Positions 1 through 64,000 of a DNA stretch of 64,000 nucleotides are shown here, piece by piece. Source of the DNA: Candidatus Pelagisphaera phototrophica. Lineage in GTDB: Bacteria; Verrucomicrobiota; Verrucomicrobiia; Opitutales; Opitutaceae. A model generated the notes under the pieces. It did not search any database, was not told the DNA's origin, and saw only the letters and a list, made by a program, of their open reading frames with translations. Where the stretch lies: assembly GCF_014529625.1 (NCBI RefSeq), contig NZ_CP076039.1, positions 496,001 through 560,000 of the forward strand, written 5' to 3'. Within the stretch, counting starts at the first letter, position 1, and each line of letters begins with the position of its first letter. Made by a program: the position numbers and the translations under genes.

Positions 1-492
1 AAATCCGTTTTGTGAAACATTTGACTCTAAAGGGGCGAAAATGCCGATAGCTTGAATATGTGAGCCAATCCTAGGATCTGATTTCAGGTTTAGTTCATCG
101 GGAATATTAAGAGAGAAATAGACCTTGGCTCCCTCAAGTTCAGGAAGGTGCGTATCGGTGGTTACTATTTCGCCCAAGCCGCTTAATTGGTTGAAGGCAG
201 ATTGGAAGAGTCGATCTATCTTGAAGGTTACTTTTGCTTCTCGAACGGGAAGGTCGGAATGGATTGTGTTATTTTGGGTAACGTCTGCTACGTATCCGCT
301 TCCTGCTAGAAAAAGGCTGATCGAGATAAGTAGCGGCCATGCGGTTTTGCGTAGAAAGTAAGATCCAAAACAGAACGCTAAGCTAATCGTGTAAAAGAGA
401 AGGGAGAGTTTAGTTGGAAAAATACGTCCCACTACGATTCCAGCAATCAGTGGAATCAGAAACCAAAGTAGGGGTAAGCGAGCTGGATTCAT
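1..492 (-). CDS. comEC: ComEC/Rec2-type DNA uptake channel, N-terminal part (open at window edge)
   Basis: An open frame of 164 codons runs on the minus strand from an ATG at 492 to the window edge without a stop. The product begins MNPARLPLLWFLIPLIAGIV, then has two more hydrophobic stretches (about residues 30-45 and 55-75), followed by a soluble beta-rich segment. This is the layout of the N-terminal membrane and DUF4131 region of ComEC, the inner-membrane channel that carries single-stranded DNA during natural transformation. The competence and lactamase-like domains would lie to the left of the window. It starts 10 bp after the thiD remnant in the same direction. The ComEC call rests on topology and N-terminal pattern only, so another DUF4131 membrane protein is possible. 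Confidence 0.6.
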   Translation of the reverse strand, partial: MNPARLPLLWFLIPLIAGIVVGRIFPTKLSLLFYTISLAFCFGSYFLRKTAWPLLISISLFLAGSGYVADVTQNNTIHSDLPVREAKVTFKIDRLFQSAFNQLSGLGEIVTTDTHLPELEGAKVYFSLNIPDELNLKSDPRIGSHIQAIGIFAPLESNVSQNGF

Positions 493-502
493 TTCTTAAT
501 CA

Positions 503-787
503 TCATGGAAAGTGGTTGATGAATGGCTGTCCATTTATGGTCGTCGAATACACTATCGCATTTCGCGTGTAGTTAAGAGTTTTTGAGATCGACTCAGGCA
601 GTGCCGGGTGAATCGATGCAACACCGCCTGAATTTTGAGTGGTGACACGTGTTATTACTGCAGCACTGAAGGCTCCATTCGCGGAAAAGGCTTTAAGGTC
701 GGCTTGAATACCGGCATTGGCACCAGAATCCGACCCTGCTATTTTTAGGGCAACCGCGGCCGATTGAGAAGATGCCTTTGATTCCAT
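503..787 (-). pseudogene. thiD: Remnant of hydroxymethylpyrimidine (phosphate) kinase thiD, 3' end deleted
   Basis: The 94-codon frame opens with a ThiD N-terminus: ALKIAGSDSGANAGIQADLK, then AFSANGAFSAAVITRVTTQN and HPALPESI. These match the nucleotide/substrate-binding start of the ribokinase-fold HMP kinase of thiamine synthesis. ThiD is about 260 residues long. Here similarity stops near residue 65, and an unrelated tail of about 30 residues runs to a stop at 503, just before comEC. All catalytic C-terminal parts, including the anion-hole region, are missing, so the product cannot be a working kinase. I read this as a 3' deletion that joined the thiD start to the comEC leader. The gene is divergent to rarA. 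Confidence 0.75.
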
Positions 788-806
788 TGTAGGGATTTGT
801 ATAGGG

Positions 807-2228
807 ATGCTTGCAGAGGATCAATGCTTCCTTTTAGTGTGGTTGAGAATGGCGCCTCAAGATGAGCTTTTTTCGGGTGAAGCGGACTTGGAAATGATTT
901 CAAGTCGGGAAGGGTCGGACGATGGTAGTTCCGCGTCTAAACCACTTGCTGCACGAATGCGCCCTCGCTCCCTATCGGAAGTGATTGGACAGGATCACGT
1001 TCTCGGAAAGGGCAAATTGTTGCCGAAATTGGTGGAGTCGAATTCATTCGGAAGCCTTTTGTTCTACGGTCCCCCGGGTTGCGGTAAAACAAGCTTGGCA
1101 GAAGCCATCGCCAACGAAACGGAAAGCCGGTTTGTCAGAATCAATGCGGTCATGTCGAACGTTGCAGAACTACGGCAAATATTAAATGCAGCTCGACGTA
1201 TAGAAAAAAAGGATACCGTTTTATTCATTGATGAAATTCACCGATTCAATAAATCGCAACAGGATCTGCTGTTGCCCGACGTAGAGTCTGGTACGATCCG
1301 ACTTATCGGAGCGACTACCCACAATCCAGGGTTTTATGTGAACGCTCCGTTGCTGAGCCGATCACACCTATTCCGACTCGAACCACACTCGGTAGAAAAC
1401 ATCGTTCAATCCATGATTCGTGCTCTAGAGGATGAAGACCGAGGGTTGCGGCAGCGAAAGCACAGGGCTTCTAGAAACACCCTCGTGGGTCTAGCGAAAT
1501 TGAGCGATGGGGATTTGCGTCGGGGACTCAATGCGCTAGAGGTGGTTGCGTTGGGCCTTGAAATTGGGGAGGAAATTTCGGCGGATGCGATATCGGTATT
1601 CGCGAGTGAAAGACAGATCCGATACGATTCTGACGAAGACGAGCACTACGACACGATATCCGCTTTTATAAAAAGCATGCGAGGGGGATCCCCGGATGCT
1701 GCCTTATACTGGCTGGCAAAGATGCTAGCGGGAGGAGAAGACCCTCGGTTTATTGGGCGACGCCTCATCATTTTTGCGTCTGAGGATGTCGGGCTGGCGG
1801 ATTCGAGTGCCCTGTCGCTAGCAACTGCAACACAGCAGGCCTGTGAATTCGTCGGTCTGCCTCAATGTGAAATTAATCTCGCGCATTGCGTTGTCTACAT
1901 GGCGACAGCACCCAAAAGCAATTCCTCTTATGTTGCGCTTGGGGAAGTAAAGGCCGCGATCGCTGATAGGCCCATTCAGGAAGTGCCAATCTGGCTTAAG
2001 GACAGTGGTGGCACGGCGTCCAAGCAATTGGGCCATTCTAGAGATTATGAATACAGTCATAGCGTTCCCGAAAATGTGACTGGACAAGACTATATGATTG
2101 AGCCTCTCTGCTTTTATCGAGCGAAGCGCGTTGGAGCGGAATCAGAAATTGTGGCTCGTTTAGACCGTTGGAAATCATTGAAAGCGGCAATCGCAGACCA
2201 GAATCTGAGCAAGAAAGATGATAGTTGA
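807..2228 (+). CDS. rarA: Replication-associated recombination protein A (AAA+ ATPase)
   Basis: This is a RarA/MgsA-family clamp-loader-like ATPase that acts at stalled replication forks. The Walker A motif GPPGCGKT is at residues 88-95. Walker B is LFIDEIHRFNKSQQD, and a sensor-1 segment reads GATTHNP. The C-terminal half (from DEHYDTISAFIKSMRGGSPDAALYWLAKM, split here by the reader at about residue 277) is the MgsA tetramerisation domain. The length of 473 is slightly long for the family (about 430-450). An in-frame ATG at 849 gives MAPQDELFSG, which looks like a typical RarA start and may be the true one; neither start has a clear Shine-Dalgarno sequence. The 3' end overlaps the next gene by 11 bp, so the two are probably cotranscribed. 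Confidence 0.93.
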   Translation: MLAEDQCFLLVWLRMAPQDELFSGEADLEMISSREGSDDGSSASKPLAARMRPRSLSEVIGQDHVLGKGKLLPKLVESNSFGSLLFYGPPGCGKTSLAEAIANETESRFVRINAVMSNVAELRQILNAARRIEKKDTVLFIDEIHRFNKSQQDLLLPDVESGTIRLIGATTHNPGFYVNAPLLSRSHLFRLEPHSVENIVQSMIRALEDEDRGLRQRKHRASRNTLVGLAKLSDGDLRRGLNALEVVALGLEIGEEISADAISVFASERQIRYDSDEDEHYDTISAFIKSMRGGSPDAALYWLAKMLAGGEDPRFIGRRLIIFASEDVGLADSSALSLATATQQACEFVGLPQCEINLAHCVVYMATAPKSNSSYVALGEVKAAIADRPIQEVPIWLKDSGGTASKQLGHSRDYEYSHSVPENVTGQDYMIEPLCFYRAKRVGAESEIVARLDRWKSLKAAIADQNLSKKDDS

Positions 2229-2694
2229 CCATATTAAGAATTGGAAAAATTACGCCTTTGGACCTGCCTGGGAGAAGGCGTTTGCTTTCCTTGAAACTTT
2301 GGACGCGGAATCTGAAGACGGCGAGTTTCCCATTGATGGAGAAACGATGTTTGCAAGGGTTATGAGCTATCAGACTAGGAATCAAACGGATCCAGAAGCC
2401 GTTTTGGAAGCTCATCGAAAGTATGTGGACATTCAGATGACGTTAGTGGAAAGCGAACGCATCGCCTGCTATCCCTTACACACACTCGATCTTAAGGATC
2501 CCTATTGTGCGGAAAGAGATGTACAGTTTTTCCAATATACAGCCCCGGCCGACCTGCAATTGAGCGTATTTCCAGGGACGTTCGTGTGTTTGCTTCCTCA
2601 AGACGGCCACATGCCTCAGTTAAATACGGGTCCTGAAGCTAAGATCGTGAAGAAAGTGGTCGTGAAAATCTCGAGAGATGCGTTGGAGATCTAG
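2218..2694 (+). CDS. YhcH/YjgK/YiaL family protein (DUF386)
   Basis: The 158-residue product has the family's signature blocks: EAHRKYVDIQMTLVESERI around residues 62-80, and FPGTFVCLLPQDGHMPQLN near residues 120-138, whose His/Glu/Asp residues form the metal site of the cupin-like fold. Members include YiaL and NanQ-type proteins implicated in sugar-acid or sialic-acid anomer handling; the exact substrate cannot be read from the sequence. The length is normal and the start ATG lies inside the last codons of rarA, suggesting translational coupling. Confidence 0.88.
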   Translation: MIVDHIKNWKNYAFGPAWEKAFAFLETLDAESEDGEFPIDGETMFARVMSYQTRNQTDPEAVLEAHRKYVDIQMTLVESERIACYPLHTLDLKDPYCAERDVQFFQYTAPADLQLSVFPGTFVCLLPQDGHMPQLNTGPEAKIVKKVVVKISRDALEI

Positions 2695-2728
2695 GAACTG
2701 AGATGTCAGGGAGCTAAAAACGGGTGTT

Positions 2729-3448
2729 TTAGTTTTTGCCGAATTTTGAATCGCGGAAGAGCCGGAGTATGGAGCGCTCATCGTGCGTTGAGGATGCGAC
2801 AAGTTCGTAGGACGTGGGCATATTTGAAAGGGATCGTGTATTGTTGCCGACTTTTGCTAAAACAAAGGATGGGCGATAGGTGTTGAAATCGAGCCCCTCC
2901 AGCGCGTTGTTCTCGTACCCTTGGAGATTCAGAACCAGGAGGTCGAATTCTGACTCGAACTCAGCTCGTTTCAGGATGTTTTGAGCAATGTCGGTCGTCA
3001 CGTAGGAAACCTTCTCTTGCTTGGGTCGTTTGAAAGGGGCTTCGAGAGGCTTGCCCGCAAGCCGTTCAGTTGATTCTTTGCGGATCGTTCTCTTAATCGA
3101 TCCTTTGGGCGGTGTTCCTCGGACCTCGATAAACGAGTCTTTCAGCCATTGGTCGACGACGGCTACATTCAGGACTTGGCTTTGCTTGCGCGTCTTTCGG
3201 CATTTGTGAAAGAGGTGTGGCCAAGGCTCAATCAACAGACCTTTCCACCCCAACGCTTTTTCCAGGTAGAGGGTAAAGCTATTTTTGATTCCATCACTGG
3301 CGCCAATCTCTACGAATCTTCCGTTTGTCCGATCAAAAAAGGGAAGAATCTGGGTCCGATGGGATGGAGAGCGAAATCCACCGAGCGAAAATAGCCGGTG
3401 AACGCTGCTCCATGCGGATGGCTTGGCTTGGTTTTTTAGTGCGTCCAC
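2729..3448 (-). CDS. FkbM-family SAM-dependent methyltransferase
   Basis: The 239-residue protein has the FkbM pattern: RFVEIGASDGIKNSFTLYLE (SAM-binding loop, about residues 46-65), then GWKGLLIEPWPHLF (acidic residue after beta2), NVAVVD, and FDLLVLNLQGYENNALEGLD, which matches the family's D-V-E-G-x-E block with Asn-Leu-Gln replacing the usual Asp-Val-Glu. Proteins of this kind methylate small molecules or sugars of surface polysaccharides; the target here is unknown. The gene converges on the YhcH-family gene and diverges from the VPD-CTERM gene at 3709. Confidence 0.8.
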   Translation of the reverse strand: MDALKNQAKPSAWSSVHRLFSLGGFRSPSHRTQILPFFDRTNGRFVEIGASDGIKNSFTLYLEKALGWKGLLIEPWPHLFHKCRKTRKQSQVLNVAVVDQWLKDSFIEVRGTPPKGSIKRTIRKESTERLAGKPLEAPFKRPKQEKVSYVTTDIAQNILKRAEFESEFDLLVLNLQGYENNALEGLDFNTYRPSFVLAKVGNNTRSLSNMPTSYELVASSTHDERSILRLFRDSKFGKN

Positions 3449-3708
3449 GAAAGAAGTCGTTCCCTTAAAGATACGGCTCCTGTGGCTGGCAGTTAAGGAA
3501 GGAAACTAAATGGATAGGGAATTCGAATGAGCGTGACTAAAAAGCGCTCTCTTTGGGAAACTGAAATATCTGTTCTAAAAGGTAAATTAATCATGAGTTC
3601 TTTTACCTAGTAGTTCCCACTATGCTCCTAAAGTGTTGCAGCCCTATAGACAGTTTATTTAGATTTGGTTAGGATGTTTGGAGATTGGAATGTCAACCCA
3701 GACCCTAG

Positions 3709-4326
3709 ATGAAAACTAAAACTCTCATTACAACAGTCGCGAAGATGGCAGCCATTGCGGCTCTAGTGGCTACGTCGCATGCAATTACGATTGGTGACAC
3801 GGTCGGATACGGCGAGTCTGCTGAACTCGGAGGAGTCCAATTTACGGTAGACTACGGGTCCGTCGCATACGTATCGGATTTGAGTAATGGAGCACTGCGA
3901 TTCGACAGAACAGATCAGGCGTACAATACATCGATAAGCGCTATCCATGGTGTTAACGATGACTATGGCTTGGTTATCAACGGACAAACGGAGCTGTTGT
4001 TTGAGTGGTCTGTAAATGACCAGTCGGACACGGAGGAATCCTCCTTCTATATGCTAGATGGAGTAAAATCTACGTTCCATGATGGAATAGGAATGGGAAT
4101 ATCATCCGGAACCATATCTCGGCTCCTAGAACAAGGAACACATCTGTTTAGCATAAAAACGACTACACAAAATCAAGATGCGAGCAGGTACGTTTTAACT
4201 GTGGGTAACCTTCGCTTGAACCCTCTCTACACGGTTCCTGATTCCCCACTAGGATTTTTTGGAATCGCCACTATTTTCGCTTTCTTTGTAGTAGGACGTC
4301 GGTTTTCGGGCAAAAAAACATCTTAA
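3709..4326 (+). CDS. Exported protein with VPD-type C-terminal sorting signal
   Basis: The 205-residue protein has a Sec signal peptide (KTKTLITTVAKMAAIAALVA, then TSHA before ITIGDT), a beta-rich body without recognisable enzyme motifs, and a C-terminal tripartite tail: VPDSP, a hydrophobic helix LGFFGIATIFAFFVV, and a basic end GRRFSGKKTS. This is the layout of a PEP-CTERM/VPDSG-CTERM exosortase substrate. It differs from the five VPDTGST genes at 42-50 kb in its tail and lacks their shared upstream block; no GG-N10-GC element was found in its 260-bp leader. The likely location is the outer surface or matrix after exosortase processing. The function of the body is unknown. Confidence 0.75.
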   Translation: MKTKTLITTVAKMAAIAALVATSHAITIGDTVGYGESAELGGVQFTVDYGSVAYVSDLSNGALRFDRTDQAYNTSISAIHGVNDDYGLVINGQTELLFEWSVNDQSDTEESSFYMLDGVKSTFHDGIGMGISSGTISRLLEQGTHLFSIKTTTQNQDASRYVLTVGNLRLNPLYTVPDSPLGFFGIATIFAFFVVGRRFSGKKTS

Positions 4327-4449
4327 AAGATTTTCACTAATCAAGAATTTAGGGTCTCCAAGCAACAGTGTGGATCGTAGCTTTTTAGCTGCGGTCCGTT
4401 TGTGTTGATACTTGCCACTCGCCTTAGATTGAGCAGATTTTGTCCCCTT

Positions 4450-4974
4450 ATGAATACCCCTCTTGTGATGACGGTAATCGGTCCTGATAAGCCCGGGCTA
4501 GTGGATTCTGTGGCGTCGCTAGTCGCTGATCACGGTGGGAACTGGCTCGAAAGCCGCATGTGTCATCTAGGAGGGCAATTTGCGGGTTTGCTTCAGGTCG
4601 AGATCGAAGGCGCAAGGAGCGAGGACCTCGAAAAGGCTCTAAAAGAGCTGGCAGAGCATGGGCTTGAGATCGTTATCCACGGGAGTGTGACCGATTCGGA
4701 ATCTCATTGTATGGAGGTGGCAAGCATTGAGATTGTGGGTCAGGATCGTCCCGGGATTGTGAAGCATATTGCGAATGCGTTCACTGTTAGCGGTGTAAAT
4801 GTCGAGGAGCTATCTACTCAGTGCTTTAGTGCCCCCATGTCGGGAGAGCGCTTGTTCGAAGCGAAAGCGAGAGTCTGCATTCCTGAATCCTGCGATACGT
4901 TTGTGCTTCGGCACAAACTTGAGTCGATTGCTTCAGACCTCCAGGTAGACATCTCTTACGAGCGAGTCACTTAG
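4450..4974 (+). CDS. Double ACT-domain protein, GcvR-like
   Basis: Two ACT domains occur in tandem: TVIGPDKPGLVDSVASLVAD at residues 8-27, and IVGQDRPGIVKHIANAFTVS near residue 97, each with the G-x-D-(K/R)-P-G-(L/I)-V loop. The arrangement and length (174 residues) match the glycine-cleavage repressor GcvR and related amino-acid-sensing regulators. The frame extends upstream to 4402, but the ATG at 4450 gives MNTPLVMTVIGPD, the usual family start, so I chose it. No DNA-binding domain is present; GcvR acts through protein partners. No gcv genes lie nearby, so the regulatory target is open. Confidence 0.82.
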   Translation: MNTPLVMTVIGPDKPGLVDSVASLVADHGGNWLESRMCHLGGQFAGLLQVEIEGARSEDLEKALKELAEHGLEIVIHGSVTDSESHCMEVASIEIVGQDRPGIVKHIANAFTVSGVNVEELSTQCFSAPMSGERLFEAKARVCIPESCDTFVLRHKLESIASDLQVDISYERVT

Positions 4975-5314
4975 CCCGACACCGTGATGCCGTGAAGAAT
5001 TTGAGAATCGGGCCTGTCGTTCGATTAGTATGCAGTACTATGACACTAAAAAAGCTTCCCATGAGCAGCTAATAAGGAGCATACTGCGGTTTCGTTCTTA
5101 AAAAGCATCAGGAGTGGTCGCGGATTTTCCGTTACCTGCCAACCGAGTTCTATGGGATCTACGGTGGATTCGACGCCTCAGCGTCGGATGGGCATCTAAA
5201 ACAAGCGAAATAGCTTTTTTTGATGAAAAAACCTATTTGATACATTCGATTGATCGAATTCGGATATCTTAGACGGCTCTGGGTGCATAGCTAAAATTAA
5301 AGCAAATTGCATCA
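4975..5314 (+). other. Intergenic stretch with one REP-like hairpin
   Basis: No coding frame with protein-like features was seen in these 340 bases. A perfect hairpin, CGACGC-CTCA-GCGTCG, lies at 5171-5186 and is flanked by imperfectly matching GATT/GGAT bases, resembling the dispersed inverted repeats found elsewhere in the window. The last 100 bases are AT-rich and may carry the promoter of the small gene at 5315. Confidence 0.45.
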
Positions 5315-5536
5315 ATGGATAAGATATATGGACTACCGTTGCGGTTGACTCGAGATAACCCGAATCACCATCTATGGAACAACAACGGCGTTTGGTGGCT
5401 GCACTACACGGTTTATCCTACGGCGGTCACTTCCGAACGCGTGCGCAAGAGTCTGAGGACTCGATCGCTGGAGATCGCTCGGGCTAGAAGGGACCGGTTA
5501 TTCCGGAATCTGAGGAAAAACATGCAGGCTGCCTAG
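5315..5536 (+). CDS. Small protein resembling the Arm DNA-binding N-terminus of tyrosine recombinases
   Basis: The 73-residue product contains HHLWNNNGVWWLHYTVYPT followed by RVRKSLRTRSLEIARARRDR. The pattern is an aromatic W-x-W-x-Y strand, a turn, then R-x-S-L-x-T-x-x-x-x-x-A and a basic helix. It is like the arm-binding N-terminal domain of integrases (the three-stranded sheet plus helix), but no core-binding or catalytic domain follows before the stop at 5536. The coding context is isolated. It could be a stand-alone DNA-binding micro-protein or an integrase remnant. The start ATG at 5315 is unambiguous. Confidence 0.5.
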   Translation: MDKIYGLPLRLTRDNPNHHLWNNNGVWWLHYTVYPTAVTSERVRKSLRTRSLEIARARRDRLFRNLRKNMQAA

Positions 5537-5648
5537 ATCCGAAACCGCATCATCCGCCGACTTGCGGTAATTGCCTAAAGGACCCTAGGTAAACAATAGT
5601 GGTAATAAAAAGCGATTGCGGGTCGTTTTAAATAGTGAGACGGATTGT

Positions 5649-6066
5649 ATGATCGCCATGAAGCGCATACGGCCTTTTTTCCTGCTGGCTGCCCTCCCCT
5701 TTATTCTGTGACGGCTAACGCAGAGGGCCACTCGTATGTTAATTATGTCGATGGAACGCAGGTTTTCATCAAGAATCCGAAATGGCTCCAGAAGGTAGGT
5801 GGGTCATGGCTCTATACCTGCCGGCTGGAAGCCTCTGCAGAGAGACTGGTAAAGCCGGTAGCTCATCTGCACATTTTTGAAAAAAAAGGTACGAGGAGGG
5901 CGAGAAAATCACTTGGGAGAAGAAGGCAATCGTGAGGCACAATAAGTTCGACAGGAGTTACGGCGGCCGAAAAGCAAACTTTGTTAAGGTCTTTGTAGAT
6001 GATCTTCCCAAAGAATTGGACGCTTTGACGGTTGAGTTCGTAAACGAAGCCCTCGGCAAAGACTAG
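5649..6066 (+). pseudogene. Secreted-protein gene broken by two -1 frameshifts
   Basis: Three frames join into one plausible 139-residue protein. Frame A (ATG 5649) encodes a signal peptide, MIAMKRIRPFFLLAALPFIL, and hits TGA at 5709. Shifting by -1 there continues with VTANAEGHSYVNYVDGTQVF and on to AHLHIFEKK. A second -1 shift in the A8 run 5880-5887 continues with YEEGEKITWEKKAIVRHNKF and VKVFVDDLPKELDALTVEFV to a TAG at 6064-6066. The third part is strongly protein-like, with acidic/basic alternation and no stop. The first break abolishes export. Explanations are mutation, a sequencing error in the homopolymer, or programmed slippage, since A-AAA-AAA at 5881-5887 is a slippery heptamer. 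The family was not recognised. Confidence 0.6.
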
Positions 6067-6225
6067 CATTCTTCCCGCCGCATTTTGCGGATGCTCTTAG
6101 TTGCCCAGCTCTGCTAAGAGGAACGAATCCCTAGAATCGGTATCTTCGGAAATAAATTGGGGGAAAAGGCGGTAAGTCGTTAATGTTTATTGATTTTGGA
6201 TTTTGGTTCACTAGGATTTGTTGGC

Positions 6226-7350
6226 ATGCGCGTATTCATCCCTAGTGAATCGTTATCGTCAGAAACTCGAGTAGCCCTTGTTCCAGAATCGGTTCAGAAG
6301 CTTACCGCTATGGGTATCTCTGTCTCAATTGAGAGGGGCGCTGGACTAAATAGCTATTTTTTGGATAAGGACTATGAAAAGGCTGGAGCGGAAATCGTCG
6401 AAGACCGCAAAGAGGAGTTAACCCAGGCCGATCTGGTTGCGAGAGTGAGAAAGCCGCCGGTTGAGGAAGTACCCTTTTTGAAATCAGGCGCTATGCATAT
6501 CAGCTTTCTGGATCCCTTCAATGAAAGGGATCTTATTAACGCTTTCGCTGGTGCGGGAGTGACGGCGGTTAGCATGGAAATGATCCCGAGAACGACCCTC
6601 GCCCAGAAGATGGACGCGCTCAGTTCTCAGGCGAACTTGGCGGGCTATTTTGCGGTAGTAAAAGCATCGGAGCGGCTCAATCGAATTTTGCCGATGATGA
6701 TGACACCGGCTGGAACTATTTCACCATCCAGGGTATTTGTTATCGGTGTGGGCGTAGCGGGTCTGCAGGCGATTGCGACTGCAAAGCGACTGGGAGCCCG
6801 TGTTGAGGCATTTGATACGAGACCAGTAGTCGAAGAGCAGGTAAGGTCTTTGGGGGCCAAGTTCGTCAAGATCGATCTGGGTGATACCGGTCAGACTGAT
6901 CAGGGATATGCTAAGGAGCTAACGCCGGATCAGATCAAGATGCAACAAGAAGGTATGGCAAAGATTTGCGCGCAGTCGGATATCGTTATCACAACTGCCA
7001 AGCTGTTTGGCCGCCTGGCCCCGAAGATAGTCACTGAAGCAATGGTCAGCAGGATGAAATTCGGGTCCGTGATTGTGGATCTTGCCGTTGAGTCAGGAGG
7101 GAATGTCGCGGGATCGAAGCTCGATGAGGAAGTTCAGATAAAAGATGGCCCGAGGATCATCGGAATTGGGGCGCTGGAAGATCGAGTTGCCGTGCATGCC
7201 AGTCAAATGTACTCCGCCAACATTTTCAATTTCATCGAACACTTTTGGAACGAAGAATTAAAAAAGATAAACCAGGATCTAGAGGATGAAATTCTCGGGG
7301 GTTGCGTCATCACTGATGGAGGCTCGATTGTTCATGAACGTTTTAAGTAG
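6226..7350 (+). CDS. pntAa: NAD(P) transhydrogenase subunit alpha, part 1 (dI domain)
   Basis: This is the NAD(H)-binding dI component of the proton-translocating transhydrogenase that couples hydride transfer from NADH to NADP+ to the proton gradient. It begins MRVFIPSESLSSETRVALVP, the AlaDH/PNT N-terminal block. It contains the dI loop segment PRTTLAQKMDALSSQANLAG and the Rossmann fold FVIGVGVAGLQAIATAKRLG near residues 168-187. The length of 374 fits a split PntA without the membrane part. The frame extends to 6190, but the ATG at 6226 gives the canonical N-terminus. The next gene, pntAb, follows after 46 bp. The membrane partner is encoded separately, as in Rhodospirillum-type systems. 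Confidence 0.95.
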   Translation: MRVFIPSESLSSETRVALVPESVQKLTAMGISVSIERGAGLNSYFLDKDYEKAGAEIVEDRKEELTQADLVARVRKPPVEEVPFLKSGAMHISFLDPFNERDLINAFAGAGVTAVSMEMIPRTTLAQKMDALSSQANLAGYFAVVKASERLNRILPMMMTPAGTISPSRVFVIGVGVAGLQAIATAKRLGARVEAFDTRPVVEEQVRSLGAKFVKIDLGDTGQTDQGYAKELTPDQIKMQQEGMAKICAQSDIVITTAKLFGRLAPKIVTEAMVSRMKFGSVIVDLAVESGGNVAGSKLDEEVQIKDGPRIIGIGALEDRVAVHASQMYSANIFNFIEHFWNEELKKINQDLEDEILGGCVITDGGSIVHERFK

Positions 7351-7396
7351 GAAAATCCGACGACCCATCTCACGATCTACATATTAATTTTTGCCA

Positions 7397-7681
7397 ATGG
7401 ACCTCGTATTGTTATTTTTCATTTTCGTGCTCGCCGCCTTTCTAGGGCTTGAGCTGATTTCAAAAGTGCCGTCCCAGCTCCACACGCCGCTAATGTCGGG
7501 CTCGAACGCGATTTCAGGAATCACAATTGTGGGAGCATTAGTAGCAACCGGGGTAAATGAAACAGGAACACTCGGAATGGTTTTAGGCTTTCTGGCCCTT
7601 GTGTTTGCAGCCGTGAATGTGGTTGGTGGGTATATGGTGACGGACCGAATGCTTCAAATGTTTAAAAAGAAGGACAAGTAA
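7397..7681 (+). CDS. pntAb: NAD(P) transhydrogenase subunit alpha, part 2 (membrane domain)
   Basis: The 94-residue protein has three hydrophobic helices: MDLVLLFFIFVLAAFLGLEL, SNAISGITIVGALVATGV and LGMVLGFLALVFAAVNVVGG. It ends with a basic tail, MFKKKDK. Between helices 1 and 2 is the conserved KVPSQLHTPLMSGSNAISG segment of the PNT dII domain that forms part of the proton channel. The ATG at 7397 is two codons after a TTG that also lies in frame; I chose the ATG. It lies 4 bp upstream of pntB. Confidence 0.94.
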   Translation: MDLVLLFFIFVLAAFLGLELISKVPSQLHTPLMSGSNAISGITIVGALVATGVNETGTLGMVLGFLALVFAAVNVVGGYMVTDRMLQMFKKKDK

Positions 7682-7684
7682 GCC

Positions 7685-9097
7685 ATGAGTTTTGATAGTA
7701 TTATAAACTTGGCCTACGTAATTGCCGCGACTCTGTTCGTCTTTGGTATTAAGATGCTGGGGTCTGCGGAAACGGCACGACGCGGGAACATGATCTCCGG
7801 TATTGGCATGCTAATCGCCATTGTGGTGACTTTGCTGAACAAGGGGATGAGTTACGAGTGGATCGTCGCTGGGCTCATTGTGGGGACTCTCATCGGAGGT
7901 ATTTCAGCTCGGGTAGTAAAAATGACCTCGATGCCCGAGCTTGTCGCATTGTTCAATGGCTTTGGGGGACTCGCTAGTCTACTCGTGGCATGGGCTGAAC
8001 TGGAGAAGGTCCGGGGGATCGGGTGGCAGGCCTATAGTATCGAGATGGGGACTTCTTCATATTTCAGCTCATTTGTTATCTACCTGGCCATGCTCATCGG
8101 GGGGATTACATTTACGGGAAGCCTGTACGCTTATGGCAAGCTTTCTGGAAGGTTGTCTGGGCAAGCCAAAGTATTTCCGGGGCAAAAAGGAATTAATGCA
8201 CTGATGCTGATAGCCATACTTGTTGTGGGTGTTTTATTCGCTTGGAACGGTGATCTGGACACAGCGAACAAGCTTTTCTTATCCGGAGTGGTGCTTGCTC
8301 TGATCTTTGGGGTAATGGGTGTCATGCCAATTGGCGGTGGAGACATGCCGGTGGTTATCTCGCTACTAAATAGTTGTTCGGGACTAGCGGCATCAGCGGC
8401 GGGATTTGTTATAGCAAACAACGTACTGATTGTGGCAGGTTGCCTTGTAGGAGCGAGCGGATTGATTTTAACCGCGATAATGTGCAAGGCGATGAATCGC
8501 TCACTGGGGCATGTACTCTTCAGCGGTTTTGGGGCGACCAGCCAATCCGAAGGGGATGGCGATGATCGTGAACCGAAATCAATTAGTGTCCAAGACGCCT
8601 ACTACGTTCTAGAGGCAGCGAGCTCTGTTGTCTTTATTCCTGGATACGGAATGGCGGTTGCTCAAGCTCAGCATGTTGTCAAAGAACTTGGGGAGCTATT
8701 GGAAAAAAATGGAGCAGAGGTGAATTTTGCCATCCATCCGGTGGCAGGTCGCATGCCGGGTCACATGAATGTACTTCTTGCGGAAGCGGATGTTTCCTAT
8801 GATCAATTGGTGGAGATGGACAACATCAACCCGGTTATGCCCACAGTTGATGTTGCGGTTGTCATTGGAGCAAATGACGTCGTTAATCCTGCCGCCTCTC
8901 AGGATGAGTCGAGTCCGATTTATGGGATGCCCATCATTGAGGCCCACAACGCTAAAACCGTCTTTATTTTAAAGCGTGGACAGGGAAAAGGCTTTTCCGG
9001 TTTGGTTAACAAACTCTTTGTCATGGATAATTCCCGTATGATTTACGGGGATGCGAAAGCGACGATTTCGGAGCTAGTTAACGAGCTTAAGGGCTAG
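7685..9097 (+). CDS. pntB: NAD(P) transhydrogenase subunit beta
   Basis: The 470-residue protein carries the nine or so transmembrane helices of dII (residues 5-270) and the C-terminal NADP(H)-binding dIII domain. Diagnostic dIII blocks are VFIPGYGMAVAQAQHVVKEL (NADP loop), IHPVAGRMPGHMNVLLAEA, and ANDVVNPAA followed by PIYGMPIIEAHNAKTVFILKR. It completes the pntAa-pntAb-pntB operon, which has no visible extra genes. The enzyme sits in the inner membrane and supplies NADPH for biosynthesis. No anomalies were seen. Confidence 0.96.
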   Translation: MSFDSIINLAYVIAATLFVFGIKMLGSAETARRGNMISGIGMLIAIVVTLLNKGMSYEWIVAGLIVGTLIGGISARVVKMTSMPELVALFNGFGGLASLLVAWAELEKVRGIGWQAYSIEMGTSSYFSSFVIYLAMLIGGITFTGSLYAYGKLSGRLSGQAKVFPGQKGINALMLIAILVVGVLFAWNGDLDTANKLFLSGVVLALIFGVMGVMPIGGGDMPVVISLLNSCSGLAASAAGFVIANNVLIVAGCLVGASGLILTAIMCKAMNRSLGHVLFSGFGATSQSEGDGDDREPKSISVQDAYYVLEAASSVVFIPGYGMAVAQAQHVVKELGELLEKNGAEVNFAIHPVAGRMPGHMNVLLAEADVSYDQLVEMDNINPVMPTVDVAVVIGANDVVNPAASQDESSPIYGMPIIEAHNAKTVFILKRGQGKGFSGLVNKLFVMDNSRMIYGDAKATISELVNELKG

Positions 9098-9207
9098 GTT
9101 TTTCGTAAAGGTCGAGTTAGCCTTTGGGCAGCGGCTCCAGGCATCTTCGCGTTCACACTTGAAAATTGATTACAACCGTAGTCAATTCTGGTTTTCCTTC
9201 GTTTTTT

Positions 9208-9588
9208 ATGCCCGACGCCCCAAGAATATCAGACTCCGAATGGGAAGTGATGAAAGCCCTCTGGGATCATGAGCCGATGACAGCGGTTGAGGTACTTGCC
9301 CGATTGCCACACGACCAATGGAAACAGAAAACCGTGAACACTTTTCTCGTTCGACTCGAAGCAAAGGGGGTCATTACTTCCAAACGAGTCGGTCGAGCCA
9401 ATGTGTACCGCACCTTTCACACGGAGAAGGAATGTAGGCGTTTTGAAGGGAGCCAATTCCTTTCCAAAGTCTTCCGAGGTCAGGTTGCCCCTATGATGCT
9501 CCATTTCATTGAGAATGCGGAGTTGTCGGAATCGGATATCGATAAGTTAAAGAAATTGTTGGACGACAGGGGAGGCTCTAATGGCTGA
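9208..9588 (+). CDS. BlaI/MecI/CopY-family transcriptional repressor
   Basis: The 126-residue protein has a winged-helix domain: ISDSEWEVMKALWDHEPMTA, then TVNTFLVRLEAKGVITSKRV and a wing with GRANVYRTF. A C-terminal dimerisation helix region follows (FRGQVAPMMLHFIENAELSE). This is the BlaI/MecI pattern; such repressors are normally inactivated by the membrane sensor protease BlaR1/MecR1 encoded directly downstream. The frame extends to 9166, but MPDAPRISDSEWEV from the ATG at 9208 is the normal start. The last 8 bp overlap the start of a blaR1 remnant, so the repressor is left without its sensor. Confidence 0.88.
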   Translation: MPDAPRISDSEWEVMKALWDHEPMTAVEVLARLPHDQWKQKTVNTFLVRLEAKGVITSKRVGRANVYRTFHTEKECRRFEGSQFLSKVFRGQVAPMMLHFIENAELSESDIDKLKKLLDDRGGSNG

Positions 9589-9631
9589 CCTATTTTGGGA
9601 TGCGACCATCCAATTAGCCTTGCTGGTTTAA
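9581..9631 (+). pseudogene. BlaR1/M56-peptidase 5' remnant (16 codons)
   Basis: An ATG overlapping the BlaI stop codon (ATGGCTGA) opens a frame reading MADLFWDATIQLALLV and then TAA at 9629-9631. Start position, overlap and the first hydrophobic residues fit a BlaR1-type M56 membrane metalloprotease, which normally runs for 350 or more residues. Only 17 bp further the convergent di-haem oxidoreductase gene ends. I infer a deletion that removed nearly all of blaR1. The stub is too short to identify from its own sequence; the call rests on position. Confidence 0.5.
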
Positions 9632-9648
9632 GCGTACTTAAGTTTTAT

Positions 9649-11010
9649 TTACAACGATTCAACAAATTGAATCAAATCAGCTCGAGCTTGTTCATTCAGT
9701 AACGTAAAGAGCTGCTTGCTTTCCTCGCCCTCACCTCCATGCCAAAGGATTGCTTCTTCAATATTTCTCGCACGCCCGTCGTGAAGCAATCTTGTGTGGC
9801 CATTTACCTTGGGTATCAGTCCGATGCCCCATAAGGGAGGTGTTCGCCATTCGTTTCCTGTTGCCTCAAAATCGGGACGGTTGTCTGCCAAACCGTTTCC
9901 CATATCATGGAGAAGAAGATCCGTATAGGGATGAATGGTTAGTCCGGACAGCGCGGGTATGAGGGCTTGTTTCGCTGTCTTAAACTCGGGTGTGTGGCAG
10001 CTTGTACATTTAGTCTCTGTAAAAAGCTCATACCCCTTCTTGTAATCGGCTTCGGTTTCGAAACGACTTGCTGGAGGAGCTAGTGACTGAAGGTAGAAAA
10101 CAACGTCCTCTAAATCTAGTTCGTCTATCTCAGGGTTTCCTCCGCTTGGTGAATCTGCGAGTTCAGTCTGCTGATCCGTGTGGTTCTCCGAAGGAAAGAG
10201 ATCGGAGGTGATACCGATGTCGCCTTGGAAGGCGGCGGCAGTTTGGTCTAGTAAGTTCGCTTTGTTCGCTTTCCAACCAAACTTTCCAAGTGATTTGGCG
10301 GTTTGACTAGCGCTCCAAACCCAGTTGGGCCGACCTGAGATTCCATCGTTGTCGGCGTCGTTTGGATCGGATTGTCTTAGTAGAATTTCATCGGGAATCG
10401 AGCCGAGTAGCCCTAATCCAAAAACACTCGGCGCGACACGGGGAGAATAGTGAAAATCATCCAGCGGTCCATATCCGGGCTCTTTAAAGGAGTAGTTTGG
10501 TTTTTGGATACGAAATTTACTTCCATCTGGGTAGCTGCCGACAATCTCTTTGTATGAAACCAGAACCTCTGCCTCAGGTTTAGTGCCTGGAAGAGAGCGG
10601 ACACTTAGTTGATTTCCGTAAACGGGATGAGGGAAGGGGGCTCCATTAGCTTGGTCTCCGGTGGCGCTGATTCTGACTAATAGCCCATTCGGAATTTCTC
10701 CGGCGGCGGGAGGGCTCCCTCTTCCATCTTTAAAGTGGCAGGCTGAACAAGATCGCATATTGAAAAGCGGGCCGAGTCCATCTCGACTCGTCACGACGGA
10801 CGAAGCGTTTACCCAATTCGTATTGAACAAAGTATCACCGGAAAAGAACTTTGCCAAGGACCTAGGGGCCAAATTTTCTAGGGGTTGCGTGAATGCTTCG
10901 CGAGATGTTTCGAATACAGTTGTGGCGCCCCCAGGCAGTCGGTAGTCCGCATGTACCAGTATCGTGATAAGTGTCGCAGCTATTAGGCAACGCATTGAAT
11001 CAGCTCTCAT
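9649..11010 (-). CDS. Di-haem oxidoreductase, DUF1111 (putative periplasmic peroxidase/thiol oxidoreductase)
   Basis: The 453-residue protein has a short signal sequence (MRCLIAATLITILVHA) and two c-type haem motifs: CSACH at residues 88-92, preceded by GLGPLFNMRS, and CTSCH at residue 335 onward. The conserved end TRLLHDGRARNIEEAILWHGGE is the DUF1111 signature. The family is distantly related to MauG and cytochrome c peroxidases and acts in the periplasm. It overlaps the upstream imelysin gene by 4 bp (ATGA). This pairing of imelysin with DUF1111 is common in iron-acquisition or metal-stress loci, so a role in redox handling of iron is an inference. Confidence 0.88.
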   Translation of the reverse strand: MRADSMRCLIAATLITILVHADYRLPGGATTVFETSREAFTQPLENLAPRSLAKFFSGDTLFNTNWVNASSVVTSRDGLGPLFNMRSCSACHFKDGRGSPPAAGEIPNGLLVRISATGDQANGAPFPHPVYGNQLSVRSLPGTKPEAEVLVSYKEIVGSYPDGSKFRIQKPNYSFKEPGYGPLDDFHYSPRVAPSVFGLGLLGSIPDEILLRQSDPNDADNDGISGRPNWVWSASQTAKSLGKFGWKANKANLLDQTAAAFQGDIGITSDLFPSENHTDQQTELADSPSGGNPEIDELDLEDVVFYLQSLAPPASRFETEADYKKGYELFTETKCTSCHTPEFKTAKQALIPALSGLTIHPYTDLLLHDMGNGLADNRPDFEATGNEWRTPPLWGIGLIPKVNGHTRLLHDGRARNIEEAILWHGGEGEESKQLFTLLNEQARADLIQFVESL

Positions 11011-12197
11011 CGAATCCTTACATCGAGACCCATGACCTCCTCGGCATCTGACATTGAGTAGACGAATTCCCAGAGCGCCTCGACGGCTTTTCGAATGGAT
11101 TGATAATCTTGGCTAGCTTCGGGGGCGATGATCGCCTGATCGAAGGGTGCAGGTATGGTTTCAATGTATTCTTTTGCAGTGTAAAATTGGGATTTGATTG
11201 TCTCCGCAAGATTAGTGTCAGCAGAAGCGATGATATCTATGACTCCCTTCTCGGCTATGGTCACTTTCCCCGAGGAACTTGTGTATTTGCCAAATAGTAC
11301 AGATTCCAGCCCTTCCATGTTTGCGACCAGATCGTTGTGAGTGGTGTCACTAAAGCAGGAATGCTCATCTTCCTGGGATCGGCTGCGTTGTGCAGCCGCT
11401 AGGCGTTCACTCGCGATTTCCCTTCCTGCGAGAGACGCGATACCTCGCATAGCAGTTCGAATGATTCGAGAGGGGCGCCTCAAGAAGAATTCCCCAGGAT
11501 GCCCATCATAGTTGAAGGGGCTCCACTCGTCCGAAATAAGGACTAGATGGCTGCGAAGGATTTCAGTAGCTGTAACCAAATATTTCATACGGCGATCTGC
11601 GTTATTGCCTGTAGTGTAGTCAGTCCATGAGCGTGTACCCGGACCGGCCTCATTAAAATCCTGACCCCAAAGAAGAAACTCGATGACATGCCATCCGGTA
11701 GATACATTTGCCTCACCTCCTTTTTCGTTCAATCTGGGAAGCACCACGCTGTTGATTTTCGGATAATTGTCGGGTTGGTTGACAATCCCGGAATTTGGAT
11801 CCTCTCGGGTATAGTCGATATAAGACTCGTCGACAGGCCAAGCATTTATAAGTATCTCAAGCTCCAGTTCGTCGATTGGTGTATCCGAAAAACGGAATGC
11901 TTCGGTACGGCCATAGGTTTTGCGTGCTTCGACCCAAAGTCGTTTCGCATTTTCAAATGTATCAATACCAGGGTCCTTGCGAAAAGCGTAGACTGCCATG
12001 TTGAAGCGAATCACCTCCCTAACAGAATCGGAATACATCTCCCAAGCGAGGTCCGCGTAATTTGAAAGCGCCTGAAAAGCGACTTCGTTGGAATACGGCT
12101 GCCCTTCTGGAGTCGGTGGAAAAGGTTCGAAATCTGCCGACAACGGAATAGACCCAATGAGAAGGGTGGAGATCAGTCTTTTTGTAAAGCGTCGCAT
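11007..12197 (-). CDS. Imelysin (peptidase M75-like) family protein
   Basis: The 396-residue protein starts with a signal peptide, MRRFTKRLISTLLIGSIPLS. It holds the imelysin motif GWHVIEFLLWG (G-x-H-x-x-E) near residue 170, which in family members coordinates metal. A frame extension to 12287 lacks signal features, so I placed the start at 12197. Imelysins are alpha-helical periplasmic or outer-membrane proteins linked to iron uptake in Gram-negative bacteria and to algal cell surfaces. It is translationally coupled to the di-haem protein that follows. No Fur-box-like palindrome was recognised in the 250 bp upstream. Confidence 0.88.
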   Translation of the reverse strand: MRRFTKRLISTLLIGSIPLSADFEPFPPTPEGQPYSNEVAFQALSNYADLAWEMYSDSVREVIRFNMAVYAFRKDPGIDTFENAKRLWVEARKTYGRTEAFRFSDTPIDELELEILINAWPVDESYIDYTREDPNSGIVNQPDNYPKINSVVLPRLNEKGGEANVSTGWHVIEFLLWGQDFNEAGPGTRSWTDYTTGNNADRRMKYLVTATEILRSHLVLISDEWSPFNYDGHPGEFFLRRPSRIIRTAMRGIASLAGREIASERLAAAQRSRSQEDEHSCFSDTTHNDLVANMEGLESVLFGKYTSSSGKVTIAEKGVIDIIASADTNLAETIKSQFYTAKEYIETIPAPFDQAIIAPEASQDYQSIRKAVEALWEFVYSMSDAEEVMGLDVRIR

Positions 12198-12449
12198 GAT
12201 GTTAGATAAGGTCTCCGCAATATCATATCGGCAGTGAATGTCATTTTTGGTTAATTGTCGAACCATCGCGTGATTGTGATCCCTCAAATGTGAAGAATGC
12301 GATAAGAGTTAAACTTATTATGGGTTCCTCGCGGCCTGCGGGTAATTGGACAAACGTTTAAAGGGCCGCCAAGAATTCTTCGGGGAGAAGATGCGGGGCA
12401 GATTCTTGAGCTTGTTTACTTGGCCGTCTAGTAGGAGGAGGCTGGGAAA

Positions 12450-12803
12450 TTAGGAAAATTGGTACTTTTCCATGAATTCAGCACCCCCATCGCTTTCATA
12501 TTCGATTCGAGCGAAAACATAGTCACTTTCGGTCTTCGACTTTACCATCTCATTGGTGAGGACTTCCGCATAGAGCCGGCGAGAAGAGGGACACCAGAGA
12601 GCCGAAAGGTCGGCCAGTACGGGCTTCCCTGTTTTACTGGATTCGACGAGTGCATGCTGGAAGGCGAGGACTTCAAGACCGGTCGTATCGATCGCTTTTT
12701 GCTCTAGATGGGATTGGTATTCTGCATTTAGAAAGTAGACTGCGAGGGCAATGATGGCTATGATAACGAATGAGCGGAGGGTAGATTTCGTTTTTCGGCT
12801 CAT
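12450..12803 (-). CDS. Membrane-anchored thioredoxin-like protein, truncated, with WCPSS motif
   Basis: The 117-residue product starts at the ATG at 12803 with SRKTKSTLRSFVIIAIIALA as a TM anchor. It then has TGKPVLADLSALWCPSSRRL, the position of the thioredoxin WCxxC site, and DYVFARIEYESDGGAEFMEK. The resolving Cys is replaced by Ser (C-P-S-S), leaving a single active-site thiol. Family members continue with a cis-Pro (G-x-P) strand and a final helix; here the frame stops right after KYQFS, so at least 40 residues are missing. It is likely a 3'-truncated gene. It follows the zinc-ribbon gene by 46 bp on the same strand. Confidence 0.6.
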   Translation of the reverse strand: MSRKTKSTLRSFVIIAIIALAVYFLNAEYQSHLEQKAIDTTGLEVLAFQHALVESSKTGKPVLADLSALWCPSSRRLYAEVLTNEMVKSKTESDYVFARIEYESDGGAEFMEKYQFS

Positions 12804-12849
12804 GGCTGTTTGGAAAATTAACGTTTGGCGAGCAATCTTGGTTGCGTAG

Positions 12850-13017
12850 CTAGTCGTTGGAGCTGTCCGGGTCTTCCCATTCATTGCAACAAGACCCATA
12901 GATGCTGTAGCACTCATCACAGATTCTAGCGAAATTCGGATGGTTCTCGGTCTGGGCACCGCAACGTTGGCACTTCTGATCGGCAGTGGGTACAGTGTTG
13001 CTATCGGATTCTTTCAT
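12850..13017 (-). CDS. 55-residue zinc-ribbon protein
   Basis: A short minus-strand frame from the ATG at 13017 encodes MKESDSNTVPTADQKCQRCG, then NFARICDECYSIYGSCCNEW and an acidic end. The two knuckles C-x-x-C (residues 16-19) and C-x-x-C (33-36), plus an extra CC pair at 43-44, form a compact zinc-ribbon. Codon composition and the absence of stops support it as a real gene although it is short. It is divergent to the ABC operon and sits 46 bp upstream of the thioredoxin-like gene. The function is unknown; such ribbons often bind nucleic acid or protein partners. Confidence 0.6.
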   Translation of the reverse strand: MKESDSNTVPTADQKCQRCGAQTENHPNFARICDECYSIYGSCCNEWEDPDSSND

Positions 13018-13140
13018 GGGATGGGAATTGACCAGCCGTCGTGGTATTGATTCGAGATTGAAGAAAAGAGTTATATCCGCAAGCCCGTACAGACTTGAAA
13101 TCGACCGGGAAAGGGTTAGTTTGTTCGTTCTTGTTAGGAA

Positions 13141-13836
13141 ATGGCCCTGCTCTCGATACGCGATCTAGTTAAAGGTTACCCTTCTGAATGGGGAGGCCTT
13201 GTCGACGTTGTAAACGTCACAGCGTTTGAACTGCAACCGGGAGAGCAGGTATTGCTTCAGGGGGAGAGTGGCTCGGGAAAGTCTACCTTGTTGAATCTGA
13301 TCGCAGGAATCGTGGTTGCGGATTCGGGAGAGATCCTTTTGAGCGGCGAAAATGTTAGTTCCCTCTCTGAGTCTGCCCGAGATACCCATCGGGCGCGTTC
13401 ACTGGGCTATGTATTTCAGAACTTCAATCTACTCAATGGGTACTCCTGCCTGGAAAATGTAGAGTTGGGCATGAGTTTTGGAGCGGGTGCGGATCGTGAG
13501 TATGCCCTCCAGCTCCTTGCCCGTGTCGGTCTTGCAAATCGGCAGAATTACCGCCCCGATCAGCTTTCGCAGGGCCAGAAGCAACGAGTCGCGATTGCGC
13601 GTGCCTTGGCGAATCGGCCGAAACTAGTCTTAGCGGACGAGCCGACAGGGAATTTGGACCCGACCAATGCCGCAATAGCTCTGGAACTCATTCAATCACT
13701 TTGCCGGGAAAATGGTGCGGCCCTTCTTTTCGTCAGCCACGATCCTCAATTGGCATCGAAATTCGGGCGAGTCATTGATTTGGCGGAATTGAACCAAGCC
13801 GCCTGTTTGAGCAGCAAAGGGGGAGGTATTGAATGA
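13141..13836 (+). CDS. ABC transporter ATP-binding protein, LolD/MacB type
   Basis: The 231-residue ATPase has Walker A GESGSGKST (about residue 41), the Q-loop GYVFQNFNLL, the signature LSQGQKQRVAIARAL, Walker B LVLADEPTGNLD and the H-loop LLFVSHD. The ADEPTGNLD form and the small size place it with the LolD/MacB/FtsE mechanotransmission subfamily rather than importers. It overlaps the permease gene by 4 bp, and the operon continues with a lipoprotein and a DUF3299 protein. The start ATG is 27 bp after a purine-rich stretch. Confidence 0.93.
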   Translation: MALLSIRDLVKGYPSEWGGLVDVVNVTAFELQPGEQVLLQGESGSGKSTLLNLIAGIVVADSGEILLSGENVSSLSESARDTHRARSLGYVFQNFNLLNGYSCLENVELGMSFGAGADREYALQLLARVGLANRQNYRPDQLSQGQKQRVAIARALANRPKLVLADEPTGNLDPTNAAIALELIQSLCRENGAALLFVSHDPQLASKFGRVIDLAELNQAACLSSKGGGIE

Positions 13837-15035
13837 GTCCGGTTGCGATGGCATTTAGGGACGTGCGGGAGCGCCGAGTTTCCAGCATCATCACTATTCT
13901 GGCGGTCGCGCTGGCATGCAGTTTGCTGATGCTGGTTTGGGCATTTAAGAAAGAGGCGGAACAATCCTTTGCAGGGGCGAATGGCGGTTTTGATGCGGTG
14001 CTGGGTCCACGCGGCTCGAAACTGCAAATTGTGCTGAACGCCCTCTACCACCTCGACGAATCACCGGGCTTGATGAAGTGGGAGGACTTTGAGCAGGTGA
14101 CTAAATATCCCGCGATCGAAGCAGCCTATCCTATCGCAGTAGGTGATAACTATCGTGGATATCGCCTAGTGGGTACCGTTTCTGACTACCTGTCAAAACA
14201 CAGCTATGCCGAGGACCGTAATTTCGAGGTAGAGGAAGGGGGAACGCTCTTTGAAGAAAAGTCGATGAATGCGGTTGTCGGCAATTTGGTAGCCCGCAGA
14301 CTGGGGATGGAAGTGGGGGATACCTTTCATCCTTATCACGGGTTGATCTACAATGAGAGTGCGAAACACGAGGAGATCTATACCGTGACCGGAATTCTCA
14401 AGCCGACCGGTACCCCAGCAGACAAAGTTATTTGGATACCGATTAGTGGAATCCAGACGATGAGTGGCCACGACCCTAAGGCAGCTACCGACATAAGCGC
14501 GGCTTTACTGAAGTTCAAGCAAGGTGCGAATATGGCGGGCTTCCAGTTGGACATGCTCTACAACAAGCAAGGCAATCGCTTGACTCTGGCATGGCCGGCA
14601 AATCGCACCATCGTTCAATTTTTCGACAAGATCAGTTGGTTCGACAAGATCCTACAAGCTGTAGCCGTACTCGTTGCGATTATCGCTGGAGGCTCCATCC
14701 TCGCAATTCTCTATAATACGATGAACGAGCGCAAGCGAGACATCGCCGTGCTAAGAGCATTGGGTGCGAAGCGTTTTACGGTATTTACCATATCACTACT
14801 CGAAGCGGTTGGAATGACCTTGGCAGGGGTGGTGGCCGGATTTGTGTTGTATTCGGTTCTTGGATTCGCAATTGGTGAAGTCGTACAACGGGAAACTGGA
14901 GTTTTGTTGAATCCTTTTACTGGCAACGCGGCTATGATTTGGGCTCCTTTGGGAATGCTGGGTATCGGGGTTCTTTCGGGTTTGCTGCCGTCTCTAAAAG
15001 CTTATCGCACAGATGTGTCTAAGAATCTATCATGA
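13833..15035 (+). CDS. ABC transporter permease, MacB/FtsX fold
   Basis: The 400-residue protein has one N-terminal TM helix (SIITILAVALACSLLMLVWA), a large periplasmic domain (about residues 40-265), and three C-terminal TM helices with the FtsX-type segment NTMNERKRDIAVLRALGAKR between the first two. This four-TM topology is that of MacB-like mechanotransmission permeases. It is coupled by ATGA overlaps to both the ATPase upstream and the lipoprotein downstream. It therefore probably drives a periplasmic process or lipoprotein/metal handling rather than bulk transport. Confidence 0.92.
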   Translation: MSPVAMAFRDVRERRVSSIITILAVALACSLLMLVWAFKKEAEQSFAGANGGFDAVLGPRGSKLQIVLNALYHLDESPGLMKWEDFEQVTKYPAIEAAYPIAVGDNYRGYRLVGTVSDYLSKHSYAEDRNFEVEEGGTLFEEKSMNAVVGNLVARRLGMEVGDTFHPYHGLIYNESAKHEEIYTVTGILKPTGTPADKVIWIPISGIQTMSGHDPKAATDISAALLKFKQGANMAGFQLDMLYNKQGNRLTLAWPANRTIVQFFDKISWFDKILQAVAVLVAIIAGGSILAILYNTMNERKRDIAVLRALGAKRFTVFTISLLEAVGMTLAGVVAGFVLYSVLGFAIGEVVQRETGVLLNPFTGNAAMIWAPLGMLGIGVLSGLLPSLKAYRTDVSKNLS

Positions 15036-15511
15036 ATAACAAAAAAGCTATCAAGAATGTGGGGGTATTGTTTGCCCTACTAGGATCATTGCTACTAGGG
15101 ACAGGATGTTCCCAGCCGAGCGAACCGAGTGAAGACTCAAGTGGCGGTCACTACCACGCGGCTCCTCATGGGGGTAGCTTGGTCATGCTGGGAAACCACA
15201 TCGCTCAACTTGAGCTGGTCCCTGGTGAGCGACCGGGAGAGTGGATCTTCTACATCCTTGATGGCGGAGCGGAGCGATTTGTGCGGATCGAGCAAGAGGC
15301 GATCGAAGTGACGATGGACGGCAAAGAGGCCGTTTTTAAGGCAACAGCTAATTCAGCCACAGGAGAAACCGTAGGGGATACCGCTCAGTTCACGGCAAAA
15401 GTGGAGGGCTTAAGCGGCGAGAGTCGTTTTCCTGTCCTAATCGATGAAATCGTCGTGTTCCGCCAGCCGTTTTCCCAAGTGGAGTTTAACTTCCCGGAAG
15501 GGAAGCATTGA
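15032..15511 (+). CDS. Lipoprotein with His-rich HYHAAPHGG segment
   Basis: The 159-residue product has a signal peptide with lipobox LLLGTGC. After a Ser-rich linker it reads GGHYHAAPHGGSLVMLGNHI, then AQLELVPG. The H-x-H-x-x-x-H-G-G pattern followed by a G-x-H strand resembles the heavy-metal-associated N-terminal segment of CzcB-like proteins and suggests zinc or copper binding. The rest is beta-rich. The location between a MacB-like permease and a DUF3299 gene suggests a periplasmic metal-binding partner. The metal and its direction of movement are unproven. Confidence 0.68.
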   Translation: MNNKKAIKNVGVLFALLGSLLLGTGCSQPSEPSEDSSGGHYHAAPHGGSLVMLGNHIAQLELVPGERPGEWIFYILDGGAERFVRIEQEAIEVTMDGKEAVFKATANSATGETVGDTAQFTAKVEGLSGESRFPVLIDEIVVFRQPFSQVEFNFPEGKH

Positions 15512-15562
15512 GTTTTCAGGAAACTTCACTAGAGTCTTGAGGTCGTTGAATCTACGGTTGTT

Positions 15563-16054
15563 ATGAAAAGAGGATTTTTTACTGTTTTGGCACTTTCGGT
15601 TTGCGGGATCATCACTCCCCTCGCTTTCGCTGAGGATCTTACCTTGAGCCTGGCTGATCTGAGTGCGTTTGAATACCAGCCAGAGGTACCCGAATTGGGA
15701 GACAAAGTGGTTCGAGGGGATAAGGCCTATCTCATGAGCTTCCTCCCGGAGGAGGTGTATAAGCTCGATAAGAAGAGTATTTCGATAACCGGCTACATGA
15801 TGCCGATCAAGTCTGACGGCCAGGTCGTGCAGGAGTTTCTCTTGGTCGCCAATACTATGGCCTGCTGCTATGGAGTTATGCCTTCTTATAATGAGTTCAT
15901 CTATGTCAAGATGTCTGGCCCTGGTGCTCTGGCGGTGGACAATGTACCCATTACGCTCCATGGCAGGCTATCGATCGAGGAGACCTGGGAAAACGGTTTT
16001 TTCAGTCACCTGTATGCGGTTCGTGGCCAGAAGGTGGAAATCGGAAAGTTCTAG
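15563..16054 (+). CDS. DUF3299 periplasmic protein
   Basis: The 163-residue protein has a signal peptide ending SFAEDL-like (LALSVCGIITPLAFAEDL). It carries the DUF3299 core ITGYMMPIKSDGQVVQEFLL, then ANTMACCYGVMPSYNEFIYV, with the invariant CC-x-G and N-E-x-x-x-V residues. DUF3299 proteins are exported and recurrently lie with MacB-like ABC pairs and metal-binding lipoproteins; from memory, a zinc-regulated locus of this kind (zrg) is known in vibrios. It is probably the last gene of the operon that starts at 13141. Confidence 0.82.
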   Translation: MKRGFFTVLALSVCGIITPLAFAEDLTLSLADLSAFEYQPEVPELGDKVVRGDKAYLMSFLPEEVYKLDKKSISITGYMMPIKSDGQVVQEFLLVANTMACCYGVMPSYNEFIYVKMSGPGALAVDNVPITLHGRLSIEETWENGFFSHLYAVRGQKVEIGKF

Positions 16055-16197
16055 CCTCTGTTAGCTCACTGATTGGAGCGTGAGCCGTGATTGATTTAGG
16101 AATAACAGTGTCCAATTGGAATTGGGTTGAATCGATTTGAGTCCAGAGTTTAGGTTTTTAGAGAAAATAGTGGTAATCTCAAAAGTCTCAACCCCCC

Positions 16198-17469
16198 ATG
16201 AAGCTCAACCTTTCTAGACGTCATTTTTTAAGAGCGGTTGGAATGACCCTCGCCCTTCCGGCTCTGGAGTCAGTTCCATTAGCCTCTGCGGTTCAAAAGA
16301 CTCTCGGCGCTTCGGGGAAGGCGAAAAGACTCGTTTGTGTGGGAGCCAACCTCGGGCTGCATGCTCCTTCGTTTTTTCCAGGTGAGACGGGTTCGAATTT
16401 TGGTGTAACTCCACTCTTGAAGCCGTTGATGAGGCACAAAGAGGAGTTTACGCTTTTCTCGGGATTGGATCACCGGTCTGGAAACGGACACAAAAACTGG
16501 GATAATTTCCTTTGCGGAAATAATGTTGGGGATGTCACGCTTGACCAGATCGCAGCAGAGCAATTGGGAGCTAAGAGCCGTATCGCATCACTTCAGCTGA
16601 GCACGGGGCGCGGCAGCTTTCGTCAGAAGATGGTTTACAACCGGCAAGGGGTCCCACTGCCGATGATTGAAAGGCCCAGCGTCGTTTATCAGACCCTCTT
16701 TGGGCTTCCGGACGATGTTGAGCGAACGGAGTACTTGATTAAGAGCGGTAAAAGTTCGTTAGACAAAGTGACGGGCGAGGCGAGGCATCTGCAAAATACG
16801 GTGAGCGCTAAGGACCGCGCTAAGCTGGACGAGTATTTCCAATCCGTGCGCGATCTCGAAAATCGAATGGAGCGCCAATTGAAGGGCTTGAATGAACCGA
16901 GACCTCAGGTTGATTATCAACTCCCTAAATTCGATCCTATCGCTCCCACTTTAATGCTGGAAAACCAGGCTCTCATGTACGATCTGATGGCATTGGCTCT
17001 GGAAACGGATTCGACCCGAGTGATTACGATGTTCCTGCCAGGATTGGGTGAAGTGTTTACGATCAATGGCGAGGTCCTTTCAGCGGGTTACCATGCTCTC
17101 TCGCATCACGGTAACAATCCTGGGCTTATTGCGGACTTGATCAAGGTTGAGAGTGAACACATGCGCCTGCTGTCGGGTTTCCTAGACCAGCTGAAGACGA
17201 AGACGGATGCCAAAGGCGCACCACTACTTGAATCAACCTTTGTTCTTTGGGGTGCCGGCATGGGTGACGCTAGCCGCCACTCAAACGCGAATCTCCCTGT
17301 GTTTTTAGCCGGCGGCAGCTTGAAGCACGGGTCTCATATTGCGATCGACCGGGATCGTTCCGAAGCGCCATTGCTAGGCGATCTATACATTACAATGCTC
17401 CAGCAGATGGGAATCGAGCAAAACCAGTTTTCCAATGCTAACCGGAGCATGAACCAATATTTGGTTTAG
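16198..17469 (+). CDS. DUF1552 protein with Tat-like signal
   Basis: The 423-residue protein begins MKLNLSRRHFLRAVGMTLAL, a twin-arginine-type (S-R-R-x-F-L) signal followed by ALPALESVP. DUF1552 blocks include GHKNWDNFLCG, PSVVYQTLFG and LESTFVLWGAGMGDASRHSN. The family belongs to the alkaline-phosphatase-like superfamily and is typically paired with DUF1592-group cytochromes in Planctomycetes and Verrucomicrobia. The biochemical role is not established; an exported hydrolase acting with a haem protein is an inference. The DUF1592 gene follows after 13 bp. Confidence 0.9.
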   Translation: MKLNLSRRHFLRAVGMTLALPALESVPLASAVQKTLGASGKAKRLVCVGANLGLHAPSFFPGETGSNFGVTPLLKPLMRHKEEFTLFSGLDHRSGNGHKNWDNFLCGNNVGDVTLDQIAAEQLGAKSRIASLQLSTGRGSFRQKMVYNRQGVPLPMIERPSVVYQTLFGLPDDVERTEYLIKSGKSSLDKVTGEARHLQNTVSAKDRAKLDEYFQSVRDLENRMERQLKGLNEPRPQVDYQLPKFDPIAPTLMLENQALMYDLMALALETDSTRVITMFLPGLGEVFTINGEVLSAGYHALSHHGNNPGLIADLIKVESEHMRLLSGFLDQLKTKTDAKGAPLLESTFVLWGAGMGDASRHSNANLPVFLAGGSLKHGSHIAIDRDRSEAPLLGDLYITMLQQMGIEQNQFSNANRSMNQYLV

Positions 17470-17482
17470 ACAGGTTAACTGC

Positions 17483-20164
17483 GTGATCCGGGCAATCGAA
17501 TTAGTGGTAGGGCTGCTTATCCCTAAGCAGCCGGAGAATAGGCGAAAGAAGCGGCTGCTTAGGGATAAGCAGCACCACCAGATTTCCAGTATCTATTGGG
17601 CGATTTTTATCCTCTTAGTTCCAGTGATCGCTCATGCGAACGAGCCGATACCCAAAACTGAATACGCTTTGCTAGGGTCCTACTGCCTCGATTGCCACGA
17701 TGACATCGAAAGAAAAGGAGAGGTTAGTCTTGAGGAGCTCGCGATCGACTGGCAGCAAAAGGAGAGGCTCGATATTTGGGAGCGTGCCCTCAGAATGCTT
17801 AAGTCGGGTGAGATGCCTCCCAAGAAAAAACGCCAGCCATCCACTGAAGAAAGAGCCCGACTCATCGGCTGGCTAGATGCATCACTATCTAAGCATTCGC
17901 CTATTGGTGGTACCGTGATCCGGCGACTCAATCGGAGAGAGTACGTCAATAGCATCAACTCCTTACTGGATATTGAATACGTACTTCCAGATAGCTTTCC
18001 AATCGACAGCGAATCTCATGGTTTCGATAATCAAAGCGAAGCACTCCCCTTGTCGGGTGCGCTGATGCAGTCGTATTCAGAAGTTGCGACTGACTTGGCT
18101 GAAAAGTTTTTTCCCCCATTGCGAAAGCCGATTGAGCCATCCCAGTCTAACTTGACTGCGGCTGATTTCACCTATGCCTACTCATCAGGCCTTCTTATCG
18201 ACGATGTGATGAGATTGGTTTCTAGTTCGGAGGCCATATCGGCTAGCGCTAGTTGGCCAAGTAAATTCGAGGCGAGCACTACCGGCATTTATCGCGTCAA
18301 TTTGGAGCTTTCAGCCTTTAATCCTACTGAAGGGGATTCGATTATATGCAGCGTTCATGCGGTTGATGCGGTTGAAGCTCCTGGTCAACGAATAGACTCG
18401 ATTCGGTTGTTGGGTGAATTCGAGATCTTAGAATCCTCCAGTAGGGAATATTCGATGGAGGTGCTCCTCGAAAAAGGGGAGACCATTGCGCTACGGTACG
18501 GAAATTCTTTGTTGGCCGAGGATAGGGAAAAACTCCCAACTCATGTGAAAAAGCTCTTTATCGAGGAACCGCTCCTTGCCGCAGCCTATAAGCAAGCCGA
18601 TGGGGTGGTCGAACGAGGTCGCATTGGCTGGGAGCGATTGAAAACTCTAATGAAATCAGACCTGCTTCCAGAGCCTCCTGAAGAGGAGTCGCTGGACGAG
18701 CTGGTCAAGCTCGTGACAAAGAACCTTCGCCTGACGACCGAAGTCCTGCAGTACAAGCATTTCGAGGAAGGCCCTGCCCTGGATGTCCACAAAGCAATAG
18801 CGTTCGGCCCCATTGAGTTAGCTGATGGTGCGGACGATCTATACTGGAAAGACCGCTCAAGTCAACTGATGGCATCCCTGAAGGGCAAAACGGATCAGGC
18901 TGCTGTAGAAGAGTTTTTGCAGGAGTTTCTTCCCCGAGTATTTCGCCGCCCGGTTAAAAAGTCCGTTATCGATGAATACGCAGCTATGGTCGAAGCGGAG
19001 CGGGGATCATCGGGCCGAATGGAGGATGGATTGCATTTTGCCTTTCGAACGGCTTTGACATCGCCTTACTTTCTGTACCGAGATTTTGAATCAGGACCTC
19101 TGGATTCTTTTGATTTAGCATCGCGGTTGTCCTATTTTCTAACTTCACGCCCTCCTGATGATGAACTCTTCAAATTGGCTCGGAGTGGAGTGCTTTTGGA
19201 TTCATCGAAGTTGCGCGACCAAGCAATCCGATTGCTGAGTAAAAAAGAATCGAATACTTTTATTGAGAGTTTTCTCGACCAATGGTTGGACTTGGCGGCG
19301 TTAGATCAACTTACTCCCGACAAAACACTTTTCCCAGAGCCAAGGAAGTTTAAATACGGGGATGAAGAAAAGAGATCGCTCATAACCGAGCCCAAACTCT
19401 TCTTCACAGAGATGTTGGCTTCGAATAGACCCGTAGTAGACTTTATCGATCCTGGTTTTACTTACACGAATGAATCGATCGGCACTCATGTATACGAGCT
19501 TACGATGAGTAAAACCAATGACCCGAAAGATCTACAGAGGGTGGAGTTTGAAAAAGGGGGTCGGTACGGAGGAATACTTGGGATGGCAGGGGTCATGACC
19601 GCAACGGCGAACGGAGTTGATACCCAACCGGTTGTTCGCGGGGTATGGATGTTAGAGAATATTCTAGGGGATCCGCCTCGGGATCCGCCCGATGCCGTTC
19701 CCGCTTTAACCCCTGATACTTCCAAAGCGGAGACACCCCGTGAGATGCTTGCGGCCCATATGTCAGATGACTCTTGCGCGGGGTGCCACAAGAAAATCGA
19801 TCCGATAGGGTTTGTTTTCGAGTCGTTCGATCCGATCGGCCGTTGGCGAACCCACTATCCAAATCTGGCGGGAAAATCCAAAGACAAGTCAAACAAAGGC
19901 CTTCCTGTCGAGACGGACGGTGTTTTACCCGGCGGCACTATCTTGCGAGATATCAGAGACCTTAAAACCTATCTTGTGAATGACATAACACCCTTCGCCG
20001 AATGCCTTTCTGAAAAGCTCCTCACCTATGCCACCGGCCGTTCTATGAACTTCAGTGACCGGAAGCTCATTGGGAAGATTGTTGATGCGAATGCTGAGAC
20101 TGAGGAAGGTTTCAAGGACTTGCTTCTAGACCTGGTTGATTCGGAGAGTTTCCGGACGAGATAG
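17483..20164 (+). CDS. DUF1587-DUF1595-DUF1592-DUF1588-DUF1585 cytochrome-like protein
   Basis: The 893-residue protein has a c-type haem motif CLDCH near residue 72 (PSCyt1-like), DUF1587 around RRLNRREYVNSINSLLDI, DUF1595/DUF1592 in the middle (DSFDLASRLSYFLTSRPPDD), DUF1588 with a second CAGCH followed by KKIDPIGFVFESFDPIGRWR, and DUF1585 at the end (LSEKLLTYATGRSMNF). These exported proteins pair with DUF1552 proteins. The start is odd: the only usable starts are GTG codons at 17483 or 17504, and the next 60 bp are a perfect inverted repeat, so the N-region of the signal peptide is repeat-encoded (see the repeat at 17512). The hydrophobic core is SSIYWAIFILLVPVIAHA. Confidence 0.88.
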   Translation: MIRAIELVVGLLIPKQPENRRKKRLLRDKQHHQISSIYWAIFILLVPVIAHANEPIPKTEYALLGSYCLDCHDDIERKGEVSLEELAIDWQQKERLDIWERALRMLKSGEMPPKKKRQPSTEERARLIGWLDASLSKHSPIGGTVIRRLNRREYVNSINSLLDIEYVLPDSFPIDSESHGFDNQSEALPLSGALMQSYSEVATDLAEKFFPPLRKPIEPSQSNLTAADFTYAYSSGLLIDDVMRLVSSSEAISASASWPSKFEASTTGIYRVNLELSAFNPTEGDSIICSVHAVDAVEAPGQRIDSIRLLGEFEILESSSREYSMEVLLEKGETIALRYGNSLLAEDREKLPTHVKKLFIEEPLLAAAYKQADGVVERGRIGWERLKTLMKSDLLPEPPEEESLDELVKLVTKNLRLTTEVLQYKHFEEGPALDVHKAIAFGPIELADGADDLYWKDRSSQLMASLKGKTDQAAVEEFLQEFLPRVFRRPVKKSVIDEYAAMVEAERGSSGRMEDGLHFAFRTALTSPYFLYRDFESGPLDSFDLASRLSYFLTSRPPDDELFKLARSGVLLDSSKLRDQAIRLLSKKESNTFIESFLDQWLDLAALDQLTPDKTLFPEPRKFKYGDEEKRSLITEPKLFFTEMLASNRPVVDFIDPGFTYTNESIGTHVYELTMSKTNDPKDLQRVEFEKGGRYGGILGMAGVMTATANGVDTQPVVRGVWMLENILGDPPRDPPDAVPALTPDTSKAETPREMLAAHMSDDSCAGCHKKIDPIGFVFESFDPIGRWRTHYPNLAGKSKDKSNKGLPVETDGVLPGGTILRDIRDLKTYLVNDITPFAECLSEKLLTYATGRSMNFSDRKLIGKIVDANAETEEGFKDLLLDLVDSESFRTR
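17512..17573. repeat. Perfect 22-bp inverted repeat inside the DUF1592 gene start
   Basis: The left arm at 17512-17533 and right arm at 17552-17573 are exact reverse complements with an 18-nt loop. Each arm is itself nearly palindromic (CTGCTTA...TAAGCAG). The left arm is preceded by GTAGG, the terminal tag of other REP-like repeats in this window. As RNA it would form a very stable hairpin just after the GTG start. Confidence 0.85.
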
Positions 20165-20217
20165 TTTGCCTAGTCTTGGCAAAAACCGTTTAGTTTTCCA
20201 GACGGTGTAGTTGTGAA

Positions 20218-20702
20218 ATGACCCATTTTCGTATCGATAGTAAAGTTGCCTTCGCGGCCTTTTTTTTGAGCTTAGCAAACTTTGCCTATGCCGAACCGAT
20301 AAATGTGAATCTTGTGACTACGGCGGGATAGATCCGTTTCGAGCTCTTTCCTGATGAAGCCCCAGTGACAGTCGCGAACTTCCTAAAGTATGTCGATGGA
20401 GGTCATTTTGAGGGTGGTAGTGTTTGCCGTGTTGTTAGGATGGATAATCAGGAACACAATACGGTGAAAATTGAAGTGATCCAAGGGGGATTGGCTAGGA
20501 AGGAGGAGGCCTTATCGTTTGATTCCATTGTGTTGGAGAGGACAAGTGAGACGGGACTCAAGCATCGTCATGGAACATTGTCTATGGCTCGAAGCGAGCC
20601 CGACTCAGGGACTTCGGAATTTTTTATCTGCATCAATGATCAGCCCATTCTCGACTATGGTGGTAAGCACAATCCGGATGGTCAGGATTTTGAACGATTT
20701 GG
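20218..20702 (+). pseudogene. Cyclophilin-type peptidyl-prolyl isomerase, nonsense codon plus 3' truncation
   Basis: From the ATG at 20218 a signal peptide is encoded (AFAAFFLSLANFAYAEPINV), then LVTTAG and a TAG at 20329-20331 where the family has Glu (G-E-I-R). The same frame continues IRFELFPDEAPVTVANFLKY, GLKHRHGTLSMARSEPDSGT and SEFFICINDQPILDYGGKHN, all cyclophilin blocks. After GQDFERFG similarity ends, because the DNA becomes the 3' end of the convergent sulfatase gene at 20706. So one GAG-to-TAG type change and one deletion have broken the gene. The intact enzyme would be a periplasmic folding catalyst. Confidence 0.85.
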
Positions 20703-20705
20703 CCC

Positions 20706-22241
20706 TCATAGACGTGTTCCGTTTGCTTCACGAATTTCGTCTAGGCGCCGTTTCAGGGCTTCGGCGATTTCTGGGTGATCGCGAATGACGTTGTTAGCTT
20801 GGCGAAAGTCCTTTCTCAAATTGTAAAGCTGCTCCTTGGGGGCTTCGGGTTTTATATTGCCGTTTTCCATATCGCTATTTTTCTGTCCGGCAAAATCGAC
20901 AGCCGGAAATCCGCCAAAGCCATGTGTTCTGAGTTCTGGACTGCTGAAGCCCCCTCCCGCTTGGGCGGGGATATACATCCAGTCACCGTCTCTTAGGGAA
21001 AGATGCGTTTCCCGAAAAGCGGCCAAAACTAGATGATCACGTATTTGTGTTTTGGGGTCACTGGTCAGTGCGGGTAGAATATTGTAACTATCTGGTCCTT
21101 CGTCGTCATTGAGCTCCTGGTCAGTCAGCGCTGCCAGTGTTGCGACAAGGTCAACGTTGGAAACCAACTGATCCGATACGGTTCCAGCGGGGATCTTTCC
21201 TGGCCAACGGGCGATGAAGGGAACGCGGTGGCCCCCTTCCCAAGCGTCGAATTTGAACCCAAGCAGATCACCGTTTTGATTATGACCCTGTTTCCAGGCT
21301 TCCTGTCCCCCGAGGTTGATCATGCCGCCGTTGTCGCTGGTAAAGACGACCAGCGTGTTTTCGGCCAAACCTTCGTCTTCTAGCGTTCGAGTCACTTCGC
21401 CTACGATCCAGTCCAGCTCATGAATGAAGTCGCCATAACGACCCGCCTCGCTGGTGCCTTGGAATCTGGGATGGGGCGTAAAGGGATGGTGGATATTGGT
21501 GGTGGCGAAGTAGAGGAAAAACGGGTCGTCTTTGTTTTCCTTGATCCAGGACACCGCTATACCCGCTAGGGTTGTGCCGACGTAGGTGTCATCGTAGATG
21601 GCATGGGCGGCCTTTGCCCCGCCGATCTGGTTGATGCCCATCTTTTCCAGATGTATCGGTGTATCCGCTACTTCGTCATAGACGAAAGGATCGCTCGGAT
21701 CGATTCCCACTACGTGATGATTCTCGACGTAGACGAAGGGAGGATGGCTATTTACCACCGGCATTCCGAAGTAGTAGTCGAATCCTAGCTCGAGCGGCCC
21801 GGGCTTGAGCTCCCCATTCCAATCGGGTGTTTCTTCGCCAAAGCCCAGATGCCATTTTCCGATGCAGGCAGTAATGTATCCTGACCGTTTCATCACATCG
21901 GCGACGGTCGTTTGATTGGGATCAACGATGAGTCCCACCTTTAAAAAGACAGGAGCCCAATGGTCGTCGCGAAAAGCGTATTCGCCGGTTAGCAAGCAGT
22001 AGCGGGAGGGCGTGCAGACAGCAGAGGCTGCGTGAGCATCGGTAAAGCGGCGACCTTCTGAGGCTAGTTGGTCTATGTGGGGGGTCCGAACCTTGGTAGC
22101 TCCATAGCAGCTGGTGTCGCCGTAGCCTAGGTCGTCGGCGAAAATGACCACGACGTTAGGGGGGCGCTGAGCGGTGGCTGAAACGAGAATAAAGAAGTAA
22201 GATGCAAGAAAAAGGGAGAGGACTTTGGAAAGGTGTTTCAT
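20706..22241 (-). CDS. Sulfatase (formylglycine-dependent), copy 1 of a tandem pair
   Basis: The 511-residue exported enzyme has signal peptide MKHLSKVLSLFLASYFFILV, the metal-binding N-terminus VVVIFADDLGYGDTSCYGA, and the sulfatase motif CTPSRYCLLTGEY, whose Cys becomes formylglycine. It also has GKWHLGFGEETPDW and FTSDNGGMINLGGQ for further Ca and sulfate ligands. The frame extends to 22307, but the signal peptide starts at the ATG at 22241. It is closely similar to the next gene along its length. It probably hydrolyses sulfate esters of polysaccharides in the periplasm; the neighbouring sugar importer supports carbohydrate use. It ends head-on against the cyclophilin remnant. Confidence 0.93.
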   Translation of the reverse strand: MKHLSKVLSLFLASYFFILVSATAQRPPNVVVIFADDLGYGDTSCYGATKVRTPHIDQLASEGRRFTDAHAASAVCTPSRYCLLTGEYAFRDDHWAPVFLKVGLIVDPNQTTVADVMKRSGYITACIGKWHLGFGEETPDWNGELKPGPLELGFDYYFGMPVVNSHPPFVYVENHHVVGIDPSDPFVYDEVADTPIHLEKMGINQIGGAKAAHAIYDDTYVGTTLAGIAVSWIKENKDDPFFLYFATTNIHHPFTPHPRFQGTSEAGRYGDFIHELDWIVGEVTRTLEDEGLAENTLVVFTSDNGGMINLGGQEAWKQGHNQNGDLLGFKFDAWEGGHRVPFIARWPGKIPAGTVSDQLVSNVDLVATLAALTDQELNDDEGPDSYNILPALTSDPKTQIRDHLVLAAFRETHLSLRDGDWMYIPAQAGGGFSSPELRTHGFGGFPAVDFAGQKNSDMENGNIKPEAPKEQLYNLRKDFRQANNVIRDHPEIAEALKRRLDEIREANGTRL

Positions 22242-22257
22242 GATAGTGTTGCTTGAC

Positions 22258-22335
22258 GTAGGGACCGACGGCCCGGCGGTCTGCGGCGGTGGGATGATGC
22301 TAGGCAATGCGGATCGCCGGGCCGTCGATCCCTAC
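22258..22335. repeat. REP-like inverted repeat between the tandem sulfatases
   Basis: The arms at 22258-22278 and 22315-22335 are 21 bp each with one mismatch, and the loop is 36 nt. The outer ends are GTAGGGA and TCCCTAC. The right arm recurs with one mismatch at 23943-23966. It fits a dispersed REP/BIME-like family. Confidence 0.8.
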
Positions 22336-22351
22336 CTTGATTGGGGGAAAT

Positions 22352-23893
22352 TCAGTTTCGTTCGGGGGCGGTTCGGGGGGCTTTCTTGTAGCGTTCGAGG
22401 AGTGCTTTCATTTCTCGGGCAATTTCGGGGTGTTGGTGGTAAAGATTTCGAGTTTGGGTTAGGTCGGCTTCCAGATCGTAAAGCTGTGCGGGCGGGGCAT
22501 TAGACTTTAGTTTTCCATTTCGGATATCGCTGTTGACGTGTTGGGTCAACAACAAGGCGCCTGGGCCTCCTCGCTCGTAATCCGTCTCCAGTCTTCCCCG
22601 AAAACCACCACTTCCTTGAGCATCGATATAAACCCACTTGTCCTTTCGGATGGTTAGATTCGTCTTTTTATTGGGGCTCAATATGAGGTGGTTGCGTATT
22701 TGCTTTTCTGGGAAATCAGTTAAGGCAGGGAGAATATTGAAACTGTCTGGCCCCTCCTGATTGTTGAGAGGTTGATCGACCAAAGCCGCCATAGTGGCGA
22801 TTAGGTCCACATTACTGATCAACTGATCGGAAACAGTTCCGGCGGGGATCTTACCTGGCCAGTAGGCGATGAACGGAACGCGATGGCCGCCTTCCCAGGC
22901 ACCGAACTTGAATCCTAGCAAATCCCCATTCAGGCGATGCCCCGCCTTCCAGGCATCCTGCCCGCCGACGTTGAACATACCACCATTGTCGCTGGTGAAT
23001 AGAACCAGAGTGTTTTCGTCTAGGCCTTCTTCTTTCAAAGTGTCCATTACCTCGCCGACCATCCAGTCGAGTTCGTGTACGAAGTCACCATAGCGACCCG
23101 CCTCGCTGGTCCCTTGAAAGCGGGGAGCAGGAGTGAAGGGATGATGAATGTTGGTGGTAGAAAGAATCAGGAAAAACGGATCCTCTTTGTGTTCGCGTAT
23201 CCACTTCACCGATTTTTCCGTGAGCTTGGTTCCCACTTCGCGATCTTTGTAAAGGGCGTGAGCCGCATCAGCCCCACCGATATCGTCGAGTTTTCTCTTT
23301 TCCGGAAAGACTTCTGTGTTGGCCGTTTGGCCGTAGACGAACGGATCTTCTGGAACCAGTCCGACTACCCGATGATTCTCTACATACACAAAAGGCGGGT
23401 GGCTGTTCACAACCGGCACGCCGAAGTAGTAGTCAAATCCGAGTTCCAAGGGACCGGGCTTTAGGTCGCCGTTCCAGTTGGGGGTGTCTTCGCCGAAGCC
23501 TAGATGCCACTTGCCTATGATGGACGTCTTGTAGCCGGCGCGTTTCATCACATCGGCGACTGTCGTTTGATTTGGATCGATGATTAACCCGACCTTTAGG
23601 AAAACGGGTGTCCAGTGATTCCCCCGAAAGGCGTATTCACCTGTGATCAGATTGTACCGCGAAGGCGTGCAAACCGCTGAGGCAGAATGGGCATCGGTAA
23701 AGCGGCGACCTTCTGAGGCGAGTTGGTCGATATGGGGGGTATTGATCTTGGTGGCGCCGTAGCAACTTAGATCGCCGTAGCCAAGGTCGTCGGCGAAGAT
23801 GACCACCACGTTGGGAGGGGCCGCGGTTGCAGAATTGAGAACGAAGAAGAACGAACCAAGAAGGAGGATGAGGGATTTGGGGGGAATTTTCAT
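22352..23893 (-). CDS. Sulfatase (formylglycine-dependent), copy 2 of a tandem pair
   Basis: The 513-residue enzyme has signal peptide KSLILLLGSFFFVLNSATAA, metal ligands NVVVIFADDLGYGDLSCYGA, motif CTPSRYNLITGEY, and FTSDNGGMFNVGGQDAWK. It shares long identical runs with copy 1 (for example GPLELGFDYYFG and VVNSHPPFVYVENH) and differs mainly in the C-terminal quarter, so this is a gene duplication followed by divergence of the substrate-contacting part. It is on the same strand, 110 bp from copy 1, with a REP-like hairpin between. A maturase (formylglycine-generating enzyme) was not seen in the window. Confidence 0.93.
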   Translation of the reverse strand: MKIPPKSLILLLGSFFFVLNSATAAPPNVVVIFADDLGYGDLSCYGATKINTPHIDQLASEGRRFTDAHSASAVCTPSRYNLITGEYAFRGNHWTPVFLKVGLIIDPNQTTVADVMKRAGYKTSIIGKWHLGFGEDTPNWNGDLKPGPLELGFDYYFGVPVVNSHPPFVYVENHRVVGLVPEDPFVYGQTANTEVFPEKRKLDDIGGADAAHALYKDREVGTKLTEKSVKWIREHKEDPFFLILSTTNIHHPFTPAPRFQGTSEAGRYGDFVHELDWMVGEVMDTLKEEGLDENTLVLFTSDNGGMFNVGGQDAWKAGHRLNGDLLGFKFGAWEGGHRVPFIAYWPGKIPAGTVSDQLISNVDLIATMAALVDQPLNNQEGPDSFNILPALTDFPEKQIRNHLILSPNKKTNLTIRKDKWVYIDAQGSGGFRGRLETDYERGGPGALLLTQHVNSDIRNGKLKSNAPPAQLYDLEADLTQTRNLYHQHPEIAREMKALLERYKKAPRTAPERN

Positions 23894-23942
23894 TGGGGTG
23901 CTGATTTGTGTTTGGGGCCGACGTTTCGTGTCGGTTGGAGTG

Positions 23943-24083
23943 GCGGATCGCAGGGCCGTCGATCCCTTCCTTTATGGGTTAGTTGATAAGATAACGAAAG
24001 CCTAATGGAATGAATTTGTCTTGGGATCGCGGTGTAAAACCGTTCTTACACATCCCGAACGTAGGGCTAGCGCTAGCACTACG
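23943..24083. repeat. REP-like fragments in the 23.9-24.2 kb intergenic region
   Basis: The 295 bp between the sulfatase and permease genes hold no gene. At 23943-23966 lies a copy of the right arm of the 22258 repeat with one mismatch. At 24060-24083 is a 24-bp palindrome, CGTAGGGCTAGC and its near complement, with one mismatched pair. A shorter GGGTC-AGCC-GACCC hairpin follows near 24165. Together they look like eroded repeat units. Confidence 0.6.
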
Positions 24084-24188
24084 TGTGAACTGAGATAGGG
24101 ACTGGTTATTCGCGTAGTTGGAACGATTTGATGTTTGCGGAGAACGGTAGACCGACGTGCGGGGGTCAGCCGACCCGCCATCCTGCCT

Positions 24189-25247
24189 TTAAGCCGCCGA
24201 CGCATTTTTCGGGCGGGAAAGAAGTCTCCAAATGTCGAAGCGGTCAACGAGGACCCCGCCAAGGATGACGAGGGCGGTGATGACTTTGCTGAACGAACTA
24301 TCATATCCGAGGAGATTGACCATATTCTGGAGAACGAGTAGCACGGTAGTTCCGAGAATAATCCCAATGACGGTCCCTTCGCCACCGCGAAGACTGCAAC
24401 CTCCGAGCACGGCTCCCGCGATTGCGTAGAGCTCGAAGAAGTTGCCATGAATCGAAGGAACCACATCAGCGGTGTAGAGGGCGAAGAAGAGGGCAGAAAC
24501 GGCAGCCAGCACGCTGCAAATGATGTAGGCAAAGGCCATGATTAGAATCGTATTGATACCAGAGTAGCGGGCCGCTTGTTCATTGCGTCCCAGTGCGAGT
24601 AGGTAGCGTCCGAATACAGAAAGGTGGAGGAGATAGTAGACGATAAGACAGATTGCGATGAAGGTGATGAAAGCCGCAGGTAATCCGAAAATCTTGCCCG
24701 TCAAGAGACGTTCAAGCCCCTCTACATTGAACTTGGCATCGTAGTAGCCGATGGCGGTGTCGTGCGTCATGGTCTGGGCTAGGCCACGGTATCCAAGTAA
24801 TCCGCACAGGGTAACGACGAAAGCAGGCATTCGAATTTTTGCGATAAGCCAGCCGTGCAAGACTCCAACCATTACTGAAAAAAGAATGAGCACCAGAATC
24901 GCGGGAGCCCACGGCATACCGGGAATCCAGGCATGCGATCCCGTGAGGAAGAAGAAAAAGACTGTCCCGAAAAGAGCCATCAGTGATCCTACTGAGAGGT
25001 CGATCCCCCCAGAGATGATGACCAGCCCCATCCCAAGGCTGAATATTCCATACATGCCTACTTGGCGGGAGAGGTTCTCCAAATTTCTGAGCGAGAGGAA
25101 TCGCGATTCGATGAGGGACTGAAGGAAGCCATTCGCTTCGGCATTGCGGGAAAAGAAGATTGTCCAGAATGCGACAAAGAGAAGCACTACGGCGAGACAG
25201 CCTTCTTTGCGGTATCGGTTGAAAAAGCGGGATATGGGTGTATTCAT
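24189..25247 (-). CDS. Sugar ABC transporter permease, RbsC-like
   Basis: The 352-residue membrane protein has about nine to ten hydrophobic segments and the BPD_transp_2 landmarks: VISGGIDLSVGSLMALFGTV (about residues 78-97) and YAIAGAVLGGCSLRGGEGTV near residue 276, the coupling-loop region of ribose/galactose-type permeases. It is the last gene of a three-gene operon (binding lipoprotein, ATPase, permease) that imports a monosaccharide or similar compound. The specific sugar is not readable. The start lies 6 bp after the ATPase stop. Confidence 0.93.
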   Translation of the reverse strand: MNTPISRFFNRYRKEGCLAVVLLFVAFWTIFFSRNAEANGFLQSLIESRFLSLRNLENLSRQVGMYGIFSLGMGLVIISGGIDLSVGSLMALFGTVFFFFLTGSHAWIPGMPWAPAILVLILFSVMVGVLHGWLIAKIRMPAFVVTLCGLLGYRGLAQTMTHDTAIGYYDAKFNVEGLERLLTGKIFGLPAAFITFIAICLIVYYLLHLSVFGRYLLALGRNEQAARYSGINTILIMAFAYIICSVLAAVSALFFALYTADVVPSIHGNFFELYAIAGAVLGGCSLRGGEGTVIGIILGTTVLLVLQNMVNLLGYDSSFSKVITALVILGGVLVDRFDIWRLLSRPKNASAA

Positions 25248-25253
25248 CTTGTT

Positions 25254-26828
25254 TTAGGAAGTGCTCGTTGTGATACTCTGCTGTACGGCCAGGGTCATGA
25301 TGGCTTTCTCTGAAAATGCGTCCCGATCAAGAATGCCTGACAACGTCCCTTCGCGCATGACGGCAATCCGATGACTCATGCCAAGAAGTTCCTCCATGTC
25401 GCTGGAGATCATCAGAATGGCGCACCCCGTCTCGGCTAGACGGACGATCGCCTGGTAAATTTCTTGCCTGGCCCCCATGTCAATTCCGCGTGTGGGTTCG
25501 TCGAAGATCATTACTTTGGGGGCAAGAGTCATCCATTTTGAAAGGACAACCTTTTGCTGATTTCCTCCGCTAAGACTGGATACGGGTAGTTCGACAGTCG
25601 GAGCCTTAACGCCGAATTCCCGTAGCCATTCATCTGTTCGGATCCGCTCGGATTTGAATTCGATACGAGAGTGTCTGCTAAACTGGCTGAGCGAATTTAG
25701 GGTCATGTTCTCACGGATGGTCATCTCCAGAATCAATCCGCTGGCTTTGCGATCCTCGGGGGCGAGGAAGACGCCATTAGCGATCGCCTCTTTTACTTTT
25801 CCTCGGGTAAGCGGTTGCCCGTTTACGGACATCGTCCCGGAGGGCGAGGAATCGACGCCAAACAAGGCTTGAGCAAGCTCTGATCGACCGGCCCCTACAA
25901 GACCTGCTATGCCAAGGATTTCTCCGGCTCGGACCGAAAAACTAGCATTGCCTTTGGGCCATCTTCGAGTGCTGAAGTTTTCAACTGAAAAGACAGTTTC
26001 GGTATTAACCGGATTGCTTTCTGGATACACTTCGCTCAAGTCACGGCCAATCATCATAGAGATCATTCGATCCCGACTGATATCTTCAGCGTTCAGTTCA
26101 CCCGCGTTTTCTCCATCGCGAAGACCGACCACTCGATCGGCGATTTTCTCGACCTCCGACAATCGATGCGAAATGAAAATGATCGCCATGCCTTGACCCT
26201 TCATTTTCTTCACCAAATTTAAGAGTGTATCGGCTTCTTGGATAGAAAGGCTTGAAGTGGGCTCGTCCAGAATCAGAAGTTTGGCATCCATCGACAATGC
26301 CTTGGCGATTTCCACCAGTTGTTGCTGGCCATTTGTCAATCGAGAGACGGAAGTTCGTGGATCCAGATGGAGCCCGAGCTCTTCGAGAATGGGCAGGGCC
26401 ATTTTATGTAGCACCCCCTGATCTATGCAACCGAAGCGTCTGGGTTCGCGAGCCAGGAAAATGTTCCCCGCGATATCTATGTTGTCGAGCAGGTTGAGTT
26501 CTTGATGAACGAAGCTGATGCCGAGCTGTTCCGCCGCTTTCGCTCCTTGAATGGTTACAGGGGCCTTATTGAAGCGTATTTGGCCAGTGCTCGGCGGGTG
26601 AATACCACCGAGGATTTTCATGAGGGTTGATTTGCCGGCCCCGTTTTCCCCAATCAGGCCGACGATTTCTCCTGCCGATATCTCAAAATCTACTTTCGAA
26701 AGTGCCTGGACGACTCCGAAGGATTTCGAAACTTGGGATAGTTGGAGGAGAGGGGGCAATTGTTGAGGCTGAAGGGTGAAAGTTGAATGCTTAACAAATA
26801 AATTGGGTGAGGTTGGTTCTTTAGTCAA
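25254..26828 (-). CDS. Sugar ABC transporter ATP-binding protein, RbsA/MglA-like
   Basis: The 524-residue protein contains two fused ABC domains. Domain 1 has GENGAGKSTLMKILGG, the signature-like LTNGQQQLVEIAKAL and LLILDEPTSSLS. Domain 2 has the degenerate P-loop GLVGAGRSELAQALFG, the signature LSGGNQQKVVLSKWM and VMIFDEPTRGIDMGA. This asymmetry is typical of carbohydrate-uptake CUT2 ATPases. The ATG at 26828 is followed by about 25 residues before the first beta strand, so an internal start is possible. It lies between the binding protein and the permease in the operon. Confidence 0.94.
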   Translation of the reverse strand: MTKEPTSPNLFVKHSTFTLQPQQLPPLLQLSQVSKSFGVVQALSKVDFEISAGEIVGLIGENGAGKSTLMKILGGIHPPSTGQIRFNKAPVTIQGAKAAEQLGISFVHQELNLLDNIDIAGNIFLAREPRRFGCIDQGVLHKMALPILEELGLHLDPRTSVSRLTNGQQQLVEIAKALSMDAKLLILDEPTSSLSIQEADTLLNLVKKMKGQGMAIIFISHRLSEVEKIADRVVGLRDGENAGELNAEDISRDRMISMMIGRDLSEVYPESNPVNTETVFSVENFSTRRWPKGNASFSVRAGEILGIAGLVGAGRSELAQALFGVDSSPSGTMSVNGQPLTRGKVKEAIANGVFLAPEDRKASGLILEMTIRENMTLNSLSQFSRHSRIEFKSERIRTDEWLREFGVKAPTVELPVSSLSGGNQQKVVLSKWMTLAPKVMIFDEPTRGIDMGARQEIYQAIVRLAETGCAILMISSDMEELLGMSHRIAVMREGTLSGILDRDAFSEKAIMTLAVQQSITTSTS

Positions 26829-26901
26829 TGGTAGCGCCTCTTATCCTTAAGCGGCCGAATCCGAACTTTTCCGTCGCGGCTGCTCAAGGCTACGGCCGTG
26901 A

Positions 26902-26926
26902 GCTCAGCCGAACGGCTGAGCAGCCC
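26902..26926. repeat. REP-like hairpin with CCCTAC tail
   Basis: GCTCAGCC at 26902-26909 and GGCTGAGC at 26914-26921 form a perfect 8-bp stem with the loop GAAC. CCCTAC follows within 6 nt. It sits just 3' of the sugar-binding protein gene, where it could also act on mRNA stability within the operon. Confidence 0.65.
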
Positions 26927-26930
26927 TACC

Positions 26931-27914
26931 TCAGTTGGCGATCGATGCTTTCCAAGTGTCACATTGGGCCTTGTATTTAAGCCCTTCGCCTTTACGGAGC
27001 ACTCGAGTGGCCACGTGAATGATTTTGTTCTCAGGAATACCGGCTTCGTTCGGTGATTTTCCTTCGAGCACCAACTCGCGAAGCAAGGCCATTGAGTCGT
27101 AGCCGAATTGATAGGGGTTTTGAATAACCGTGCCGTGTATCTCTCCGGCATCGATCCCTTCAAGGGTTTTTGGCGATTCGTCGAATGCGATGATCTGGAC
27201 TTTCCCAATCAAGCCTGCGGCCCGAACGGCCTCTAGGCATGCGGGTGGGTTGTATCCCCATAGACCGACCATTCCGGCAAGATCAGGATGGGCGGTAAGT
27301 GCGTCTTCCGCATTGGCTCTCGCTTTAGAGGCGTCCCCCCCATCAGTGCGCAGATCGACTACTTCGATTCCGGATCCCGCTACGGCTTCTTTTAGCCCTT
27401 GGAATCGCTCAATTGAGTTTTGCATGTCTTTAATTCCGACAAAAACCATTATTTTTCCTCCATTTGGGAGTGCTTCCTTGACCAGTTCGCCGCATTGCCG
27501 TCCCGCTTCTATGTTATCAGTTCCCAAGTAGCAAATTCGGTCAGAATCTGGAGAATCGCTGTCGACGGTGATCAAAGGGGTATCGGTTGCCCATTCATTG
27601 ATCATCCGTATTTGATTCTTCGCGCTCGTAGGGCTTATGGCTACGCCTTTCACTCCGCTTACCAATAGATCATCGACAATCTGCTTTTGTTTGGTCGTGG
27701 TTCCGTCGCCGGTGCGAAACAACGCTTCGATGTCTCCGAAATCCCTTTCGGCGGCTTTCGCTCCTGCTTCCGCGTAGGTCCAGAAGTCTGCGGACACATT
27801 AGTGATGAAACAAAGCTTCGTTTTTTTGATGCTGGAGGTGCTAGTATCGTCTGGTCCACTACACGCTACTAGGGAAAGTAGGGCGATTGAGGTGATTGTT
27901 TTGATGTATTGCAT
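26931..27914 (-). CDS. Sugar-binding lipoprotein of CUT2 ABC importer (RbsB-like)
   Basis: The 327-residue protein has a lipoprotein signal, MQYIKTITSIALLSLVACSG, with lipobox LVAC. A periplasmic-binding-protein type 1 fold follows: LCFITNVSADFWTYAEAGAK, GVKGVAISPTSAKNQIRMIN, and NPYQFGYDSMALLRELV near the end. It is the substrate receptor of the ABC importer encoded next and the first gene of the operon. In a diderm it would be anchored to the inner membrane or exported to the outer membrane. The ligand is likely a sugar or sugar alcohol. Confidence 0.93.
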   Translation of the reverse strand: MQYIKTITSIALLSLVACSGPDDTSTSSIKKTKLCFITNVSADFWTYAEAGAKAAERDFGDIEALFRTGDGTTTKQKQIVDDLLVSGVKGVAISPTSAKNQIRMINEWATDTPLITVDSDSPDSDRICYLGTDNIEAGRQCGELVKEALPNGGKIMVFVGIKDMQNSIERFQGLKEAVAGSGIEVVDLRTDGGDASKARANAEDALTAHPDLAGMVGLWGYNPPACLEAVRAAGLIGKVQIIAFDESPKTLEGIDAGEIHGTVIQNPYQFGYDSMALLRELVLEGKSPNEAGIPENKIIHVATRVLRKGEGLKYKAQCDTWKASIAN

Positions 27915-28263
27915 AGCGATTGATGGAAGTGAGCGACGACTATTCTACTTTGCATTGGTTGCTTCAATTAAAATATTGGAGAGTGTCTTCCTTTGAGAAG
28001 GAGTTTTTCGGGCCCAGCCCAACAATCGCCGCATTCCTGGCATTGGAGAGATTTTAGGGCTGCTGAATTGCCAGAGAAAATGGAAAAACAGGGGATTGAA
28101 GCCACCGATGGCGCCCAAGTGCTGAATAGGAGACACTGCTCAGTATTCTCATCGAAGGATTGCTTTGTGGGTCGATCCACAGAAAGGGTTGGAAACTCCC
28201 TCGAACTCTTGACAACGCTCCCCCTTCAATGCCCAACTCGAAGGCGATCCTAAAACCCAATTA
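27915..28263. other. Divergent promoter region between the two transport operons
   Basis: These 349 bases separate the minus-strand sugar importer from the plus-strand tripartite transporter and should hold both promoters. No strong hairpin or operator was recognised. A plus-strand stretch near 28060-28140 reads ELPEKMEKQGIEATDGAQVL, faintly like the C-terminus of a TctC-type binding protein, and may be a relic; I do not call it a gene. Confidence 0.35.
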
Positions 28264-29754
28264 ATGCAAGAAGCCATTCAACTGCTCTTTAATCCTACCG
28301 GCCTTTTTCTGATACTCCTCGGTACCTCACTCGGCGTATTTGTGGGAGCAATACCCGGCCTGACAGGGACGATGCTGATTGCTCTCGTATTGCCACTTAC
28401 CTATGGAGCAAACCCCCAGTACGCCCTCACTTTGCTGATTAGCATCTATGTCGGCGCGATTAGCGGTGGAATGGTCACGGCGACGCTTCTTCGCATGCCG
28501 GGAACCCCCGCATCGATCGTGACAACTTTCGATGGCTATCCGATGGCTCAAAAGGGGCAGCCTGAAAGGGCGCTCGGGCTGGCGGTTATGGCATCCTTTG
28601 TGGGGGGAGTGATTTCGTGGGGATTCCTGGTTCTCTTGGCGAAACCCATTGCTACTCTCTCTACCAAGTTTGGGCCCTTTGAGTATTTTACGCTGGTTCT
28701 GATGGCCTTGGTCCTGATCGCTAGTATAGGTGGCAAGTCGCTGTCGAAATCGCTGCTATCCGGATTCCTCGGCATACTGCTCTCTATGCCGGGCATCGCG
28801 GCAGCGACGGGCCAGTCTCGACTTACGTTTGGCATCAACGCATTGAATGACGGCTTCAAGCTACTCCCAGTCTTGATTGGGCTGTTCGCTATCAACCAGA
28901 TTTTCAGGGACATCATTAATTCGAAAAAGAAGTCCCAAACGAAGGAGATCGAAACTAAGGGGCTTTCCTTGAAACTAGCGGATTTTCGCCGACAGGGTCT
29001 CAATATGATTCGTTCCTCTGTCATTGGAACTTGGATAGGGCTTCTTCCGGGGATTGGGGCGAACATCGGTTCGGTCGCGGCGTACACAGTTGCCAAGAAT
29101 TCGTCCAAGACACCGGAGAAGTTTGGTACGGGTCACGACGAAGGGATCGTATCCGCTGAAGCCGCTAACAATGCGACGATCGGGGGAGCACTCATTCCCT
29201 TGGTGGCGATGGGGCTTCCCGGTTCGGTGGTGGAAGCGGTCCTCCTCGGAGCGCTTGTAGTCCATGGCCTGCAACCCGGGCCGCGCCTTTTTGGAGAGCA
29301 TCCGGAGATGGTCTACACTATTATGGGGGCGATGCTCTTGGCCAATATTGCTATGGCCATGATCATGGGCTTTTCTATGCGTTGGCTTGCAAGGATTTCG
29401 AGGATCCCTAGTTCCTATCTATTACCTGTCATATTGGTATTCTGTGTAATTGGTTCGTTTGCGCTCTCGAACCGCATTTTCGACATATGGGTTATGGTCG
29501 CTTTTGGAGGGCTGGGCTTCTTTCTCGAATCGAAGAAGATACCTCTGGCTCCTTTCGTCATCGGCTTCGTCTTGGGCCCGATCGCAGAGGACAATCTCTC
29601 TGCGGGGTTGATGGCGACGAACGGTTCTTGGCTCCCGATAGTTACGCGCCCCATTTCGATTGCCTTTCTAGCCGTTTCATTGGCGATGCTCATCCTTCCT
29701 ATGCTCAAGAAAAAGGGCCCCGGCTCCAACAACGAACCCCTCGTCTCCGAATGA
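28264..29754 (+). CDS. tctA: Tripartite tricarboxylate transporter, large permease TctA
   Basis: The 496-residue membrane protein has about eleven to twelve TM segments. It carries the TctA signature GVFVGAIPGLTGTMLIALVL near residues 21-40 and the repeated inverted counterpart GLLPGIGANIGSVAAYTVAK near residue 258, the pair of G-x-x-P-G loops that form the substrate site. It starts the operon. Its stop overlaps the next start (ATGA), which encodes the fused binding protein and small permease. The substrate is probably a di- or tricarboxylate taken up with Na+ or H+. Confidence 0.94.
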   Translation: MQEAIQLLFNPTGLFLILLGTSLGVFVGAIPGLTGTMLIALVLPLTYGANPQYALTLLISIYVGAISGGMVTATLLRMPGTPASIVTTFDGYPMAQKGQPERALGLAVMASFVGGVISWGFLVLLAKPIATLSTKFGPFEYFTLVLMALVLIASIGGKSLSKSLLSGFLGILLSMPGIAAATGQSRLTFGINALNDGFKLLPVLIGLFAINQIFRDIINSKKKSQTKEIETKGLSLKLADFRRQGLNMIRSSVIGTWIGLLPGIGANIGSVAAYTVAKNSSKTPEKFGTGHDEGIVSAEAANNATIGGALIPLVAMGLPGSVVEAVLLGALVVHGLQPGPRLFGEHPEMVYTIMGAMLLANIAMAMIMGFSMRWLARISRIPSSYLLPVILVFCVIGSFALSNRIFDIWVMVAFGGLGFFLESKKIPLAPFVIGFVLGPIAEDNLSAGLMATNGSWLPIVTRPISIAFLAVSLAMLILPMLKKKGPGSNNEPLVSE

Positions 29755-31091
29755 GCTCCAGCAGAACACTTTTTTCGATCGTGAGCTCGGTTCTCATCTG
29801 CGGGCTCCTTGGTTGGAATGCCTTGAATTGGAGAAGTGGTAGCGGTTCATTGCAATTCCCTAACCAGCCAATCCAGGTTGTGGTGCCCTACAGCGCGGGA
29901 GGCGGTACTGACACGTTTGTTCGGATCATTGAAAAGTCGATCGCCGCCAACGAGAAGTTCACTCAGCCGTTTGTCATCCTAAACCAGCCTGGGGGCGGAT
30001 CTACGATTGGAGGAAGATATGTTATGGGTTCCCGACCCGATGGCTACCGACTTTTGTGCAACAACGACGCGCTTATTGCAGCCCAGCTTGCAGGTATCGC
30101 AAATTTTGGATACGAAGAGCTTACTCCGGTTGCTCAGCTGGGTACGATGTCCTTGGTTCTGATTGTTCGCGAAGATTCTCCCTACCAAGGGCTCCGCTCC
30201 CTTCTCGAAGCGGCCAAGAAAAACCCGAATAGCGTCCGTTTCGGAGCGGACATTGGCTCACCGGCATACTTTTATGCGAAAGAACTCGAAGAGACTAGCC
30301 CCGGTAGCCGGTTCAACTATATTTCCACAGGAGGAGGACAAAAGCGATACTCCCACATCTTGGGCGGACATTTGGACGTGGGGATCTTTTCGGTGGGTGA
30401 GTTTGTGGGCTATCGTTCGCCCGAAGGTACGCCGAAGGACCAGAACATAAAGGCGATCGCGATTCTCACCGCCGAAAGAAATCCAGGAGTCCCTGAAGTT
30501 TCGACCGCAACGGAGCAAGGTTTCGCGATCGACAATGGCAACTCGTACTATTGGTTTGCTCCTAAAGGAACTCCGCAGGCCGCCGTCGACAAACTGCGGG
30601 AAATACTCTACGCGGCGAGGCAGGATCCGACTGTGGCAGCCGAGCTTAAGAAGCTTTCCATTACCCCTGACTATCGGGTTGGAGAAGAATTAGATCGGTA
30701 CTTACAGGTTAAAAAAGAGTCGCTCAAGCGATTTGCGGTTAGCCCTCCAGCGGGATTGCCTGACTTCCCGGCTTGGGTCATTGGAATTTTACTTTGCTTA
30801 GCCGCTTTGGTCTTTCTGAAGTATGGAGGCAATCACATCAAAACTTCAGATACAGATTCTGAGAATAGTAAGTTGGCCATCCTCATAGTCGCAATACTGC
30901 TCACCTATATTATCTGCCTACAACTGGGCGTCTCCTATGTGTATGCGACGATTCCCGCGATTTTCCTTATTGGAATCAATCTTGCAGAATGGAATAAACA
31001 GAAGCTGCTGCCCGTTGCCCAGCTCTCAATCCTGTTTTCCCTAGGCTCCGAGTTTGTCTTTACGGTGATATTTTCCGTGCCGTTGCCTTAG
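29751..31091 (+). CDS. Fused TctC solute-binding protein and TctB small permease
   Basis: From the ATG at 29751 (overlapping the tctA stop) the 446-residue product has an N-terminal TM/signal (FSIVSSVLICGLLGW). A Bug/TctC-type domain follows over about residues 35-340: FPNQPIQVVVPYSAGGGTDT, GSRPDGYRLLCNN and YWFAPKGTPQAAVDKLREIL. The C-terminal 110 residues have four hydrophobic helices (AWVIGILLCLAALVFLKY, LAILIVAILLTYIICLQLGV, and two more), which is the size and topology of TctB. In most genomes tctC and tctB are separate genes; here no other tctB is present, so the fusion likely replaces both. The longer frame from 29487 is a shadow of tctA. Confidence 0.85.
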   Translation: MSSSRTLFSIVSSVLICGLLGWNALNWRSGSGSLQFPNQPIQVVVPYSAGGGTDTFVRIIEKSIAANEKFTQPFVILNQPGGGSTIGGRYVMGSRPDGYRLLCNNDALIAAQLAGIANFGYEELTPVAQLGTMSLVLIVREDSPYQGLRSLLEAAKKNPNSVRFGADIGSPAYFYAKELEETSPGSRFNYISTGGGQKRYSHILGGHLDVGIFSVGEFVGYRSPEGTPKDQNIKAIAILTAERNPGVPEVSTATEQGFAIDNGNSYYWFAPKGTPQAAVDKLREILYAARQDPTVAAELKKLSITPDYRVGEELDRYLQVKKESLKRFAVSPPAGLPDFPAWVIGILLCLAALVFLKYGGNHIKTSDTDSENSKLAILIVAILLTYIICLQLGVSYVYATIPAIFLIGINLAEWNKQKLLPVAQLSILFSLGSEFVFTVIFSVPLP

Positions 31092-31173
31092 TCCTGAATC
31101 AGGTAGCGGGCCATCTCAGACATCCCTTGATTAGGATTGTACCATTGCGCTTTGGCCCTACGCGTACTAATTT

Positions 31174-31965
31174 TTAGATACGCTCCCAGCGATAGATAGG
31201 GGATACGGGCTTCCCATTCGTCGTGAGAATGTGAACTTGGTGGGCTTTGGCGTCTGGGTGGCAAAATTCCCACACGACTTCCTTCTTTTCGTTTACCTCG
31301 AAGATTTTAACTTTTTCTGGATCTTTCTGGCCGTAGCTGCGAATTACGGTATCTCCGTGGGGGAGTCTTTGTCCGCCGCAAGGATCCGCAAAGTGCCCAC
31401 CGTCGTCGTCGTTGTTGCAAACCCAGGCCACCGAACCGTCGGGAGCGAACTCGACGGATTGGTCGCCATGGGTCAAATTGACGAGAGTGTTCCCATTCGG
31501 TAGTCGAATCGCGGTGAAAGGCCAGTTTTTGGCATCTCTCCCACCCAGTTCCGGGAGGTCGGTTTTGATCGTACTCACAATTCTACCCGAGGGAGTATAC
31601 TCCTTTACCTTGAAAGCGAGGAGATGAGGGACGAGATAGTTTCCATTGGAAAGCCTTCGCGCCATGCGAGTTTGCATATGGCCATTGCCAGTTTCAGTTT
31701 GCAGGGGAACTTCAACGACGATTTTCCCTTGTGGGTCAATTTCTATAAGCCTTGGAAGTTCTCCACGCTGAATGATGATCGTGTTTCCAGAAGGGAGGCG
31801 ATTGGCCGTACCCAATTCTTTGTTACGGGGATCTAGCTTATAGGACCAGACCACTTTGTGACCACCCTTCTCGAATTCTCCAGCCTTGTTTTTAACCGAA
31901 AGGAGTACATTCCCGTTTTCCAATACCATACCATCGCGGGAACCGCTCGGCCCGAGCCACACCAC
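31174..31965 (-). CDS. Beta-propeller protein, arylsulfotransferase/PQQ-like, N-terminus uncertain
   Basis: The 263-residue frame has repeated propeller strands with the pattern L-x-N-G-N-(T/V): MVLENGNVLLSVKNK, RLPSGNTIIIQRGELPRLIE, RLSNGNYLVPHLLA and RLPNGNTLVNLTHGDQ. The first usable start is a GTG at 31965. Homology-like sequence continues upstream in frame (DNGIRHSFLVCGKLTAIFNE) all the way to the TAA of the preceding gene at 32059, without ATG, GTG or TTG. So the natural start and signal peptide are missing, or translation begins at a non-standard codon. An eroded gene or a 5' deletion is likely. It is the last gene of the minus-strand cluster from 37848. Confidence 0.6.
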   Translation of the reverse strand: MVWLGPSGSRDGMVLENGNVLLSVKNKAGEFEKGGHKVVWSYKLDPRNKELGTANRLPSGNTIIIQRGELPRLIEIDPQGKIVVEVPLQTETGNGHMQTRMARRLSNGNYLVPHLLAFKVKEYTPSGRIVSTIKTDLPELGGRDAKNWPFTAIRLPNGNTLVNLTHGDQSVEFAPDGSVAWVCNNDDDGGHFADPCGGQRLPHGDTVIRSYGQKDPEKVKIFEVNEKKEVVWEFCHPDAKAHQVHILTTNGKPVSPIYRWERI

Positions 31966-32058
31966 TTCGCTTCCCTCATTGAAGATTGCAGTTAGCTTTC
32001 CACATACAAGAAACGAATGGCGAATACCGTTATCACTTACTTGGCGTCCGGGGGCGAC

Positions 32059-32997
32059 TTAGGGAATGGGATTAAACGTGCTGGAGTTGCCCCAGGCCTT
32101 TTCAGTAATGCCCAGAGTCTGGTTGACGTCTGGATTTCCGTAGATTGTTACGTTTGGCTTGTCAGCCCGTGCCTTCACCAAGGCGGCGTTTTCCACTTTC
32201 GTATTGCCCAAGAATAACTGACCGCCTTTCGGCACTTGCAGATCTTTGAGTCCCGCATCCGTCAGTTGCGTCCCAAATAGATTCAGATACTTGATTCCAC
32301 CAAGTCGGTTTAGGGAGGCGACAATTTCATCTCCAAATTTGCCATGGCTTAGATCAAGCCGAGTGGCATTCTCAAAGGTTCCAATCCACTCAGAAACCTT
32401 GGCAGAACTAGGAAGCAACGCAGCTCTGAATTCATGTACATAAGGGCCTACACTTTTCAGGTACTCAATGGCAGAAGCGTCAATTTTGGGAGCAAGCCTT
32501 TGCAGATCTACTACAAGGTTGGATGAGTTTTCTGCTAGCTTGTCGATGACGGCGCCTTTGGTTCGGAGCCGTTCGACGGCGGGAAAGGCACTCTCACCCA
32601 GGAGCTTTTCGAGCGATAGCTTTCCTTGGCCTGCCGACTCGCTTTTGGCTCCCCCGTGTATCCAGCGAGCGACGGTTAGAATTTCGTCTCCACTGGGAGC
32701 GTCCTCACCCTCTGGCGGCATGGCGTATTCATCCTCTGGAGGAAGGAGGAGGTATTCGATCAGTGGACTCGTCATTGGGAAGCCCGCATCTATGGCGACT
32801 TCCTCACTTTCGCCTGGAGTCATCAGCGCTTCGTAAGAGTCTAAGCGATACCCGCTCTTCTGCTTTTCTGGGCCATGGCACTTAACGCAGTATTTCTCAA
32901 GAACGGGAGCGATATCAGTATCGTAATCGAAAGTTGTTTGGGCAGACAGTGTGAAGGAGAAGCTGAGGTAAAGTGTGAGTATGAAAATAGATTTCAT
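32059..32997 (-). CDS. Exported c-type cytochrome domain with leucine-rich repeats
   Basis: The 312-residue protein has signal peptide MKSIFILTLYLSFSFTLSA. A planctomycete-type cytochrome domain follows (YDTDIAPVLEKYCVKCHGPE with CVKCH, then MPPEGEDAPSGDEILTVARW). The C-terminal half has leucine-rich repeat strands such as ATRLDLSHGKFGDEI, IKYLNLFGTQLTDAGL and GGQLFLGNTKVENA. The haem domain plus LRR combination is frequent in Verrucomicrobia beside DUF1501 genes. It follows the DUF1501 gene by 15 bp on the same strand, so they are probably cotranscribed. The role is unknown. Confidence 0.85.
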   Translation of the reverse strand: MKSIFILTLYLSFSFTLSAQTTFDYDTDIAPVLEKYCVKCHGPEKQKSGYRLDSYEALMTPGESEEVAIDAGFPMTSPLIEYLLLPPEDEYAMPPEGEDAPSGDEILTVARWIHGGAKSESAGQGKLSLEKLLGESAFPAVERLRTKGAVIDKLAENSSNLVVDLQRLAPKIDASAIEYLKSVGPYVHEFRAALLPSSAKVSEWIGTFENATRLDLSHGKFGDEIVASLNRLGGIKYLNLFGTQLTDAGLKDLQVPKGGQLFLGNTKVENAALVKARADKPNVTIYGNPDVNQTLGITEKAWGNSSTFNPIP

Positions 32998-33012
32998 GTT
33001 CGTAGGTTGAAA

Positions 33013-34401
33013 CTAGGCTAGAATTTCGGGAATGATCTCGCCATGGACATCAGTCAAACGGATATCGCGTCCGCTAAAGCGATAGGTGAGGCGAGTGTGG
33101 TCGATTCCGAGCAAATGGAGCATATTTGCATGCATGTCGTGCACCGTTAGTTTATTCTCCACCACGCGGTAGCCGTACTCATCGGTAGCTCCATAAATCT
33201 TACCCCCCTTTATTCCGCCACCGGCCATCCACATGCTGAATCCTTGTGGATTGTGGTCGCGCCCATTGGTGCCTTGAGCAAAAGGCGTCCGGCCAAATTC
33301 ACCACTGAATACGAGCAGCGTACTATCGAGAAGGCCACGTGACTTGAGGTCTTTGATGAGCGCCGCAATTGGCTGATCAACGGCCATCGCATTTTTTTGA
33401 TGGCCATCGACGAGCCTACTATGCTGGTCCCAGCGATCCCCGTTCCCGGGATTGATAGTCAACTCTACAAAGCGAACGCCTCGCTCAACGAGCCTTCGTG
33501 CCATAATGCATTGGGCGGCGTAAGAGCGGGTGTTTTGGTAGGGAGCATCAATTCCGTAGAGTTTTTTAGTCACCTCGCTTTCGTTGGAAATATTGGTAAC
33601 GTCTGGGACCTCCATCTGCATCCGGTAGGCAAGCTCGTAATTCTGAATCGCTGATTCGATTGCCTCGGAATGCGATAGCCTTGCTTCAAGCGCACCGTCC
33701 ATTTCGCCGAGATACTCCAGTTTCTTCCTCTGTAGATTCGCACTAGATTCCTGGAAGGAAGTGTTGTTCAGGACGGGATGCTGGGAGAGGAATATCGAGC
33801 CTTGGTGATTGGCCGGTAGAAAACCGCTGCCAAAGCACTGCATGCCCCCGGAAGGGACTTGCCCCCCGTGGATGACAACATAGCTGGGAAGGTTTTGACT
33901 CAAAGTACCGAGGCCATAGGAGGCCCATGCTCCCATACTGGGACGTCCAGACAAAATGTGACCGCTGTGCAGAGCGTAGTTGGCGTTGGGATGGTTAGGC
34001 GAGAATGCCGTCATGGAGCGAATGATACAAAGATCATCCGCACAGGACGCGATATGGGGAAAAAGATCGCTAATGGGGATACCACTCTCTCCGTAGTGCT
34101 TGAACTCCCAGGGGCTTTTCAGAATATTGCCGTTGTTGTTGAATACGGTTGGGTCTACTTTGAATTTTGGCTTCTTGCCATTTTCCTTAGCTAATTGGGG
34201 CTTAGGGTCGAAGCTATCGACTTGGGAGACCCCACCGTCCATGTAAAGGAAAATAACGCTACGCGCTTTGGGTGCGAAGTGGGGAGTTTTAGGATACAAA
34301 GGCATTGTTGAGCCTAAGAGATCCTGCTGCATCGTGCCGGACAGCGCGAGTGTGCCAAATCCCATAGCACTTTTCTGGAGAAACTCCCGCCGAGTAATCA
34401 T
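33013..34401 (-). CDS. DUF1501 protein with Tat signal
   Basis: The 462-residue product begins MITRREFLQKSAMGFGTLAL, a twin-arginine signal. It contains DUF1501 blocks: KARSVIFLYMDGGVSQVDSF (metal-ligand Asp and Gly-Gly), RGVRFVELTINPGNGDRWDQ, LLDSTLLVFSGEFGRTPFAQ and GRDHNPQGFSMWMAGGGIKG. The family belongs to the sulfatase/alkaline phosphatase superfamily and pairs with DUF1549/DUF1553 cytochromes, as here (34495-37848). Substrates are unknown. The start is set by the R-R-E-F-L motif. Confidence 0.92.
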   Translation of the reverse strand: MITRREFLQKSAMGFGTLALSGTMQQDLLGSTMPLYPKTPHFAPKARSVIFLYMDGGVSQVDSFDPKPQLAKENGKKPKFKVDPTVFNNNGNILKSPWEFKHYGESGIPISDLFPHIASCADDLCIIRSMTAFSPNHPNANYALHSGHILSGRPSMGAWASYGLGTLSQNLPSYVVIHGGQVPSGGMQCFGSGFLPANHQGSIFLSQHPVLNNTSFQESSANLQRKKLEYLGEMDGALEARLSHSEAIESAIQNYELAYRMQMEVPDVTNISNESEVTKKLYGIDAPYQNTRSYAAQCIMARRLVERGVRFVELTINPGNGDRWDQHSRLVDGHQKNAMAVDQPIAALIKDLKSRGLLDSTLLVFSGEFGRTPFAQGTNGRDHNPQGFSMWMAGGGIKGGKIYGATDEYGYRVVENKLTVHDMHANMLHLLGIDHTRLTYRFSGRDIRLTDVHGEIIPEILA

Positions 34402-34494
34402 GGTAACAAAATAATCCCCATAGAAGCGTCTTTGTGCTGCGATTGAGGTGGGTTCTTATCACGGGGTAGAGGCGCTCCCATGAATTTCGATTCT

Positions 34495-37400
34495 TTAGAA
34501 TACATAAATAAACTCCTTACGGTTGTAGATCAGGTGGCAGAGATCCGTCCAGACTTGAGGATCCTCTTCCGAACATCCGTGTTCTGCCGCTAGCTCGGTG
34601 ATCACTCTTTTGGCCCAATCGCGCTCAGAATCGTGTGCCGTTCGATTGAATGCGGTCAAATGTATGTGGTCGATACGGGCGTCGATAGGAAGATCAGATT
34701 CCACCAAATTTTCAGCCCATAGTTTAGCCTGACTATGGACGAAGGGATCATTCATCAATGCCAGTGATTGGGCTGGAACATTCGTGACGAGTCGCTTGCC
34801 GATTGCCTCCGTCGCGTTAGGCATGTCGAAAGCTCTTAGAAAAGAAGGCAGAAAATTGCGTCTCATCTCTAGGTAAATGGAGCGCCGTCCGTTACCATCG
34901 AGCGGGCCGGTTTTTGGCTTTGCTCGACTGTCGGGATGGTCTTCCACATAGGCTGGGACGCTGGGGCCGAAAAGGGTCGTATCGAGTCGATCGCTACAAG
35001 CAAGAATATGATCGCGGATCGCCTCCGCCTCAAGCCTACGAATGGGCATGTGCTGAAGCAATCGGTTCTTAGGATCTATATTAGATGCTTTGGGGTCCGG
35101 GACGGATGACATCTGGTAAGTCTGGGAGAGAACGATTTTCCGAATCACATGTTTGAGCGACCAGCCATTTTCCATCAAGTCACTGGCAAGATAGTCGAGT
35201 AGTTTGGGATGGCTCGGCAGGCCTCCCATTTGCCCAAAGTCATTTGTCGTTTCGACAATCCCGTTTCCGAAAATCTGCTTCCAGAGGCGGTTTACGACTA
35301 CTCGTGCGGTGAGGGGATTGTCCTTGCTAGCCACATGCTCAGCCCATTCAAGCCGCCCGCTTCCCTCGCTCGTTATGGGAGTGCCGCCGAGTCCATCCAA
35401 AAACCGTCGTGGATTGAATTCCGGGCTCAGGTTTTTGTGGCTACCTCGAATGTAAACCGGTTCCTGGTGGGAGCTTCCATCAGTAAGGCTTCGTGCGAAT
35501 AAGGGCTGTGGGATCGACGAAACCAATGCTTGGTATTTAGACATCGCCTTAGATAGCTTGGGATCTTGATTTGTATCGGAACTAAGAATACCAGTTGCGA
35601 ACAATGCACTGAGCAAATCGACTTCGGCCCTATCCAGGCTTGACCGACTTGCTCTTTGCCAAACAGACTTAATTTTTTTGGCGATCGCCGGGTCTCGATT
35701 CAATCGATTTTCTTCCGAAGTTTCAGTCTCCCAGTATTTGCCCCAGTCGATACCCTTGTGAAAGCGTATGGCAATGTAAGCATTGTCGTCGGGTGGGGTG
35801 AGCGTGTCCCTCGTCGGATGAATTGCGTTGGTGGACTTCCCATTCTGCATCACCTCAAGGTAGGCCGTTTCCCCTTCCCACAGGTAGGTCTCGAAACGGA
35901 TATCCTGCCAATGATCACCATCGACGGCATAGTACAGTTTGGCCGTTGTGGGGCCTCGCCCAGTGAGTTCGTAGTTGCGAATGACGAGTCGGACCGTACC
36001 TGAGTAGCCTTTTGCTTGGAGCTCGATGGGCTTGCCATCTATTATAAAATCGGGTGAGCGAATTGCACCGCTGATTCGAGGAGCCAGGACACCTGCAACG
36101 GGATATTCGCCAACGAGGCCTCTAACCGCTTGGGTCCCTGAGTGGTTGAAGATCATCTCTCCTGGCGATTCAGGTTGTGATTCAAAAGCGGATTCCTGAG
36201 TTATCCAATTTTCCAGGGAGCGTGCCACTTGAGCAAATGACTGGCTCAGTTCGACACTCGCTTTATTGTTGCCCGAGCTGGTGGTTCGTTCCTCTGATTG
36301 GCTAAATAGGGGCTCGAGCTCGGGCCATTTTTTCAGCTGGTCGGCTGAAAGGGCGAGAGAAAGCCAGCTCCACAAAACTTCGTCATTTAGTCCGTCTTGC
36401 TCTGCCTTCAATTTGTAAATGCCTGAAAGTCGATTTTTGAGAGGGCCTAAATCGAGACCCTTGTTTTTTTTGTCTTTCGGTTTCTCGGAACTAACAGATT
36501 CGAAAATCGATTTGACAAGGTCATTTTCGAGAAGACTTCGCTGCGCTTGAAGATAATCAGGTATGAGCTCTATGTCTTGTAAGGAGGTTTTGTAGACAAG
36601 TTTTGAGATCTGACTCCTGGCTTGCAGGATTTTGGATTGATCGGACTTGAGTTTAGCTTCCTGTTTTTCAGCATTCGTGTTGGCGTAGCTGAGACGGGAA
36701 CTGCGGAGCATTCCATAAAAAGAATAGTAGTCGGCGGTAGTGATCGCGTCAAATTTATGGTCGTGGCAGCGAGCGCATTTCAGAGTAGAACCGAGAAATG
36801 CCTTACTGGTCACATCGATCATCCCGCTAAAGATACGGGCTTCGTCTTCGTGGAGATCGGGAGGACCATGCTGCCCGTCGGTGAGGTACAAGAAGCCGGG
36901 TCCCATAATCGACTCGTTGATTTCGTCATCGGGCGAGAACCGCGGTTTGGGAAAGAGGTCTCCAGCAAGTGCTTCTCTAACAAACTGGTCGTAGGGAAGG
37001 TCATCATTGAATGCCCGAATGAGGTAGTCGCGATACCGATACGCGTAGGCCATGGTATAATCCTGCTCGAAGGCCTTGGTTTCTGCATAGCGTACGAGAT
37101 CAAGCCAATGTCGGGCCCATTTTTCTCCAAAATGAGGTGATTCGAGAAGTCGGTCAACTGCCGCCGCAAAAGCGCTAGGTGACTCGTCGGAGAGAAATGC
37201 TTCTAGTTCGTCTACCTTGGGTGCCAGACCCGTCAAATCGAAGCTTATGCGACGTAGCAAGGTATGGCGTTCAGCAGGTTTTGCCGGTGCCAAATCCGCC
37301 TCTTCGAGTTTGGAGAGGACAAATCGATCGTAGTCGTTTTCGGGCCAGTTCTCATTGGCAACGTTTGGGACGGCTAGCTTCTTAACCGGCTGTAGGGACC

Positions 37401-37848
37401 ACCAGCTTTTCCTCTCGTCCAGATTGAAGTCGGAAAGAGAGGACTTTGGAGACGATTCTTCCGTACGAGGGTCGGGAGCGCCGCGATCGATCCAAGCGAT
37501 TAAGGTTTCAATTTCGTCGGGCTCCAACTTCGATTTAGGAGGCATCGCTTCGTAGTCCGGATGCCTTTGAATCATAGGCACGATACGGCTGTTCGCTGAG
37601 TCTCCTGGGACAATTGCAGGACCGCTGTCGCCCCCTCTCAATATTGCCGGTTTTGAGTCAATTAGAAATCCACCTCGAAGTCTCTCAGAATTGGCTGAGT
37701 GACATTTGTAGCAATTTTCGACCAAAAGCGGGCGAACGTTCGATTCGAAAAACTCATTATCATCAGAGCTGAGTTCCTTTGCGTTGGTTGTCAGGGAGAT
37801 ACCGAAAAGGGGAAAAATAACGAAGTAGATGGGAGTTTTTCGGTGCAT
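34495..37848 (-). CDS. PSCyt1-DUF1549-DUF1553 large exported protein
   Basis: The 1117-residue protein has a signal peptide (IYFVIFPLFGISLTTNAKEL), then a cytochrome domain with CYKCH near residue 47 and YEAMPPKSKLEPDEIETLIA. DUF1549 spans about residues 155-375, including GEKWARHWLDLVRYAETKAF and a further CARCH at about 358. A long middle region (about 540-740) holds a carbohydrate-binding or jelly-roll-like insertion. DUF1553 is at the end (TARVVVNRLWKQIFGNGIVE, and NVPAQSLALMNDPFVH). It forms the usual pair with the DUF1501 gene 93 bp downstream. An exported redox-linked hydrolase complex is the common inference. Confidence 0.92.
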   Translation of the reverse strand: MHRKTPIYFVIFPLFGISLTTNAKELSSDDNEFFESNVRPLLVENCYKCHSANSERLRGGFLIDSKPAILRGGDSGPAIVPGDSANSRIVPMIQRHPDYEAMPPKSKLEPDEIETLIAWIDRGAPDPRTEESSPKSSLSDFNLDERKSWWSLQPVKKLAVPNVANENWPENDYDRFVLSKLEEADLAPAKPAERHTLLRRISFDLTGLAPKVDELEAFLSDESPSAFAAAVDRLLESPHFGEKWARHWLDLVRYAETKAFEQDYTMAYAYRYRDYLIRAFNDDLPYDQFVREALAGDLFPKPRFSPDDEINESIMGPGFLYLTDGQHGPPDLHEDEARIFSGMIDVTSKAFLGSTLKCARCHDHKFDAITTADYYSFYGMLRSSRLSYANTNAEKQEAKLKSDQSKILQARSQISKLVYKTSLQDIELIPDYLQAQRSLLENDLVKSIFESVSSEKPKDKKNKGLDLGPLKNRLSGIYKLKAEQDGLNDEVLWSWLSLALSADQLKKWPELEPLFSQSEERTTSSGNNKASVELSQSFAQVARSLENWITQESAFESQPESPGEMIFNHSGTQAVRGLVGEYPVAGVLAPRISGAIRSPDFIIDGKPIELQAKGYSGTVRLVIRNYELTGRGPTTAKLYYAVDGDHWQDIRFETYLWEGETAYLEVMQNGKSTNAIHPTRDTLTPPDDNAYIAIRFHKGIDWGKYWETETSEENRLNRDPAIAKKIKSVWQRASRSSLDRAEVDLLSALFATGILSSDTNQDPKLSKAMSKYQALVSSIPQPLFARSLTDGSSHQEPVYIRGSHKNLSPEFNPRRFLDGLGGTPITSEGSGRLEWAEHVASKDNPLTARVVVNRLWKQIFGNGIVETTNDFGQMGGLPSHPKLLDYLASDLMENGWSLKHVIRKIVLSQTYQMSSVPDPKASNIDPKNRLLQHMPIRRLEAEAIRDHILACSDRLDTTLFGPSVPAYVEDHPDSRAKPKTGPLDGNGRRSIYLEMRRNFLPSFLRAFDMPNATEAIGKRLVTNVPAQSLALMNDPFVHSQAKLWAENLVESDLPIDARIDHIHLTAFNRTAHDSERDWAKRVITELAAEHGCSEEDPQVWTDLCHLIYNRKEFIYVF

Positions 37849-38069
37849 TCTTCGGGCTGAGTTTAATCTTAGTAGATTAACTTCAAGGTATAGCGAATAA
37901 TCGAATTGCCGTATACTTTTGGACTTTTTATGATACCGATCCGATAAAATATTGAAAAAATTGACACCATACCGGTTCTAAATCAACTAGTAAAGGAGTA
38001 GAGGCTATATGTTATGAAGGCCGCGTTCAAGAGTAGTGACAGGGACGCTCAGCGTGAGGTCATTACGGC

Positions 38070-38516
38070 ATGCGATTGGCACAGTCTATCCTTACACTAG
38101 ACGCGCTGGCTTCTGCACCTGAATCGGACTGCGTACCTCTGGTGAGTCCGGTCTACTCCGCCTCATTGAATCCGATCAATGTCGACAGAATTGATAAGAT
38201 CAAGAGCTGGATCTTGAAAAATCTCGAGTCTACGATCCGGCTGGACGATGTGGCCAGAGAGGCGTGCATGAGTGCGAAGTCGTTTTCCCGCTTCTTTAAA
38301 AAGAACACGGGGAAAGCGTTTATCGCTTATGTAAACGAATTACGGATCGGATTGGCGTGTCAGAGAATTATCGAAACGGATGCCAGCATTTCGGAGGTTT
38401 GTTTCAGTTCAGGATTTAACAACCTGTCTAATTTTAATCGCCGATTCAAAGAAGTAAAAGGTGTCTCTCCTAGCGATTTGAGGGCTCAGTATCGTGAGCA
38501 GTTGGATTTGGGCTAG
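38070..38516 (+). CDS. AraC-type HTH protein lacking the N-terminal sensor domain (possible remnant)
   Basis: The 148-residue product holds a complete AraC/XylS DNA-binding domain: IRLDDVAREACMSAKSFSRF (first HTH), FKKNTGKAFIAYVNELRIGL and ISEVCFSSGFNNLSNFNRRF (second HTH), then GVSPSDLR. Homologues of this type are about 290 residues with an N-terminal cupin. Here the frame has a TGA at 38055 five codons before the ATG, and nothing cupin-like precedes it. It is either a minimal constitutive regulator or a 5'-truncated gene. It lies between the DUF1549/1553 gene (divergent) and the Tm-1-like gene (convergent). Confidence 0.75.
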   Translation: MRLAQSILTLDALASAPESDCVPLVSPVYSASLNPINVDRIDKIKSWILKNLESTIRLDDVAREACMSAKSFSRFFKKNTGKAFIAYVNELRIGLACQRIIETDASISEVCFSSGFNNLSNFNRRFKEVKGVSPSDLRAQYREQLDLG

Positions 38517-38596
38517 AGATGTAGTTAGACTTAGGGCACTATAGTGGCCACTGAAGTCCTAGGCCTATAGCTGATGGGCTTCGCGTGCTCTGTATC

Positions 38597-39805
38597 TCAA
38601 GGTTTGCCCCGTTGAATCAGTTCCAGAAGTTTCTCGGCACATGCTCGGGCGAAAACGAAACTATTAATGGTTTCTTCTAAGTCGATGACTTCAACCTGCG
38701 CGTTCGTTCGAATGGCCTTGAAGAGAGCGGTGTCCGCCTCCTGATCGTAAAAGGCTTGGCCTTCACCGTTTATTTCGCTGACCGCTTTAAGTGGATTGAG
38801 GATAGCGACGGGGGCGGTATTTACGTTGGCTTTGATAGCAATGACTTTTCCGATCTCCGCACACTCCCTTGCATTGGTGCGCATCAAGGTAACCTGTGGA
38901 TTGTGAATATAGAAGTTCCGTCCCTCAAATTTAGGTGGCACGGTTTTGCGGGACCCGAAGTTTGCCATGTCGACACAGCCGGGGGCGACCACCGCCGGTA
39001 CTTTAGCCTTGGTCATCGCATCCATGCGAGTGGGCCCTGCGGACAAGGTTGCCCCGACCACTTCATCTGCCCACTCCGTTGTGGTGACATCGAGCACGCC
39101 CGACACCATGCCGCTCTCAATTAAGCTTTCCATGGCTTGTCCTCCTGATCCGGTAGCGTGAAAGACGAGCACTTCGTATCCAGCTTCTTCTAGTATGGCT
39201 TTGGCTTCGTTTACACAGGTGGTGGTATTGCCAAACATGCTGGCGACGATGAGCGGCTTGCCGCCTTCCTCGTCGATCTTGGTTTCGACCATTCCGCAGA
39301 TGGCTCCGGCAGCTCGGGTGAAAATGGTTCGAGAGATGCGATTGAGTCCGCTCACGTCGACGATGCTGGGCATCATAACGATATCTTTGGTGCCTACGTA
39401 GTGAGCGGTATTTCCGCTGGCTAAGGTGGACACCATGAGTTTGGGAAAGCCGATGGGTAAAGCTCGCATGGCCGCGGTGCCGATGGCGGTACCGCCACCC
39501 CCACCTAGGGAAACGACGCCGTCGATCGTTCCCGCTTCGACCAGCTGTGCGAGGAAGATCGGAGCGGCCTCCGACATGGCTACGACGCACGCCCCCCGGT
39601 CGTGGCGTTCTATGAGAGATTTGAGATCGACACCTGTTGCAGCGGCTACTTCGTATCTTGAGTAGTCGGGAGTGATTTGAGGTTCGCCACCAGTACCCAC
39701 GTCAATGAGTGCTGCATTGTGTCCCCGTTCACGGATACGCTCTGCTAAAAAGGAGTGTTCTTCCGCCTTGGAGTCGAGGGTACCTAGTATTGCAATTGTT
39801 GCCAT
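38597..39805 (-). CDS. Tm-1-like ATP-binding domain protein (UPF0261)
   Basis: The 402-residue protein starts MATIAILGTLDSKAEEHSFL and has the glycine-rich block DGVVSLGGGGGTAIGTAAMR, then KLMVSTLASGNTAHYVGTKD, all characteristic of the Tm-1/UPF0261 family named after the tomato virus-resistance protein. The bacterial proteins bind ATP and are found in sugar or aromatic catabolic loci; the reaction is not established. The frame extends to 39826, but the ATG at 39805 gives the normal start. A broken LacI-type regulator lies directly upstream on the same strand. Confidence 0.88.
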   Translation of the reverse strand: MATIAILGTLDSKAEEHSFLAERIRERGHNAALIDVGTGGEPQITPDYSRYEVAAATGVDLKSLIERHDRGACVVAMSEAAPIFLAQLVEAGTIDGVVSLGGGGGTAIGTAAMRALPIGFPKLMVSTLASGNTAHYVGTKDIVMMPSIVDVSGLNRISRTIFTRAAGAICGMVETKIDEEGGKPLIVASMFGNTTTCVNEAKAILEEAGYEVLVFHATGSGGQAMESLIESGMVSGVLDVTTTEWADEVVGATLSAGPTRMDAMTKAKVPAVVAPGCVDMANFGSRKTVPPKFEGRNFYIHNPQVTLMRTNARECAEIGKVIAIKANVNTAPVAILNPLKAVSEINGEGQAFYDQEADTALFKAIRTNAQVEVIDLEETINSFVFARACAEKLLELIQRGKP

Positions 39806-39904
39806 CGGAGTAGGGTTAAATCGCAATTGATATAAACGTTAGTATTCTCGCAAATCGATCAAATTTTTGAGGAAGATCGCCAAAATGATTGCTAACATAA
39901 CCTA

Positions 39905-40353
39905 CTTTATTGTGAAGCCTTCGACTAATCAGGACCTGCTGTATCCGTTTGCTGGAATAAGCGGACAGGTCGAATTCCAGAAAATCAAAGTCAAAGCCCA
40001 GCTCGTTTGCTCGGCGCTTAGCGCCTTTTCTGAATGGGCTTTGAATATGCCACTCGACCCTCTTATCTCTCCGCTTCTCGTCGTAGAAGGTGCTTAGGAA
40101 CCCTATGGTGGGAGAGGATCCTTACCAATCCCTCGATCGTCGAATCTGGGCCATATTGGCGGCAACCAGAGGGTATCAAGTGATACCCCATTTCGTGGGC
40201 GATCTCTTTGATGCGTTTTCTCGTTTCCTTGGATATTCTAGAATTGTTGTGCAGCGCGAGCGATACGGTGGCCTTGCACACTCCGGCCCTTTTGGCGATA
40301 TCAGCGAACGTCGTTTGTTTATCTGGCCTATGATTATCGGGGTGTTTATCCAT
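39905..40353 (-). pseudogene. LacI-family regulator, frameshifted and 3'-truncated
   Basis: From the ATG at 40353 a LacI helix-turn-helix is clear: TTFADIAKRAGVCKATVSLA, then LHNNSRISKETRKRIKEIAH and GYHLIP. The frame stops with TAA at 40063-40065. A different frame directly after it reads WHIQSPFRKGAKRRANELGF, then FDFLEFDLSAYSSKRIQQVL and ISRR, matching the start of the LacI effector-binding domain (the G-A-K-x-R-A-x-E-L-G-F pattern). The gene has therefore suffered a frameshift around 40060-40130. The remaining effector domain (about 200 residues) is absent, with the Tm-1-like gene following. It was probably once the regulator of the adjacent sulfatase or Tm-1-like gene. Confidence 0.75.
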
Positions 40354-40477
40354 CTCGCCAAGAATTTAAGGGGTGGCTAGATCAGTCGTCCAAACGTTAG
40401 AGTGTCCTAACAACTTTACGCAAAAGGCACGATACATCGGACAAATTCTCTCCTTTTAGAAGGAATAGTTGAGGGCC

Positions 40478-41878
40478 CTACATCGGAGCGATGCGCTTGG
40501 AGCCTACGTTGGTGGTGAGGTTTACGTGCTGGTTGAAGCTCTCAAATATGAGTCGGTTCCTAGGGTCTGATTGCTCGGGGTCACTCCAAAGGTCGTTGAA
40601 CTCCCAGGGATCCTCTTGCAGGTCGTAGAGCTCGCCGACATTGTGGTCGTGATAAACCACAAGCTTATAGCGTTCGGTCCGATACATCGTGGCGAAGCTG
40701 CCGGTCCCTCCGGTAAAATGCGGGTCGAGGGCATCGAAGTACTCGCAGCGAGCAGACTCACGAATGTGGTTGCCGGGCTCCTGACCTTTGAGAATCGGAG
40801 TTAAGGTCTGTCCCTGATGGTATTCGGGGATGTCCAGCCCGGCGATGTCCAGAAGGGTGGCGGACAGGTCCAAAAGCTCGACGAGACCGTCGCATTGCAG
40901 ATTGGACTGGAACGCGCTGGGGAAGGAAAATATCAGCGGGACTTTGACGAGCCCTTCGTAGAACCGACATCCCTTGAACATGAGACCATGATCGCCAAGT
41001 GTTTCCCCGTGGTCGGATGTGAATATGATCACGGTGTTTTCACGTTGGCCGGTTTCGTCGAGCGTTTGCAGGATTCGGGCTAGCTGATCGTCGATCAAGG
41101 CAATCATGGCGTAGTACTTGGCCTGAGCGGACTTGGCGTTGCATTCCTCAGGTCGTCGAGCGTTCTGTTGGAAATCGACCGATTCCAGCGATTTCTGGTG
41201 GGCCAGATCGCTCTCTTTAAAATGTGGCCCTGGCATGTCCGCTGCCTTGAAACGTTCTTCGTATTCTTTCGGGGGAATGAAAGGAGGGTGGGGGTCGTAC
41301 ACGTTGACGTTCAGTAGCCAGGGTTTCCCACCGTGATCCTGACTGATGTAATCGATGGCGCAGTCGGAAGCCCATGTGGTCTGATGAAGCTCCGGGTCGA
41401 CGCGGTTTTCCGATTCTCGCATGGCGTCGAGGTCGCCACCTTTTTCCCGTACCCAGTCTGCGTAGGCGTGGGTGCCCTCGGGCCAGTCGTCACGGGGAGC
41501 GTGCGAATGTTGCCAATAAGTGAATCCGTCGTCCAGTCGGGGCTCGGGGCGTTTGCCTGCACTGACTAGATGAAATTTCCCAATCATGCCGCAGTTGTAT
41601 CCGGAATCCGCGATTAGCTTTGAAATTAGGGGAATGTCCTCAGGAAAAGTGTCATTCCCGTTGCGCGTGTTGCGAGCACGACTGGGGTAAAGGCCTGTCA
41701 TGAAACTCGCGCGGCTCGGCGTGCAGATCGGGCTCTGGCAGTAGGTGTTAGTGAACGCGACTCCCTCGCGTACGAGACCATCGATGGTAGGAGTTTGGAC
41801 ATGCGGATTACCGAGGGCCCCGATGGTATCAAATCGTTGCTGATCGGTGCAGTACCAGAGGATGTTGGGGCACGTCAT
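40478..41878 (-). CDS. Sulfatase without signal peptide (formylglycine-dependent)
   Basis: The 466-residue enzyme begins MTCPNILWYCTDQQRFDTIG, with metal ligands at the very N-terminus and no signal peptide, so it is probably cytoplasmic. The active-site motif is SPICTPSRASFMTGLYPSR. Further blocks are MIGKFHLV, PHPPFIPPKEY and VIIFTSDHGETLGDHGLMFK. The length and the D-H-G-E-x-L-G-D-H block resemble the choline-sulfatase/heparan-type subfamily. It lies upstream of the LacI remnant and the Tm-1-like gene on the same strand. Confidence 0.92.
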   Translation of the reverse strand: MTCPNILWYCTDQQRFDTIGALGNPHVQTPTIDGLVREGVAFTNTYCQSPICTPSRASFMTGLYPSRARNTRNGNDTFPEDIPLISKLIADSGYNCGMIGKFHLVSAGKRPEPRLDDGFTYWQHSHAPRDDWPEGTHAYADWVREKGGDLDAMRESENRVDPELHQTTWASDCAIDYISQDHGGKPWLLNVNVYDPHPPFIPPKEYEERFKAADMPGPHFKESDLAHQKSLESVDFQQNARRPEECNAKSAQAKYYAMIALIDDQLARILQTLDETGQRENTVIIFTSDHGETLGDHGLMFKGCRFYEGLVKVPLIFSFPSAFQSNLQCDGLVELLDLSATLLDIAGLDIPEYHQGQTLTPILKGQEPGNHIRESARCEYFDALDPHFTGGTGSFATMYRTERYKLVVYHDHNVGELYDLQEDPWEFNDLWSDPEQSDPRNRLIFESFNQHVNLTTNVGSKRIAPM

Positions 41879-42099
41879 AATTTTTTAGGTAAGGGATTTT
41901 GTCGTTAGGGAAGGCTCGCGATTTGCTGCCATGAAGGTTCGGCGGCCATTTCTCTATATTACTCTTCAATAAGCAATTCCGATTGGTTTCACGTGAACTT
42001 CTGATCGGGTGGGACGGGATTGTGACTGCCCGAATGTAGGAAAAAGTCAACATCATGATGTACCCCGAGAGTGCTCACCCCTGCCCTTTTTTGCAAGTA

Positions 42100-42152
42100 A
42101 CCCTGATAGCACGATCAGGGTGTGTTTTGCTTCACATGGCGCGATACATGCA
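42100..42152 (+). promoter_or_regulatory. Shared CTERM upstream block, copy A: inverted repeat plus sigma-54-like element
   Basis: ACCCTGAT (42100-42107) and ATCAGGGT (42114-42121) form a perfect 8-bp inverted repeat. After TTTTGCTTCACA comes TGGCGCGATACATGCA at 42137-42152, with GG and GC separated by 10 bp as in -24/-12 promoters. The ATG at 42166 is 15 nt after the C of GC. Confidence 0.6.
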
Positions 42153-42165
42153 CTTGGCTAGTACG

Positions 42166-42813
42166 ATGAAACCTACCGCTAATCTGCTCAAAATTAGGCT
42201 CTTCGCAGTAACGATGGGCTTGCTAATCTCAGCTTCCCTGACCCAAGCCGCACTGATAGAGAACGGGGGCTTCACTACCGATACCGCAACAGGTCTAGAT
42301 TGGCTTGATATGTATCACACGCAGGGAAATACTTACAACCAGACCTTGGCTGAGATTTCTACTGGGGAACTTGTTGGATGGCGCTTTGCAACTTCGGCGG
42401 AATTTGACGGATTGATTAGTGCTGCTGGGGTCGGAGGTTCCTACACGGAATATGGGTATTATCAAGCGATCCTCTCCGAGATGGTAACGCTGACTGAGCT
42501 TTTAGGTTCAAGTTGGAGCGGAACCAATAGCGAAATTTATCAATACTCCAATACAATGGGATTCGTAGATCCAGCAATCGGGAGCTCACAACCTGCTGGG
42601 CCGACTTTTGGTTATGTTTGACAGTTCGGCTATGACGAAGCACAGGGGGGATTATTCAGTCCCAATATTATCAATTACGACCGAGATGATCCCAGTGAAT
42701 ATTTTGGATCATTTCTCGTCCGTGCAAACTCCGTCCCCGACACAGGGTCCACAGCAGCTCTCCTTGGATTGGGTGTTGTAGCTCTTGCCTTTGCTAGGTG
42801 CAAACTGGGTTAA
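42166..42813 (+). pseudogene. VPDTG-CTERM protein A, interrupted by one in-frame TGA
   Basis: From the ATG at 42166 a signal peptide (KIRLFAVTMGLLISASLTQA) and a body with GLDWLDMYHTQGNTYNQTLA and VGWRFATSAEFDGLISA are encoded. TGA occurs at 42619-42621. The same frame continues FGYDEAQGGLFSPNIINYDR, then SVPDTGSTAALLGLGVVALA and FARCKLG to TAA. Without readthrough the product lacks its sorting signal and would be released. The body resembles a widespread exported CTERM family (T-G-L-x-W-L-D start, W-R-x-A-T-x-x-E). A TGG or CGA to TGA mutation is the simplest cause. The frame upstream of 42166 is only the conserved promoter block. Confidence 0.75.
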
Positions 42814-42818
42814 GGAGT

Positions 42819-42852
42819 GTAAAGTTTTCCGACAAATGTCGGGATATTTTAC
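42819..42852. promoter_or_regulatory. Nested palindrome about 100 bp upstream of a sigma-54-like promoter
   Basis: CCGACA-AA-TGTCGG at 42829-42842 sits inside GTAAA (42819-42823) and TTTAC (42848-42852). It is 100 bp before the GG at 42953. An identical palindrome at 47177-47210 stands 101 bp before the second copy's GG. The distance suits an enhancer-binding activator site; a weak terminator of the preceding gene is the alternative. Confidence 0.45.
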
Positions 42853-42951
42853 AGTTTTCCCAACATCAATATTTATTAGCGATTATTAATGAAATTTTAA
42901 AGTACTGATAGATAGTTACTAACAGAAAGTGCATGAAGGCATTGGTCTGTT

Positions 42952-42967
42952 TGGCACAAAAGTTGCA
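42952..42967 (+). promoter_or_regulatory. Sigma-54-type promoter TGGCACAAAAGTTGCA
   Basis: This is an exact match to the core of the RpoN consensus (TGGCAC-N5-TTGCA). The C of the -12 GC is 42966 and the ATG follows at 42980, so the predicted transcript has a leader of about 2 nt. Confidence 0.75.
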
Positions 42968-42979
42968 TGAACGATCACT

Positions 42980-43669
42980 ATGAAATTATCCGAAAGCGTA
43001 GAGCTAAAAACAGACGAAGTAAAAACGACAGATCCACGTGCTTCCAGAATGGCGAGGTATTCAGCCGCGGCGGCGGGAGTGGCTGTGGTAAGCACCCTAG
43101 ATGTCGATGCTGCCATGATCAAGGTGATCGTAACGGATACGGATGCACAAAACACAGGTTACTACGGGTTAGACCTCAGTGCGATAAAGACAGATACATC
43201 TCTTCATATGTCGCAGTATTTTTCGAGTTCCGAATCGGGTTCTTTTTTCGTTGCAGGGTTTAACGGCGGGGAAGGGCCTGTTGCCGGGTCTGTTGCCGTT
43301 AGTTCTTCCTACGGCTCTTCGTACTTACGTTCTTTTTCCAATGGATCAACCATAAGGGGTCCTTGGTATGGGATTGGTGGTACAAGTTCGGCTATTGGCT
43401 CATCATTCTTGTTCGGGTTTACGGTTCATCAAGGCTTAAGCGGTCATACAGATGGCTGGTTCAAAGTCACAATCGACGGTACATCTTCATTTACGCTTAA
43501 CAGCTACGGCTACAACTCTACACTTAATGGAGCAGCCATTGCTGGACAGGGAACTGTTGCTGGAGTTGCTGGAGTTCCAGACACTGGTCCTGGCATCGTT
43601 GGCCTTGCTCTCCTCGGGGCGGGAGCCGCTGGGGTACGCTTGTTGAGAAAGCTAAGGGCGGGCAAGTAG
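42980..43669 (+). CDS. Exported VPDTGPG-CTERM protein, second family, copy 1
   Basis: The 229-residue protein has an unusually long, polar N-region followed by ASRMARYSAAAAGVAVVSTL and DVDAA, which I read as a signal peptide with a late hydrophobic core. The body is Ser/Gly-rich and beta-like (SLHMSQYFSSSESGSFFVAG, GWFKVTIDGTSSFTLNSYGY). The C-terminus is VPDTGPGIVGLALLGAGAAG and then VRLLRKLRAGK, a sorting signal variant with Pro-Gly after VPDTG. A paralogue sits at 47338 with the same upstream DNA. It is transcribed from its own sigma-54-like promoter. The function is unknown. Confidence 0.78.
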   Translation: MKLSESVELKTDEVKTTDPRASRMARYSAAAAGVAVVSTLDVDAAMIKVIVTDTDAQNTGYYGLDLSAIKTDTSLHMSQYFSSSESGSFFVAGFNGGEGPVAGSVAVSSSYGSSYLRSFSNGSTIRGPWYGIGGTSSAIGSSFLFGFTVHQGLSGHTDGWFKVTIDGTSSFTLNSYGYNSTLNGAAIAGQGTVAGVAGVPDTGPGIVGLALLGAGAAGVRLLRKLRAGK

Positions 43670-43712
43670 TCCAAGGCTAACGCCCATCATTGGCGAACAC
43701 AGAGGGCTGTGG

Positions 43713-43778
43713 TCCACAGCAGCTCTCCTTGGATTGGGTGTTATGGCTCTAGCCTTTGCTAGGCGGAGGCTTGGATAG
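43713..43778 (+). pseudogene. Orphan VPDTG-CTERM tail fragment
   Basis: A 22-codon relic encodes STAALLGLGVMALAFARRRL-G and TAG, the 3' end of a VPDTGST gene without a body or start. It begins abruptly after the second-family gene. The equivalent relic at 48072 follows the paralogue. Confidence 0.75.
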
Positions 43779-43830
43779 GGTTCTACCTCGTAGATCGTTT
43801 CGGCGGTTGTCCCTTTCTTTATTGCAAGAA

Positions 43831-43852
43831 ACCCTGATAGAAAGATCAGGGT
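43831..43852 (+). promoter_or_regulatory. CTERM upstream inverted repeat, copy B (promoter part lost)
   Basis: ACCCTGAT (43831-43838) and ATCAGGGT (43845-43852) are intact, but the downstream bases show no TGGC or TGC elements at the expected spacing. Confidence 0.5.
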
Positions 43853-44495
43853 GACAAAAGTGTGGGTTTATGCTAATAATTTTACAGTAATTGAGGTTCT
43901 CTTTAAAATCAGGAAGTTATTTTTCGTTTTAGCACTGCTACCTGCTTCGGCCTCGGCAGCTTTGATTTTTACCATCGATACATTCACCCCTGATCAATTG
44001 ACGATCAGCATTCCTGCAGGGTCCGCGACCCTTGATGCAACAGGGACGCCTCCACCAGATAGTGATGCCTCCTATCTTTACATAATTGATCCTGACGGAT
44101 TAAACGAGAACTGGATACTTGGCGATACCAGCAGTTCGGTCAGCGGAGCAATTAATGGAATAGGCTTTTTTCAGCACGGCAGTTTTGACAGCAGTTTGGA
44201 CCCTCATGGTAGCTCTGGTGACGTATTATATTTGGACTTCAACGATCCACTCTCAGACGGCGATACGGTTACTTCTGCAATCACAGCTACATGGTCGGGA
44301 AGCAATGCATTTGACCCATCGGCCGTATCGTCGTTATCGTTAATTTGGGGAGAGGACGGATATCCTTCATCCTATCCTTTTGGCGATCCTCAGGGTACGA
44401 CATCGACATCAGCCGTCCCCGACACAGGGTCTACAGCAGCCCTCCTAGGATTAGGTGTAGCGGCTCTAGCCTTTGCTAGACGCAGGCTGGGATAG
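43851..44495 (+). CDS. VPDTG-CTERM protein B, near-identical to E with replaced 5' end
   Basis: The 214-residue product is almost identical from ALLPASASA onward to the gene at 49631: the body (FTIDTFTPDQLTISIPAGSA, SYLYIIDPDGLNENWILGDT) and the tail VPDTGSTAALLGLGVAALAF-ARRRLG match, with only three or so substitutions. The first 25 residues differ, start at a GTG at 43851 inside the end of the upstream inverted repeat, and form a poorer signal peptide. The inverted repeat ACCCTGAT/ATCAGGGT is present (43831-43852), but the GG-N10-GC element is lost. Expression is therefore doubtful, and the gene may be a silent copy. Confidence 0.7.
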   Translation: MTKVWVYANNFTVIEVLFKIRKLFFVLALLPASASAALIFTIDTFTPDQLTISIPAGSATLDATGTPPPDSDASYLYIIDPDGLNENWILGDTSSSVSGAINGIGFFQHGSFDSSLDPHGSSGDVLYLDFNDPLSDGDTVTSAITATWSGSNAFDPSAVSSLSLIWGEDGYPSSYPFGDPQGTTSTSAVPDTGSTAALLGLGVAALAFARRRLG

Positions 44496-44510
44496 GGTAT
44501 AGCTTCAGAG

Positions 44511-44533
44511 GCCCTTTGAGGGACAATTTTTTC
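44511..44533 (+). terminator. Conserved terminator-like hairpin after CTERM gene B
   Basis: CCCT-TTG-AGGG is followed by ACAATTTTTT. The same element follows CTERM genes D (48831) and E (50251), so it is part of the cassette. Confidence 0.5.
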
Positions 44534-44538
44534 TGGGG

Positions 44539-44579
44539 GCAGTTGCTGTGCTTAAGGTGATGAAGGTGTTTGTTTTCAT
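44539..44579 (-). pseudogene. 5' stub of the MKTNT membrane-protein family
   Basis: Minus-strand ATG at 44579 encodes MKTNTFITLSTATA and then runs into the conserved terminator sequence. The intact relatives at 46385 and 49484 start with the same residues. The upstream hairpin (44583-44607) is retained. Confidence 0.75.
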
Positions 44580-44582
44580 AAT

Positions 44583-44607
44583 GCGGCACTGAATAAGAAT
44601 AAGCCGC
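44583..44607 (-). promoter_or_regulatory. 5'-leader hairpin of MKTNT family (orphan copy)
   Basis: GCGGC and GCCGC arms are separated by 15 nt and end three bases (ATT) before the ATG of the stub. Confidence 0.45.
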
Positions 44608-44645
44608 ACAAAGAGGAAGATCTAAGTCGCCGTTCAGGTTACGTT

Positions 44646-45107
44646 TTGCTTTTATTTTCAATGTTTACAAGTTGTCGGACCGAAGTGCTTGACTCGCTAA
44701 AGCTATCGCTTGATTTAAAAGTAATGAGCGTCAACTTGAGCAATCCTGACGGAAAGGGTGTTTTTACGATAACTGCCATAGGCCAGAAGGAGGACACTGT
44801 GACACTAAGTATGGAGGGGAAGGTTGAGGGATATGGCTTCATCACTTTGACACACAAATATGAGTATATGTCTCAGCCAAACTCAAAGGAACGTTCACTC
44901 GGAACAGTCACCGGGGCTGCTGAAGCTATTTTAGAAGATGGCGGTCTTGTTTATGGGCCAAGACAAATGGGGACGTTCACTCGTGACAGTGATAAAATGG
45001 AGGTTTACTTTACAGATCATGTCTCAAACGGAGATCACAATTTTGTCCGCTTTGAGATTGATCTTATAAGGAAACAGTCAGACGTCTCATTTTGGTCACT
45101 CAAGTAG
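44646..45107 (+). CDS. Putative lipoprotein of unknown function
   Basis: The 153-codon frame starts at a TTG at 44646 with MLLFSMFTSCRTEVLDSLKL; FTSC could be a lipobox with Cys at residue 10, giving a very short signal. The body is beta-rich (GKGVFTITAIGQKEDTVTLS, MEGKVEGYGFITLTHKYEYM). It ends DHNFVRFEIDLIRKQSDVSF-WSLK. No family was recognised. The upstream DNA belongs to the leader of the MKTNT stub, so the gene may have been inserted or may have lost its 5' end. An in-frame ATG at 44661 is the alternative start. Confidence 0.5.
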   Translation: MLLFSMFTSCRTEVLDSLKLSLDLKVMSVNLSNPDGKGVFTITAIGQKEDTVTLSMEGKVEGYGFITLTHKYEYMSQPNSKERSLGTVTGAAEAILEDGGLVYGPRQMGTFTRDSDKMEVYFTDHVSNGDHNFVRFEIDLIRKQSDVSFWSLK

Positions 45108-45244
45108 ATTCTGTCTGGTAACAACTCATTGAGATTAATAAGAAGCACCCAGAGATGCTAGGAGGGTAGCAGCCGAGGCTAGACAAGCTGCGAGAATGGA
45201 TGGGGCAGATGGCTGACGGCTAGCTCAAAGGTTTTGAAGCCAGT

Positions 45245-45778
45245 CTAGTAAAATGCTCTGGCCAGAGGATCCTTGTCTTTAGACCATTCTCTAAAAGCCA
45301 ACGTGAAAGGATGCCAGCGGAAGCTAGGTTGTTTCTTTAATTCATCCACATCTTCCCAAAAGTCGGCGTGGGGAACGCCTAGCCCACCGAGCCACTGCCA
45401 AAGTTCTTTACGATCTGCAGCTCTTCTTAGCTCCAGCTCATAAGAATGATAATCCATCAACCCCAGCTTCCATTGAAAGCGGATATTTCCAAGATTCATG
45501 ATATTCGCTCTTTGATAAAGGGCTATTTGTTCCCACTCCCCCTTGCTTACTGAGTCAAAGTTATGATCACGCAACACTCTACCGAGCAGTTCTGAGAACC
45601 CATCATCGCGAGCATTTGCAAGCGATGCCTGGTACAAATTCACGTTCCGTTGTTGCCTTGCTTGCGAGGTGGCTACTTCTGAGTTTTATCTTAGCTCAAT
45701 AATTAGGAAAACAAGGCCGGCTAAAACGGCGACGTTACTAAGTACTGTAGTGAGAATTTGGACTGTGTTAGATTTCAT
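45245..45778 (-). pseudogene. MKTNT-family membrane protein with in-frame TAA
   Basis: The ATG at 45778 opens MKSNTVQILTTVLSNVAVLA and GLVFLIIELR, then TAA at 45686-45688, then in the same frame NSEVATSQARQQRNVNLYQA through GEWEQIALYQRANIMNLGNI to REWSKDKDPLARAFY. Intact relatives have Gln at this position (E-L-R-Q), so a single CAA-to-TAA change explains it. Restarting at 45643 would give a protein without its TM helix. The leader has its own hairpin with GGAGG (45782-45802). Confidence 0.8.
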
Positions 45779-45781
45779 AAT

Positions 45782-45802
45782 GCCTCCTGCATTAATGGAG
45801 GC
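45782..45802 (-). promoter_or_regulatory. 5'-leader hairpin with GGAGG in its 3' arm
   Basis: Read on the minus strand, GCCTCC-ATTAATGCA-GGAGGC is followed by ATT and the ATG. The sequence differs from the GCGGC/GCCGC hairpins of the relatives but has the same position, and it would mask a Shine-Dalgarno-like GGAGG. Confidence 0.5.
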
Positions 45803-45863
45803 ACCCTCAAAGCACAAATTTATTGGGAAGAAGCCGTGGCTTTATCTCAGCACTAACGAAGAC

Positions 45864-46385
45864 CTAAATCTCGTACGGGCTTTTATTATCTTTAGACCAC
45901 TCAATAAATTTCGTTCGGATTGCCCCCGCTTGGAAGTCCTTCTCCTCTGACCTTACGATTGCATCTGCCTTGAAGTCCTCGGGAACGAAAACCTCTAACC
46001 ATTCCCACAATGGAAGGCGGTTTGCGGCACTATTAATATAAAGAAGATAGATACCGTCATCGATTAAACCTTTGTTGTACTGGAACCAGATGTCTCGGGC
46101 ACGAGTCCTTTCAATTGATTCGTGGCGAGCGATCTGAAACCACTCATTTTTCGTCACGGAGTCAAAGTCATGTTGCTTGTAAACCCGGGCCATTAGCTCC
46201 GAAAATTCTTGGTCTGGTGCGTATGCTACGTTCTGGTCAATATAGCTCAATGCCCGTTGTTGGGTCATCTGAGAAAGAGCGATTGTTGAAGTCTGTCTTA
46301 GTTCAAATATAAGGAAGACCAGCCCAACGAGGACCCCGACATTGGCAGTTGCTGTACTTAATGTGATGAAGGTGTTTGTTTTCAT
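45864..46385 (-). CDS. One-TM membrane protein, MKTNT family, copy 1
   Basis: The 173-residue protein starts at the ATG at 46385 with MKTNTFITLSTATANVGVLV, a TM helix through GLVFLIFELRQ, then a cytoplasmic helical region with the pattern (F)SELMARVYKQHDFDSVTKNE, WFQIARHESIERTRARDIWF and LPLWEWLEVFVP. Similar small proteins (N-terminal V-G-V-L-V-G-x-V-F-L-x-x-E-x-x-Q helix) are scattered in marine bacteria without known function. It lies tail-to-head in the CTERM array, convergent with the CTERM genes on its right-hand cassette boundary. The frame extension to 46415 is inside the leader hairpin. Confidence 0.65.
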   Translation of the reverse strand: MKTNTFITLSTATANVGVLVGLVFLIFELRQTSTIALSQMTQQRALSYIDQNVAYAPDQEFSELMARVYKQHDFDSVTKNEWFQIARHESIERTRARDIWFQYNKGLIDDGIYLLYINSAANRLPLWEWLEVFVPEDFKADAIVRSEEKDFQAGAIRTKFIEWSKDNKSPYEI

Positions 46386-46388
46386 AAT

Positions 46389-46413
46389 GCGGTACGAAAT
46401 AAGAACAAGCCGC
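46389..46413 (-). promoter_or_regulatory. 5'-leader hairpin of MKTNT family copy 1
   Basis: GCGG (46389-46392) and CCGC (46410-46413) enclose 17 nt, and the hairpin base is separated from the ATG by ATT, as in the relatives. Confidence 0.45.
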
Positions 46414-46493
46414 ATTGAGAGGAAGAGCTAAGTGGAACTTCAGGTAGGATTTGACAAGGAAAAGCCTTAGGTAATTTCCGCTATTTGCAAGGA

Positions 46494-46546
46494 ACCCTGA
46501 TAGTACTATCAGGGTGGATTTTGCCTCACTTGGCGCGATACATGCG
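46494..46546 (+). promoter_or_regulatory. Shared CTERM upstream block, copy C
   Basis: ACCCTGAT (46494-46501) and ATCAGGGT (46508-46515) are perfect. TGGCGCGATACATGCG at 46531-46546 has GG and GC 10 bp apart. The ATG at 46560 is 15 nt after the C of GC. Confidence 0.6.
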
Positions 46547-46559
46547 TTACACAGATAAT

Positions 46560-47171
46560 ATGAAAATTAACGCCAAACTGCTCAAAATCATTCTTCTTTT
46601 GTCACTTCTCCCTGCCTCGGCCTCGGCGGTAGCTATCACCATTTTTGATGAATCCATAGACGGCGATGCCGGATCAATTCATCCGGGTGCCACAACGGTT
46701 GGGCTTACGGATGGGTCCAATATCATCGTGGGCTCACTTGGCTACGATTATGACTACTTCAGGGTTCCGGTTGACGGCAGTAGCGCGACGATTACGGACA
46801 TGATGTTGACGTTTGAAGGCAATGGATCGTCGGGGGTGAGGGAGGTATTTGTTTCGTTTTACGATAGTGAAGGAAAAGTGGGTTCGTCCACTCCTCCAAA
46901 TTTCTTTGTGCCCTTTAGCGACCAATCATTGTTCAGCGGATCGTTTGGTCCGTCCACTCCTGGATTTTCTGAATGGGCCAACAATCAAACCGAATTTCTC
47001 TTTGAGATCGTACCCGCGTACGCGACCGGGGCGGGGGCTAACAACAACTATTCGTTGCAGATCGACGCGACGGTCGTCCAATACAGTTCCGTCCCCGACA
47101 CAGGGTCCACAGCAGCTCTCCTTGGATTGGGTGTTGTAGCTCTTGCCTTTGCTAGGTGCAAACTGGGTTAA
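46560..47171 (+). CDS. VPDTG-CTERM protein C
   Basis: The 203-residue protein has a signal peptide (LLKIILLLSLLPASASA), then a beta-sandwich-like body: IHPGATTVGLTDGSNIIVGS, DYFRVPVDGSSATITDMMLT and VFVSFYDSEGKVGSS. The tail is SSVPDTGSTAALLGLGVVAL-AFARCKLG. The 3' end, including the sorting signal, is identical to that of protein A, showing that this part was copied with the downstream DNA. The start ATG at 46560 follows the sigma-54-like element at fixed spacing; the in-frame extension to 46485 is promoter DNA. Presumably it is exosortase-processed and surface-located. Confidence 0.8.
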   Translation: MKINAKLLKIILLLSLLPASASAVAITIFDESIDGDAGSIHPGATTVGLTDGSNIIVGSLGYDYDYFRVPVDGSSATITDMMLTFEGNGSSGVREVFVSFYDSEGKVGSSTPPNFFVPFSDQSLFSGSFGPSTPGFSEWANNQTEFLFEIVPAYATGAGANNNYSLQIDATVVQYSSVPDTGSTAALLGLGVVALAFARCKLG

Positions 47172-47176
47172 GGAGT

Positions 47177-47210
47177 GTAAAGTTTTCCGACAAATGTCGG
47201 GATGTTTTAC
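47177..47210. promoter_or_regulatory. Nested palindrome, second copy
   Basis: GTAAA...CCGACA-AA-TGTCGG...TTTAC, identical in its core to 42819-42852, lies 101 bp upstream of the GG of the promoter at 47310. Confidence 0.45.
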
Positions 47211-47309
47211 AGTTTTCCCAACATCAATATTTATTAGCGATTATTAATGAAATTTTAAAGTACTGATAGCTAGTTGCTAACAGAAAGTGCATGAAGGCAT
47301 TGGTCTGTT

Positions 47310-47325
47310 TGGCACAAAAGTTGCA
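47310..47325 (+). promoter_or_regulatory. Sigma-54-type promoter TGGCACAAAAGTTGCA, second copy
   Basis: The sequence is identical to that at 42952. The C of the -12 GC is 47324 and the ATG is at 47338, 14 nt later. Confidence 0.75.
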
Positions 47326-47337
47326 TAAACGATCACT

Positions 47338-48030
47338 ATGAAATTGGCCGAAAACGTAGGGAACGAAACAAGTGAAAAAGGTGTGTTCAACTCACGCACT
47401 TCCAGAATGGCGAGGTACTCAGCCGCAGCGGCGGGAGTGGCTGCGGTAAGCTCTCTAGAAGTAGATGCTGCCATGATCAAGGTGATCGTAACGGATCCGC
47501 TTGCACAAGGCACAAGTTTCTACTATTTAGACCTCAGCACGATAAAGCCCGATACAACTCTTCACATGTCCCAGTATTTTTCGAGTTCCGAATCGGGTTC
47601 TGCTTTCGTTGCAGGGTTTAACAGCGGGCAAGGGTCTGTTGTCGTTAGTTCTTCCTATGCTTCTTCGCACTTACGTTCTTTTTCCAATGGATCAACCATA
47701 CGGGGTCCTGGGGATTTATTTGGTTATTTAAGTTCGACTAGTTACCTTTCGGGCTCATCATTCTTGCTCGGGTTTAGGATTAATCAAGGCTCAAGCGATT
47801 ATACAAACGGCTGGTTCAAAGTCACAATCGACGGTACATCTTCATTCACGCTTAACAGCTACGGCTACAACTCTACGCTTAATGGAGCAGCCATTGCTGG
47901 GCAGGGAACTGTTGCTGGAGCTCCTGTTGCTGGAGTTCCAGATACTGGTCCTGGCATCGTTGGCCTTGCTCTCCTCGGGGCGGGAGCCGCTGGGGTCCGC
48001 TTGCTACGAAAGCTAAGGGCTGGCAAGTAG
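47338..48030 (+). CDS. Exported VPDTGPG-CTERM protein, second family, copy 2
   Basis: This 230-residue paralogue of the gene at 42980 has the same N-terminal arrangement (TSRMARYSAAAAGVAAVSSL, EVDAA), conserved strands (LHMSQYFSSSESGSAFVAGF, GWFKVTIDGTSSFTLNSYGY) and tail VPDTGPGIVGLALLGAGAAG. The middle (about residues 100-145) and the stretch before the signal core have diverged, while the 3' third is nearly identical at DNA level. This suggests duplication plus gene conversion. It is followed 41 bp later by an orphan CTERM tail. The function is unknown. Confidence 0.78.
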   Translation: MKLAENVGNETSEKGVFNSRTSRMARYSAAAAGVAAVSSLEVDAAMIKVIVTDPLAQGTSFYYLDLSTIKPDTTLHMSQYFSSSESGSAFVAGFNSGQGSVVVSSSYASSHLRSFSNGSTIRGPGDLFGYLSSTSYLSGSSFLLGFRINQGSSDYTNGWFKVTIDGTSSFTLNSYGYNSTLNGAAIAGQGTVAGAPVAGVPDTGPGIVGLALLGAGAAGVRLLRKLRAGK

Positions 48031-48071
48031 TCCAAGGCTAACGCCCATCGTTGGTGAGTACAGGGGTCTGT

Positions 48072-48140
48072 GGCTCCACAGCGGCCCTTTTTGGAGCTGG
48101 CGTTGCGGCTCTAGCCTTTGCTAGGCGCAGACTGGGATAA
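48072..48140 (+). pseudogene. Orphan VPDTG-CTERM tail fragment, second copy
   Basis: The relic encodes GSTAALFGAGVAALAFARRR-LG and TAA without an upstream body. It is the counterpart of the fragment at 43713, so it was part of the duplicated block. Confidence 0.75.
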
Positions 48141-48192
48141 GGTATCGATGTTTTAGGTCGTTTAGGCGGTCGTCCCTTTTTTTTTGCAAGCA

Positions 48193-48245
48193 ACCCTGAT
48201 AGTACGATCGGGGTGCATTTTGCCTCACTTGGCACGAGACATGCA
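48193..48245 (+). promoter_or_regulatory. Shared CTERM upstream block, copy D
   Basis: ACCCTGAT (48193-48200) pairs with ATCGGGGT (48207-48214), one G-T wobble. TGGCACGAGACATGCA at 48230-48245 is a good GG-N10-GC element. The ATG at 48259 is 15 nt after the C of GC. Confidence 0.62.
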
Positions 48246-48258
48246 TGAGGAAAATACA

Positions 48259-48816
48259 ATGAAACTTGCCGCGAATCTGCTCAAAATCAGTCTCCTGTTA
48301 GCGCTTCTCCCTGCTTCGGCATCGGCGGTAACCATTACCATCTCGGCTCCGAGCGACTCGGCGACCGAAATAACACTCACGGCCACTGGGACATATTACT
48401 TCCCGCTTCAAAATGCCATTTCTTTTTCCGATATAGGGGATTATATCGGAAACGACGGGCCAGATGATAGGGTGGTAAATCTGTCAGCTGGGATACTTGC
48501 AAACGGAGCAGCATCAACTATTACTTACTTGGACACTGATGCCGGAGGAGGAGACGATTTTTGGCTCGGTTTTAGCACCTTATTGTACGGCTCCTATACG
48601 GTCTCAGGCAGCGCCACGGCAGACCTGTCGACAATTGGGCATACTTTTGGCCAGCTTAACATAGGAACGTATGAGTCTGGCGGCAATAGTTTGATAGTTC
48701 AGTACAGCTCCGTCCCCGACACAGGCTCCCCCCCCGTCCCCGACACAGGGTCCACAGCAGTTCTTCTTGGAGCTGGTATAGTAGCTCTATCCCTTGCGAG
48801 ACGCAGGCTGGTTTAA
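48259..48816 (+). CDS. VPDTG-CTERM protein D with doubled VPDTGS motif
   Basis: The 185-residue protein has a signal peptide (NLLKISLLLALLPASASA), a body with ITLTATGTYYFPLQNAISFS and YLDTDAGGGDDFWLGFSTLL, and the tail SSVPDTGSPPVPDTGSTAVL, then LGAGIVALSLARRRLV. The recognition motif is present twice, 8 residues apart, with only the second next to the TM helix. This looks like a tail added onto a pre-existing tail by recombination. Start and promoter spacing are as in the other members. A terminator-like hairpin follows at 48831. Confidence 0.8.
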   Translation: MKLAANLLKISLLLALLPASASAVTITISAPSDSATEITLTATGTYYFPLQNAISFSDIGDYIGNDGPDDRVVNLSAGILANGAASTITYLDTDAGGGDDFWLGFSTLLYGSYTVSGSATADLSTIGHTFGQLNIGTYESGGNSLIVQYSSVPDTGSPPVPDTGSTAVLLGAGIVALSLARRRLV

Positions 48817-48830
48817 GAACAACTTCAGAA

Positions 48831-48853
48831 GCCCTTTGAGGGACAATTTTTTC
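48831..48853 (+). terminator. Conserved terminator-like hairpin after CTERM gene D
   Basis: CCCT-TTG-AGGG is followed by ACAATTTTTT. Outer bases CAGAA and TTCTG can extend the pairing. Confidence 0.5.
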
Positions 48854-48938
48854 TGGAGGCAGTTGATCCAATCTGTTCAGATACTAAATTCAAATTTTAA
48901 GCGTTCTAGACTCATGGATAAGTCGCAATCAAAGTACA

Positions 48939-49484
48939 TCAGAAGGTCTTTTGTACTCCTATGCCACCGATTGGACTCTCATTGAGCTTTGCCCATTCTA
49001 CGAACTTCGAAGAGTGCAACGTTGGTTCAAAATTGGATTTATTTGCATGAGCTTCTACGGCGGCAGTGTACTCAGGGTTTACAGAGACGATCCTGAGCCA
49101 TTTCCAGAGAGGTAGTCTAGTAGCTCCCATTCCAAGACTAAATTCGGCGATACTTTTGTCTATAAGACCTTCTTTGTGTTGGAAGAAGACATCTTCTAGC
49201 CGCGTCATACGGGCAAGTTCATAGTTTGCTAACTGGTTCCACTCATCATCAGAAACAGAATCAAAGTCGGTACCCCTGATTGCTCGGTTAAGAAGATTTG
49301 AGAACTCTTCATCCTGAGCATAGTCTGAATATTCTTGGATGACACTTAAGGATCTCTCTTGCCTAATCTGAGAAAGAGCGATTGCTGAATTCTGTTTAAT
49401 TTCAAAGATAAGGAATACCAGTCCTACAAGGACCCCGACGTTGGCAGTTGCTGTACTTAATGTGATGAAGGTGTTTGTTTTCAT
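48939..49484 (-). CDS. One-TM membrane protein, MKTNT family, copy 2
   Basis: The 181-residue protein begins MKTNTFITLSTATANVGVLV and GLVFLIFEIKQNSAIALSQI, then has helices with DEEFSNLLNRAIRGTDFDSV, SDDEWNQLANYELARMTRLE and LPLWKWLRIVSV, ending HSSKFVEWAKLNESP. It aligns end to end with the copy at 46385, while the N-terminal 50 bases and leader are almost identical at DNA level. The C-terminal half has diverged. It points away from CTERM gene E across a shared leader region of about 150 bp, so the two promoters are back to back. Confidence 0.68.
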   Translation of the reverse strand: MKTNTFITLSTATANVGVLVGLVFLIFEIKQNSAIALSQIRQERSLSVIQEYSDYAQDEEFSNLLNRAIRGTDFDSVSDDEWNQLANYELARMTRLEDVFFQHKEGLIDKSIAEFSLGMGATRLPLWKWLRIVSVNPEYTAAVEAHANKSNFEPTLHSSKFVEWAKLNESPIGGIGVQKTF

Positions 49485-49487
49485 AAT

Positions 49488-49512
49488 GCGGCACTAGATA
49501 GGCATAAGCCGC
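49488..49512 (-). promoter_or_regulatory. 5'-leader hairpin of MKTNT family copy 2
   Basis: GCGGC (49488-49492) and GCCGC (49508-49512) are separated by 15 nt, with ATT between the hairpin and the ATG. Confidence 0.45.
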
Positions 49513-49564
49513 ATCAAGAGGAAGAGCTAAGTGGCTTTAATACCCCTACCCTTTTTTGCAAGGA

Positions 49565-49617
49565 ACCCTGATAGCACGATCAGGGTGCATTTTGCTTCAC
49601 TTGGCGCGAGACATGCC
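49565..49617 (+). promoter_or_regulatory. Shared CTERM upstream block, copy E
   Basis: ACCCTGAT (49565-49572) and ATCAGGGT (49579-49586) are perfect. TGGCGCGAGACATGCC at 49602-49617 has GG and GC 10 bp apart. The ATG at 49631 is 15 nt after the C of GC. Confidence 0.6.
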
Positions 49618-49630
49618 TAAGTTGGAAACG

Positions 49631-50236
49631 ATGAAATTTTCCGCCAATCTGCTCAAAATCAGTCTTCTTATGGCACTGCTACCTGCTTCGGCCTCGGCAG
49701 CTTTGATTTTTACCATCGATACATTCACCCCTGATCAATTGACGATCAGCATTCCTGCAGGGTCCGCGACCCTTGATGCAACAGGGACGCCTCCACCAGA
49801 TAGTGATGCCTCCTATCTTTACATAATTGATCCTGACGGATTAAACGAGAACTGGATACTTGGCGATACCAGCAGTTCGGTCAGCGGAGCAATTAATGGA
49901 ATAGGCTTTTTTCAGCACGGCAGTTTTGACAGCAGTTTGGACCCTCATGATAGCTCTGGTGACGTATTATATTTGGCCTTCAACGATCCACTCTCAGACG
50001 GCGATACGGTTACTTCTGCAATCACAGCTACATGGTCGGGAAGCAATGCATTTGACCCATCGGCCGTATCGTCGTTATCGTTAATTTGGGGAGAGGACGG
50101 ATATCCTTCATCCTATCCTTTTGGCGATCCTCAGGGTACGACATCGACATCAGCCGTCCCCGACACAGGGTCTACAGCAGCCCTCCTAGGAGTAGGTGTA
50201 GCGGCTCTAGTCTTTGCTAGGCGCAAGCTGGGTTAA
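49631..50236 (+). CDS. VPDTG-CTERM protein E
   Basis: The 201-residue protein has a clean signal peptide (MKFSANLLKISLLMALLPAS, ASA), the body FTIDTFTPDQLTISIPAGSA to IWGEDGYPSSYPFGDPQGTT, and the tail SAVPDTGSTAALLGVGVAAL-VFARRKLG. The DNA from about 49673 to 50236 is nearly identical to 43923-44495. As it has the complete upstream block, E is the better candidate for the expressed copy. The body has no recognised enzyme motif. It is the last member of the array. Confidence 0.82.
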   Translation: MKFSANLLKISLLMALLPASASAALIFTIDTFTPDQLTISIPAGSATLDATGTPPPDSDASYLYIIDPDGLNENWILGDTSSSVSGAINGIGFFQHGSFDSSLDPHDSSGDVLYLAFNDPLSDGDTVTSAITATWSGSNAFDPSAVSSLSLIWGEDGYPSSYPFGDPQGTTSTSAVPDTGSTAALLGVGVAALVFARRKLG

Positions 50237-50250
50237 GAACAGCTTCAGAA

Positions 50251-50276
50251 GTCCTTTGAGGGACAATTTTTTCTGG
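50251..50276 (+). terminator. Conserved terminator-like hairpin after CTERM gene E
   Basis: GTCCT-TTGA-GGGAC is a 5-bp stem including one T-G pair, followed by AATTTTTT. Confidence 0.55.
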
Positions 50277-50433
50277 GGGCAGTGATGCATATACATTGCG
50301 ATGCTGCCGCCCCCCGCGACCCCGTCCCCCTTGCCTGCCTTCATCAAGATCAGCTGTCTCATAACACCAAGATCAGAGTGTTGCCAAAATGGTTTTAGTG
50401 GCAGCTATACGTCATTAAGCATTTATTTCCCCA

Positions 50434-50895
50434 CTAAAATATGACCCTATAATTACTATAAACTTCTTTTTGACAGTAGTTTATATAATGTAAGACGAGA
50501 TTTTTGTCCCATGTAAATAGTCCATTGGCGTTACCGTAGTCGCCATCACGGTGCAATCGGTATCGTCCATGGACTTCGGCCCACTCCTCAGAGGGTACTA
50601 TGATCTTTAGTTCCTCAAACTCGAGCCTACCCATCGCCGCTTTGCTAGGGTAGCGGGTCAGATATCTTTGCAGGGTCGCTTCCCAACCTTGCTGGACGGT
50701 ACCTGTTGAAGAGAATCTGAGAGCATCCCGTTTTACTTAGATTTCCATAAAGGCAGGAATTTCTCCTTGGTTCCACTGCGAGGCCTGTGTTTGGAGTGCG
50801 TTCCGGATGGGTTCTTCATGCCGTTCAAGCCTTTCTGCTGAAGGGTTGCATGCTTGAAGGATAGCGAAGATTGGAATAAGGCAGGCGAAAGTCAT
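50434..50895 (-). pseudogene. SnoaL/DUF4440-like lipoprotein gene with in-frame TAA and altered 3' end
   Basis: The ATG at 50895 opens a lipoprotein signal (TFACLIPIFAILQACNPSAE), then SQWNQGEIPAFMEI and TAA at 50737-50739. In the same frame follow DALRFSSTGTVQQGWEATLQ, RYLTRYPSKAAMGRLEFEEL and WAEVHGRYRLHRDGDYGNAN-GLFTW. These are the conserved blocks of NTF2-like DUF4440 proteins (W-x-x-G-x-I-x-x-F-M, G-W, R-Y, G-L-F-T). The family has Tyr after M-E-x, so TAT or TAC to TAA is likely. After GLFTW the usual ending is replaced by unrelated residues, indicating a further lesion. Confidence 0.78.
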
Positions 50896-51082
50896 TTGGG
50901 AGGGGCAGATGTGCATAGGTTTACACTGGGAGTATTTCGTCTGAAAGGAAAGCGAATCTCAGTGCTTCATCTGCGGGAGCCCTAACAATTCACGGCCTTG
51001 ACAGGCAGGCTAATTGGAAGTGGTATAATCGGACTGTTACCAGCGAATTTACGCCTCGTTTTTAACCTTGATTTATTTGCAA

Positions 51083-52381
51083 ATGAGACGGCATACCTTT
51101 TTTAAATACCTGCTTGCCCTAGTCATTATTAGCGTTGTGGCACCGGTTGCGACGGCTTCGAATTTGGAAGATTCTGAAAAGTGGAAGCAATTCCGCGGAA
51201 ACAACGCAACCGCGATTGCCTCGGGACAGAAGGTTCCGGTGAACTTGGGCAAGGAGACACTTAGGTGGTCGGTCAATCTCTCGGGTCGGGGCTCAAGCTC
51301 TCCCGTTATTTGGGGAGAGCGACTGTTTGTGACTTCTGAGGATCGGGAAGCGGGACAGGTCGAGCTCTATTGTCTGAATGCCAAATCGGGGAAGGAGCTT
51401 TGGTCCAAGAAGATTTCGACGGGGACCTACCATGTTCACAATTTCAACAATCTCGCATCTGGGACTCCCTGCGTGACAGAAAAGCATGTGGTCTTGGGCT
51501 GGTATGATACGTCAACCACCCACGCGATGGTGACCGCTTTTTCGCACGATGGAGATTCTTTGTGGACTCGGGATCTGGGCAAGTTCGACAGCCAGCATGG
51601 GGTGAGCTTTAATCCTATCGCGATGGACGATCGAGTCGTTGTCGGAAATTTACACATGGGAGGAGGGACGGTCGTAGCTTATTGCCTGGAGGATGGATCG
51701 TTGTTGTGGAGCCATTCAAATCCCTTAGGTGCGAAAACATCTTACTCAGCACCTCTGATTCGGGAGTTGCAGGGTTCGGATGCCAAGGAGGTCGTTCTTG
51801 TAGGTGAGCTTTTTGGCATGGTTGGAGTGGATTTTGAAACGGGCAAAGAGAACTGGAGTTTGCCGGATGCCTTCAACCATAGGACGATAACGTCGCCGAT
51901 TATCTTGAAAGACGATCCCGCATCGGGAGAGGTTCTCGTGGCGGCAGGAAACAAGAACAACGTCTATTTTGCGGTGAGAATGCCTCAGTTTTCGAGCGGA
52001 GAAAGAGTATCCGAGGCTGAAAAAGTATGGTCGATGGAAAGCCGGGCCCCTTATGTCCCCACGCCGGTCGTTGTGGGTGACGTCGTTTACGCTTTGCACG
52101 ATGGCGGGACTCTTTCTGCCCTCGACGTCTCAACGGGTGAGTTACGCTGGAAAGGCAAGCTTCTAGGCAATTTTTATGCTTCTCCTGTTCTGATTGATGA
52201 GAAGTTGTACTGTCTTTCTCGCGAAGGTGACATGTGGGTTGTGGAAACGGGCGATGAGTTCAAACAGCTCAAAACATCCAGCTTGAATCCACCCGAAGAC
52301 GTTACTTTCTGCGACGCGACTCCGGCAGTGGCGCATAATCGCTTGTATGTGCGGCTAGGATCCCGTTTGGATTGCTACTAA
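51083..52381 (+). CDS. PQQ-like beta-propeller exported protein
   Basis: The 432-residue protein has a signal peptide (FFKYLLALVIISVVAPVATA) and starts its mature part with EKWKQFRGNNATAIASGQKV, the W-x-Q-F-R-G hallmark of Verrucomicrobia and Planctomycetes propellers. Repeats of the A-x-D/N-x-x-S/T-G-x-x-x-W type follow: CLNAKSGKELWSKKI, GVDFETGKENWSLP and ALDVSTGELRWKGKL. The fold is that of quinoprotein/BamB-type eight-bladed propellers, but the enzyme residues of PQQ dehydrogenases are not evident. A binding or scaffold role in the periplasm is likely. The ATG at 51083 is the first before the signal. The dehydrogenase remnant follows 2 bp later. Confidence 0.85.
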   Translation: MRRHTFFKYLLALVIISVVAPVATASNLEDSEKWKQFRGNNATAIASGQKVPVNLGKETLRWSVNLSGRGSSSPVIWGERLFVTSEDREAGQVELYCLNAKSGKELWSKKISTGTYHVHNFNNLASGTPCVTEKHVVLGWYDTSTTHAMVTAFSHDGDSLWTRDLGKFDSQHGVSFNPIAMDDRVVVGNLHMGGGTVVAYCLEDGSLLWSHSNPLGAKTSYSAPLIRELQGSDAKEVVLVGELFGMVGVDFETGKENWSLPDAFNHRTITSPIILKDDPASGEVLVAAGNKNNVYFAVRMPQFSSGERVSEAEKVWSMESRAPYVPTPVVVGDVVYALHDGGTLSALDVSTGELRWKGKLLGNFYASPVLIDEKLYCLSREGDMWVVETGDEFKQLKTSSLNPPEDVTFCDATPAVAHNRLYVRLGSRLDCY

Positions 52382-52383
52382 GT

Positions 52384-52644
52384 ATGTCGAAACCGAAGGT
52401 ATTTCTATCCCGCGAAATGCTCCCGGAGTGTTTAGAGAGACTCCAGAGCGAATCAGAACTTGAATACAATCCAGATGATCGAAGTCTGACAGAGGAAGAA
52501 ATCATTGCGGGAGTTAAAGGTAAGGATGCCTTGAATGTCATGGCTGCAGATCCGGTCGGACCGGCGATAATGGATGGCAATCCGGAATTAAAAATCATAG
52601 CCAATTTTGGTGTGGGGTATGACGCGGCTTTATACCGCGTTTAA
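52384..52644 (+). pseudogene. D-2-hydroxyacid dehydrogenase N-terminal fragment, cut at a REP-like repeat
   Basis: From the ATG at 52384 the frame reads MSKPKVFLSREMLPECLERL, then LTEEEIIAGVKGKDALNVMA and PELKIIANFGVGYD, the substrate-domain start of glyoxylate/hydroxypyruvate reductases (N-F-G-V-G-Y-D-N-I-D). Directly after GYD the DNA becomes an inverted repeat (52622-52649), and the frame stops at 52642-52644. About 230 residues with the NAD-binding domain and the catalytic Arg, Glu and His are missing. It sits 2 bp behind the propeller gene. Confidence 0.88.
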
Positions 52645-52697
52645 GCCGCATGGTTTTAATAAATAATAGTATCGCGGGATAAATCCGCTCCTACAGG
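52622..52697. repeat. Two adjacent REP-like dyads
   Basis: GCGGCTT (52624-52630) pairs with AAGCCGC (52643-52649), and alternatively ACGCGG with CCGCGT (52622-52640). A second unit, GCGGGATAAATCCGC (52674-52688), is followed by TCCTACAGG. The GATTTATCC core with a GTAGGAGC end is reminiscent of REP sequences of other bacteria. Confidence 0.7.
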
Positions 52698-52706
52698 AAC
52701 AAATCA

Positions 52707-53441
52707 ATGGATCGCGATTACTGGAACAGGATCTCTAAGAACTACGAACGCGAAGTATTGAGCGTATTCGATAATGATTTACAAGGAGTCGTTGAAGAAA
52801 AAATCGCTGCAGCGGGGGTCGCCTATCCAAGAGGTCGTGCGGTTGATGTGGGTTGTGGCATTGGTAGGTTTACCCCCTTGCTATCCGAGATGTTTTGTGA
52901 GGTAGACGCCTGCGATTTTACGTCCGTGGGTTTGAAAAAAGCCAAGGCGCGTTGTCGCTCAAAGAAGAATGTTCGTTTCTACGAGCTGGATATTACAAAG
53001 GACTCCTTTCCTTTTAAAACGGTTGATTTCGTGTTTTGCGTGAATGTGCTGATTATGCCATCGCTCGATTCGCGAATGCGGGCTTGGTGGAATGTATCGA
53101 ATCAGGTTGTGTCAAATGGCACGCTACTTCTGGTGGTTCCGTCCTATGAGTCTTTTCAAATGGAATATTACCATAGAGTGCTTGCCCGCATTGGCGATGG
53201 TGAATCAACAGGCAGTGCGGTAAAAAATTGTATAGATGAAAAGGCTACCGCCGCTGACATGCGCTTGGGGGTGCTGCAGTTAGATGGCGTTAGGACAAAA
53301 CATTACTTGAAAGATGAGGTCGAAACGATGGTTCGGGCACGGCACTTTGAAATCGTTGAAGTGAGGAAGGTCAAGTATCGGCCTCAATGCGATTCGAAAT
53401 TCGCAACGTGGGACTGGCTGGTAGAGGCGAGGCGAAATTAG
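52707..53441 (+). CDS. Class I SAM-dependent methyltransferase
   Basis: The 244-residue protein has motif I RAVDVGCGIGRFTPLLSEMF (about residues 44-63), an acidic residue in VDACDFTSVGL, motif post-I VRFYELDITKDSFPF, and motif IV VDFVFCVNVLIMPSL. It starts MDRDYWNRISKNYEREVLSV, a common lead-in of methyltransferases with the Methyltransf_11/25 fold. The acceptor is unknown; small-molecule methylation is likely. It stands alone between REP-like repeats and converges with a sulfatase gene. Confidence 0.85.
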   Translation: MDRDYWNRISKNYEREVLSVFDNDLQGVVEEKIAAAGVAYPRGRAVDVGCGIGRFTPLLSEMFCEVDACDFTSVGLKKAKARCRSKKNVRFYELDITKDSFPFKTVDFVFCVNVLIMPSLDSRMRAWWNVSNQVVSNGTLLLVVPSYESFQMEYYHRVLARIGDGESTGSAVKNCIDEKATAADMRLGVLQLDGVRTKHYLKDEVETMVRARHFEIVEVRKVKYRPQCDSKFATWDWLVEARRN

Positions 53442-53480
53442 CGCCTCAGAAGTATGAGATCGCAGGTGTTGAAAAGGAAA

Positions 53481-53500
53481 GACCGTTATCCGGTCCCTAC
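53481..53500. repeat. REP-like hairpin with CCTAC tail
   Basis: GACCG-TTATC-CGGTC at 53481-53495 is followed by CCTAC. It lies between the convergent methyltransferase and sulfatase genes and could serve as a bidirectional transcription barrier. Confidence 0.55.
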
Positions 53501-53502
53501 AA

Positions 53503-55209
53503 CTACCGACGATGCAAAACAATGTGATAGGGATTGTTTTTCTTATTCCCTTTGATGACACGAGCGGAAAGGGATGCTTCTCCCGATGGGATACTTAATT
53601 TATGGATACGGGCTGTGTCTGTCGCGGATTCGATCTTTAGGGTGCTTAGAACGTCGTCAATCTTTAGTTCTAACTCGAGATCGCTGACGGTTTCCTTCCA
53701 AAGAAACTCTACGTCATATTGGCGTCGCCCTTCGAATTGCAGGAGCCACTCCCCGCCGCTTTGGGTTTCCCGCCGATCTTGAGTAGACAGAGTGGTGCTT
53801 GTCTCGTATTCAGTTCCCAGTATAATACGCGGTGGCACGTAGTTATCGGGTCGTGTTCTCGAAACATCGGTAAACCAGTTCTCATAGGTTTGTATGAGCC
53901 GATTGGCGATTTCTGGACGCTCCTCGAAGAGATTCTTTGTTTCAGCGGGATCACTCACCATGTCGTAGAGCTCTAGAGGCACATCGGGCGCCATGCTGCT
54001 ATTGCTGAATCCCGTTGGGTGTACGAGCTTCCAGCGTTGTTCACGAACCGCGATGTGATGGAGGGGGATGGGCTCGTCGCCTCGATGAATTTGCAAAATC
54101 AGGCTGCGATCGGGCCAATTTACCGACTCACCCTTCAGGAGAGGCAGAATGCTCCTTCCGTCAAAAGGATGATCGCTGGGCAAAGTTGCTTGGGCTGCCT
54201 CCAGCAAGGTGGGCATGACGTCAATATGGGCCGCGACTTTTTCGACCCGCATTCCGGCATCGAGTTGGGCAGGCCATCGAATGTAGAAAGGCGAACGAAT
54301 ACCTCCATCGTGCACCTCGTTTTTTTTACCTCTGGAGTTTGCTACGTAACGTCGAGTATTGGGGCCGTTGTCGACCATAAAGATGACGATGGTATTTTCT
54401 GCGATCCGACGCCTTTCGAGATGGGCTAAAAGCTTGCCGACATTCTGGTCAATGTTCTCGTTCATCGCGAACACGCGGGCAACCGTATCAGTGTCTTGGT
54501 CATTGCCGAGCAAGATAGGGCTAAGGTCCCGACTCTTGTATTTCTGGTAAAGGGCCTCTGGAACGTCGTGGTAGGGACTGTGTGGAGCGTTCGTTGCGAT
54601 GTAGGTGAAGAAGGGGCGCTCCGCTTTGAGGGATTCGTCGATAAAGTCGATCGCCCCATCAAAATAAACATCGGTGCAATATCCGTAGGTTTGAATCGGC
54701 TGGTTGTTGTAGAACAGTATCGGATTGGTGTAGCGGCGATTGTTCTCTCTGGGCTCGGAAGGTTGGCCGAGTCCGCCTCCCAGATGAATGAGAGACTCGT
54801 CGAAGCCCTGATCCGTTGGGCGCATCGGGTAGTTGTCACCTAGATGCCATTTCCCGTAGATTCCGGTTTTGTAACCCGACTCGACCAAAGCTTCCGCGAT
54901 CGTGTACTCCTCCGGCTCCATCATGGAACGGCCCTTGAACGTATCCACCAGTCGGGTACGGTAGTTGTATCGACCCGTCATAAGCGAAGCGCGAGTGGGA
55001 GAGCAAACCGGGCTGACATAGAAAGTGTCTACCGAGGCTCCCTGGCGAGCGAGCGAGTCAATATGTGGAGTATCGAGCACAGTGTTTCCCATGGAGGACA
55101 GATCTCCATAGCCTTGGTCGTCGGTCATGATGAGGACGATGTTTGGCCGGTCGTCGGCAAAGGCGATCGAGCAAATGAAGAGGAAGGATAGGGCGTGTTT
55201 GAAAGTCAT
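53503..55209 (-). CDS. Sulfatase with C-terminal extension (formylglycine-dependent)
   Basis: The 568-residue exported enzyme has signal peptide MTFKHALSFLFICSIAFADD, N-terminal metal ligands NIVLIMTDDQGYGDLSSMGN, and motif SPVCSPTRASLMTGRYNYR (C-x-P-x-R). It also has YGKWHLGDNYPMRPTDQGFD and IVIFMVDNGPNTRRYVAN. After the catalytic fold (to about residue 440) there is a beta-rich extension, RETQSGGEWLLQFEGRRQYD to KGNKKNNPYHIVL, likely a carbohydrate-binding-like domain. The long D-Q-G-F-D-E and N-N-R-R-Y pattern places it with arylsulfatase-A-like enzymes, distinct from the three other sulfatases here. Confidence 0.93.
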   Translation of the reverse strand: MTFKHALSFLFICSIAFADDRPNIVLIMTDDQGYGDLSSMGNTVLDTPHIDSLARQGASVDTFYVSPVCSPTRASLMTGRYNYRTRLVDTFKGRSMMEPEEYTIAEALVESGYKTGIYGKWHLGDNYPMRPTDQGFDESLIHLGGGLGQPSEPRENNRRYTNPILFYNNQPIQTYGYCTDVYFDGAIDFIDESLKAERPFFTYIATNAPHSPYHDVPEALYQKYKSRDLSPILLGNDQDTDTVARVFAMNENIDQNVGKLLAHLERRRIAENTIVIFMVDNGPNTRRYVANSRGKKNEVHDGGIRSPFYIRWPAQLDAGMRVEKVAAHIDVMPTLLEAAQATLPSDHPFDGRSILPLLKGESVNWPDRSLILQIHRGDEPIPLHHIAVREQRWKLVHPTGFSNSSMAPDVPLELYDMVSDPAETKNLFEERPEIANRLIQTYENWFTDVSRTRPDNYVPPRIILGTEYETSTTLSTQDRRETQSGGEWLLQFEGRRQYDVEFLWKETVSDLELELKIDDVLSTLKIESATDTARIHKLSIPSGEASLSARVIKGNKKNNPYHIVLHRR

Positions 55210-55503
55210 TGGGTTGAGAATTGTGAAAATTGAACCAGCAGAGGCGAGTTAATTGTTTTTCTAGCCTCAGATGTCGCGGATAGTTTAGATCATTAAAATG
55301 AAAATCGTTAGATATTAGCATTGAATTGTCCTAGGCCCACTGAAGTACCATGCTGCGTCGTTCGATAAATCGTATTCCCCTGTACCGCGGCTCGGCACGA
55401 GTGCTGGCCTTAGGCCCTACGAGACGCACAGGGAGTGTGAGGATTTCAGACGGCCGCCGAGAAACGTAGTTGAACAATCGGGAGAATGAGATAGCGGATA
55501 GGA

Positions 55504-56379
55504 ATGAACGGTTATTCTTTTTCCCCAAGATTCATTCGGTGGCTCATTCTAGGCTTGATTTCACAGGCATGCGCATTTGCGGCTCCGACGATTCTTAAAG
55601 ATATCGAGTATGCCCGGCCGAATGGCTATCCGCTGCTGCTTGATCTCTATCTGCCAGAGCGAGCGCAGGATGAGAGTGTCCCGGTTGTATTGTGGGTACA
55701 CGGAGGTGGCTGGAAGAATGGGAGTAAAGAGAAAGCCAAAGCCGCCTGGCTCGCAGAAGAGGGCTACGCCGTTGTCAGTATCAACTATCGCCTTACCGAT
55801 GTGGCACAGTGGCCTGCTCAAATAGACGATTGCCGGGAAGCGGTGCGATGGGCGCGACGGAATTCGAGCGTGTTTGGCTTTGATTTGGACCGAATTGGAA
55901 CTTGGGGCTCTTCGGCTGGGGGACACTTGGTGGCATTGATGGGTACTCTGCCGTATCCGGAAAACGAATCCGTTTCGAGTCGCGTGCAAGCTGTCTGTGA
56001 CTGGTTTGGGCCGACAGAGTTATTGACGATGCCGCCCAACAATGTTGGCGAAGGTCGGACGGAGGAAGATGTTGCGAATTCTAATGGAGCGAAGTTACTA
56101 GGCTGCACCGTCAAGGACTGTCCCGAGCTCGCTAGGCAGGCCAGTGCCTATGACAATGTTTCTAAGGACGACGCCCCTTTTCTTATAATGCATGGCGACG
56201 AAGATCCAGGAGTACCCATCCAGCAGAGTATCCAGTTTTACGACCGTCTACGGAAGACGGGAGTGCCCGTGCAATACGAAGTGGTGGAAGGTGCGGGACA
56301 TGGGGGAAAGCTTTTTGATACGCCGGAAGTTAAAGCAATAGTACGGGCGTTTTTCTATCAATATTTGAAACGCAGGTAA
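55504..56379 (+). CDS. Exported alpha/beta-hydrolase, acetyl-esterase (BD-FAE-like)
   Basis: The 291-residue protein has a signal peptide (IRWLILGLISQACAFAAPTI), then LDLYLPERAQ, the oxyanion-hole motif VVLWVHGGGWKNGSKEKAKA, the nucleophile elbow GTWGSSAGGHLVALMGTLP (Ser about residue 139), Asp in ILIMHGDEDPGVPIQQ (as FLIMHGDEDPGVP) and His in GAGHGGKLF. This is the HSL/BD-FAE-type esterase pattern often used to remove acetyl or feruloyl groups from polysaccharides. The upstream 294 bp hold no gene, only repeat-like GGCCTTAGGCCCTAC near 55411. Confidence 0.88.
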   Translation: MNGYSFSPRFIRWLILGLISQACAFAAPTILKDIEYARPNGYPLLLDLYLPERAQDESVPVVLWVHGGGWKNGSKEKAKAAWLAEEGYAVVSINYRLTDVAQWPAQIDDCREAVRWARRNSSVFGFDLDRIGTWGSSAGGHLVALMGTLPYPENESVSSRVQAVCDWFGPTELLTMPPNNVGEGRTEEDVANSNGAKLLGCTVKDCPELARQASAYDNVSKDDAPFLIMHGDEDPGVPIQQSIQFYDRLRKTGVPVQYEVVEGAGHGGKLFDTPEVKAIVRAFFYQYLKRR

Positions 56380-56564
56380 TGGCTTGCGACCTTTCAAGGT
56401 TCTATTGAACAGATCAAGCCACGCCGCATAGCGCGAGTACTGACCCTTCGAGAGTTGACTGGGTGAGACCAATCGGTTGGGCGGGTAGTGCTTGTGTAAG
56501 TCGCAAGAGCGTTCCCTATCAACATCGCTTTGACGAATCCCTTTTTCTTTTAAATGCTAATTTT

Positions 56565-57260
56565 CTACCGAATCCAGGCGTAGATGGGGAAGTTGCGGAG
56601 GCTTTTCTCTTTGTCGTCAGGACTGGCGAGGTAGCAGGTCTCGCGGACTTTCGCATCTAGGCTTTTGGGGGTGATCTTGAGAAGGTACTTATGACGGGGT
56701 TCGATCTCTTCGATCTCAAAGATGAACATCGATTCTTCCTTTTGGTTGTTCTTGATAACGACGTCATCGATCGCCATGGGCCAGCTTGAGTGGATTACGA
56801 TCTCGCAGTCTTTGGTTCCTGGTTCTTCGCCGACTCTCCATAGCAGTGCGCGGCGTTTGAGTTCGATAAGCTGAGGAATGTCGACGTCCAGCGTGAGCAC
56901 ATAGGATTGGCTTTCCCCATTCTCCTGTGTTTCGACGGTGATTTCCTTATGCTGCTTTCCGACTCGGTTGCCAATATCGAAGGTTGCGAGGAGCTTGCCT
57001 GACTCTCCCGGAGCGTAGGTGTCTTTTTCCAGCGAGGGAACGGTGCAGCCGCAGGACGCACTGGTTTTTGAAATCGTAATCGCTCGGTCACTGTTGTTGG
57101 TGAAAACGTAGTAGGCGTTGACCTCCTTTTGCCCAAAGTCGGCGTCCACCGAGATATTTGTCTGCTCCCAAGCGAAAGAGCCGGCAGCGGCGAGTGTTTG
57201 GCCAATGGCCAATGAGGAAATTGCCGCCACTATAGAGATCGAAATTCGTATGGTTTCCAT
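56565..57260 (-). CDS. DUF1573 exported protein
   Basis: The 231-residue protein has a signal peptide (SISIVAAISSLAIGQTLAAA) and a DUF1573 immunoglobulin-like domain with VNAYYVFTNNSDRAITISKT, the invariant SASCGCTVP and the strand YAPGESGKLLATFDIGNRVG. It belongs to a group of periplasmic or surface beta-sandwich proteins of unknown function in Bacteroidetes, Planctomycetes and Verrucomicrobia. The second half is a further beta domain. It is divergent to rph, with 84 bp between the starts. Confidence 0.87.
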   Translation of the reverse strand: METIRISISIVAAISSLAIGQTLAAAGSFAWEQTNISVDADFGQKEVNAYYVFTNNSDRAITISKTSASCGCTVPSLEKDTYAPGESGKLLATFDIGNRVGKQHKEITVETQENGESQSYVLTLDVDIPQLIELKRRALLWRVGEEPGTKDCEIVIHSSWPMAIDDVVIKNNQKEESMFIFEIEEIEPRHKYLLKITPKSLDAKVRETCYLASPDDKEKSLRNFPIYAWIR

Positions 57261-57344
57261 AGTTGGGAAGTCGTATGGACGATTTGGGAGCGATTGTCGA
57301 ACAAACTCCTTGCTCGTCGGAGGGTGAGTGGTTCTGATCGTCGA

Positions 57345-58103
57345 ATGACTGCATTCTCCCGACCGGATGGTAGAGAAAAGGACGTGCTTCGGCCGATTTC
57401 TTTTGAGGCGAACTTCGCTCCGAACGCGACCGGATCTGTCCTGGTTTCCTTTGGTAACACGAAGGTGATTTGTGGAGCTTCGCTTGAAAAGAAGGTTCCT
57501 AGCTGGATGCGGGCTCAGAATGTAGCAGGAGGATGGCTGACCGCAGAGTATTCAATGCTGCCTTACAGTACTCACGACCGGAAGCAGCGTGATTCGTCAA
57601 AAGGGCGTCTAGACGGGCGTTCGGTGGAGATCCAGCGCTTGATTGGACGCTCCTTAAGGGCGATTGTGGATTTGAAAAAGCTCCCGGGCTACACGCTTTG
57701 GGTCGATTGCGATGTATTGCAAGCCGACGGAGGGACCCGAACCGCATCGATCACAGGAGCCTATCTAGCGGCCCGATTGGCGGTGGAGACCTTGATCGAG
57801 GATAAAAAGCTTAAGGAGAATCCTTTTAGCGATTCGATCGCGGCCATAAGTGTGGGGATCTACGAAGGCCATCCTGTGCTCGATCTTCCCTACTTAGAGG
57901 ACCGGGACGCCAGCGTGGACTTCAATGTGGTTAAGACAGGTAGTGGCGATTATGTCGAAATCCAAGGCACGGGCGAAGAAGCGACTTTTTCGGAAGTCGA
58001 GCTTGCGGCCCTCCTCGGATTGGCCACCAAAGGATGTAAGGAAATTTCGACTCTCCAAACCACTTTTCTTTCTCAGCAATTGCTCAAAGGGTTAGCGGGT
58101 TAG
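57345..58103 (+). CDS. rph: Ribonuclease PH
   Basis: The 252-residue protein begins MTAFSRPDGREKDVLRPISF, the standard RNase PH opening (R-x-D-G-R). It contains GSVLVSFGNTKVICGASLEK, LTAEYSMLPYSTHDRKQRDS, then RSVEIQRLIGRSLRAIVDL, DCDVLQADGGTRTASITGAY and the phosphate-binding region DLPYLEDRDASVDFNVV. It trims tRNA 3' ends with phosphate as co-substrate. An in-frame extension to 57294 lacks family similarity, so I chose the ATG at 57345. The length and catalytic blocks are normal. Confidence 0.95.
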   Translation: MTAFSRPDGREKDVLRPISFEANFAPNATGSVLVSFGNTKVICGASLEKKVPSWMRAQNVAGGWLTAEYSMLPYSTHDRKQRDSSKGRLDGRSVEIQRLIGRSLRAIVDLKKLPGYTLWVDCDVLQADGGTRTASITGAYLAARLAVETLIEDKKLKENPFSDSIAAISVGIYEGHPVLDLPYLEDRDASVDFNVVKTGSGDYVEIQGTGEEATFSEVELAALLGLATKGCKEISTLQTTFLSQQLLKGLAG

Positions 58104-58213
58104 CGGGTTCGCGGGAGCCGAAAAGCGGAAATTCTGCGGAGATGGATATATCTCTTTGATTTTTTCCCGAGGCGTCCCTTAATGCAGTTCCTTTTCTCAG
58201 ACAGGGCTCAAAA

Positions 58214-59401
58214 ATGAACATTCACGAATACCAAGCGAAAGAACTATTTGAAAAGTACGGCATCCCTTGCCCGAAAGGACATGCGACCGATTCGAAGGAG
58301 GAATTCGAGTCATGCATCGACCGGCTCGGCGATGGATTGATCGTTGTTAAGTCCCAGATTCATGCGGGTGGCCGGGGAAAAGGGACGTTCACCGATGGTT
58401 TTCAAGGCGGGGTCAAGTTGGCGAAGTCCAAAGAAGAGGCCCTCGATTTTGCCAATCGAATGCTCAATAACACCTTGGTAACGATTCAAACCGGTTCAGC
58501 CGGTCGAGAAGTGCAGACCGTCTATTTTACGGAGGGAGCGGACATCGACAAGGAGTACTACCTGGCAATTTTGATGGACCGGGCGACTTCCGCCCCCGTG
58601 GTCGTTGCGTCTACCGAAGGGGGCGTCGAAATTGAAAAAGTCGCCGAAGAGACTCCGGAAAAGATTTTTAAAGCCTTTATTGACCCAACGATTGGACTAC
58701 AGCCACACCAGGCACGAAACATCGCGTTCAAGCTGGGCTTCGAAGGAAAACAGGCGGGCGAATGTGCCAAGCTGATTTTCAACCTCTATAAAATGTTTTG
58801 GGATAAGGATGCTGATATGGTGGAAGTGAATCCCATGATCAGCACGCCCGAAGGTGGAGTCATGGCCTTGGACGCGAAAGTGAGCTTCGATTCAAACGCA
58901 CTTTACCGTCATAAAGATATCATGGCGTATCGGGATTTGAACGAAGAGGACCCGAAGGAAATCGAAGCCTCGAAGTACGACCTCAACTACATCGCGCTAG
59001 ACGGAAACATTGCCTGTCTCGTTAATGGGGCCGGTTTGGCTATGGCGACCATGGATATTATCAACCACTGCGGAGGGGAAGCGGCCAACTTCCTTGACGT
59101 CGGTGGAGGAGCCACCGCAGAGCAGGTAACCGCCGCTTTCAAAATCATCCTCAGCGACCCGAAAGTCGAAGGGATTTTGGTTAATATATTCGGGGGAATC
59201 ATGCAGTGCGATGTAATCGCGCAGGGGGTAATCGAAGCCGCTAAGGCAGTAGAGCTGGATAAACCACTAGTCGTCCGCCTTGAAGGAACAAACGTTAACG
59301 AGGGGAAAAAGCTTCTGGCGGATAGCGGAATCGAAATCACTTCTGCTGATAGTCTCGCAGATGCGGCCCAAAAGATTGTCGACATCGTAGCAAAGAATTA
59401 A
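58214..59401 (+). CDS. sucC: Succinyl-CoA synthetase subunit beta (ADP/GDP-forming)
   Basis: The 395-residue protein starts [20 protein letters not shown], the canonical SucC N-terminus with the ATP-grasp lid. It then has [60 protein letters not shown] (metal-binding Glu/Asn), and the CoA-ligase domain with [20 protein letters not shown] and [20 protein letters not shown]. It converts succinyl-CoA to succinate with NTP formation in the TCA cycle. sucD follows after 28 bp. Confidence 0.97.
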
Positions 59402-59429
59402 TTGAACGCGTAACAAGGAATTAAATACA

Positions 59430-60305
59430 ATGAGCGTACTCGTTAACAAAAACACACGCGTCGTATTCACAGGGATCACCGGCAAATCTGGAGGATTCCA
59501 CGCTAAACAGTGCATGGACTATGGCACCCAAGTGGTGGCCGGAGTTACCCCAGGCAGGGGAGGGCAATTATTTGAGGGAAGCGTGCCTGTATTCAATGCG
59601 GTGACAGATTCGGTGGAACAAGCCGGGGCCAATACCGCTTGCGTATTCGTTCCGCCACCATTCGCGGCGGATTCTATTCTGGAGTGTCTTGATGCGGGGA
59701 TTGAATTGATCATTGCGATTACGGAAGGTATTCCTGTCAACGACATGGCCAAGGTTAAGAAAAAGTTGCTGCAAACCAATGCCCGACTGATCGGTCCGAA
59801 CTGTCCGGGCGTTATTACGCCAGGCGAATGCAAGATAGGCATCATGCCTGGCTACATCCACAAGCCGGGCACGGTCGGAATAGTTTCCCGTTCCGGAACG
59901 TTGACTTACGAAGCAGTCTGGCAAGTGACCAGTCTTGGCTATGGACAGTCCACTTGCATTGGCATTGGTGGCGATCCCATCAATGGCACGAACCACACCG
60001 ACGCTATAAAGCTTTTTAATGAAGATCCGGATACCGAAGCCATCGTCATGATTGGCGAGATCGGTGGTGATGCTGAAGAGAACGCATGCGCTTACATAAA
60101 GGAGCATGTGAAAAAGCCCGTGGCCGGATTTATCGCTGGCACGACAGCTCCTCCGGGCCGTCGAATGGGCCATGCCGGTGCCATCGTATCAGGTGGAAGC
60201 GGAACCGCTGAAGCGAAGATAGCGGCGATGGAAGCGGCCGGCGTGGCAGTTGCTAAGACGCCATCCGACATGGGCACCGCCCTCTTGGCAGCTTGGGGCA
60301 AATAG
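59430..60305 (+). CDS. sucD: Succinyl-CoA synthetase subunit alpha
   Basis: The 291-residue protein begins [20 protein letters not shown] and [20 protein letters not shown], the CoA-binding Rossmann domain. It contains [20 protein letters not shown] and [20 protein letters not shown]. The catalytic phosphohistidine is in [17 protein letters not shown] near residue 250. It forms the heterodimer with SucC from the preceding gene. No anomaly was seen. The 660 bp downstream are non-coding apart from a promoter near 60890. Confidence 0.97.
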
Positions 60306-60889
60306 GTTTTCACCCAAATACGCTTCAATTTGATCCTTTGAAGGGATTGAAATATTTGCTGGGGACGTGCAACAGGTATATGGCATTGTCGGTCCGTTCA
60401 CGGCTTTATTAGTAAACGGAGAAGACGGACACCGTGTTGTTTGGTGCAAAAGCTTGTTCTCTGACTGACCTTCACGGTGACAGAGAAATATGTTTAAAAA
60501 TATAAAGCATTGACCGTAAGAGAGATAGCAACTGTCATCTGATCTTATTCTCGTCTAAAGTCTCTTATCGCGGCAAATCCTTTAGAAGGGGTCAGATTGG
60601 TTCGGTAGCAGTAGTGCCAATCATTCGGCACTTACGCAGATCGTATCTAGTTAAAAAAACCTGACTAAGTGAGGAATCGCGAGAACCAGCCTTGCACGTC
60701 AATTTTCATCTACAGAAAGATCAGTTTGAATTAGTTGTCTTTCTCTTTGTCTCAATTTGAGCAGCAACTTTTGTTACTAATTCGAATTTGGGGTCCAATT
60801 CGACGTGTGTTCATAACCTTCGTCAAGTTTGGAGCATATCAATTGAAAAGAAATCAAGTTCACGCCTTCAGGCTACAATACGTTTTCTT
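60306..60889. other. Long intergenic region downstream of sucD
   Basis: No convincing coding frame lies in these 580 bases on either strand. A small hairpin, AGTGCC-N8-GGCACT, is at about 60625-60645 without a T-run. The right-hand end leads into the sigma-54-like promoter at 60890. The rest is unexplained and could hold a small RNA or activator sites. Confidence 0.35.
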
Positions 60890-60905
60890 TGGCACAAGAT
60901 TTGCA
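60890..60905 (+). promoter_or_regulatory. Sigma-54-type promoter TGGCACAAGATTTGCA
   Basis: This is an exact match to TGGCAC-N5-TTGCA, with GG at 60891-60892 and GC at 60903-60904. It lies 66 nt before the start of the DUF3450 gene, so the transcript would carry a leader of about 55 nt, unlike the CTERM genes. Confidence 0.72.
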
Positions 60906-60969
60906 ACCTGATTCGCAACCACACGAATCTGGCACCGCTAAAGGCGCCTGCTTATCAAAAACATTTTAC

Positions 60970-61746
60970 ATGAGGACTAACCGTCGAATTTTGCAAGTAG
61001 GGATTTTAACATGCAGCCTGCTAACTTGCAGTAGCATTTACGCCTCGGAGCTCGAAGATGCGAGAGCCGCATTCATCGAATGGTCCAAGGTTAAATCACA
61101 ATTATCTAAAGAAAAAGCTGATTGGGTGGACGAGGAGGCTCTCTTAGAAGACATGATTTTAACATCAGAGGCTGAACTAGGCAGCCTAGAGGAAAGCATC
61201 GAGGAACTAGAAAACGGTTCAAGTGCCTCTGACAAACAAAAAGGTGTGCTCCTTGAAGAAATAAATGAGGCGAAAAAGACCTCGAGTCACCTCCAAGATG
61301 GAGTTTCTGAATACGAAAAGTATTTAATTGATTTACTGCCGAAGTTACCAGAGCCATTAAAAAGAGACCTGCAACAGCTTACACAAAGGCTTCCATATGA
61401 TGCGAAAAAGGCAGAGAGACTGGCCTTATCTCAAAGGTTCCAAACGGTTGTCGGTATACTGGCTCAGATCGAGAAGTTTCATTCTCAGATCTCTCTTGTA
61501 TCGGAGATTAAAGAAACAGAGTCAGGAAAAGCGAAAGAGGTCAAAACAATCTATTTTGGATTATCCCATGCTTACTTTGCGGACGCGGGTGCAGAGTACG
61601 CAGGATTTGGATATCCCCAAGGAGACGGCTGGAAATGGACTTCAGTTTCTGGCGAAATAGCTGAAAACATAGCTAAAGCAATAGCAGTTAACCAAAACGA
61701 CGAGCCGCCAGTGTTCGTATCTCTCCCAATCAAAATTTTAGACTGA
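60970..61746 (+). CDS. DUF3450-type periplasmic coiled-coil protein
   Basis: The 258-residue product starts at the ATG at 60970 with a signal peptide (LQVGILTCSLLTCSSIYASE). A long coiled coil follows (ELEDARAAFIEWSKVKSQLS, DMILTSEAELGSLEESIEEL, LLEEINEAKKTSSHLQDGVS), then a C-terminal globular end with TIYFGLSHAYFADAGAEYAG-FGYPQGDGW. Size, coiled coil and the Y-F-G-L/A-Y-F segment fit DUF3450, a component gene of the TtpC-ExbB-ExbD-TonB type operons known from vibrios. The frame extension to 60889 overlaps the sigma-54 promoter and is unlikely to be used. Confidence 0.8.
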   Translation: MRTNRRILQVGILTCSLLTCSSIYASELEDARAAFIEWSKVKSQLSKEKADWVDEEALLEDMILTSEAELGSLEESIEELENGSSASDKQKGVLLEEINEAKKTSSHLQDGVSEYEKYLIDLLPKLPEPLKRDLQQLTQRLPYDAKKAERLALSQRFQTVVGILAQIEKFHSQISLVSEIKETESGKAKEVKTIYFGLSHAYFADAGAEYAGFGYPQGDGWKWTSVSGEIAENIAKAIAVNQNDEPPVFVSLPIKILD

Positions 61747-61765
61747 ATCGGTACAATTATTCTAT

Positions 61766-63184
61766 ATGAAATTTAATTTAAAAATTCCGTGCTTATTTTT
61801 ACACATAGCTATTACTCAAATTGCATATGTTTCGCTCTTTGCAGAAAGTTTAAGCAACCTGTCCGACAGTGCGGAATCTAGACTTGAAACAGCGATAGAT
61901 GAATTGGCAGAATTTCGCAATAAAGTTGCCGAACAAAAAATTCCAATAGCCACAGAAGTAAGAGAGCTTTCACAGCAAGTCGAGCTTAAGCGATCAGAGC
62001 AGCAATTATTGCAAAGACGCAAAGATAATTCTGGCTTGGAGATCTCATCCTTAGAAAGTCAACTTACCGCAAGAGAAGACGAAATAGCTTATATTTCAAA
62101 TCTTCTTCTTGATTATGCAAATCGCTTAAATGCATCAGTTCATCCGAGTGAAATGCAATTGTACCAAGACGACCTTCTGGCTGTTTTAAATGCAAGCGAG
62201 AAGGGTGGTGTCGCGACTGATGATCTGATTCAGATAAGATTATCGGCAGTAAAGATGGGTTTAGAAAGGATCGATAAAAATGCGGCAGGATTCTCTTTCC
62301 CTGGGGAAGCTATTTCAGCAGATGGCAGCGTAGTTGAAGGAAAATTCGCTCACCTGGGTCCCGTATCATTTTTCGCTTCTTCCGACGGTAGTTCAGCTGG
62401 TTTAGTTGAGCGGGGTGCTTCAATAGAACCAAGAATTCTCACGTTCGATCCAGACTCCAATATGGCAATTGCTAATTTCGTTCAAGCAGGAGAGGGCGAA
62501 ATCCCCTTGGACACCTCGGGCGGCAGAGCAACTGCGATTTCAGCCACGAAGGAAACCCTCGTCGAGCACATAGGAAAAGGGGGTCTCTGGATGTACCCGA
62601 TTTTGAGTTTTGCATTTCTTTCGCTATCCATTGCGGCCTTCAAATTCTTGGAGCTAAGCAAATACAAACTGTTGTCGCCATCAATAGTTTACGACGTTTT
62701 AGAGCACCTTCAAAAATCAGATAATGCTGGAGCGGAGAGAATAGTGAAAAGCTATGGCGGAACGGAATCTCGCATACTATTGAAGGGCATCAAAAACCAC
62801 CATTTACCCAAAGAACTTTTAGAAGAAATTTTATTCGAGGATTTGCTCGAAGAGAAACCTAAATTAGAGAGGGGCCTGTCTTTTATAAGCGTTACAGCAG
62901 CTGTCGCACCATTACTCGGGCTGCTTGGGACTGTGACAGGCATGATAAATACATTTAAGTTAATTACTCTTTTTGGTACCGGAGACGCAAAGTCTCTATC
63001 GTCGGGGATTTCGGAAGCACTTATCACCACAGAATTTGGTTTGGTTGTAGCAATACCTTCACTTTTGCTATCAGCCTTTCTCAGTAGGAAAGCGAATTCG
63101 ATGATCGCTAAGATGGAGAAAACTTCTGTAATATTTGTGAATGGAGTATCTCTGTTGGAGGCACCGACTAATGACAATTCCTAG
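61766..63184 (+). CDS. TtpC-like MotA/TolQ/ExbB channel protein with periplasmic coiled-coil extension
   Basis: The 472-residue protein has a signal peptide (IPCLFLHIAITQIAYVSLFA) and a periplasmic region of about 240 residues starting with a coiled coil (ETAIDELAEFRNKVAEQKIP, REDEIAYISNLLLDYANRLN). An ExbB/TolQ channel follows: TM1 WMYPILSFAFLSLSIAAFKF, the cytoplasmic loop, then SVTAAVAPLLGLLGTVTGMI and SEALITTEFGLVVAIPSLLL. This extended ExbB architecture is that of TtpC, the extra component of Vibrio TonB2 systems. It lies between DUF3450 and a standard ExbB, the same order as in that system. Confidence 0.88.
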   Translation: MKFNLKIPCLFLHIAITQIAYVSLFAESLSNLSDSAESRLETAIDELAEFRNKVAEQKIPIATEVRELSQQVELKRSEQQLLQRRKDNSGLEISSLESQLTAREDEIAYISNLLLDYANRLNASVHPSEMQLYQDDLLAVLNASEKGGVATDDLIQIRLSAVKMGLERIDKNAAGFSFPGEAISADGSVVEGKFAHLGPVSFFASSDGSSAGLVERGASIEPRILTFDPDSNMAIANFVQAGEGEIPLDTSGGRATAISATKETLVEHIGKGGLWMYPILSFAFLSLSIAAFKFLELSKYKLLSPSIVYDVLEHLQKSDNAGAERIVKSYGGTESRILLKGIKNHHLPKELLEEILFEDLLEEKPKLERGLSFISVTAAVAPLLGLLGTVTGMINTFKLITLFGTGDAKSLSSGISEALITTEFGLVVAIPSLLLSAFLSRKANSMIAKMEKTSVIFVNGVSLLEAPTNDNS

Positions 63185-63209
63185 AAGTCTTTTTGGTTAG
63201 CGGGTAAAA

Positions 63210-63821
63210 GTGATAGAATTTATTACAGAAGATGCTCTTAAGATTTGGACTGAGGGCGGCTGGTTGATGGGACCATTATTTATACTGGGCTTATTGATAT
63301 ACTATTCAATTTTCGAAATATACTTTCGGCTATCTTCTAAGAGTTATATCAAAACTGATAGCAATATATGGAGGCATTGGGTAGAGAAGCCAGCAGATGC
63401 CCAGGGGGATATAGGGCGAATTATAAACTTTGTCTTAGCAGATAAAAAGACTACGCAAGATGTAAGTCTGAGATTTCAGGAGGTCCGCCGCACTCTTGTT
63501 GAGAGTATCGGTAGACGTATCAAATTTGTCGCCATCATAGTAAGTGCCGCGCCTTTGACTGGACTCCTTGGAACTGTGGGAGGAATGCTCACTACTTTCA
63601 GCGGTCTTTCTTCAAGCGAAGGATCAAACACCGTTGGGCTGATAGCGGGAGGTATCTCGGAGGCACTTATAACCACTGAAACCGGATTAGTTTTAGCTAT
63701 ACCAGCAATTGTAGTCATTTCAACAATAAGGAAAAAACTCGATGCATTGGATTTGTTTTTAAAAAAATTAGAAAACTCAATAAACCAACACCTTCTCGAT
63801 GCAAAGCGCAGTCAAGCCTAG
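63210..63821 (+). CDS. exbB: ExbB/TolQ-type proton channel subunit
   Basis: The 203-residue protein starts at GTG 63210. It has TM1 WLMGPLFILGLLIYYSIFEI, a cytoplasmic loop, TM2 IKFVAIIVSAAPLTGLLGTV with GGMLTTFSGL, and TM3 AGGISEALITTETGLVLAIP, the MotA/TolQ/ExbB channel signature. It powers outer-membrane transport using the proton gradient together with ExbD and TonB. It is the second ExbB-like protein of the operon and has the normal short architecture. An exbD gene follows after 10 bp. Confidence 0.92.
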   Translation: MIEFITEDALKIWTEGGWLMGPLFILGLLIYYSIFEIYFRLSSKSYIKTDSNIWRHWVEKPADAQGDIGRIINFVLADKKTTQDVSLRFQEVRRTLVESIGRRIKFVAIIVSAAPLTGLLGTVGGMLTTFSGLSSSEGSNTVGLIAGGISEALITTETGLVLAIPAIVVISTIRKKLDALDLFLKKLENSINQHLLDAKRSQA

Positions 63822-63831
63822 GTAAAAAATT

Positions 63832-64000
63832 ATGCCCAGAGCCAGAACACTCACAAATTCATCTTCCGGCAGTGATGAGATAAATATCTCACCACTAATC
63901 GATATGGTGTTTATTCTTCTTATTTTCTTTATCGTAACAACGGTCTTCGTGGAAGAGACTGGAGTGGAAGTCAGTAAGCCTCAAGCTGCGTCGGCTATAG
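63832..64000 (+). CDS. exbD: ExbD/TolR-type protein, 5' part (open at window edge)
   Basis: A frame from the ATG at 63832 to the window end encodes [20 protein letters not shown] and [20 protein letters not shown], then [12 protein letters not shown]. The single TM helix with [13 protein letters not shown] holds the essential membrane Asp of ExbD/TolR. The gene continues past the window; a tonB gene and a TPR gene would be expected next if the operon matches the TtpC type. Confidence 0.92.

Follow-up and report, generated by a model that had tools for sequence, protein, structure and literature searches.

Does a run of surface-protein genes interleaved with reversed membrane-protein genes encode a single system, or does it record repeated copying of genes that travel together? 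The question is raised by positions 42100 to 50276 of the window (the whole stretch of 64,000 nucleotides analysed here, from Candidatus Pelagisphaera phototrophica). The region belongs to a surface-protein gene family of an Opitutales bacterium that is scattered, partly decayed and assembled from exchangeable pieces: a switch, an export signal, a cargo and a sorting tail. The array itself is probably, as judged from sequence, a duplicated and partly decayed cluster of exosortase substrates within a genome-wide regulon of sigma-54/PrsR type with modular cargo. The membrane genes look like copied companions of the surface-protein genes, not proven parts of a machine.

Layout of the array and its sorting tails

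The genes, tails and terminator-like sequences of the array are the following:

42166-42813, plus strand, CTERM gene A (interrupted in frame by TGA, 42619-42621; tail begins at 42733)
42980-43669, plus strand, second-family gene 1 (tail VPDTGPG)
43711-43781, plus strand, orphan CTERM tail 1 (repeat comparison, genome tail search)
43851-44495, plus strand, CTERM gene B (-24 GG and ATG lost)
44503-44532, plus strand, terminator-like hairpin and T-run after B (scan called 44503-44521)
44538-44639, minus strand, truncated MKTNT 5' end (repeat family D7)
44646-45107, plus strand, small ORF (no family match above cut-off)
45245-45778, minus strand, MKSNT-type membrane gene, pseudogene (in-frame TAA)
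45864-46385, minus strand, MKTNT membrane gene 1, intact
46560-47171, plus strand, CTERM gene C (PF18205, TIGR03778)
47338-48030, plus strand, second-family gene 2 (tail VPDTGPG)
48073-48143, plus strand, orphan CTERM tail 2 (repeat comparison, genome tail search)
48259-48816, plus strand, CTERM gene D (PF18205, TIGR03778)
48832-48852, plus strand, terminator-like sequence after D (absent from the scan calls)
48939-49484, minus strand, MKTNT membrane gene 2, intact
49631-50236, plus strand, CTERM gene E (PF18205, TIGR03778)
50251-50272, plus strand, terminator-like hairpin and T-run after E (scan called 50251-50264)

The sequence-only reading had described a unit order occurring twice, which proved to be a segmental duplication with copies 4346-4361 bp apart. 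The array was confirmed, with its elements in place: the VPDTGST tails of A-E, the two second-family genes ending in VPDTGPG, the orphan tails near 43711 and 48073, the two intact minus-strand MKTNT genes, the inverted repeats (five 22-bp palindromes, one before each of A-E) and the sigma-54-like elements, of consensus form at 42951 and 47309. Among the five CTERM genes that it listed, C, D and E are intact, A is interrupted by its TGA, and in B, on visual comparison with related genes, ATT replaces ATG and GT replaces the GG of the -24 element. Two of the three terminator-like sequences were called by our scan, the one after D being the exception; unit 1 contains, in addition to its MKTNT gene, the MKSNT-type pseudogene, the truncated 5' end and the small ORF. 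The scan also returned two palindromes and two motif-1 pairs, which were rejected as terminators because they lie upstream of start codons.

The tails are of exosortase type, as had been proposed. Indeed, B, C, D and E exceed the cut-offs of both VPDSG-CTERM models (PF18205 and TIGR03778), and the tail of A exceeds that of TIGR03778 in a genome search, yet is separated from its gene by the stop. The second-family genes (42980-43666 and 47338-48027) matched no family, the CTERM models included; by eye, their likeness to CTERM tails comprises VPDTGPG, a hydrophobic stretch and RKLRAGK. The CTERM proteins carry candidate N-terminal signal peptides, as judged visually and with a hydrophobicity rule. 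The genome from which the window comes (hereafter the home genome) encodes an exosortase whose best model is XrtC (TIGR04151, 275.7 bits versus a cut-off of 300) and which, used as query, found a match in the stretches of two of five PrsR-positive relatives. The array has in common with the VPDSG-CTERM/XrtC system (TIGR03778, PF18205, TIGR04151) its tail models and best exosortase model, but differs in an exosortase scoring below the XrtC cut-off, in tails reading VPDTG rather than VPDSG, and in a second-family VPDTGPG tail that falls outside the models. Nothing was found under the name 'VPDSG-CTERM' in the open-licence literature.

The damage to A, B and one membrane-gene copy, together with the fragmentary state of further loci, would suit an array consisting mostly of relics, produced by neutral duplication and decay and little expressed. 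However, three of the CTERM genes (C, D and E), both genes of the second family and two membrane genes are intact, promoter spacing is conserved, and the N-terminal part of the membrane genes displays a dN/dS of 0.10-0.13 (divergence of their C-terminal part left 1/21 and 1/10 usable pairs, too few for a measurement). We consider the relic explanation quite unlikely.

Two classes of predicted promoter

The following elements lie upstream of the genes:

42100-42121, plus strand, 22-bp palindrome before gene A
42135-42151, plus strand, sigma-54-like GG-N10-GC element of gene A (GG 16 nt after the palindrome)
42818-42853, no strand assigned, inverted pair of PrsR-type motif 1 (TGTCGG-N5-TTTACA; compared with passages of Haft et al. 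2006, PMC1569441)
42951-42966, plus strand, consensus sigma-54 element TTGGCACAAAAGTTGC of second-family gene 1
43831-43852, plus strand, 22-bp palindrome before gene B
46494-46515, plus strand, 22-bp palindrome between the divergent MKTNT gene 1 and gene C
46529-46545, plus strand, sigma-54-like element of gene C
47176-47211, no strand assigned, inverted pair of PrsR-type motif 1
47309-47324, plus strand, consensus sigma-54 element of second-family gene 2
48193-48214, plus strand, 22-bp palindrome before gene D
48228-48244, plus strand, sigma-54-like element of gene D
49565-49586, plus strand, 22-bp palindrome between the divergent MKTNT gene 2 and gene E
49600-49616, plus strand, sigma-54-like element of gene E

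The palindrome, with 8-bp arms and a 6-bp centre, occurs at 18 places in the home genome (up to three mismatches) versus one for the reversed pattern, and the set is thus beyond chance. A scan covering the window and the home stretches that were fetched added a 19th site, and 18/19 precede a CTERM gene, a second-family gene or what is left of one. A GG-N10-GC element follows at 16 nt in seven of the 19 sites and at 7 nt in three (background 0.0038 per position), at other offsets only in two, and is missing from the next 70 bases in seven; these sites are paralogues, and their common spacing is therefore not independent evidence.

A perfect motif-1 inverted pair and a consensus sigma-54 element stand upstream of three second-family genes. 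By contrast, no motif 1 was detected at the palindrome-type promoters of A-E (up to one mismatch), nor at palindrome-type genes in the scanned stretches (window and fetched home stretches), the pattern TGTCG-N6-TTTACA having been set down after the second-family sequences of the window and those of the relatives were seen. A sigma-70 promoter scan returned 14 matches versus 11.2 expected and was given no weight.

The home genome encodes RpoN, and both PrsR (594.4 bits, cut-off 502.6) and PrsK (370.9, cut-off 300) score above cut-off, their genes lying a few kb from that of the exosortase; a PrsT-like match reaches 281.2 bits versus 312.2. PrsT, PrsK and PrsR are grouped in all five PrsR-positive relatives examined, out of six. 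Among the relatives' CTERM genes, a sigma-54 element (at least 8 of 11 positions) precedes 20/27 in genomes with PrsR versus 2/14 in genomes without; the Fisher p of 0.00035 is indicative, as the threshold was chosen with the data in view and the genomes are relatives of one another. This count, from which the home genome was excluded, used 41 of 65 CTERM hits (58 fetched; 17 left out, seven having no start codon and ten being shorter than 120 aa). CTERM genes are nevertheless present in genomes without PrsR above cut-off (6/31), and the two sigma-54-bearing ones among them also have a motif-1-like sequence; of the 20 sigma-54-bearing genes in PrsR-positive relatives, 11 were matched by a loose motif-1 search.

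These features recall the PEP-CTERM/EpsH system with PrsK-PrsR-PrsT. In the passages of Haft et al. (2006; PMC1569441) that describe it, as here, substrates carry a signal peptide (a candidate one in the array) and a C-terminal tail, an exosortase, PrsK, PrsR and a PrsT-like gene are present, and a 17-nt motif ending in TTTACA lies upstream of a -24/-12 element. The present case differs in its relatives (Opitutales MAGs), its VPDTG tail, a motif-to-promoter spacer of 97 nt versus 32-92, and a second promoter class with a palindrome beside the -24 element. The same passages report the Prs DNA motif in Proteobacteria only and Verrucomicrobium spinosum as being without PrsK/R/T. In the relevant part of PMC9850573, a -24/-12 promoter and RpoN dependence were measured for pepA, a PEP-CTERM gene of Aquincola tertiaricarbonis; the promoter type is the one predicted for the array, and pepA is a single gene of a different phylum, with no palindrome or cargo exchange described there. 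For PEP-CTERM, Verrucomicrobia and sigma-54 together, the open-licence literature yielded Haft et al. alone.

If the array is such a sigma-54/PrsR-type cluster, the second-family genes would be transcribed by sigma-54 polymerase once PrsK/PrsR had activated it via the motif-1 pair; the palindrome-type genes would be activated through some other putative regulator. The predicted transcripts are nearly leaderless, which counts against this explanation, as does the position of the palindrome centre, about 43-52 bp upstream of the predicted start and close for an enhancer site.

Membrane genes beside the surface-protein genes

The sequence-only reading had joined the MKTNT proteins and the CTERM proteins in one system, and expected the link to be accidental if such genes were not enriched beside CTERM genes in related genomes. 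Within the home genome the association is strong: 11 of 19 clusters of MKTNT/MKSNT (MK) genes have a CTERM or second-family gene no more than 2.5 kb away (20,000 null placements gave a mean of 0.66 and at most 5), and at eight places, of which one is a fragment, the two kinds of gene stand head-to-head with the palindrome between them. The same arrangement recurs in the MAG NP1444 (L262, L269), and in one of the two closest pairs of MK C-termini (the copy that faces E and the second of the copies at 2735.8 kb) the accompanying cargoes are distantly related. This would be expected of a partner, an assembly factor or an immunity-like pair sharing a divergent expression region.

However, only one of ten MK loci of same-genus relatives has a CTERM gene nearby, an outcome close to the one that would make the link accidental. 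MK and CTERM genes also occur apart: G009 (85% complete) carries MK genes and gave no hit for CTERM; in G006, which carries MK genes as well, the two CTERM hits are weak, one of them exceeding the cut-off, and lie on contigs other than those of the MK genes; in G002, G008 and G010, CTERM genes are present and nothing matched MK. The palindrome is missing from G006 and G009 (up to three mismatches) and from six of seven MK loci scanned in other genomes (up to four), that of NP1444 L262 excepted. In the second of the two closest MK pairs (541.9 and 2986.7 kb), the cargoes opposite the MK genes are unrelated. A single functional system is therefore rather unlikely. A link strong in the home genome and nearly absent from sister species makes co-duplication the likelier explanation, and the adjacency in NP1444 and, once, in G001 fits duplication at the level of the lineage better than a shared system.

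The MK genes are best read as encoding small, single-helix membrane proteins restricted to the genus, mosaic in their turn and copied head-to-head with CTERM genes within the lineage. Across seven MKTNT copies, DNA identity is 81-96% over the first 45 codons and 46-68% beyond, and one MKSNT/MKTNT chimera was found. An AlphaFold model is all-helical (pLDDT 84.8), its best PDB fold hit having an E of 1.6. Nothing scored above cut-off in Pfam/NCBIfam (three copies) or Pfam (16 copies), no PDB sequence matched at E up to 1, and no relative was confirmed on a viral contig.

Separately, a dispersed element, ACAATTTTTTCTGGGGGCAG, has 15 matches in the home genome (up to two mismatches), nine of them directly 3' of a TIGR03778 tail. 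By eye, five of eight MK genes from other species, a set in which one gene is truncated at a contig edge, also have it just upstream. As a possible cause of MK-CTERM adjacency, this shared element is no more than a lead.

Mosaic genes and exchange of cargo

Comparison of the genes bears out the suggestion that the variable exported proteins form a family expanding locally, with conserved ends and swapped cargo, in a genome that encodes exosortase, RpoN, PrsK and PrsR. The cargo of B and E is 98-100% identical, versus 36-79% for the sequence before it; A and C have tails 85-100% identical and unrelated cargo; D and E have their ends in common and different cargo. Each gene can thus be described as a mosaic of three parts: a promoter block together with the signal peptide (at A-E, of the palindrome type), a variable cargo, and a VPDTG tail with terminator. 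Products would be exported by Sec and cleaved at VPDTG by the XrtC-like exosortase, the cargo being displayed or released into an exopolysaccharide matrix. Its replacement by recombination between conserved ends would account for genes with common tails but little else alike.

The B/E cargo is modelled mostly as beta strands (pLDDT 64.1); PDB hits to a cellulase (E 0.003) and to a flagellar-like filament and cohesin (E 0.01-0.02) were too weak to name it. Elsewhere in the home genome, one of the cargoes is a ubiquitin domain. Open-licence searches gave nothing relevant on ubiquitin with PEP-CTERM/exosortase, by title and abstract start, and none relevant by title on bacterial ubiquitin among the matches listed.

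Across 23 sites, the palindrome joins eight upstream and seven downstream sequence classes, variously combined exactly at the palindrome, as would a site-specific recombination site flanking integron-like surface-display cassettes. Close to the CTERM tail at 610.9 kb is a phage-integrase-like fragment that exceeds the Pfam cut-off, and L261 has a second one that does not; both point the same way. However, the signal-peptide and tail blocks are places of exchange too, which is what ordinary homologous recombination predicts; the fixed palindrome-promoter spacing suits an operator; only one recombinase fragment has Pfam support in the home stretches tested; and MK genes oppose CTERM genes in direction, unlike the genes of integron arrays. 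This makes a recombination site quite improbable. We give an equally low probability to the palindrome being an active joint, at which a recombinase or hot spot assembles display cassettes with the variable MK proteins as matched membrane partners; were that true, a regulated export module and an exosortase tail could take up between them any coding sequence, a eukaryote-like ubiquitin domain included.

Under the favoured explanation, a duplicated exosortase-substrate cluster with modular cargo, control by PrsK/PrsR and sigma-54 would extend to a genus of Opitutales, with an exact and testable set of promoters, and the array would show a surface or matrix repertoire diversifying through cargo swaps between fixed ends.

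The array and its family across the genome

The home genome is a single contig of 4.09 Mb, of which the window covers 496001–560000. Gene, repeat and sequence checks of the window recovered every element that the sequence-only reading had named at the array:

42100–50276, plus strand: five VPDTG-tailed CTERM genes (A–E), each preceded by a 22-bp palindrome
42980–43669 and 47338–48030, plus strand: second family, exported proteins with a VPDTGPG tail
within the array, minus strand: MK genes, encoding small single-helix membrane proteins that start MKTNT or MKSNT

The twofold unit order arises from a segmental duplication of approximately 4.36 kb. In profile searches, four of the CTERM genes (B, C, D and E) score above the cut-offs of the VPDSG-CTERM models. 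An in-frame TGA disrupts gene A, whose start and signal peptide are shared by an intact gene (213 aa) in the metagenome-assembled genome NP1444 (stretch L262). By eye, gene B has lost both its ATG and the -24 GG. One MKSNT-type copy of the window carries an in-frame TAA.

Genome-wide, the VPDSG-CTERM tail model TIGR03778 has 38 matches at E up to 0.1 (35 above cut-off), the second family seven matches at six places and the MK family 28 matches. The palindrome occurs at 18 places with up to 3 mismatches, versus one match for the reversed pattern, and a further site with 5 mismatches, from the home stretches examined around these loci, brings the total to 19. All of these except one (1927437) precede a CTERM or second-family gene or remnant. 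The sister genome G002 has two palindromes, one before a CTERM gene and the other before another exported-looking gene start.

Two short elements accompany these genes. The dispersed element ACAATTTTTTCTGGGGGCAGTTGAT has 15 home matches; it follows CTERM tails in the window (44512–44560, 48832–48870 and 50252–50285), and in other species lies upstream of MK genes (L149, L150, L151, L152, L261). An ATGCGGC...GCCGCAT inverted repeat, exact in five of eight home copies compared, stands upstream of MKTNT genes and ends just before the start codon (e.g. window 49485–49525), a clear ribosome-binding site being absent.

Mosaic genes and their cargoes

Comparison of the CTERM genes in aligned 60-nt windows reveals a mosaic construction. 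B and E share a cargo that is 98–100% identical, the sequence ahead of it being 36–79% identical; A and C are alike in promoter and signal peptide (80, 73%) and in tail (85–100%), with unrelated cargo; D and E are alike at both ends (79–84% and 77–95%) but not in cargo. Cargo families are found again at other loci. At the palindrome junctions (23 sites, three genomes), a threshold derived from shuffled sequences separated eight classes of upstream sequence and seven of downstream sequence, four and three of them, respectively, being single-site classes; upstream class E occurs with four downstream classes (A, B, C and E), and six upstream classes occur with downstream A. MK genes show the same pattern: across seven MKTNT copies similarity is much higher in the first 45 codons than in the remainder, and one chimeric MK gene combines an MKSNT start with an MKTNT-type end.

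One cargo, at 3654.4 kb (L078:6380–7117, genome 3654379–3655116), is a ubiquitin domain between a signal peptide and a VPDTG tail; PF00240 matches it at 80.0 bits against a cut-off of 25.4, and ubiquitin chains in the PDB match it strongly. LLQRVAG of this exported protein aligns opposite LVLRLRG of ubiquitin. The gene adjoins a palindrome and an MK pair, and has a counterpart in NP1444 (L262:4099–4836).

Phage-integrase-like fragments adjoin CTERM, second-family or MK loci at L182:8381–9355, L261:6836–7183, L183:4232–4549 and L261:3533–3895. Pfam support is above cut-off for L182:8870–9355 and below it for L261:6836–7183; the remainder were recognised by eye or mutual similarity only.

Sigma-54-like promoters and PrsR

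At the 19 palindromes, a GG-N10-GC element starts 16 nt downstream at seven sites, 7 nt downstream at three and at other offsets at two; it is absent from the 70 bases after the palindrome at seven. The two commonest spacings are 9 bp apart, close to one helix turn. In the window, the end of the -12 GC lies 14 nt from the ATG at C, D and E, and 13 nt at both second-family genes. With a sigma-54 start 11–12 nt after the -12 GC, the predicted transcripts would be almost leaderless.

The home genome encodes RpoN and five sigma-54 activators (E up to 1e-20). One activator, at 359.6 kb, matches PrsR above cut-off, as its neighbour does PrsK; a PrsT-like gene and an exosortase with XrtC as best model, both below cut-off, are neighbours. 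A single cluster (L181:4495–17030, genome approx. 349.5–362.0 kb) groups a CTERM gene, the exosortase, the PrsT-like gene, PrsK, PrsR and an exopolysaccharide-export-like gene.

In Haft et al. (PMC1569441), a PrsR-type 17-nt motif (motif 1) ending in TTTACA lies upstream of the sigma-54 element and, among the genomes studied there, is common to Proteobacteria only. Both window second-family genes carry a TGTCGG-N5-TTTACA inverted pair, then 97 nt, then TTGGCACAAAAGTTGC; a third copy of pair and sigma-54 element lies at 2213.6 kb. Among the remaining three second-family members, two carry the palindrome and the third is cut short.

PrsR is above cut-off in seven of 38 genomes, home included; CTERM matches above cut-off occur in all seven, versus six of the other 31. 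Among CTERM genes of at least 120 aa in relatives, the sigma-54 element precedes 20 of 27 with PrsR (shuffle mean 0.56, maximum 5) versus two of 14 without (mean 0.35, maximum 3). With a loose motif-1 pattern, matches were found at 11 of these 20 genes and also at both of the two without PrsR, which somewhat weakens the contrast.

MK genes and CTERM products

The sequence-only reading had proposed that membrane and surface proteins form one system. At eight home places an MK gene (one a fragment) and a CTERM or second-family gene, or what remains of one, face each other head-to-head around a palindrome, the MK genes being paired at six. Of 19 home MK clusters, 11 are no more than 2.5 kb from a gene of the CTERM or second family (null mean 0.66, maximum 5). 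In relatives, however, such adjacency is scarce. The MK family is present in five of the 38 genomes, within one genus, and a CTERM tail is near one of ten MK loci in G001, G006, G007 and G009 together. A GTDB scan, seeded from short matches so that distant MK relatives are missed, gave nine loci, four of them the G001 and G006 loci over again. Five loci were additional. The two from NP1444, L262 and L269, lie next to a CTERM gene or tail; at L261 an orphan CTERM tail is approximately 1.5 kb from the MK gene; and near L264 and L266 a CTERM tail was looked for and not found. The palindrome occurs at one of seven scanned MK loci of other genomes (L262). We thus read the link as probable co-duplication in the home lineage; a shared function is less likely.

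NP1444 is titled Gammaproteobacteria, yet L262 (PBZS01000083.1) and L269 (PBZS01000081.1) carry Opitutales-type genes; a mistaken title or misassigned contigs may account for this.

In Aquincola, measurements have shown a PEP-CTERM gene to be RpoN-dependent and to have a role in floc formation (PMC9850573). By analogy with known families, the CTERM products of this organism would be exported, cut by an exosortase and located in the matrix.
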